This document shows, one piece after another, positions 1 to 28,590 of a stretch of DNA of 28,590 nt. The stretch is from positions 1-28,590 of the forward strand of contig JAKASS010000010.1 in the NCBI GenBank assembly GCA_021818905.1, in the 5' to 3' direction. A program made the position numbers and the translations under genes. Under the pieces are notes generated by a model. That model searched no databases. It saw nothing but the letters and a program-made list of their open reading frames with translations, and was not told the DNA's origin. Each line of letters begins with the position of its first letter. The first letter of the stretch is position 1. The DNA comes from Nanobdellota archaeon. GTDB lineage: Archaea; Nanobdellota; Nanobdellia; Parvarchaeales; Parvarchaeaceae.

Positions 1-2
1 TG

Positions 3-56
3 CAGAACGAGCTCAAGCTGAAGGCGATGCTTTACAATAAGCTTCTCAAAACGTAA
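3..56 (+). pseudogene. 3' tail of a DDE transposase
   Basis: An open frame entering from the left edge ends at a TAA at 54-56. It reads QNELKLKAMLYNKLLKT. The end (YNKLLKT) matches the end of the transposase remnant at 4435-4818 (YNKLLEIR), and the DNA tacaataagcttctc is shared by both. Only 17 codons are visible, so whether the element is intact outside the window cannot be told. Confidence 0.55.
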
Positions 57-110
57 GCCGATACGAGAAAGATGAAAGACCGCTAGCCTCAGCTATCGTC
101 TTTTATGCTA

Positions 111-124
111 GTTATGCACAGGCG
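111..124 (+). repeat. Probable degenerate right end of the IS element
   Basis: The sequence gttatgcacaggcg lies about 55 bases after the transposase stop at 56. The cleaner copy aattatgcaacagcct lies about 62 bases after the transposase stop at 4818. Similar spacing and sequence suggest this is a diverged terminal inverted repeat. From 125 to 254 I see no gene. Confidence 0.35.
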
Positions 125-254
125 TACCTAGCCATTAACACTATGTATTTTGCTGAATATTTGTGTCTTTACTAGCTCGCCGATGTATCTTATTCTATCA
201 GCAATGATGTGCTTCCTATGGGTATATCATCTGTGTCGTCTAATTTATAATAGA

Positions 255-1010
255 TTACAATTTTGAGCACTCGATGGTTCCGTGATTATGTAAATCGTAG
301 ACGCCTCCGTTATGTTTAAATACCCTTTTTGAAGTAAAACCGTAATCTTTCAAGCTGTTTAGTAGTAAGTCTCTGCCATTAACAACTATACCTAAATAGG
401 ATGTAGTATACTCGATCCTGACTTTATAAAATTTCGCAAGAGAATTATCATTAATAATTTCAAACTCTTTTCCTTTCACGTCTAGATCTAAAAGGTATGG
501 GCTATCAATATGAAATTCTTCCAAAATTTGTGCTATGCTAACGCTCTTTACTTTTACCGTTTTATTTTTTCCTATATTGAACGCTGAGCTCCCTCCAGAA
601 CCCGCTTCATTTACTGGAAAATCTATAAGTTCATCTTTGCCAAGGGCGTAGTTTCTCATCACTATATTATCAGAAAATTGTGGGTTTAATTTGATATTTT
701 CTAATGCAAGTTTATAACTATTTGGGTCAGGCTCAAATGAGAATACCTTAGCGCCCTTCTCTGCATAATATAAAGCAGTATCTCCAATAAATCCACCAGC
801 TTGAATAACTATTTTATCTCTCAAATTTTCAGAATAGTGGATATCATAAAGAAAGGTTTCTGAAAAAATAGTAACGTCAAAACCTTGGAGTTTAAATTTT
901 ATGCCGTTTGGGGTAATAACCAAATTGTTAGCAGAATCAAAATTCCACGACCCTTCTTTCTCTGAGAATTCCACCCCGTGCCAAGCGGAAAGCATATAGA
1001 GCTGAATCAC
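255..1010 (-). CDS. FkbM-like SAM-dependent methyltransferase (N-terminus probably frameshifted)
   Basis: The 251 residues fit the FkbM methyltransferase family, which O-methylates sugars and other small substrates. IVIQAGGFIGDTALYYAEKG (about 67-86) is the SAM-binding glycine-rich motif I. VFSFEPDPNSYKLALENIKL (about 89-108) holds the acidic motif II residue. DLDVKGKEFEIIND (about 175-188) is the family's DV/IKG-E motif. The first usable start in this frame is a GTG at 1010. However, the same frame stays open upstream with protein-like sequence (LILNNGFELKYSKETKKD) and no start codon. The true N-terminus probably lies in another frame reaching about 1149, with one extra base in a homopolymer near 1077-1087. 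The substrate is unknown. The gene is isolated between a transposase remnant and the divergent aspS. Confidence 0.75.
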   Translation of the reverse strand: MIQLYMLSAWHGVEFSEKEGSWNFDSANNLVITPNGIKFKLQGFDVTIFSETFLYDIHYSENLRDKIVIQAGGFIGDTALYYAEKGAKVFSFEPDPNSYKLALENIKLNPQFSDNIVMRNYALGKDELIDFPVNEAGSGGSSAFNIGKNKTVKVKSVSIAQILEEFHIDSPYLLDLDVKGKEFEIINDNSLAKFYKVRIEYTTSYLGIVVNGRDLLLNSLKDYGFTSKRVFKHNGGVYDLHNHGTIECSKL

Positions 1011-1149
1011 GTCTTTTTTGGTTTCCTTAGAATATTTTAATTCAAAACCATTATTGAGAATTAAAGCCCCTTTATCTTTTAAAAAAAGAAATCAAATTCC
1101 TAATCTTGTGTTTCCCCCGTAAAATATCGGATACCAGTCTTATTTTCAA
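1011..1149 (-). pseudogene. Out-of-frame N-terminal segment of the FkbM-like gene
   Basis: On the minus strand a frame beginning with a possible TTG at 1149 reads LKIRLVSDILRGKHKIRN, then LISFFKR and a stop. Removing one base from the T7/A4 run gives LISFFKDKGALILNNGFEL, which runs straight into the methyltransferase frame. This suggests a single-base insertion, or a sequencing error, in an originally longer gene. The TATA box at 1191-1198 is placed for this longer form. The TTG start is a guess. Confidence 0.45.
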
Positions 1150-1165
1150 ATTTTGTCCCGCCCCG

Positions 1166-1194
1166 TTGTATACTTTTGCTTCTTGTATACTTTT
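1166..1194. repeat. 12-bp direct repeat, candidate operator
   Basis: The sequence ttgtatactttt occurs at 1166-1177 and again at 1183-1194, a period of 17 bases. Each copy contains the palindrome gtatac. One copy abuts the minus-strand TATA box of the FkbM-like gene and the other falls near its expected transcription start. That position would suit a repressor. The regulator is unknown. Confidence 0.4.
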
Positions 1195-1198
1195 ATAG
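1191..1198 (-). promoter_or_regulatory. TATA box for the FkbM-like gene
   Basis: On the minus strand ctataaaa is followed by agtatacaa. A transcript would start about 25 bases downstream, near 1168. That would give a leader of more than 150 bases before the GTG at 1010 but a short leader if the protein starts near 1149. Confidence 0.4.
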
Positions 1199-1297
1199 CT
1201 TTCCCTTTTTTTCAACATCTTTTTTGATACCACAACGTTGATTTATTTATATTTTTTGCCTTCCTTTCGTTTATCGTTTCTTTTTAGGACCAAGCGG

Positions 1298-1307
1298 ATA
1301 TAAATAA
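1298..1307 (+). promoter_or_regulatory. TATA box for aspS
   Basis: atataaataa is centred about 27 bases before the ATG at 1330. This is the archaeal spacing for a leaderless mRNA, and no Shine-Dalgarno sequence is visible. Confidence 0.6.
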
Positions 1308-1329
1308 TAAACTGCAACAGTATCTGTAT

Positions 1330-2607
1330 ATGATAACCCAAAAAGAAAATAAAATAACCCTGCACGGTTGGGTTGAGAACGTCAGGAACCTTGGCAGCCT
1401 TATATTCCTTAATGTGCGCGACATAAACGGAACTTATCAAGTAACTTTATCTAAAGAGCGGGATAAAGAACTTTTCGATTTAGCGAGAGAAATTAGAAAT
1501 GAATCTGTCATAGAAGTATACGGAGAAAGAAAAGAAAACCCTAAAGCTGTTAACGGATACGAAATAGTCCCGGAAGTTTTGAACATGCTTGCAGAGGCCG
1601 AACAACCCGTACCTCTGAACCTCAACAAAAACGTTGAATCGTCTCTGGACAAAGACTTAAACTACCGTTTTTTGAGCCTTAGAAAAGAAAAGAACGCGGC
1701 GATATTCAAGATACAAAGCACAGTCAGCAACAGCATTGTTAGATTCCTTGAGAATTCCGGTTTCTATCAAATACATTCTTCAAAAATCGTTTCACAAGCG
1801 ACGGAGGGCGGAGCGAATGTTTTCCCGGTCGTATATTTTGACAGGACCGCTTACCTTGCGCAGTCGCCACAATTCTATAAGCAGATGATGATGGCGGGCG
1901 GATTCGAAAAAGTTTTTGAAATCGGCCCGGTGTTTAGAGCCGAACCGCACCACGACTCGAGACATCTTTGTGAGTATACGAGCATAGATATAGAGATGAG
2001 TTTCATAAAATCGTACGAAGACGTGATGGAAACGATGGAAAACATGATGACGGCGATATTCGGGGACGCAGAAAAAACTAATCAGAGGGATCTTAAAACA
2101 TTCGGTGTAAAGTTAGAAACCCCAAAAATCCCTTTTCCAAGGATCACGATGAAGGAAGCCGCCGAGATACTCAAAGGCTATGGAAAGACCGTAATCGATG
2201 ATGTAGATCCTGAAGGAGAACGTGTGCTTGGCAAATACGTCAAAGAAAAATACGGGAGCGATTTCTTTTTCTTGACGGAATTCCCTTGGAGTGTCGCGCA
2301 GTTCTATCACATGAGAAAGCCCGGGGACAAAGAAGTCACGTTCCGAGCTGATCTGATATACAAGGGACTAGAGATAACCACGTTAGCCCAAAGAGAACAC
2401 AGATACAAAGTCCTTATGGAACAAACCAAGGAAAAAGGTCTGGATCCAGAACGGTTTGGTTTCTATCTTGATTTCTTTAGATATGGCGTCCCACCGCACG
2501 GCGGTTCCGGCACCGGCTTGGAGAGAATAGTAAAGCAGATGCTTAATCTCGAAAATGTCGCAGAAGCGACTCTTTTACCTAGAACACCTGATAGAGTTAC
2601 GCCTTAA
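1330..2607 (+). CDS. aspS: Aspartyl-tRNA synthetase, archaeal type
   Basis: The 425-residue class IIb aminoacyl-tRNA synthetase charges tRNA-Asp with aspartate in the cytosol. Residues about 8-95 form the OB-fold anticodon-binding domain ([12 protein letters not shown]), followed by the catalytic core. Motif 2 is [19 protein letters not shown] (202-220). Motif 3 is [10 protein letters not shown] (391-400), followed by the archaeal ending [11 protein letters not shown]. Length and compact form match archaeal and eukaryotic AspRS; the bacterial GAD insertion is absent. The ATG at 1330 fits the TATA spacing. The two positions reported in archaeal AspRS to discriminate tRNA-Asp from tRNA-Asn (Trp26 and Lys85 of the Thermococcus enzyme) align by eye with Glu16 and Val74, so strict specificity for tRNA-Asp is uncertain. 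The gene is convergent with the next gene with no gap. Confidence 0.95.
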
Positions 2608-2838
2608 TCAGCGCATCGATGGCGCATTAAAAGGGTACATCGGCCTTGGCGGAGACATTGGATAAGGTCCCTGCGAACTTGGTATACCATGGTACTTATG
2701 GATGGTTACCGCCTTGATTGGGAAGCCTGCCGCTTCGAGATAAGCCGCGCTGTAATATCCGTCCATCTTGCCGTAATTCATTCCTTCCGGCAGAGTCTGC
2801 GAATAATCCTCCAGTATTTTATTTAAAGAGTTTGTCAT
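2608..2838 (-). CDS. Small protein of unknown function, proline-rich tail
   Basis: I do not recognise this 76-residue protein. The ATG at 2838 starts MTNSLNKILEDYSQTLPEGM and lies 5 bases after the stop of the upstream gene, so the two look like an operon. The middle (GYYSAAYLEAAGFPIKAVTI) is mixed alpha/beta in character. The last 25 residues are rich in Pro, Ser, Tyr and Met (YPMSPPRPMYPFNAPSMR). The reading frame stays open upstream to about 2913 (KKAGLYRLCLIN), so it could also be the frameshifted C-terminal half of the gene at 2844-3221. Confidence 0.55.
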   Translation of the reverse strand: MTNSLNKILEDYSQTLPEGMNYGKMDGYYSAAYLEAAGFPIKAVTIHKYHGIPSSQGPYPMSPPRPMYPFNAPSMR

Positions 2839-2843
2839 ATTGA

Positions 2844-3221
2844 TCAAGCATAGCCTGTAAAGTCCTGCCTTTTTGAAAAGGTCCTGTTGGCTACAGTGTA
2901 AAGAAGCGCGCATTTTCTTTCTGCATCTGGCTCGAAGTCTATACCTTTTTCATGGATCCTATAAAGAGATCTGCTGTCCAAATCCACGACATAAAGACTC
3001 TGACCTAATTGCTTTGCCAACTCAGAAGCGTATTCTGGTGACATCTCTCTAGGGGATTTCTGCACCCCCGTGGCCTTTAATTTATCCACAGTCGTCAGGT
3101 ATCCTACTTCCCCCTCGATCTGCGAACTTGACTTTATGTTTTTTATCAATTGATCCAGTGCGGATTTAGGTCGTTCGCCATTCCCCCCACTCAATCCCGT
3201 ACTTTGTATTTGTGCTGCCAT
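2844..3221 (-). CDS. Protein of unknown function, 125 residues
   Basis: I do not recognise the family. The N-terminus is low complexity (MAAQIQSTGLSGGNGERPKS), followed by helical segments and SLYVVDLDSRSLYRIHEKGIDFE (about 73-95), which reads like a small beta-hairpin domain. A good TATA box (3247-3256) lies about 30 bases before the ATG at 3221, giving a leaderless transcript. The last residues (FSKRQDFTGYA) lie over a run-rich stretch, ccttttcaaaaagg. A one-base change there would continue the protein into the downstream gene, so a single ancestral gene of about 195 residues is possible. Confidence 0.6.
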   Translation of the reverse strand: MAAQIQSTGLSGGNGERPKSALDQLIKNIKSSSQIEGEVGYLTTVDKLKATGVQKSPREMSPEYASELAKQLGQSLYVVDLDSRSLYRIHEKGIDFEPDAERKCALLYTVANRTFSKRQDFTGYA

Positions 3222-3246
3222 AATTAAAGAATATAGAAAGAATCTA

Positions 3247-3256
3247 ATATTTATAC
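3247..3256 (-). promoter_or_regulatory. TATA box for the 2608-3221 gene pair
   Basis: Minus-strand ggtataaatatta is centred about 30 bases before the ATG at 3221. No Shine-Dalgarno sequence is seen. Confidence 0.55.
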
Positions 3257-3357
3257 CTTTCTTATTAGAATTTTTACAATTTTAAGCGCGAAACGACCCG
3301 ATGAAAAAATAAAAGTAAATTAAAATTTACGACGGGATCACGCTAAAATCAGCGAGC

Positions 3358-4035
3358 TTAAGCCTTAGCCTTCTTTAAATCGTCTATAAGGTCCCTGAGT
3401 TCTTTTATGCTGTCGCTTATTGTAGGAATAAGTCTGTCTATTACTTTTTCGAAGGCTTGAAGTTCGACGTTCACATCAGATAACGTCTTGTTGTATTCTT
3501 CTGTCTTGCCCAGCATAACGTTTTGTAGCCCATCGATTCGCTGGCCTAACTTGTTCATCTGGTCTTTCAACATGTCAAGGCTTCCGGATGTATTTTTAAG
3601 ACTATTTTTGACCGAATTTAGGTCCGCAGAAGAGGCCTCCCATTTTTCTTCTATTATCTGCTCCAAGACTTGCTGTATCGTATCCAATGCCTGGTCGCTA
3701 AGTCCGGATTGCTTCGAAGCGTCCTGCCTGTTTAATTGCACTGGTTGCATCTGCTGCATGCTTAATTGCGCTGGCGCCGGAGAATCCTCTCTTTGGGGAA
3801 TGCTGAAATTAGTCATAGCCGGCTGCGACCTTGATTGAGGCTGGGCTGCAGGCTGTGCTTGTTGATTGTTGCCGGCACTCGCGTTTAATAATGCGTTCTT
3901 TATCGCGGTGCTGTCGTATCCCTGTTGTCTGAGGTTATCGATTATGTCCTGTTCGCTCATCCCGCTCTTGACCATCGAAGAAACGTCGGGAACGTCACTC
4001 GCATCTTTTTTCTTGAACGCATCTAAAAGACTCAT
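3358..4035 (-). CDS. Coiled-coil protein with N-terminal UBA-like helical domain
   Basis: The 225-residue soluble protein has three parts. Residues about 15-52 (VPDVSSMVKSGMSEQDIID, then LRQQGYDSTAIKNALLNA) look like a small three-helix UBA-like fold. Residues about 53-105 are a Gln/Pro/Ala/Met-rich linker. Residues about 110-222 are a long amphipathic coiled coil ending in a lysine-rich tail. No signal peptide or membrane helix is present. It starts 3 bases after the stop of the coiled-coil gene 4039-4407, so the two are surely co-expressed and may form a heteromeric rod. Pairs of such coiled-coil proteins recall archaellum accessory FlaC/D/E proteins, but I cannot show homology. The function is unknown. 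Confidence 0.7.
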   Translation of the reverse strand: MSLLDAFKKKDASDVPDVSSMVKSGMSEQDIIDNLRQQGYDSTAIKNALLNASAGNNQQAQPAAQPQSRSQPAMTNFSIPQREDSPAPAQLSMQQMQPVQLNRQDASKQSGLSDQALDTIQQVLEQIIEEKWEASSADLNSVKNSLKNTSGSLDMLKDQMNKLGQRIDGLQNVMLGKTEEYNKTLSDVNVELQAFEKVIDRLIPTISDSIKELRDLIDDLKKAKA

Positions 4036-4038
4036 ATT

Positions 4039-4407
4039 TTAACTCCATTTCTTGCTAGCTATATATTCATCTACGATTTTAATAACATCTTCTTTGCTTA
4101 AAAACCTTGAGGGGTCGATGAATTCCATATATTTTTCTATAACCTTTATGTCTTGCAGCTTAGCGAATTTCTCCAGCTGTTTTTCCATCCGCTCTATCGC
4201 GTCTTCTAATTCCAATATTTTTGTCTTGTTCGTCGAAGCGGTTGACATTATGCCCTGGATGGCTTCTTTTATCTCTTTGTACTTATCGATATTGTTCTGA
4301 TCGACCATCCTAATAGTGTCTTTCAATTGCGAAAGCCGCTGGTCAAATATTTTTAGTGATTCTCTCAACTCGACTATGTTCTTAACGGTATCGCTGTTAG
4401 GCTCCAT
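4039..4407 (-). CDS. Coiled-coil protein, partner of the downstream gene
   Basis: The 122-residue protein is almost entirely coiled coil from about 5 to 85 (heptad-like LRESLKIFDQRLSQLKDTIR). It ends in a short folded segment, YMEFIDPSRFLSKEDVIKIV. The ATG at 4407 follows a possible ribosome site, ggag, about 11 bases away. The stop is 3 bases before the next start at 4035, forming a two-gene operon. The C-terminal motif resembles a small docking domain, but I recognise no family. The 5' side abuts the transposase remnant beginning near 4435, so the promoter may have been altered by the insertion. Confidence 0.65.
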   Translation of the reverse strand: MEPNSDTVKNIVELRESLKIFDQRLSQLKDTIRMVDQNNIDKYKEIKEAIQGIMSTASTNKTKILELEDAIERMEKQLEKFAKLQDIKVIEKYMEFIDPSRFLSKEDVIKIVDEYIASKKWS

Positions 4408-4434
4408 TTAATAATTATTCTCCTTTATCCTTTT

Positions 4435-4818
4435 ATGCCTTTGCTTCTTATCAAGGCCGCTCGAATACATTTTGCATTTAAGCTGATTTTTTGGGGATGT
4501 CTAATTTTGCAGCGCCGTTCACTAAGGAATTATATAGCTATGACCGAAACCGTGTTGCTCCCCCATTCTCATCTGGAAAAGAAGCATCCTCCAGTCACCG
4601 ATGGCGCCGTACTATTCAACGAACGTGAAGTGATGCGTTACTACCAGCAGAGATGGAAGGATAAGGTAGGATACGGGAGAAGGACTTCCGTGGAGAGGTC
4701 CTATTCTACCTTCAAGGCATTGTTCGGAGGATATGCCTCTTCTAGAAAATGGAAGAGCCTAAGAAAGGAGATGCTTATCAAGTGCCCGACGTACAATAAG
4801 CTTCTCGAGATAAGGTAA
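4435..4818 (+). pseudogene. C-terminal remnant of an IS4/IS5-superfamily DDE transposase
   Basis: The recognisable part is about 4570-4818: EKKHPPVTDGAVLFNE, then YYQQRWKDKVGYGRRTSVER, YSTFKALFGGY and a C-terminal YNKLLEIR. The RWK..VGYGRR..VE..FS..K..FG pattern is that of archaeal IS5-like transposases, with the catalytic Glu in the VER segment. The first two Asp residues of the DDE triad are missing. The first 35-40 codons do not look like transposase and are probably unrelated DNA read in frame. The IS right end follows at 4881-4896. This is the 3' portion of a dead element, of the same family as the fragments at 3-56 and 8460-8630. Confidence 0.75.
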
Positions 4819-4880
4819 AGGACCGGATCGGCCACGGCAAAAAGCATAGGGCGATGGCATGATCTGTAAACGGATCGGGT

Positions 4881-4896
4881 AATTATGCAACAGCCT
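4881..4896 (+). repeat. Right terminal inverted repeat of the IS family
   Basis: aattatgcaacagcct lies 62 bases after the transposase stop. The identical 16 bases occur at 8615-8630 beside the 5' end of a transposase pointing the other way. Relative to the element they are therefore opposite ends, that is, perfect terminal inverted repeats. Confidence 0.7.
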
Positions 4897-4970
4897 CCTG
4901 CACTCGAGATATTTAGAGTGTTTAGCAGGCCTCTGTATAAACAATCAATAGACACATAAACAGACAAACG

Positions 4971-4979
4971 TTTATAACG
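4971..4979 (+). promoter_or_regulatory. TATA box for the IMP cyclohydrolase gene
   Basis: tttataacg is centred about 26 bases before the ATG at 5001. A second similar sequence (tttataat, 4988-4995) is too close to the start to serve a transcript covering it. Confidence 0.5.
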
Positions 4980-5000
4980 AACAGACATTTATAATCGATT

Positions 5001-5615
5001 ATGTTAAAAGAACAGCCCGCTAAAAAGACCGCCCTGATTTCCGTTTCAGATAAAAAAGGGCTTGCTAGATTTGCAAAAGGACTCAAGAAGCTAGGTTTTT
5101 CATTTGTCGCTTCTGGGAGAAACGCAGACTACTTAGAAAAACATGGTGTCCCTGCAACAAAAACATCCAAACTTACCGGCTGGCCGCCGATAATGAACCC
5201 GCAGGGAGTAAAGACGATACATCCAATGATATTCGGCGGCATACTCGCAGACGTAAACAACCCAGACCACATAAAGGACATTAAAAAATACGGCATCAGG
5301 CCTTTTCAGATAGTTATATGTAATTTCTACCCATTCGAAAAGACAATCGCAAGAAAGAAGTTCTCACATGAAAACGCAATAAAAAACATAGACATAGGCG
5401 GACCGGCGATGGTGAGATGCGCAGCAAAAAACTACAAAAATGTGACTGTTATTGTTGACCCGAATGACTATAAATCGATTCTAAAAGAACTGCGCTCTAA
5501 CGGCACAACCAGTCTAAAAACTAGAGAAACGATGGCACTCAAGGCATTCAATTATACAAAAAAACATGATGGGGCAATAATAGATTACCTATCTAAAAAA
5601 TTTAATGGGAAATAA
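5001..5615 (+). CDS. purH: IMP cyclohydrolase (stand-alone PurH N-terminal, MGS-like domain)
   Basis: The 204 residues match the cyclohydrolase half of bacterial PurH, which closes FAICAR to IMP in the last step of purine synthesis. Visible signatures are ALISVSDKKGL (11-21), VKTIHPMIFGGIL (70-82), CNFYPFEKTIA (108-118), IDIGGPAMVRCAAKN (130-144). The residues tied to catalysis in PurH (Lys71, Tyr110, Asp131 and Lys143) are all present. The AICAR formyltransferase half (about 300 residues) is absent and the gene ends cleanly, so formylation must be done by another protein such as an archaeal PurP. The usual STGGT loop is ASGRN here, a notable change. The gene overlaps the next by 11 bases. 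Confidence 0.85.
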   Translation: MLKEQPAKKTALISVSDKKGLARFAKGLKKLGFSFVASGRNADYLEKHGVPATKTSKLTGWPPIMNPQGVKTIHPMIFGGILADVNNPDHIKDIKKYGIRPFQIVICNFYPFEKTIARKKFSHENAIKNIDIGGPAMVRCAAKNYKNVTVIVDPNDYKSILKELRSNGTTSLKTRETMALKAFNYTKKHDGAIIDYLSKKFNGK

Positions 5616-6624
5616 TGTTTTAGGGTGCAAAAGATGCGTAAACACGACTAAAAATCCCAATGTAAGAATAAATCATGAAGGATATTGTAATGTCTGCGAA
5701 GTCTTCATGAACAATTTCAATAAATCGGTTCTTGAAACGGAACTCTCTTTTTTAAGATCGCGGCGCGGAAAGGGGAAAACTAAATACGACGCTTTTTTAG
5801 GATTATCTGGCGGAAAAGACAGCACTGCTACGCTATATACCGTAAAGCAGATGGGATTTAGACCGTTGGCCTTTACTTTTGACCTTGGATATTATCCAAA
5901 ACACATATTTCAAAGAGCTAAACATATTTCCAGCTTGATGGACACAGACCATCAAATAATAGATATAAGACGATATATCAGGGCAAGCGACGTCTCTTGC
6001 TACCAAAAGACGGCCGCCTTATACGATGAAACCGAATCAGATGAACTTAAGGAGAGGTTCATAAATATATACAAAGACGGTAAAAAACATTATTCAATAA
6101 AATGCAGACATTTTGTTCCTGTTGTAAGGACTTGCCAACTTTGCCGTAGGCCTGTAATCCGTGCTTATTATTCCGAAGCTATAAAACGGGGAATAAATCT
6201 TATTATTTTAGGCATGAATGGGTGGGCAAATCTAAGCGGAACGCACGGCTTATCCAAAAAAGTTAAAATATCCGCAATAAAGATATTAAAGCCGTATAAA
6301 AACAGCATGCCTGTTTATGTAGTGCATCTGCCATTCCTACTGCAAAGATCTATAAAGGAGACGCAGAAGATTCTGGATAAAGCCGGCTGGAAAGAGCCTA
6401 AAGGAGAAAATTTGATAGAGACTAATGCAAACTCATGTCTTTTCGCAAGAGCAGCTGAAAGCAAGGCAAAACGGATGCTCGGATTCCATCCAGATACACC
6501 GAGATTGGCCAGAGAAGTTACTGTCGGATTTATAACTAAAGTCCAAGCCAAAATCGCATTAGAAAAAATACATCGACCGGTGTGCTCCGTTAGACACGTC
6601 CTAGAAAGGGCCAATATAATATAA
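5605..6624 (+). CDS. PP-loop ATP pyrophosphatase with N-terminal zinc ribbon
   Basis: The 339-residue protein begins with a zinc ribbon (C8-x2-C11 and C28-x2-C31), followed by the PP-loop SGGKDS at 68-73. PP-loop enzymes adenylate a substrate before adding nitrogen or sulfur. The N-terminal GCKRCVNTTKNPNVRINHEG resembles the WbpG-like sugar amidotransferase family. The zinc-ribbon plus PP-loop plan and a later CQLC motif are also reminiscent of TtcA/TtuA tRNA thiolases. FDLGYYPKHIFQRAKHISSL fits the second strand and helix of the fold. The substrate cannot be assigned. The ATG at 5605 lies inside the end of the IMP cyclohydrolase gene, which implies translational coupling and perhaps a nucleotide-related role, though coupling alone does not prove it. 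Confidence 0.75.
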   Translation: MGNNVLGCKRCVNTTKNPNVRINHEGYCNVCEVFMNNFNKSVLETELSFLRSRRGKGKTKYDAFLGLSGGKDSTATLYTVKQMGFRPLAFTFDLGYYPKHIFQRAKHISSLMDTDHQIIDIRRYIRASDVSCYQKTAALYDETESDELKERFINIYKDGKKHYSIKCRHFVPVVRTCQLCRRPVIRAYYSEAIKRGINLIILGMNGWANLSGTHGLSKKVKISAIKILKPYKNSMPVYVVHLPFLLQRSIKETQKILDKAGWKEPKGENLIETNANSCLFARAAESKAKRMLGFHPDTPRLAREVTVGFITKVQAKIALEKIHRPVCSVRHVLERANII

Positions 6625-6653
6625 AGATAAAGTTACTGGATTATAAACGACGC

Positions 6654-6887
6654 TTATTGAACTAAGACTTTACGCAGCAAAGCGGTTATATCCATAGGCA
6701 CTCCTGCTACTTTTACGCCGGCTAGAGTGAGTGCGTTTATTTTACTTTCTGCGGTGCCTCTTCCACGAGATATGATTGCGCCGGCGTGTCCCATCCTTTT
6801 ACCCGGCGGTGCAGATGTGCCAGCTATGTATGCTACTACTGGCTTGGAAAAATTATTTTTTATATATGCCGCCGCCTCTTCTTCGGA
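6654..6887 (-). pseudogene. sucD: 3' fragment of succinyl-CoA synthetase alpha subunit (sucD)
   Basis: Minus-strand translation gives [40 protein letters not shown] and then GKVAG-like sequence ending ALLRKVLVQ and TAA at 6654. This is the C-terminal quarter of SucD, including the conserved [10 protein letters not shown] segment. The CoA-binding N-domain and the usual upstream GEIGG motif are missing. In frame with it and upstream lies a LamG-type tail from an unrelated protein, so this is a truncated gene fused by recombination. The adjacent beta subunit gene (sucC) is not in the window. It is presumed non-functional. Confidence 0.8.
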
Positions 6888-7010
6888 ACAAAGCTGAGAT
6901 ATCTGGGAAACTGAGAGTACACTGTGGTATAATTGAACGTTAGCAATCTTCCCACTGAAGTATCTTACCCAGTTTCCGGTTCGCCCCCGATAGTTATTAC
7001 ATTTGGCTTA
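6888..7010 (-). pseudogene. C-terminal remnant of a LamG/concanavalin-like domain
   Basis: The minus strand reads [20 protein letters not shown] and [11 protein letters not shown]. This is the classic end of a LamG-like domain (W-x-F-G-x-I-x-N-V-Q-x-Y, then LS-x-x-Q-I). Just upstream, a different frame gives [12 protein letters not shown], the strand that should precede it, so a frameshift lies within the gggggcgaaccgg stretch near 6975-6990. The frame then runs without a stop into the sucD fragment. Such domains occur in large archaeal surface proteins. Confidence 0.6.
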
Positions 7011-7071
7011 TAGACTGGACACTATCAGATTTGCGCCAAAAACGTCCTTTCTAATAAACGGCTTAAAAGCA

Positions 7072-7407
7072 TTAAATCACTGCGCCGAAAGACACTGAAG
7101 GCATGACTCCATTTGGCGGATAAGCACGGACGTGTATCCATTGCCACAAATATGGCAATCCACTATAATATCTTGGTCCGATATAGCCTGTGGTGTAAGA
7201 AGTCGGAAAATTGGTTTTATCCATAAAATTCGTATAATCCCACTGTGTGATTATCGGGTTGTTATTTGCTCCGGTCGCAGACGTGGTTGAATGATTCACG
7301 CTATCATAATCCACCCACCAAGATGTGCCTGGCGGCAAGCCAGATTCTACGAAAGTTGTCAGTGAGTTGTCAGTGGTGCGATGCCACGACCCCAGCAAAT
7401 GTCCCAT
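7072..7407 (-). pseudogene. Surface-protein fragment with 'SGLPPGTSW' repeat
   Basis: The frame holds TTFVESGLPPGTSWWVDYDS at about residues 17-36, a beta-rich extracellular repeat common in archaeal surface proteins. It is followed by an aromatic-rich segment (GYIGPRYYSGLPYLWQWIHV). It overlaps the pilin-like frame (7370-7828) and is offset by one base. The natural reading is that both were one protein: signal and helix, beta domain, then this repeat. The first residues of this frame (MGHLLGSWHRT) are out-of-frame DNA. The frame stops at 7072 before the LamG remnant. Confidence 0.5.
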
Positions 7408-7828
7408 TAGAAAAAAATGGGCCCGGGTTGAGAGAATTGCCGGTGATGTATGTTATTATGACTGATAGGGAATATGTTTTTTGGGACGAACCTACCATTG
7501 TCGGGCAGGAATCTAACAGAGAGAAAAGCTGCGACTGATCCGGTTGCATGACCGCTGATTGAGAAGGATTTGGCGCTCCCGGATAACTAGAATTTATGCG
7601 GGTAACTTCTATCGCAAAACTCTGTTCATTCGTCAATGTGGTATTGAGCGTTCCATTTATACAGCTTTGCGAAACTCCAAACCCTGAGAAACCCGTCACG
7701 GTATCCTGTGTTATGGAAGCTGAAGAGAAAAACCCCAAATAGAAGAGCAAGGTAACGACGATGACCACCACCGTTATTGCCAGACCGTATACTGTGAGGT
7801 ATTCGATCGCCGATTGTGCATTGCGCAT
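7370..7828 (-). pseudogene. Pilin-like protein with class III signal peptide, truncated by frameshift
   Basis: I chose the ATG at 7828, giving MRNAQSAIEYLTVYGLAITV. A very short basic leader is followed directly by QSAIEYL at the start of a hydrophobic helix (about 5-34), which is the archaeal class III (type IV pilin-like) signal with predicted cleavage before Gln5. After the helix comes a beta-rich, Asn/Ser/Thr-rich ectodomain with several N-glycosylation sequons. The frame ends at GVVASHH where the overlapping frame at 7407 takes up a surface repeat, so the gene looks frameshifted near 7370-7400. If intact it would be exported and assembled or anchored by FlaI/TadC-type machinery such as that encoded at 22740-26193. 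Confidence 0.6.
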
Positions 7829-8049
7829 ACAGTAATGAAAATGCGTCAAAATTTAAGTGTTAAATCCCGGGGAAACCGTCAGAAAATATTCGGTTGCATA
7901 ACTCATTAAGCGAATAAATCAAACGATTAGAATTATTTCTTTTACAATCCGAGATTTAGTGTCCCGTTCTTTTGCCGTCTTTGATAATCAAGCGTTTCGC
8001 CAAGCAGATGCTGGAATTAAAACTTAATCCAGGATGATGCGATTACATG

Positions 8050-8057
8050 TTTAAATA
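8050..8057 (+). promoter_or_regulatory. TATA box for the gene at 8080
   Basis: tttaaata is centred about 27 bases before the ATG at 8080, implying a leaderless transcript. I see no gene in the preceding stretch 7850-8049. Confidence 0.5.
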
Positions 8058-8079
8058 CCATTGAAGCCTTACTATTTTA

Positions 8080-8391
8080 ATGTCCAATGGTCTCAATGTA
8101 CTCGTAAGCGGAACTCCTACAAAAGAAGAGCAGAAGATTATAGAGACTTTTAAAAAAGAAGATGAGGTCGGGTATCGGCACGAAATTGCAAACTTAGACG
8201 AACTCCTGCTCCAGCTAGATTACGTTCACAAGAAGCTAAGACACTATCTTCACACTTCTGCTACCAAATATAAAAACGAATTTTTTATGACGGCGCCGGT
8301 ATTTACAAGATATCAAGACACGATAATGCAATTCCTCCAGCGCATGGAACTTGTAGAACGGCTGTCTTATAAGGTATTACAAAGACGATGA
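8080..8391 (+). CDS. Protein of unknown function, 103 residues
   Basis: I do not recognise this protein. It is soluble and mostly helical with many charged residues (KEEQKIIETFKKEDEVGY at about 15-32; ELLLQLDYVHKKLRHYLH at about 41-58). It has no signal peptide, cysteines or metal motif. A TATA box lies at the expected distance and a hairpin plus T-run terminator follows 30 bases after the stop. That supports a real monocistronic gene. Confidence 0.6.
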   Translation: MSNGLNVLVSGTPTKEEQKIIETFKKEDEVGYRHEIANLDELLLQLDYVHKKLRHYLHTSATKYKNEFFMTAPVFTRYQDTIMQFLQRMELVERLSYKVLQRR

Positions 8392-8420
8392 TTGGTTAGG
8401 ACGGTGGGAGCGATGGGCCG

Positions 8421-8441
8421 AGAGAGCTTCGCTCTCTTTTT
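8421..8441 (+). terminator. Hairpin terminator with T-run
   Basis: agagagc and gctctct pair around a ttc loop (8421-8437), and the T-run continues to 8441. It lies 30 bases after the stop of the 8080-8391 gene. It resembles a bacterial intrinsic terminator, which is uncommon in archaea. Confidence 0.6.
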
Positions 8442-8459
8442 ATTTGGCTTATATATCAA

Positions 8460-8531
8460 CCGTATTTGGGAACAGTGTCGAAGTTTCCTCTGTACTAAGT
8501 CTTTAAATCCTGTCGATGCTTGTTTATCCAT
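8460..8531 (-). pseudogene. N-terminal remnant of the IS transposase
   Basis: From the ATG at 8531 the minus strand reads MDKQASTGFKDLVQRKLRHC followed by SQIR, then runs into the terminator of the neighbouring gene. It is preceded by ggagg at 5 bases spacing and by the terminal repeat at 8615-8630. It is therefore the 5' end of an IS whose 3' end type is seen at 4435-4896. Only about 24 codons remain. The exact left break is uncertain. Confidence 0.55.
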
Positions 8532-8577
8532 AAATGCCTCCTTTTTTTGTTTCTTCAATAAAAAACAGGAGGCATTT
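8532..8577 (-). promoter_or_regulatory. Hairpin sequestering the transposase ribosome binding site
   Basis: On the minus strand aaatgcctcct (8577-8567) is the perfect complement of aggaggcattt (8542-8532), which holds the Shine-Dalgarno ggagg just before the ATG at 8531. The T-run and A-run inside extend the pairing, leaving a loop around tattgaagaaac. Read-through transcripts would hide the ribosome site. This recalls the fold-back control described for bacterial IS elements such as IS10. Confidence 0.6.
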
Positions 8578-8614
8578 GTCTGATTTATCGCTTATCCTGA
8601 GCTTTCTGCAATCG

Positions 8615-8630
8615 AATTATGCAACAGCCT
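8615..8630 (-). repeat. Left terminal inverted repeat of the IS family
   Basis: On the minus strand it reads aggctgttgcataatt and points toward the transposase start at 8531. It is the exact reverse complement of an end reading outward, and identical on the plus strand to 4881-4896. Confidence 0.7.
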
Positions 8631-8645
8631 CATCAGAAAATAAAC

Positions 8646-8654
8646 CTATAAATA
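8646..8654 (+). promoter_or_regulatory. TATA box for the S26e-like gene
   Basis: ctataaata lies about 28 bases before the ATG at 8678. A Shine-Dalgarno-like aaggag follows at 8661-8666, so both signals are present. The promoter begins only about 16 bases after the IS terminal repeat. Confidence 0.5.
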
Positions 8655-8677
8655 ATCATTAAGGAGTAAATTAGTGG

Positions 8678-9043
8678 ATGGGAAAGAACATAAGACGCGG
8701 AAAGACCAGCAGCGTAAGGTGCGCATCGTGTGGCCAACTTACAAGAAGGGACCGCTCGGTATATCTTTTCAGAGATGGGATAAAATCTTATTATTGTCCT
8801 GATTGCGCAAAGAAAATCCATGGTCCTAGACTTTACAAAGGGATGCCAAAATTCGTAAGAAGGGCATCGGCCCCGAAAATGAAGAGGAAATTCGCAATGT
8901 ATTCGACGCAGGGCGCAGCGGTGGCGGAGGCTCCCGCAGTGCAGGAAGAAACGATAACTGACGAGCACGCGACCGGGTCTGCAGAAGAGATAGAGACCGA
9001 GGAAACCGCGCCACAGGAAGAGACTAAGGAAAATCAGAATTGA
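8678..9043 (+). CDS. Zinc-ribbon protein resembling ribosomal protein S26e, with acidic tail
   Basis: The 121-residue protein has a basic N-terminus (MGKNIRRGKTSSVRC), then two knuckles C15-x2-C18 and C40-x2-C43 (YYCPDCAKKI). A basic stretch follows to about residue 73 (VRRASAPKMKRKFAMY). This plan resembles small-subunit protein S26e, which binds rRNA near the mRNA exit site, but the spacing between knuckles is shorter than in eukaryotic S26e. Residues about 77-121 are an Ala/Glu/Thr-rich acidic extension unlike S26e. Assignment as S26e is tentative; another rRNA-binding zinc ribbon is possible. The stop overlaps a possible TTG start of the next gene (TTGA), suggesting co-transcription. Confidence 0.6.
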   Translation: MGKNIRRGKTSSVRCASCGQLTRRDRSVYLFRDGIKSYYCPDCAKKIHGPRLYKGMPKFVRRASAPKMKRKFAMYSTQGAAVAEAPAVQEETITDEHATGSAEEIETEETAPQEETKENQN

Positions 9044-9057
9044 TCGTAGACATTTCT

Positions 9058-9897
9058 ATGATAATAAAAATCAACATAAAGCTTTTGTCTTTGGCGGCTT
9101 TCGTCATTCTGGTCGCTGCGGTAGCGGGGTACTTCCTTTTCTTTTACGTATCGGCGAGCGGCACGCAGCCACAATTGCCAAGCGACGTTGCGTACGCTCT
9201 CGAATATTTCAATGCGGTCAATTCCAATAAGACTATAATAGTGCCGTCCATATATTACTCGCTCGCCCAGAGCTACATGATAAAAAACAACCGGGTGATC
9301 TCCAACGATTCCGAATATGCGCAGATATTATTCAACGGCAAACGATACAACAACACCGATTTTGTGCTTATGGATATGAATCAGCTAAACTTTCTGAAAT
9401 CGCTTTATTCGGATGCCGGCTTGCCACTTCATTACAACATAACTGTCTTTCCCTCTTCGTATGCGTTTGGAAACATATCCGGCAATGAGCGAAACTGCGA
9501 TGCTTATTCCAACAGTACCGAGTTGTTCGCAGAATGCCAGCTTTATGTAAGTTATTCTGTGACTAGCCCCGGCAACTCCAGCCAGATAATAGCAAATAAG
9601 ACTACGGATGTCGGATATATAGCGGTGGCGTACTTCCCAAATGATCCTACTTTGCATGCGATAAATGCGTCGGTATTTTACAATGGCACGGGCATGATGT
9701 ATGTCCCCTCTGCTGTAAATCCTGCCAGTAAAGACATTTTAGCCGGCATCGCTTTCGTATACGAAAACGTGACGACATTATATCTGCCCCCGAAGATAAT
9801 GGAAACGTTTTACGGTAGCCACATGTTCCTGCCGAATTCCACGACGAATCAGATATTCGACAGCTTCGGTGAAGCAAGGGTAGTAGAGATGCCTTAG
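9058..9897 (+). CDS. Membrane-anchored extracytoplasmic protein of unknown function
   Basis: I chose the ATG at 9058; a TTG at 9040 overlapping the previous stop is also possible. One N-terminal membrane helix (about 6-30, LLSLAAFVILVAAVAGYFLF) anchors a domain of about 250 residues outside the cell. It contains many N-glycosylation sequons (NKT, NDS, NNT, NIS, NST) and two Cys (in NERNCDAY and FAECQLY) that could form a disulfide. Phrases such as TIIVPSIYYSLAQSYMIKNN vaguely recall the globular part of archaeal oligosaccharyltransferase, but the WWDYG motif is absent, so I do not assign it. It is convergent with the ATP synthase operon, with a 15-base gap. Confidence 0.65.
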   Translation: MIIKINIKLLSLAAFVILVAAVAGYFLFFYVSASGTQPQLPSDVAYALEYFNAVNSNKTIIVPSIYYSLAQSYMIKNNRVISNDSEYAQILFNGKRYNNTDFVLMDMNQLNFLKSLYSDAGLPLHYNITVFPSSYAFGNISGNERNCDAYSNSTELFAECQLYVSYSVTSPGNSSQIIANKTTDVGYIAVAYFPNDPTLHAINASVFYNGTGMMYVPSAVNPASKDILAGIAFVYENVTTLYLPPKIMETFYGSHMFLPNSTTNQIFDSFGEARVVEMP

Positions 9898-9912
9898 TTG
9901 GTTTAATATAAA

Positions 9913-11853
9913 CTAATTTTCCTTGTTTTCTGAACTCGGATCACTCTTTATTACGGTGCGTTTTCTGGATATTTTGAACGGGGCGAACATCGCGCCGTTG
10001 CCTGTATAAAACTTAGAAAAGAACTCCACGTAGATAAGCCTTGCCCCCTGTATCCCAGACTCGAATATAGCTATCATCAGATTGAACAGCTGGCCCATCA
10101 CAAGTATGACGCATCCAAATACGATCAGGCCTACGCCGCCGCTAAGCGTGCCTAAAAAGACGGTGTTTATCACTTCGGCGAGTATGACAGAAGAAAGCAG
10201 TATCCCCACGATACGAGTATAAGAAAGTATGTGGCTGATTATGGAAGGCAATTCCAGGAGGGCCTCAAAGCCCTCGGAAACCAGCACGGCTGCCAATCCG
10301 CCTATTATACCCGCCAATGATGCCGCCGTCGTGAAATCGTATAAAGAAATGGGCTGTTGCTCCAATACCCCCAACCCGACGAAAGTTATGCCCAACGCTA
10401 TCGCAAGCCACCCTATCCTGCCTACCGCACGCTTCCTGTCGTTTACCATCCACCTATTTATCGCCCCGAGAACGAAGCCGGAAGATACCATGAATACCCC
10501 GATCCACCCGGCTATCAGTAAGAGAGTCCCAAGACTCAACTCCGGGTTGAATAGCGCAGTATAAGGCAAATGAAAGCCGAAATAGTTATTGAAAATAACG
10601 CCGAATACTATCCCTAACATTGCACCGGGAATCACGGCTTTTGACAGCTTCAAAAGTGCGCTGTTGCTCATGATCGTATGTACGAACTTGGATATCTTCC
10701 TTGGTACGTTAAAGGTGGGTCCCTTTGACGTAAGCTTCCACATTATCAATCCAAAGATCACTATCATCGCGGCCCCATACCCTACGTCCCCGGTCATTAG
10801 CCCGAAGAAGATAGGAAAGGCGATAGCGAACATCATGGTAGGATCAAATTCGTTGCTCCTCGGGATAGAATAGAATTTTATGAAGAATTCAAAAAGCTTT
10901 ACCGGAAATTTATTCTCAAACTTGGTAGGTGCTATGTCTTTGCTCTTTAGGTCGTATATCAGGAACCTGCCTTTGGTCACGGAGTCTACTGCTCTACTGA
11001 CATCTTCTAAGCTCTTTATGGGGACCCAGCCTTCAAGTACGGCTACGGAATCCGTATAGCCTAGCCTGCCTGCGAGCTCGTTCTTTTTCTCCTCTATCTC
11101 CAATCCCTCGGCCATAGCCGATATAAGAGCACGGTTTTTTATTGATAATTTAAGCAGGGTCTTTTCCAGCTCTTTCTTCCTTCTCGCCAACGCCTTCTTA
11201 TTCAAAGCGACCATCTTTGCCATATCCTTTGGAGTCCCGTTAAATGCCGGTATGGCTTCCATTTTTAGCTTTAATGGTTGGGCCCTGCTCACGAGTTCTT
11301 CTATCTTTGATTTTTCTATGGTGACTAGTAAATTTGGGTTTAACTTAAACACGGCGATGCCATCCGAGCTTTTTAGCGACTCGTCGAGAGCGGACAGTTG
11401 CTTTTCGAGCCCCGAAACAAGGAAAGAAACAAGGTGTTCCCCATTCAAAATGGACAAGTCATATCTAAATGGGGCCAAGCATTCCGATAGATAAGATTCG
11501 TACGAAAGCCCGCTTAAATCCAAGTTTAGCTGTTCTATCTGCTTGTTCGCTTTTACTATCTTGCCCACGGCTTTGATCGACTTTGCCTTTCGCAAAAGCG
11601 CGTTTACGTCCCTAAACTCGAAAACATAATCGGATCCTGCCTTCGGCAGCATCTGCTCTACAGATCTGAACGTCTGTGCATAACCACCTATCTCCCCCCT
11701 TTCGACCTTCGCCGCGGACATGAATCCTTGCAACTCGGAGTTTATGCGTTCTAATTGGATCGACTCTAATCTGCCAAGCACCTCGGTAGTGTCGTTTACG
11801 TTTGCCTTTGGCAAGAAAAGCATTATTTTCCGCATCTTCGCAGGAAACATCAT
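9913..11853 (-). CDS. atpI: A-type ATP synthase subunit I (a subunit)
   Basis: The 646-residue membrane stator subunit conducts ions past the K ring. The N-terminal half (about 1-330) is cytosolic and largely helical, for attachment to the peripheral stalks. The C-terminal half (about 335-620) has about seven membrane helices. SYTRIVGILLSS (544-555) carries the essential Arg547, and FESGIQGARLIYVEFF (about 597-612) is the second conserved signature with Arg605. Length matches the family. The start at 11853 overlaps the H stop by 4 bases (ATGA). It is the last gene of the operon here, whereas in methanogen operons I sits near the front. The tail (KSDPSSENKEN) is short and charged. Confidence 0.95.
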   Translation of the reverse strand: MMFPAKMRKIMLFLPKANVNDTTEVLGRLESIQLERINSELQGFMSAAKVERGEIGGYAQTFRSVEQMLPKAGSDYVFEFRDVNALLRKAKSIKAVGKIVKANKQIEQLNLDLSGLSYESYLSECLAPFRYDLSILNGEHLVSFLVSGLEKQLSALDESLKSSDGIAVFKLNPNLLVTIEKSKIEELVSRAQPLKLKMEAIPAFNGTPKDMAKMVALNKKALARRKKELEKTLLKLSIKNRALISAMAEGLEIEEKKNELAGRLGYTDSVAVLEGWVPIKSLEDVSRAVDSVTKGRFLIYDLKSKDIAPTKFENKFPVKLFEFFIKFYSIPRSNEFDPTMMFAIAFPIFFGLMTGDVGYGAAMIVIFGLIMWKLTSKGPTFNVPRKISKFVHTIMSNSALLKLSKAVIPGAMLGIVFGVIFNNYFGFHLPYTALFNPELSLGTLLLIAGWIGVFMVSSGFVLGAINRWMVNDRKRAVGRIGWLAIALGITFVGLGVLEQQPISLYDFTTAASLAGIIGGLAAVLVSEGFEALLELPSIISHILSYTRIVGILLSSVILAEVINTVFLGTLSGGVGLIVFGCVILVMGQLFNLMIAIFESGIQGARLIYVEFFSKFYTGNGAMFAPFKISRKRTVIKSDPSSENKEN

Positions 11854-12185
11854 AGCTTGAATTCCTCTGATACCGTCTCTTCAAATATGCCCACCACTCT
11901 CTGCTTCGACGGCCTTTTCAGTCTTGATATCCTGGTTTTTTCTTCGTTTAACATTTTTTCTCCGGTCTTTATGGCAAGGCCCTTTATCGTGGCCATCGCC
12001 TTTTCCCTGTCTTTTGCGGCTTCCTCGGTGGCTTCTGCGATCGCTCGATCAGAGTTTTTCCTTGCTTCGGCTATCATATCTGCGGCCTTTTTCTGCGCCT
12101 TTTCTATGAGCTTCGCCGATGATCTCTCGGCTTCGTTTATGTCCTTCAGTAAGGTTATCTCTTCGCGCTCCTTGTTTTCTGCCAT
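11850..12185 (-). CDS. atpH: A-type ATP synthase subunit H (peripheral stalk)
   Basis: I chose the ATG at 12185, where the stop of D and this start share one base (TGATG); an upstream extension would be out-of-frame D sequence. The 111 residues are nearly all charged heptads rich in Ala, Glu and Lys (EKAQKKAADMIAEARKNSD), the right-handed coiled coil of the peripheral stalk. It pairs with subunit E to hold A3B3 still against rotation. It lies between D and I, and its stop overlaps the I start. Primary sequence is weakly conserved in this family, so the call rests on length, coiled coil and position. Confidence 0.85.
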   Translation of the reverse strand: MAENKEREEITLLKDINEAERSSAKLIEKAQKKAADMIAEARKNSDRAIAEATEEAAKDREKAMATIKGLAIKTGEKMLNEEKTRISRLKRPSKQRVVGIFEETVSEEFKL

Positions 12186-12835
12186 CAGCTGGTCGTGGCC
12201 TCCAGTTTCCTCTTTATGAACTTGAGCGATACTATCGTGTCCCTTTCGTTGTCTCCCAACCTCTGCTCTATGAAGCCGGCCTGTGCCCCCCATTGCGGTA
12301 TCCTGAGATTTTCCAGTGCGTTGATGCGCCGGTTTACCTTGCTTATCTCATGAAGAAGTTTTCGCATGGCATTTTCTTTCTCGGCTACCTCTATAAGCAG
12401 GGTAAAGAGTTTAGAATAAACCTTTTTCATGTCATCTATAGGCGCTGGAGACGAGATTGCATCGAAAAACTCGTGCGTTAATGCTGACTTGTCTGCCGTT
12501 ATATCCGAGACCCTTACCCCCATTACGTTATTCGCTTTTACGTTTACTTCCAGCCTGGGGCGTTCGGCTGCCGCCCGCTCTAGTTCTACGCTTCCGCTCT
12601 CTATCTCGGCTATCTTTGTGGTCTCTACCGCAAGGCTTACGGCGGAAAGCATGTTCTCCGGCATCAATGCCAATTTCCTGGCCATCTCAAGAAAGGCCAT
12701 TACAAGGCTAGAACGCTTTACCTTGAGCAGTTTTATCCCGCGTTGTGCTATGGAAATCCTACGTTTGGTCTTCATTAGCTCTAATCTTGTAGTCCTGACC
12801 GATGACAAGTCAACTGCCTGCTTTCCATTTTCCAT
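12185..12835 (-). CDS. atpD: A-type ATP synthase subunit D (central rotor shaft)
   Basis: The 216-residue protein is two long helices forming the rotor shaft inside A3B3. The N-terminal [20 protein letters not shown] followed by [14 protein letters not shown] (about 14-47) is the typical D signature. The C-terminal helix contains [11 protein letters not shown] (about 167-177), also conserved (RRINALE). The start at 12835 lies 26 bases inside the end of atpB, so translation is coupled. It is followed by H. Confidence 0.95.
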
Positions 12836-14195
12836 ATTTCTTTACGAACTCTTCCCTTACGCGTTTTATCTCCCTTATGTCTACTCCGCTGAGAATGTCC
12901 CACCCTGAGCTTAAAGTATCTACTATCTTCCTGTCTTCATCATAGCCTTGCCCTATAAAGCCGGATTCAAATCTATCGGCTAGGTCTAAGAATTCCTTAT
13001 CAGTCTTTGACAACGCCTCTTCCCCGACTATTGCTACAAGACTTCTTAGGTCTTTTCCTCTTGCATATGCGGCATATAGCTCATCTGCTAATCCTCTGTG
13101 GTCTTCCCTTGTGCTATCTTTGCCTATTCCATTATTCATCAATCTCGAAAGGGACAGAAGTACGTCTATGTTCGGATATACCCCTCTTCTTTGCAGGTCA
13201 CGGCTAAGCACGATCTGGCCCTCATTTATGTAGCCCGTAAGGTCCGCTATGGGATGAGTTATATCGTCTGCTGGCATCGTCAATATGGGTATCTGGGTTA
13301 TCGACCCTGGCTTTCCTATTATCTTGCCCGCCCTTTCGTAGATGGTGGCGAGGTCGGTGTACATGTAACCTGGGTATCCTCGTCTCCCCGGTACTTCTTC
13401 CCTTGCAGATGATACCTCTCTTAGCGCTTCGCAGTAGTTTGTCATGTCTGTCATTATGACAAGGATGTGCATGCCTTCTTCGAAAGCCAGGTATTCGGCA
13501 GTCGTGAGCGCAAGTCTGGGCAGAAGCAGCCTTTCCATGGTCGGCTCGGACGAAAGGTTAAGGAACATGACCGTACGGTCAAGAGCCCCGCTCTCTTCGA
13601 ACTCGTGCTTGAAGAAGTTGGCTTCCTCGCTGTCTATGCCCATGCCACAGAAAACTATCGCAAACTTCTCATTTTTATTGAGTAATTTTGCCTGTCTTGC
13701 TATCTGTACCGCTATCTTATTGTGCTGCATGCCTGATCCTGAGAATATCGGGAGCTTCTGGCCCCTGACAAGTGAATTCATCCCGTCTATCGCTGATATG
13801 CCGGTCTGTATGAATTCAGAAGGCTCTTCCCTGGCGCACGGGTTCATGGCATTCCCGTTTACATCTTTTACCTTTTCACTCACTATGCGCGGGCCCCCGT
13901 CGCGCGGGTTTCCAGTGCCATCAAATACCCTGCCTAGCATATCTGTGCTGACTGCTATTTTAGCTGGCTGGCCGGTAAACCTTACCTTTGTAGTCTCTGC
14001 ACTTGCACCCGCAGTGGTACCAAATACCTGTACTACAGCTAATCCTTCCCTGCTGTCAAGGACCTGTCCTTTCAGGGATTCTCCCGTTTCTAACTTTATC
14101 TCGACCATCTCACCATAAGCGGCATTTTTTACGCCTTCTACGAACATCAGTATGCTGGTTATGCTCTTTACTGTTTTATAATAAACCTCATTCAT
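12810..14195 (-). CDS. atpB: A-type ATP synthase subunit B (regulatory subunit)
   Basis: The roughly 461-residue B subunit alternates with A in the A3B3 head and lacks a true P-loop: [18 protein letters not shown] (about 152-169) replaces it. Other hallmarks are [33 protein letters not shown] and [24 protein letters not shown] at 14204 is also in frame, but ggag lies directly before it. The ATG at 14195 is 9 bases after ggag, so I prefer that start. It overlaps the A stop by 8 bases. Confidence 0.95.
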
Positions 14196-17100
14196 TGTTA
14201 CCACGCTCCTTTATTTTGGAAATCTCTGTTATGGCAGCTTTTACGCTCTTAGCATAAGCTTCTATCTTTTCGTCTTCGACGAACTTGAACTTGGCTATCA
14301 GCTGCTTTGCTTCTACACTTTGCAGTTTCTCTACTGTAACGCCACTTTCTACTGCAACGCTTTCTGCATCGTAAAGGTCCATGACGCATGAAAGCAATAA
14401 TGCCTGTTTCTTCACTGATGAATAAGTGTCTACATCGTCAAAGGCGCTTTGTCTTAGTATGTCTTCCCTTACGGATTTAGCTATATCCAACACCATCTTA
14501 TCCGCTTCCGGCAATGCATCATAGCCTACCAACTGGGCGACTTCGTTTATTTCCGCTTCTCTCTGCAAAAGCTTTATTGTCTTAGTGCGGTTCTTGCTCC
14601 AGTCCTTGTCGACCTTATCGTCAAACCATTTCATTAATGCATCCGCATAGAGGGTATAGCTGTTAAGCCAATTTATCGCGGGAAAATGCCTCCTATTTGC
14701 GAGAGAGCTGTCCAGCGCCCAAAAGACCTTTGTGGCTCTAAGCGTGCTCTGAGAAACTGGTTCGGATATATCGCCGCCGGCCGGAGATACTGCGCCTATA
14801 AGAGTAAGCGAGCCTGTCTTGCCGCTCAAAAGCTTGGCTCTACCTGCTCGTTCATAAAATTCAGATATTTTCCTTGAAAGATATGCTGGATAGCCCTCTT
14901 CACCCGGCATCTCCTCCAATCTGCCTGATATTTCCCTTAAGGCCTCGGCCCATCTAGATGTGCTGTCTGCCATAAGGGCTACATCGTAGCCCATGTCTCT
15001 ATAATATTCTGCGATTGCCGCACCGGTGTAGATACTCGCTTCTCTTGCTGCTACCGGCATATTAGAAGTATTTGCTATCAGAATGGTCCTTTCCATTAAT
15101 GGCTTACCAGTCTTTGGATCTTTCAATTCTGGGAACGTCGTCAATAATTCTGTGGCTTCGTTTCCGCGTTCGCCGCAAGCCACGAAGACTATCACATCGG
15201 CATCTGACCATTTTGCAAGCTGGTGCTGAATTATTGTGTTATGAAGGATAATCCCCCCATTTCCACCAACGAAGTTACTACCACATTCGGGAACTACGAC
15301 ATCGTAAACGTCAAATTCGCCTAGTTCTTCTTCTTTCGTCTTTATCTCATCACAATAGATATAATCCAATGCTTTAGCGAGCGCCTGCATTTTTGTATTC
15401 GCTAATAAAAGCTGGTTGCCGTTTCTTGTGCTTAGCGTATTGACAAACCTCTTAAAAACTGGGGCGGACATCTTTTCTTTTGCAGTAGTGTAGTTGTAAA
15501 TATCTATTCCAGCATGCTTCAATTCCGTGTAATTTGAAAAATCGTGGAAAGCCGATTCTATTACTGTACCAGAAATCGGAACTACGTCTATCGTAGTAGA
15601 ACCTTGTTTAGTGTCATTTACATATCTTTCAAGCTTTTTGGTCTTTTCGCTTTTATTGCCTATCACTGCTGAAAGCGATTTTAAGTTGTTTAAGCTGCTA
15701 ATAAAAACTCTATAATAAGTGACTCCATTTACTTTTTTACTGCTTAAAGTATGTATTATCCCGAACCTAGTCAGTATGTAGGATAGCTGGGTCTTAAGAA
15801 CGCTACTGGCGGTGCAAAATTCAGCAGTCGAGTTAGAGAAAGTCCCGTCTCCTTCGTAATAGGCACTTAAAAACGCGGCAAGTGCTTTATTGCTTGAACG
15901 GAGAATAATATTAGGTACTGCCTTTTCGTGGGATGCCTTGCCTGCGCCAATCGCTTTAATGAAACTTGCTATTATTTTAGAGAATAGTAACACGTTGGGT
16001 GTTCTGTTGTGAGGATATTCTTTTTTCCCGTTTATAGAAAACAATGTCTTTGACAACTGCAGGAATCTGTCTAAAAGTCTTTCATCGAGGTTTGTGAACA
16101 CTATGGTGTTCGCACCTCTTGTATATCCTTCAGAAACGTAATAGCCTAGAAATTCCGCAAGTTCCGTAGAGACTTTGGGAGGCATTGTTATTTCGTTGCT
16201 TCTACGATTTCCTATAAATGTAGCCGGAATGGGCGGGTTAACGCCTATGGCATCATAAATCGTCTTTATCCAGTCCAATTTCAAAGAAGCGTTGTTAGTA
16301 CGCGAAATAGTATCGACGATTAATTTTTTAAGGGCGATTTTTATCTTCTTAGCTCTGATGGTCTTAATCGCATTTTTGCATCCCTGAACTACATCCGCGT
16401 CTTTGGTTCTTGCATCCTTTGATAAATACATGTAAGAATCTATTAGAGCATCGTCATTATCTATATCAAGTTTTCTTGCAGAACATATAAAATCTCCTTG
16501 CTTCAGGTCTTTTGCTTGAGTCTCTACTATCTCCCCCGTTTCAGATATTTTAAAAAGTTTATGAACTGGAGTTACCTTCACTTCTCTGCCGGTTCGTGTC
16601 TTTATCCTTATAAGACCGTTGCTTTTTCCTTTGTAAATTAGTTTTGCGCTGCTTTTTTTAATGCCCTCGTTATAAAATGAATACAGATCTACTCCTTTTG
16701 TAAGCACGATAAATTCGTCGTTGCCTTTCTTATAAATTGCGCCATTCTTGGCCGCTGAGTCATATATTTCTTTTATCTGAACAAGCTCACCGTTGTGGCT
16801 AAGGACCATTGTATCTGGGGCCACACATTTGCCGCTGCCAAATGGTCCTGGGATCGCAGCCGTGCCACCTTTAGCTATGGGAAAAAGCGTATCGATTATT
16901 CTCTGGCCCGTTATCAATGGGATCTGGGGGGGCATCTTATCTGATACCGGCCTAGATTTACGTACGGGCCATGTTTGTGCAAGCTTTATGTCGACCGTTT
17001 TACCGTCCGCCTGCTTTACTTTAGCCACTATATCGTTTATTGTAAACTTGCCTTCTTCTATCTTTGTGAGTTTTCCCGAAACGCCAGGCGGTATCATTAT

Positions 17101-17538
17101 CTTGTGATCGACTAGACTGGTCTCTTTTACGCTCCCTATTATCTGGCTCTCTTTTACGTCCACGCCGACTTCGACCATGGGCTTGAACGTCCACTCCTTC
17201 TTTGCATCAAGAGACGGGACGTTTATCCCTCTGGCGATGAAATCACCGGTCTGCGCTTTGATCTTATCCAAAGGCCTTTGAGTACCGTCGAATATCGAAC
17301 CTATCACTCCCGGCCCTAGAACGACGCTAAGGGGCATGTTTGTGTTTTCTGCGCCTTCGCCTACCCTTACTCCAGTCGTGTCTTCATATACTTGGACTAT
17401 CGAATCGCCCCCGTTTATCTTTATGATCTCTCCAAGGAGCTGGGCATCGCCTACACGAACGATGTCGTTCATCTTTGGATCCTTCAGTCCTTTGACTGTC
17501 ATGACTGGTCCGGAAACCCTCGTTATTGTGCCTTCCAT
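14188..17538 (-). CDS. atpA: A-type ATP synthase catalytic subunit A, interrupted by an intein
   Basis: The 1116-residue precursor comprises 237 residues of N-extein, a 530-residue intein and 349 residues of C-extein. Spliced, it gives a 586-residue catalytic subunit, the normal length. The N-extein ends in the P-loop GPFGSGK, and the C-extein begins [20 protein letters not shown] and holds [12 protein letters not shown], with the catalytic Glu, and EDYPAY-like [20 protein letters not shown]. Splicing is required for ATP binding because the intein splits the P-loop Lys-Thr pair. The start at 17538 overlaps F by 16 bases and the stop overlaps B by 8. All expected motifs of the extein are intact. 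Confidence 0.97.
15238..16827 (-). mobile_element. Intein with LAGLIDADG endonuclease at the VMA-b (P-loop) site
   Basis: The intein runs from Cys238 ([13 protein letters not shown], block A) to Asn767 ([10 protein letters not shown], block G), with Thr as the +1 residue. Block B is TPVHKLF with the TxxH motif (intein residues 86-92). LGYYVSEGY (227-235) and LSAYYEGDG (320-328) are the two dodecapeptide motifs; each keeps an acidic catalytic residue (Glu, Asp). Block F is [20 protein letters not shown]. All splicing residues (Cys1, His, penultimate His, Asn, +1 Thr) are present. The stretch [20 protein letters not shown] followed by VTPVHKLF is strikingly like the VMA inteins of Thermoplasma and Pyrococcus, which sit at the same site as I recall them. 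Both splicing and homing look potentially active. Confidence 0.95.
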
Positions 17539-17861
17539 TTCCCCTTTTCAAGTATATCAAAACCCAAAACGCGCTTTGCTAGGCCCCTTACTGATTCTTC
17601 CCTATTTGACATTGTCTGTGTAGGTATGAATATGACTATCGGCTGGGTAGTCGTCTCTAGCATTCTAAGTTGGGAAGAAGATAAAGACTGCTTAATCGTA
17701 TCTTCTACCATTACTAAATCATGCTCGTGCTTATTTATAACGTTTATCAATGTCTCTGACGCGGTCTTTTGGTTTACTATAAACACATCTTTTATCCCTA
17801 ACACCTTAAATCCTAACGCGAGTGGGCGGTCGCTGATGACCGCTATCTTATTGAAGGGCAT
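17523..17861 (-). CDS. atpF: A-type ATP synthase subunit F
   Basis: I chose the ATG at 17861 ([20 protein letters not shown]), preceded by aaggagg at 6 bases. A longer in-frame form to 17915 would only add out-of-frame atpC sequence. The 112-residue Rossmann-like protein joins D on the central stalk. Family features are the N-terminal [18 protein letters not shown] and [12 protein letters not shown] (about 75-86). It overlaps C by 14 bases and A by 16. Confidence 0.93.
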
Positions 17862-18906
17862 ACACGACCTCCTTGACAGCATTAAGAAACGGGACTTTTG
17901 CTGCGTCAAGTCCATAGTATTTTGTGAACCAAATCGTCCTTAGAAGATCTTTCTCCAACTCCAGTCGCAATATAAAATACATAATGAAACCAAGCGAAAT
18001 GCCAAGGTCCTTGAAAAGCCTAAGGTATTTCTTATGAAGTTCTCTGTTCAAAACTATTTCAAAATATGACACCAAGCCTTTTTCTTTGTATGCGCTTATC
18101 GCATCGTCCATTTTTAAACCTGTGATTTCCGGTATGGATCCTGGACCATTCGTAGCTATCTCGGCTATCTTTGTTATAGGTATCTTGCCGCCCTTTATCA
18201 GGTTCTCTTCCAGGTTGCCGCTCAAGCCTGCGCTTTTAAGCGCTGTTATTATATTGCGTATGTCTATGCTGTCAATAAGAAATTCACGCACCGGCCATTC
18301 ACTTCCCTCATAAAATCTGAATTTATCAAGCAACGAATTATGATAGTTTATCTCCAGCACGACGACCATTTTCGATATGTCCTGGCTTTTTTTGACCTCT
18401 TCTACGTACTTAGACAAGATAGCGCCATAACCATATTTGAACAGCGCATTGACTACCCCTTCTACCGAGTTTTCTTTCTCTATATTAAGGTAATCTTCTT
18501 TTGACATCACCCCGCTGAAAGTCCCTGCGGCCGATACGTGGTTTATAAGGAGCAGAAAATCGTTTTGGGAAACGGCATAGCCCAGCGTCTTAGAGGAAAG
18601 TATAAGCTTTATATTTTCTATGTCCCATTTGCTGATATAAGCCCGGATAAACGAACCGGTTGCTGTAGGCAATGAACCAGTTGCAGTGCGTGTTAGCCTG
18701 GCGAGGTGAGCATTCAGAACGACATCTATAAGGTCTGGTGTTTTATAAAGCGCTGAAAGATTATTTATCTCGACCCCGTAACTGGTGTCCTTAAGTACTT
18801 CAAGCATGTCCTTCCCGCCCAAGATGTCGTCTATCTGTGACCGGCTTAGAAAATTGGACGACTCGGCCTTTAGCTTCCCATAAACGCCGGCATACGTAGA
18901 ATCCAT
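17848..18906 (-). CDS. atpC: A-type ATP synthase subunit C (AC39 family)
   Basis: The 352-residue helical funnel connects the K ring to the D/F shaft. Typical features are the N-terminal YAGVYGKLKAESSNFLSRSQ, KWDIENIKLILSSK (about 92-105), FEIVLNRELHKKYLRLFKDL (about 279-298), and a C-terminal LRTIWFTKYYGLDAAKVPF. Length fits the family. The ATG at 18906 shares one base with the E stop (TAATG). It is soluble with no signal peptide. Confidence 0.95.
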   Translation of the reverse strand: MDSTYAGVYGKLKAESSNFLSRSQIDDILGGKDMLEVLKDTSYGVEINNLSALYKTPDLIDVVLNAHLARLTRTATGSLPTATGSFIRAYISKWDIENIKLILSSKTLGYAVSQNDFLLLINHVSAAGTFSGVMSKEDYLNIEKENSVEGVVNALFKYGYGAILSKYVEEVKKSQDISKMVVVLEINYHNSLLDKFRFYEGSEWPVREFLIDSIDIRNIITALKSAGLSGNLEENLIKGGKIPITKIAEIATNGPGSIPEITGLKMDDAISAYKEKGLVSYFEIVLNRELHKKYLRLFKDLGISLGFIMYFILRLELEKDLLRTIWFTKYYGLDAAKVPFLNAVKEVVYALQ

Positions 18907-19475
18907 TATTCGACCTCTTTTAGCAGTCTATAGACCAGCTTATCCTGCAAAGACCTGCTTATCGACTCTAATGAAAGGTCCATGCTAAGCTTTCCGTCAC
19001 GTGACACCGCTTTGATGCCACCAGAGATGTTCTCCCTTGATTGTTCGGCTTTTAGCGATTCTGGAAGCATCTTCTTTACCTTTTCAAGATCCTCTTTCCT
19101 GACGTATACCATTGCATCTTGGCCCAATTCGGTTTTAGCCCTGACTAGCATCTTTGCAAGAAGTTTCTGGTATTTCGGGGACGAAGTGAACTCCTTGAGG
19201 TTTTCATTTAGCTGTTTCAATGCGCTATTAATCATATCGTTCACCGCCTCGCGGCGCAGCTTTTTTGCTTCGACCCTATGGAAATATGCTTGCTGCCCCA
19301 TTTCGCGTATCGTCTCTTCCTTAGATGTATTACGCGAATCTGACTTTATCTCCTTTTCCCTATTTGCTGTTTCTTCATTTATTGCTGCTACCTGTGCCCT
19401 TGCAGCGGATAGGATAGACTTAATATTTTTATCTCTTTGTTCTTCGATTTGCTGAAGAATCTCTTTAAATCCCAT
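18906..19475 (-). CDS. atpE: A-type ATP synthase subunit E (peripheral stalk)
   Basis: The 189-residue protein has a long N-terminal helix (about 1-100, with ILQQIEEQRDKNIKSILSAA) and a folded C-terminal domain (KYQKLLAKMLVRAKTEL; GIKAVSRDGKLSMDLSLESI). It pairs with H to form the peripheral stalk. IS-GGI..S.DGK near 150-165 is the conserved E signature. It begins 3 bases after the K stop and overlaps C by one base. Confidence 0.95.
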   Translation of the reverse strand: MGFKEILQQIEEQRDKNIKSILSAARAQVAAINEETANREKEIKSDSRNTSKEETIREMGQQAYFHRVEAKKLRREAVNDMINSALKQLNENLKEFTSSPKYQKLLAKMLVRAKTELGQDAMVYVRKEDLEKVKKMLPESLKAEQSRENISGGIKAVSRDGKLSMDLSLESISRSLQDKLVYRLLKEVE

Positions 19476-19478
19476 GGC

Positions 19479-19703
19479 CTAAAGAATCTGTAACAAAAGT
19501 ATAAGACCTAGAACAAAACCTATTATCCAGAGCGTTTCTGGTATAACAAAGAAGAATAAAACCTGCCCAAATTTCTCTGGCTTTTCTGCGATTATGCCCA
19601 TGCCGGCCGCACCTATACCCTGCTGAGCAAGGCCGGTACCTATCAGTCCGCCCGCGATAGCAATCGCCGCTGCGATGACTGTGTACGGGTCTGCAGTTGC
19701 CAT
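19479..19703 (-). CDS. atpK: A-type ATP synthase subunit K (proteolipid c ring)
   Basis: The 74 residues form a single two-helix hairpin: helix 1 about 8-39 (glycine-rich, IAIAGGLIGTGLAQQGIGAA), polar loop EKPEKFG, and helix 2 about 47-73. The ion-carrying carboxylate is Glu56 in IPETLW. Gln27/Gln28 in helix 1 could help bind Na+. However, the Tyr usually found five residues after Glu in Na+-type rings is Ile61 here, so the coupling ion is open. It is the first gene of the operon, with its own TATA box and no long leader. Confidence 0.95.
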   Translation of the reverse strand: MATADPYTVIAAAIAIAGGLIGTGLAQQGIGAAGMGIIAEKPEKFGQVLFFFVIPETLWIIGFVLGLILLLQIL

Positions 19704-19722
19704 TCAAAATAGAGGTTTTATG

Positions 19723-19733
19723 TATATATAAAC
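19723..19733 (-). promoter_or_regulatory. TATA box of the ATP synthase operon
   Basis: Minus-strand gtttatatata is centred about 25 bases before the K start at 19703, so the operon mRNA is nearly leaderless. It appears to drive all nine genes, since no other clear TATA is seen between them. Confidence 0.6.
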
Positions 19734-19871
19734 TTTTTTGTGGGCCGGGCGTTTACAGTAAACCTAAATTTTCCCGTGTGACTTAAAAAATCTCCTAAAA
19801 ATAAAACCCTAGCTACACTTCAGAAAAGACGCATGTCAATTTAAAATGGTTCAAATTCGGATTTAAAACTA

Positions 19872-19887
19872 AAATTTGTACAAATTT
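19872..19887. promoter_or_regulatory. Perfect 16-bp palindrome between divergent promoters
   Basis: aaatttgtacaaattt is its own reverse complement. It lies in the 340-base gap between the ATP synthase operon and the divergent Lrp-like gene, with a looser symmetric aaattcggattt just before it (19853-19864). Lrp proteins bind such AT-rich symmetric sites, often near their own gene. No coding gene is visible in 19704-20043. Confidence 0.4.
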
Positions 19888-20012
19888 AATGACCTGTCTG
19901 CTGTGCCTCCAAAATGTGCCAAAACTCCCAAAGGCCCAGGAGTCAGCGCATACGTTGTATCTTACTTATCCGCCTAAAAATTGAAATTATTCTGAATTAA
20001 AAGTATTTAAGC

Positions 20013-20020
20013 TATAAAAA
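20013..20020 (+). promoter_or_regulatory. TATA box for the Lrp-like gene
   Basis: tataaaaa is centred about 27 bases before the ATG at 20044, implying a leaderless transcript. Confidence 0.55.
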
Positions 20021-20043
20021 TTACAATATTTGATTAGAATCGT

Positions 20044-20475
20044 ATGAGAATAAAGGATAAAGACTCTAAGATCTTGGATGCGCTTAGACGCGGGGACGAT
20101 GTCAATAAGGTCGCCCAGGATTTTAAGATACCGAAATCTACCATTTATTACCATCTAAATAAGCTGAAAAAGGCAGGTTTCATAAAAGGTATCCGCATAG
20201 CGATGAACTATGAACAGACAAAGAATCACGGTTCCGCTATAATGCTAGTATCACTAACAAAAACGAATGTCAAGGATGTAAAATTATTTGAGGACGAGAT
20301 GCAAAAATCTGCGCTTATCTCTGACATTTATGCCGTAACGGGGGATTGGGATTTCGTCCTCATACTGCGTGGTAATAAAGAAGAGTTGACAACGTTCATA
20401 ATGGATTCGGTTCAGTCGATGCCTAATGTAAACCGGACGCATTCCCTATTTGTAATGAGACATACCGAACTATAG
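20044..20475 (+). CDS. Lrp/AsnC-family transcriptional regulator
   Basis: The 143 residues have two parts. A winged helix-turn-helix lies at about 5-55 (VNKVAQDFKIPKSTIYYHLN as turn and recognition helix). An effector/oligomer (RAM) domain spans about 62-143 (AIMLVSLTKTNVKDVKLFED; DIYAVTGDWDFVLILRG). The VTG-DWDF-L motif is the family's ligand-binding turn. These dimers or octamers respond to amino acids or similar metabolites. The gene diverges from the ATP synthase operon, and the intervening palindrome could be its operator. Its target and ligand are unknown. Confidence 0.9.
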   Translation: MRIKDKDSKILDALRRGDDVNKVAQDFKIPKSTIYYHLNKLKKAGFIKGIRIAMNYEQTKNHGSAIMLVSLTKTNVKDVKLFEDEMQKSALISDIYAVTGDWDFVLILRGNKEELTTFIMDSVQSMPNVNRTHSLFVMRHTEL

Positions 20476-20524
20476 GCAAAATGCTGCGAATAAAAGCCGC
20501 ATAAAGACTTCTGCGATAGTTTTT

Positions 20525-20534
20525 ATTTATATAA
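20525..20534 (+). promoter_or_regulatory. TATA box for the gene at 20558
   Basis: atttatataa is centred about 28 bases before the ATG at 20558, within a longer AT tract. The exact element is uncertain because several overlapping TATA-like words occur. Confidence 0.4.
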
Positions 20535-20557
20535 TTTATATATATTATACTCACCAT

Positions 20558-20911
20558 ATGGGCTTAGCTGACAAGTATAAAGAAACGCTGAAGGAACGGG
20601 GGATAAAAGCTGATTTCCAGACATACAAGCCTAAGAAAGACCATATCCGTTTGATAATAATCGTTGTGGCCATCGCCTTAGCGATCGTATCATATCTTTC
20701 GGTTTACGAAAACTATAACTCTTGTTCGATGTCCGCAGGCGCTCTGTCTGCCAGCAGCACAAGTTCTACGAATTCGACTTTGGTGGCGAATTCGTTCTCA
20801 TTAAATTGTGCGACTAACTCGATAATGTATTCTGCTGCGATTGCACTGATGATAACGATAATCGTCCTGCTCATTTTTAAAGCGCTGCGTCTTAGAAAAC
20901 CAAAAAACTGA
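20558..20911 (+). CDS. Small membrane protein with two helices, unknown function
   Basis: I do not recognise this 117-residue protein. It has a charged N-terminus (about 1-30, rich in Lys), membrane helix 1 at about 32-50 (LIIIVVAIALAIVSYLSVY) and helix 2 at about 89-107 (MYSAAIALMITIIVLLIFKA), ending in RLRKPKN. Both termini face the cytosol by the positive-inside rule. The outer loop is Ser/Thr/Asn-rich with two Cys (NSCSM, LNCAT) that may form a disulfide, and sequons. A good TATA box precedes it. Confidence 0.65.
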   Translation: MGLADKYKETLKERGIKADFQTYKPKKDHIRLIIIVVAIALAIVSYLSVYENYNSCSMSAGALSASSTSSTNSTLVANSFSLNCATNSIMYSAAIALMITIIVLLIFKALRLRKPKN

Positions 20912-21038
20912 GTAACGCGTCAAGCGTATTCAGTACATCCAGATAATAAGCAAAGTTATCAGAAGCGGAGACAAAGCTATAATCGATAACCGTTATTATG
21001 GCCCCGTTTATCAGAGCGTCTTTACGTTAATAGTCTTT

Positions 21039-21773
21039 TTAGCTGTTTATGCTTGCTACTTCTATCTTGAATACTAGCGTATCCCCCGCCAATGTCGGAT
21101 ATGCATAAAGTATGGCGGCGGTAGAATTCAGGGCAGTGATGTTGTAGGTGTCTCTGCCATAATTAAACTCCTCCCCTATACTAAGATTTGAAACATTCAG
21201 AAGTTTTTCTATTTCTGATGGCCGCGCCAAAAGATGCTGCGTTAGCGTAGCGGTCGTAGAATTTAGAGCGGTAACGGTATATAAATAACCGCCCCCCGGA
21301 CTAACTTGTTCGCCTACGCGGAGGTTTGAAACATTCGCGGTTTCTTCTATTTTTATTATAGGCACCAAAATCGCTTCGCTTTGGTTTGCATAACCATATG
21401 CTTCGCTAGGCGGCAACGTTACCGTCTTTGTCTCGCCGACCGACATGCCTATCACAGCATTATTAAATCCTTTGATTGTCGAGTTCCCACCAACCACAAA
21501 ACTGAACGGCCGTCCTCCGAAGTTTGACTGTAGAACTGTCCCGTTCGTTAAAGTGAGCGTATAGAACACGCTTACGTTATCTCCGGAAGCTACAATGGAA
21601 AGTGCTTGTCCAGCTTGACCTACCGTAAGGAAATACATCACTCCCGTCAAGACGCCGATAATTGCGATTACCGTGACGACATATTTTAGTTTTAATTTTA
21701 TAACCCTCTTGTTTGACTTTGCTGCCGACCCTTTTACGACATTTTCATTCGCATCCAATTTATCTTGGTCCAT
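21039..21773 (-). CDS. Membrane-anchored FKBP/SlyD-like peptidyl-prolyl isomerase
   Basis: The 244-residue protein starts with a cytosolic tail and a membrane helix at about 29-50 (VVTVIAIIGVLTGVMYFLTV). The isomerase domain follows: DNVSVFYTLTLTNGTVLQSN (65-84), PFSFVVGGNSTIKGFNNAVI and GMSVGETKTVTLPPSEAYGY (about 109-128), the SlyD-type FKBP core. The inserted flap (about 140-200) contains RVGEQVSPGG and SIGEEFNYG, two related repeats of the IF chaperone domain. FKIEVASI closes the fold. It likely assists folding outside the membrane. Several sequons are present. A TATA box (21792-21803) lies at leaderless distance. Confidence 0.88.
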   Translation of the reverse strand: MDQDKLDANENVVKGSAAKSNKRVIKLKLKYVVTVIAIIGVLTGVMYFLTVGQAGQALSIVASGDNVSVFYTLTLTNGTVLQSNFGGRPFSFVVGGNSTIKGFNNAVIGMSVGETKTVTLPPSEAYGYANQSEAILVPIIKIEETANVSNLRVGEQVSPGGGYLYTVTALNSTTATLTQHLLARPSEIEKLLNVSNLSIGEEFNYGRDTYNITALNSTAAILYAYPTLAGDTLVFKIEVASINS

Positions 21774-21791
21774 GTCTATTTTAAGTTGCAG

Positions 21792-21803
21792 TCATATTTA
21801 TTT
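21792..21803 (-). promoter_or_regulatory. TATA box for the FKBP-like gene
   Basis: Minus-strand caaataaatatg is centred about 25 bases before the ATG at 21773. I see no convincing gene in 21774-22015. Confidence 0.45.
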
Positions 21804-22015
21804 GTGCTCTTGCTTCATTTATTGGAGGCATCAAATTAAACGGCGGTGCGGGACTTTCAAACAATGCCACCACACTTGCGCTCGTAGGCAACACCATAGC
21901 TTTCTCTATATCGCGATAAGGCACGAGTAAAATTAAGTCCCAAAAAATTACCTTCAGAACTACTGCAATACAGTTGTGCCGAATGTAAAAATTTGACAAT
22001 GGATGCTATTGAACC

Positions 22016-22651
22016 CTAAACTGATAAATACGCAGAAAATAACTTTTTATGGTTTTTTTTGGGATTTTTTGCGTAAGCTTTTAATAAGCCAATAAGACCA
22101 CTTATTCCTATAATACGGATTATTTTCTTTGTAGTTAAATATGCGCTTCTATAAAACTCAAGGATATCGACATCTCTCTTGACATGGCGATTCATGTAAT
22201 TAACCGACAAATAAAGATGGTCTAGTTTAGGTGCGCCCTTCCAATGATAGCTTTTTTCGCTATCATCCACCATACAAGCCACCCCTTCTACAAGCCACAA
22301 CGGGGCGTGGGCAACGAAATTCTTGCAGAAGACATGATTGACTTCATGCATAATCACCTGCCTGAAGGACATCTGGTTGTCAGTAAGCTTTTTGAAAACC
22401 GATGGCGCGAAAATTGTTATACTCCTCTTATTGGACCGCCCAACCTCCCAAACTTTCGTTTTCCATCCCTTTGTTTCGTCGTAGCTTTTTCGGGAATAAC
22501 AAAGTATTAACTTAAACTTTGGGCTTACCCCGAGAAACATCTCTCCACAGGTTTTGCACGCATCAGCGAGGCACATTTTTGTGATTTTCTTGTCTTTAAG
22601 TACGTCTTCGTACTCACCAGGTCCAATTATTTTTATGTCGATATTTTCCAT
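22016..22651 (-). CDS. Zinc metalloprotease-like protein (HExxH ... WLxEG)
   Basis: I chose the ATG at 22651 (MENIDIKIIGPGEYEDVLKD); an in-frame extension to 22699 would run into the tRNA. The 211-residue protein has HEVNH at 102-106, two His zinc ligands and the catalytic Glu. WLVEGVACMV follows at 119-128, giving a gluzincin-type third ligand, Glu122. An N-terminal Cys cluster (CLADACKTCGEM, 27-38) is unusual and could hold metal or a disulfide. No signal peptide or membrane segment is clear. The C-terminus is basic (KNPKKNHKK). It lies 14 bases downstream of the tRNA-Val, so it may be processed from the same transcript. The substrate is unknown. Confidence 0.75.
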   Translation of the reverse strand: MENIDIKIIGPGEYEDVLKDKKITKMCLADACKTCGEMFLGVSPKFKLILCYSRKSYDETKGWKTKVWEVGRSNKRSITIFAPSVFKKLTDNQMSFRQVIMHEVNHVFCKNFVAHAPLWLVEGVACMVDDSEKSYHWKGAPKLDHLYLSVNYMNRHVKRDVDILEFYRSAYLTTKKIIRIIGISGLIGLLKAYAKNPKKNHKKLFSAYLSV

Positions 22652-22665
22652 AATAATCTGGATGA

Positions 22666-22738
22666 TGGGCCCAGAGAGATTTGAACTCCCGATCTTCACA
22701 ATGTGAATGTGATGTCATGACCGCTAGACCATGGGCCC
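22666..22738 (-). tRNA. tRNA-Val (anticodon CAC)
   Basis: On the minus strand the acceptor GGGCCCA pairs with TGGGCCC (22673-22667). The D arm is GTCTAGCGGTCATGAC, and the anticodon arm has stem TCACA/TGTGA with loop TTCACAT, giving CAC. The T arm is GGGAG-TTCAAAT-CTCTC. The discriminator is A and CCA is not encoded. No intron is present. It lies one base after the stop of the upstream GspF/TadC gene and 14 bases before the metalloprotease start. Confidence 0.92.
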
Positions 22739-22739
22739 T

Positions 22740-23765
22740 TTAAATGCCTCCGGCACCGCCAAACGACGACGTAGCGAAGAAGGTAGATACTCCAAATCTC
22801 ACGGCAAAGAATATCCCCAGCCCAATAAGAACAAATATGGGTATAGATCTTAGACCATCCCTAGCATTGCCAGTATTCAGTATGCCCTGAAGCAATGCGC
22901 TTGCCGTTGTCGTTATAAGAACATTAATAGTTGCAACCACAAGAATTAGTGTACCGGGAATGTTAGGCAAGCTAAAAGAAGATAGAACGCCCAACCCAGC
23001 GGATGGGACCACGGTCGAAGAAGACGAAAGGCTGCCGATGCTGTCCAATATTGTTATAAGAAACGAAGATACGCCATAAAGAAGCGGGGCAGCTATAGTA
23101 GATGCCATAAAAATGAAAAGCGCGTAGCTTCTTACCTGCGCCTTCATGTCATTTCGTATACTTTCGTTTTGCAATATGTTTGTCGCGAGGTTTTCAAGTA
23201 CCACATGGAGCTCTGCGCCAGACCTTAAAGCTTCTCCTATTATCCTCATAGTATCCTTAAAGAATTTAGATGTCGTTCTATTTGCCATCTCGGAAAGGGC
23301 GTCTTTAAAATCTTTCCCGCCCTGTACTTCTATAGCCGCATGAGTGAGCAATAGGTTTAGCTTGCCGAACTCTGGTTTTATCGAAGCTAGGAAGGAACTT
23401 TCAGGTATCATGCCCGCCCTCAAATTAGCTGCCGTGAGCATAAGCATATCCGGTAAAACCTTTTCTATTTGCACGGCTGCTGCATCGGCCAAAAAGAGAT
23501 AGATCGATTTTATAAGAAAATACGCCGCAAAAAATCCTGCCGGCACTGCGACTACGGCGAAAATTGCGCTGTGAGAAAACAGGAAAGTTAAAATGCCGGC
23601 AATGGCCGCTACTATGAAAAGCATCAGGACAATGCTTCCTATCAAGCCTAAAAAATCTGTCGTCTGGACTTGTGCGTATATCATACTTTCTTCCAAGGAA
23701 AGCCGCAGTTTGCGCGGCAAAAACATCGATAATTTTTCTATTCCGTTTGCTGGTGCGTCTGCCAT
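22740..23765 (-). CDS. GspF/TadC (FlaJ)-type pilus membrane protein, second copy
   Basis: The 341-residue type II/IV secretion F-family protein forms the membrane platform of a pilus or archaellum-like machine. Two helices lie at about 38-85. A cytosolic T2SSF domain at about 100-205 carries IEKVLPDMLMLTAANLRAGM and RIIGEALRSGAELHVVLENL. Helices follow at about 215-235, 270-290 and 305-325. MADAPANGIEKL is a soluble start. It is downstream of a related gene by 6 bases, forming a tandem pair behind the ATPase. The tandem arrangement resembles Tad systems (TadB/TadC). Confidence 0.85.
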   Translation of the reverse strand: MADAPANGIEKLSMFLPRKLRLSLEESMIYAQVQTTDFLGLIGSIVLMLFIVAAIAGILTFLFSHSAIFAVVAVPAGFFAAYFLIKSIYLFLADAAAVQIEKVLPDMLMLTAANLRAGMIPESSFLASIKPEFGKLNLLLTHAAIEVQGGKDFKDALSEMANRTTSKFFKDTMRIIGEALRSGAELHVVLENLATNILQNESIRNDMKAQVRSYALFIFMASTIAAPLLYGVSSFLITILDSIGSLSSSSTVVPSAGLGVLSSFSLPNIPGTLILVVATINVLITTTASALLQGILNTGNARDGLRSIPIFVLIGLGIFFAVRFGVSTFFATSSFGGAGGI

Positions 23766-23771
23766 ATTGAA

Positions 23772-24671
23772 TCAGACTCCGACGGCAGGACGTCTGCTGC
23801 CCACCATGCCCATAAAGAACACTTCGAATATTATCAAGAAAGGAGGTATTATGTAAATTATATATATGACATCGAAATGGGCTATCGAGCCGAGTATTAT
23901 AAAAACCGACATCCCGAGGCTCGGCAAGACTACAGAAACCAGCATGTACATCATCAAAAGCGGGGTAAGCTCGGCCGCATACGCCCTCATGTCGGATTGC
24001 TGTTTTTTTATCAGCATGTCATTTATCAGAGTAAGCGTGCCATGTATGTCGGTACCGGACCTTATTGAATTAACCAGTATGTCTATCGCACGTTTCAGCG
24101 ACTGCGAGGGTACCCTTCTTGAAAGTCTTGTCAGCGCTTCGTCTTGCGGTACTCCGGATTGTATCTCCTCTACTGTCACTTTGAATTCGGCGGATACTAT
24201 GCCATAATCCCCATTTGAGACATCGAGCAAGGCGTTAAATATCGGCACTCCCGCCCCTACTTTTATCATCAGTTCCCTTACTGCGAAGACTACCTTCTCG
24301 TCTATCCGGGCCCTTCTCCTTGAGGCCTGAAGCTTTGGGTAATTAACGAAATATACAAAATATATAGCTGGTACGAAGATCACCAAAAGGACAAGTATAC
24401 CGGTAAGCTGCGAAGTCAAAAGGCCCCTATGTATCGCAACGATTGCGAGCAGGACCGAAACCGCAAAAAGAATCCCGACCAGCATAATTGATAGGAATAT
24501 GCCGGCCGCTATGTAATCAACACCGGGAATGTTTATACCTCCCTCCAAAAGCGAATTGTCTATGCCCGGCGAAATGTTTCTCAGATAGAATGCGATGCGC
24601 CTGAACCTTCTGCCGAAAAATAGCGCCTTCTCTTGACTTACCATTATAGATGGCATTACCCTTTTTTCCAT
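23772..24671 (-). CDS. GspF/TadC (FlaJ)-type pilus membrane protein, first copy
   Basis: I chose the ATG at 24671, one base after the ATPase stop (TAAAATG); an extension upstream would overlap the ATPase. The 299-residue protein has paired helices at about 53-115. A cytosolic T2SSF domain follows (VVFAVRELMIKVGAGVPIFN; RAIDILVNSIRSGTDIHGTL at about 185-205), then C-terminal helices (MLVSVVLPSLGMSVFIILGS; YIIYIIPPFLIIFEVFFMG). It works with the ATPase and the following paralogue as the inner platform for pilin assembly. Confidence 0.87.
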   Translation of the reverse strand: MEKRVMPSIMVSQEKALFFGRRFRRIAFYLRNISPGIDNSLLEGGINIPGVDYIAAGIFLSIMLVGILFAVSVLLAIVAIHRGLLTSQLTGILVLLVIFVPAIYFVYFVNYPKLQASRRRARIDEKVVFAVRELMIKVGAGVPIFNALLDVSNGDYGIVSAEFKVTVEEIQSGVPQDEALTRLSRRVPSQSLKRAIDILVNSIRSGTDIHGTLTLINDMLIKKQQSDMRAYAAELTPLLMMYMLVSVVLPSLGMSVFIILGSIAHFDVIYIIYIIPPFLIIFEVFFMGMVGSRRPAVGV

Positions 24672-24672
24672 T

Positions 24673-26193
24673 TTAGAATATTTCCAGCTGTGCTGGGTCG
24701 CCATCAGCTTCGACTATTTTCATAAGTTCGTCTTTTCTCGTATAATATGTACTGGCCATCAAGCCTATTTTGTTAACTACATTAACGTCATGCGCGACCA
24801 TCCAGTTCAGCACAGTTTCTTTTTCTGCCAAGTCAGATATTATTTCTTCGTGAGTCAAACCTGAATAAAGCTCTAGTTTACTTTCAATCTTCTGCGATGC
24901 ATTTACCGTCCTTTCTATCACATCTGACCTAGGACGCCATTCAAAAAGATTGTTAGTCTTCAACTCTAGCTTGCCCGAGACGTAATGCTCTGTCAGCTCT
25001 GCCAATTCCAGCACTCTTCTGAAGCCCTCTCGTCTATGCCTGAATGCGGTGACTATGAGATCCAGCGCAGAAACTTCTATGTCCGGGAGGTCTATCGGTT
25101 CAGAAAGCAGCCGCTTTATTACCTGCTGCGCGGTTTCAGCGTGCAATGTAGCATAAACGGAGTGGCCAGTCATCAACGCTTCGAAAAGAGTCTGTGCATC
25201 GTCTTTCTTTCTTATCTCACCTACGACCAGTCTGTCTGGCCTCATCCTAAGGGAGTTTATCAGTAAATCTAACATGGTGATTTGGCCTTTGCCTTCAGAA
25301 TTGGCCTGCCTGGTGAGCAGAGGGACCCAGTGTAAAAAGCTTGGTAGTGTAAGCTCGCTCGTGTCCTCTATTGTTATTATCCTCTGGTTTGGAGGAATAA
25401 AAGGCATAAAGACGTTTAGAAGGCTTGTTTTACCAGATGCTGTTCCGCCGGTCACTATCATAGAAAGCTCATACTGTATAGCCTGCCATACGAATGCGAC
25501 CAATTGTGGCGTAAGTGTCTTTAGCTTTAGAAAGTCGGTTATGGTCCAGGGATCTGCCCTAAACTTTCTTATGTCCAAAGTATTCCCGTGTGTAGATATC
25601 GGGAAAAGAGTAGCGTTGATACGGTCGCCGTTGATAAGCTGGGCATCAAGCAGAGGAGACAATGTAGTTATCTGCCTGCCTACTTTTCTTGCAATCTGTT
25701 CGGCGTAGTTTTCTATCCTGTTTTCGGTGTCTATCCTTATGTTCGTCTCGAGCCAGCCATATTTCCTGTGGTAAACCATGACCATGGTTTTTGAATCATT
25801 AACGACTACCTCTTCCAGGTTCTGGTCCGAGTCTAGTATCTCTAAAACTCCAAGACCAAACATCTCGTGCAGAAGCGTAGCTGAGAGCTCTACATAGCCT
25901 ACATCCGTCAAGCCCGGTATGATCTCCTTCAATTTTTTATCTACTAAGTCAAGAAATTCTACTCTAAGGTTTGCATTGCTGCTTTCTGAAAGCACCTGTA
26001 TCTTCTGTGGAAATTCCCTTATCAGCTGCGTCCTTACTTCTGTAAGTATCGCGCGTGTACCGGCATCGACTATCGGCACATCCGCGGAATAGACCATTGT
26101 AAACTTGCTGCTTACCCGTAATATCCTTACCTTTGAGACGATACCGTCAGAAATTACATTGTAGGTGTCTATCTGCTCCTCTTGGGCTTCCAT
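24673..26193 (-). CDS. Type II/IV secretion ATPase (FlaI/TadA/VirB11-like)
   Basis: The 506-residue hexameric ATPase powers pilin assembly. The N-terminal domain spans about 1-165. DAQLINGDRINATLFPIS (183-200) leads into the nucleotide-binding domain. The Walker A is GGTASGKTS (249-257) and the Asp box is IITIEDTSEL (272-281). The Walker B is RPDRLVVGEIR (318-328) and the His box is YATLHAET (347-354). The ASGKTS and EIR forms are typical of archaeal FlaI/TadA types. A TATA box at 26213-26228 gives a leaderless start at 26193. It heads the operon with the two GspF/TadC genes. Confidence 0.92.
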   Translation of the reverse strand: MEAQEEQIDTYNVISDGIVSKVRILRVSSKFTMVYSADVPIVDAGTRAILTEVRTQLIREFPQKIQVLSESSNANLRVEFLDLVDKKLKEIIPGLTDVGYVELSATLLHEMFGLGVLEILDSDQNLEEVVVNDSKTMVMVYHRKYGWLETNIRIDTENRIENYAEQIARKVGRQITTLSPLLDAQLINGDRINATLFPISTHGNTLDIRKFRADPWTITDFLKLKTLTPQLVAFVWQAIQYELSMIVTGGTASGKTSLLNVFMPFIPPNQRIITIEDTSELTLPSFLHWVPLLTRQANSEGKGQITMLDLLINSLRMRPDRLVVGEIRKKDDAQTLFEALMTGHSVYATLHAETAQQVIKRLLSEPIDLPDIEVSALDLIVTAFRHRREGFRRVLELAELTEHYVSGKLELKTNNLFEWRPRSDVIERTVNASQKIESKLELYSGLTHEEIISDLAEKETVLNWMVAHDVNVVNKIGLMASTYYTRKDELMKIVEADGDPAQLEIF

Positions 26194-26212
26194 AGAGATA
26201 ATGTATAATTTT

Positions 26213-26228
26213 GTTATTATATACTTTT
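26213..26228 (-). promoter_or_regulatory. TATA box region for the pilus ATPase operon
   Basis: Minus-strand aaaagtatataataac is centred about 27 bases before the ATG at 26193. A nearby hairpin, ccgcct/aggcgg (26248-26265), may end the upstream transcript. Confidence 0.5.
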
Positions 26229-26247
26229 AAGCGACAGAGCACTTCGG

Positions 26248-26265
26248 CCGCCTTTTTCGAGGCGG
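26248..26265. other. 6-bp GC-rich hairpin downstream of the 505-residue gene
   Basis: ccgcct and aggcgg pair around a ttttcg loop, followed on the plus strand by gattttt. On the minus strand, the direction of both neighbouring genes, there is no T-run, so an intrinsic terminator role is doubtful. Confidence 0.25.
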
Positions 26266-26369
26266 GATTTTTGCAGTGGCCCATAGAAACTCAAAATACG
26301 GCCTGGAGTCTCTGCTTATCCCCTTGTTATCAAGAATCGTGGCTATGGGAGCTAAACTTTATCAAAAAT

Positions 26370-27887
26370 CTACGATTGACTTCCGTTGACAAAAATTGTG
26401 CCTGGTGGGAAGGAGTTTACATCCCCTAGGGTGACGTCTTTGTCCGTAGAACTTACGCCGAAATTTATATTAAGATTAATACTAGCGCCATTACTGCCGA
26501 CGGCAAGTGTTATGTCAATGAACGAAGGCAGGCCATTTGAGTCCGATATGCACGCTCTGCCAGTTAAATTTAACAAAGAGGAAGTCGCATTTACATAAAA
26601 AAGACTGCAATCATTTCCGTTATAGTTTACATTGTTTACGAAAGTAAAGGTTGGAAACGATTCAGATTGCGGGGAATTAGAGTTGGAACCAGAATTGAAA
26701 ATGCTTGTCAATAACCTTGGAAGATTAAAAAGCTGACCAAGTATCGAGCGATTCGCATTTGAACTGTTTATATTCAATAGTTCTTGTGTGATGTTCTGTG
26801 TAGTCGGCTGGTAATCACATTGAAAAGCGAAGTTCTGTGAAGAATTAAGGTTGTCACATATAGTAGTTCCCGAGCTGTTGTAAAGGATCGTAAATTTTAG
26901 GTTGCTTGGCAGATTAAGACTGCTAGAATTTGAGTTATTTGACTTGCCCCTAAGAGAACTTAAAATGCTACTGATTTGCGATAGATCTATGTTGAAATCT
27001 ATTCTTATTGGATCTCCTAGTTTAGTTACGGAGAGCGACAGCGGCAAAGAAAATTGTAATGGGATATTCGACAACGATAGGCCTACGCCCCCGTTAAAGG
27101 TAGTATTCTCATTTGGGCCCGTCAAGAAGTAATAGTCCGATAGGTTTTCTAGACCGGCGGAACTGGTTTGATTTTGATAAGACAAGGAAACCGGGTTGGC
27201 CGCCACCGTAGTAGTAGAATACGTCGGCACTGAAGAAAGTAGACTTGTATTGAATACCGTAAAGAACGCAAGTAAAATTATCATAACCGCAATTCCTATA
27301 GGCAGGCCAACGGTCCTGTACCAAAACGATGGTGCATGGTTTACGTTTTTCTTCGGTCTGTTGGAAAGAGTTTTTACTGCGCTTGGTAATATGAACCTTA
27401 GAGCTATAAACGCGGATCCCAATACTATAAAAATTATGTCCATCGATACGATTACCGATGTCATCGGTGACGCTATAGTAGACACCAGGCCGCTTATGGA
27501 AGAAGCTGATAAACCACCGATCTTAGACGTAACAAAAGGCAGGACGTAATCCAATATTACGTAAATCATCGCAATAGAAACAGCGGACAAAGCGACTATT
27601 TCGGTGCCGACTTTTGACAGACCGGAATATTCTTTGCTGCCAAAAAATATCAATGCCGCACCAGCTATGGCAATCAAACCCGCCATGAAAATTCCGGCAG
27701 TTGAAATCCAAAGACCTACCAAACCGGCAAGAAGCGCATTGTGAGTAGCCGAACTAACAAGATTTGAAAAACTTCCAGATGAAAGCAGGTGCGAAGCGAA
27801 CAGCGCGTATAGAGTTACAAAAAGAGGCAGGCTGAAGATTATAAACAGGTAACCAAATACTCTTTCGGCCCCATGCAGTATATCCAT
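26370..27887 (-). CDS. Polytopic membrane protein with large sequon-rich ectodomain
   Basis: The family of this 505-residue protein is not recognised. Four to five membrane helices fill the N-terminal half: about 12-34, 50-82, 93-117, 142-170 and 193-213. From about 215 to the end is an extracytoplasmic domain very rich in Asn, Ser and Thr with many N-glycosylation sequons (NQT, NLS, NTT, NSS, NAS, NGS) and four Cys (CDN, CDYQ, NDCSL, RACIS). It lies upstream of the pilus ATPase operon on the same strand, with a 176-base gap that holds the ATPase TATA box, so it need not be co-transcribed. It may be a surface or pilus-associated protein; that is inference from position only. Confidence 0.65.
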   Translation of the reverse strand: MDILHGAERVFGYLFIIFSLPLFVTLYALFASHLLSSGSFSNLVSSATHNALLAGLVGLWISTAGIFMAGLIAIAGAALIFFGSKEYSGLSKVGTEIVALSAVSIAMIYVILDYVLPFVTSKIGGLSASSISGLVSTIASPMTSVIVSMDIIFIVLGSAFIALRFILPSAVKTLSNRPKKNVNHAPSFWYRTVGLPIGIAVMIILLAFFTVFNTSLLSSVPTYSTTTVAANPVSLSYQNQTSSAGLENLSDYYFLTGPNENTTFNGGVGLSLSNIPLQFSLPLSLSVTKLGDPIRIDFNIDLSQISSILSSLRGKSNNSNSSSLNLPSNLKFTILYNSSGTTICDNLNSSQNFAFQCDYQPTTQNITQELLNINSSNANRSILGQLFNLPRLLTSIFNSGSNSNSPQSESFPTFTFVNNVNYNGNDCSLFYVNATSSLLNLTGRACISDSNGLPSFIDITLAVGSNGASINLNINFGVSSTDKDVTLGDVNSFPPGTIFVNGSQS

Positions 27888-27920
27888 ATGTCCTCTTATA
27901 AATTGAAACTACAGCTTTCT

Positions 27921-27928
27921 ATTTAAAC
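27921..27928 (-). promoter_or_regulatory. Candidate TATA box for the 505-residue membrane protein
   Basis: Minus-strand tttaaata lies about 38 bases before the ATG at 27887, giving a leader of roughly 10 bases. A nearer tttataag (27897-27904) would be too close to the start. Confidence 0.35.
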
Positions 27929-27936
27929 ATGTATTT

Positions 27937-28278
27937 TTGTTGTTTTGCCGGACTGCTATAAAAGAAGCCCGGCAAATAAAACTATACTTTTATATTGGAA
28001 GCCGTATAAAACCAAAATCTGGCATAGTTTCCCTATTCTCGAGACTGAATAAATCCGAAGAATATACTCACTTTATTAAATCTAAGGTGGATTCATTAGA
28101 AAACATGTCAGTTGGATGTAATACTCATAGCCTATGCCACGGCTTGGCTGGAATTGGCGATGTTATTCTGGAAGTTGACAGAACAAATAATATGACAGCA
28201 AAATACTTATTAAAAGTTACAACTTTTAGAAGAGAAAGTATCGTCAGCGCTGACGGAAATGACAAATGCCATTGTTAA
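27937..28278 (+). pseudogene. Decayed LanC-like (lanthionine synthetase C-domain) fragment
   Basis: The 113-codon frame contains SGIVSLFSRL (28-37), FIKSKVDSLENM and then HSLCHGLAGIGDVILEVDR (64-82), followed by AKYLLKV. The SLCHGLAGIG-D-LLE pattern, with Cys-His zinc ligands at C67-H68, and the flanking helix pattern are those of LanC-like cyclases, most like the C-terminal part of class III/IV lanthipeptide synthetases. A full LanC domain is about 350 residues, so most of it is missing. The end (RRESIVSADGNDKCHC) looks out of frame. The only start is a TTG at 27937. It is flanked by tRNA-Lys. It is probably non-functional and probably acquired. From 28279 to 28474 I see no gene. Confidence 0.5.
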
Positions 28279-28474
28279 TAAAGGCTTAGGTAGATTTCCT
28301 TAACGTCATAAAATTTTATATATATTTATAGAACGTTTTGATCGAATCTTCTGTATCTGCGGTATTCATTTGTATCTGCGGAAGCAGGTATACGAAAACC
28401 CCAGCTGGCGAACTATCTGTGGCATTCTATGAAGTCCATTGCCAATTTTTTACATTCGGAACTACTACTGAATC

Positions 28475-28548
28475 TGGGACCGACGGGATTTGAACCCGCA
28501 ACCTACCGGTTAAAAGCCGGGAGCTCTACCGTGTTGAGCTACGATCCC
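28475..28548 (-). tRNA. tRNA-Lys (anticodon TTT)
   Basis: On the minus strand the acceptor is GGGATCG/CGGTCCC and the D arm is GCTC...GAGC. The anticodon stem is CCCGG/CCGGT (one C-T mismatch at its base) with loop CTTTTAA, giving TTT. The T arm is GCGGG-TTCAAAT-CCCGT. The discriminator is A, CCA is not encoded, and no intron is present. The LanC-like remnant lies about 200 bases away, so it is a plausible former integration hot spot. Confidence 0.92.
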
Positions 28549-28590
28549 ATCAAACTTGGATATCATTATTTAACATCAAACATTTAAATT

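Follow-up and report, generated by a model that had tools for sequence, protein, structure and literature searches.

In the window (the whole stretch of DNA analysed, 28,590 nucleotides), the gene for the catalytic A subunit of an A-type ATP synthase, atpA, is interrupted by what is very probably a class 1 LAGLIDADG intein of the VMA-b site, one that splices, homes, has recently spread among Parvarchaeota and belongs to a family exchanged with Thermoplasmata. The genome that holds it (G000) belongs to a genus that named loci identify as Ca. Parvarchaeota, also labelled Nanoarchaeota in the records and presumably of the ARMAN-4/5 type, in keeping with the DPANN lineage considered in the original prediction. 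The sample series of the Parvarchaeota assemblies is presumably acid mine drainage, from our reading of the record names.

The atpA precursor is a single ORF of 1116 aa carrying ATP synthase A-subunit domains, within an operon that looks like a complete A-ATPase (I, a D-like ORF, B, A, an F-like ORF, C and E). In the precursor, GPFGSGK runs up to residue 237, followed by C at 238, with HN at 766-767 and T at 768; the junctions 237/238 and 767/768 therefore place the intein at exactly 15238-16827 of the window. Empty alleles of sister species, which read GPFGSGK-T[I/V]xQHQLA without interruption, fix this boundary independently. The boundary originally predicted, GPFGSGK/C...HN/T, was thus right to the base. 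Insertion is into the Walker A motif (GPFGSGK/T, the A-subunit P-loop), just past the Walker A lysine, and the GSGK/T position bears out the earlier assignment: judged by sequence, the insert is a VMA-b intein at a known archaeal site. Archaeal inteins at this site, with both active and degenerate endonucleases, have been published (PMC8966425, PMC2814812), the position being directly behind the Walker A lysine (PMC10643990); VMA-b entries in InBase had come only from Thermoplasmatales and Thermococcales (PMC2814812). The insert cannot be a chance feature, because its 1590 bases keep the frame and contain a full HINT and endonuclease fold. Elsewhere in the window, 22740-26193 (minus strand) holds a type IV pilus/archaellum-like set with one T2SSE ATPase and two T2SSF membrane proteins, and two minus-strand ORFs (26370-27887, 505 aa; 3358-4035, 225 aa) gave no Pfam match. 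Outside the window, the genome has a second LAGLIDADG-type intein, in the MCM helicase (L162:4671-7928, minus strand; G000:C11), likewise inside the ATP-binding motif (GDPG/C...HN/TAKS).

The precursor matched Intein_splicing (PF14890) at 78.7 bits (cut-off 35.8) and LAGLIDADG_3 (PF14528) at 52.5 bits (cut-off 22.5). All class 1 residues claimed beforehand were present (C1, T86/H89, H529-N530 and T at +1), as were both LAGLIDADG acids, E233 in YYVSEGY and D327 in YYEGDGT, and on these residues the insert reads as a class 1 intein (Cys1, His-Asn/Thr) with a LAGLIDADG endonuclease. The HINT domain would excise the intein from the A-subunit precursor and ligate GSGK with TIIQ, thereby re-forming the Walker A motif. 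When the window's assembly (944,665 bases, completeness estimate 100%) was searched with the precursor, no further atpA turned up, and this single copy, together with anatomy and conservation, suggests that ATP synthase function would depend on splicing, as had been argued from the window alone. Coordinates are collected in Table 1.

Table 1. Features of the atpA locus and its intein (window positions; residue numbers within the intein unless stated otherwise)
Feature	Position	Strand	Basis
atpA precursor ORF, A-type ATP synthase catalytic subunit A with intein	14188..17538	-	ORF and Pfam/NCBIfam
N-extein, precursor residues 1-237, last letters GPFGSGK	16828..17538	-	
VMA-b intein, 530 aa, Cys1 ... 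His529-Asn530	15238..16827	-	
C-extein, first letters TIIQHQLA, stop codon included	14188..15237	-	
HINT splicing domain, N-terminal part, residues 1-121; block B T86xxH89	16465..16827	-	PF14890 and alignment
Extra accessory module, residues 122-206, helical	16210..16464	-	
LAGLIDADG homing endonuclease, residues 207-385	15673..16209	-	PF14528, model and fold match, lowest dN/dS
Catalytic acid E233 codon, first LAGLIDADG helix	16129..16131	-	
Catalytic acid D327 codon, second LAGLIDADG helix	15847..15849	-	
C-terminal accessory region, residues 386-488, as in T. litoralis VMA intein (PMC8966425)	15364..15672	-	
HINT domain, C-terminal part, residues 489-530, end GIILHN	15238..15363	-	
Probable homing site, left half (CCAGGACCATTTGGCAGCGGCAAA) and right half	16828..16851 and 15214..15237	-	filled and empty alleles compared
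atpB, next operon gene; synonymous-rate control in sister genomes	12810..14204	-	
atpC (AC39 subunit), upstream gene; synonymous-rate control	17848..18906	-	

An AlphaFold2 model of the intein (pLDDT 91.8, 39 aligned sequences) was closest among solved structures to the TliVMA intein of Thermococcus litoralis (PDB 7qss; Z 43.5, rmsd 2.5, 420 aligned), and I-DmoI-type and other endonucleases matched model residues 216-406 (Z about 17-18). TliVMA, 36% identical, shares the insertion site, the HINT and LAGLIDADG domains and the C-terminal accessory domain (PMC8966425), but it comes from a hyperthermophile, has D instead of E in the first LAGLIDADG motif and lacks a module of about 85 residues found here between HINT-N and endonuclease. 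The Pyrococcus horikoshii VMA intein (PDB 7qst; Z 39.4, 353 aligned) has the same site and fold (PMC8966425) and a degenerate endonuclease, whereas that of the window's intein looks intact. In Thermoplasma volcanium, the VMA intein (PDB 4o1s; 41% identity over 163 residues) shares the gene and the HINT fold, but its solved structure is a splicing domain of 170 residues that has no endonuclease, while PI-TkoII (PDB 2cw7; Z 38.8, 456 aligned), an archaeal intein endonuclease with accessory domains, is a DNA polymerase intein of only 23% identity. Thermoplasmata and Micrarchaeota VMA-b inteins (L064-L070, L072, L075, L082-L085 and L106) have the same site, architecture and habitat type, acid mine drainage, at about 40-50% identity, but many lack the module and some have dead endonucleases.

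This module, residues 122-206, is also absent from relatives of about 460 aa. Relatives in Woesearchaeota and Aenigmatarchaeota show sequence features of Cro/C1-type helix-turn-helix domains, and helix-turn-helix profiles matched three of 16 module copies (HTH_3, best 1.6e-4; also HTH_26). A fold search gave XRE-type regulators as best matches (Z 4.6, rmsd 3.0, 59 aligned). The module is thus probably a Cro/C1-type helix-turn-helix, a label we keep tentative because a Pfam search of the window's own copy gave no match and the fold matches are weak.

The relatives search covered 27 genomes with atpA, the window's included. The VMA-b site was filled in 10 and empty in 17, two of the latter belonging to sister genera of the family. 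Intein-free alleles, which the original prediction had proposed to look for within one population, occur here in related genomes; in the closest intein-free relative, G024, the extein is 84% identical and the site uninterrupted. Presence and absence of the intein on the extein tree required at least six changes by parsimony. With the exception of G027, every intein-bearing Parvarchaeota genome whose junction could be resolved reads GPFGSGK/T[IV]IQHQLA, and 12 of the 17 intein-free genomes deviate at the homing-site flanks at the protein level; this difference may reflect target range and is confounded by ancestry. Three genomes of the genus, G027, G013 and G004 (L010, L028, L029), have an atpA that is very divergent, at about 40-45% identity, and branches far off, with a GGFGVGK-type P-loop in G027 and G013, possibly the result of gene replacement.

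A tree of 55 VMA-b inteins united five Parvarchaeota and three Thermoplasmata (WH1.bin9, WH5.bin18 and YS4.bin7) in one clade (support 100/100), whereas extein trees placed these three inside Thermoplasmata (100/99 or better). The intein of WH1.bin9 (L083) is 65% identical to that of the Parvarchaeota genome TL1-3.bin47, with exteins at 61%, and 42% identical to that of the Thermoplasmata genome TL2-1.bin13, with exteins at 85%. A clade of all Parvarchaeota inteins without Thermoplasmata was rejected (p-AU 3.9e-6; 8.5e-6 without L074). Because these inteins form one clade though their exteins belong to separate phyla, we conclude that the VMA-b intein family was exchanged between Parvarchaeota and Thermoplasmata, an exchange borne out only for close relatives of the window's intein. 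The best tree favours the direction from Parvarchaeota to Thermoplasmata (93/98); the alternative, with the five Parvarchaeota rows as one clade, was not rejected (p-AU 0.43). Bins with bacterial labels, namely Aerophobetes, Mahella, Caldiserica and Elusimicrobia (L077, L081, L088, L099, L108 and L127), likewise have VMA-b inteins in their A/V-type ATPase genes. A scan of viral contigs for intein carriers returned only two weak, partial relatives (26-27%).

The window's own intein pair (G000 and G019) had no firm place in the same tree. The comparison of intein and extein trees proposed earlier revealed conflict for the Parvarchaeota/Thermoplasmata clade, and the accompanying idea of transfer from a host or neighbour found support for close relatives only. 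Direct acquisition of the window's own intein from a Thermoplasmatales host or from Micrarchaeota neighbours is in our view doubtful. Outside the genus, the inteins most like it do belong to Micrarchaeota, at about 50% identity, and to Thermoplasmata, at about 45%, from acid mine drainage; against Micrarchaeota L075 it is 50% identical with exteins at 52%, against Parvarchaeota G014 43% with exteins at 64%, and gene transfer between Mia14 (ARMAN-2-type, Micrarchaeota) and Cuniculiplasma is on record (PMC5498576). However, a tree in which it joins the other clade of Parvarchaeota and Thermoplasmata was not rejected by the AU test (p-AU 0.46), the intein comparisons contained no high-identity donor, and L075 lacks the module. 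A separate origin from the other Parvarchaeota inteins, hinted at by the identities, likewise received no support from the AU test. Our literature search, which covered few subscription journals, found no publication on Parvarchaeota ATP synthase inteins (one passing intein mention) and no report of intein exchange between Parvarchaeota, Thermoplasmata and Micrarchaeota.

Between G000 and G012, dN/dS was 0.12 in the endonuclease, the lowest in the intein, compared with 0.19-0.22 for HINT-N and for the module: the endonuclease of the window's lineage is under strong purifying selection. Its intact active site and this selection suggest that it would cut intein-free atpA at the Walker A codons, and that repair of the break would then copy the intein into the cut allele. 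It is improbable that the intein still splices with an endonuclease already inactive and is kept because precise loss is hard. Such decay is widespread in the family, with one or both acids or the whole endonuclease domain missing from 13 of 55 VMA-b inteins, and it occurs within the genus: in G026 a K stands in place of E and some 45 residues are deleted, and in G027 neither catalytic acid is left. In the window's copy, by contrast, both acids are intact and dN/dS is below that of the rest of the intein. Splicing residues were kept in 54 of the 55, the exception being an Elusimicrobia VMA-b intein (L108:4001-5587) that ends in SN/T, not HN/T, its penultimate His replaced. Since splicing residues are kept though endonucleases decay, splicing appears to be preserved independently of the endonuclease, as expected if the host protein depends on it.

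Finally, we compared synonymous differences (pS) of intein and extein in four sister pairs of metagenome-assembled sequences, and in all four the bootstrap intervals did not overlap. For G000-G012, pS was 0.29 (0.23-0.36) in the intein and 0.59 (0.51-0.68) in the extein, over 394 intein and 240 extein codons, G012, the closest intein-bearing relative, being truncated. The other pairs gave 0.28 versus 0.52 (G025-G003), 0.11 versus 0.44 (G003-G026) and 0.06 versus 0.39 (G026-G002). Long neighbour genes of the same pairs (atpB, atpC, atpI and others; short rows, antisense shadow frames among them, were left out) had pS of about 0.36-0.64 or more, matching the extein and not the intein. In control VMA-b pairs, intein pS equalled or exceeded extein pS (e.g., 0.77 versus 0.61 and 0.64 versus 0.48); these controls and small composition differences (little, for instance, between G003 and G026) ruled out codon composition as the source of the low intein divergence. 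As to co-conversion, the pS comparison showed no gradient of synonymous identity in the extein flanks towards the insertion site. Because intein pS lies far below that of both extein and neighbour genes, we conclude that the intein moved between sister Parvarchaeota species after their separation, and the original suggestion that it may still home agrees with this movement and with the selection on its endonuclease. Strictly vertical descent from the genus ancestor, with repeated losses and no recent transfer, is hardly credible: inteins of distant members do roughly follow the extein clades (G000/G012/G019 versus G014/G009/G025/G003/G026) and intein G+C tracks each host's G+C, always slightly lower, but the low intein pS in several sister pairs, controls that show no general slow rate and the grouping of three Thermoplasmata inteins with those of Parvarchaeota all oppose it.

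A splicing and homing intein that spreads between species is a known kind of element; the finding lies in the homing network and the extra, probably helix-turn-helix, module. Transfer of the intein would have taken place between symbiont and host cells. A broader proposal, which we offer tentatively and consider rather unlikely, is that a single endonuclease intein is in circulation at the Walker A site of atpA across an entire acid-mine-drainage community. It would have crossed repeatedly, via cell contact, between Thermoplasmatales hosts and their DPANN symbionts (Parvarchaeota and Micrarchaeota), aided by a gained-and-lost DNA-binding module that may set target range. Lodged in an essential gene that does not itself move, the intein serves as a sensitive marker of gene flow between tiny symbiotic archaea and the cells presumed to be their hosts. 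Every stage of the homing cycle can be seen within one genus: sites without an intein, endonucleases that are intact and under selection, one freshly lost (G026), one fully decayed (G027), and transfer of recent date. The homing model thus becomes testable in uncultured archaea.
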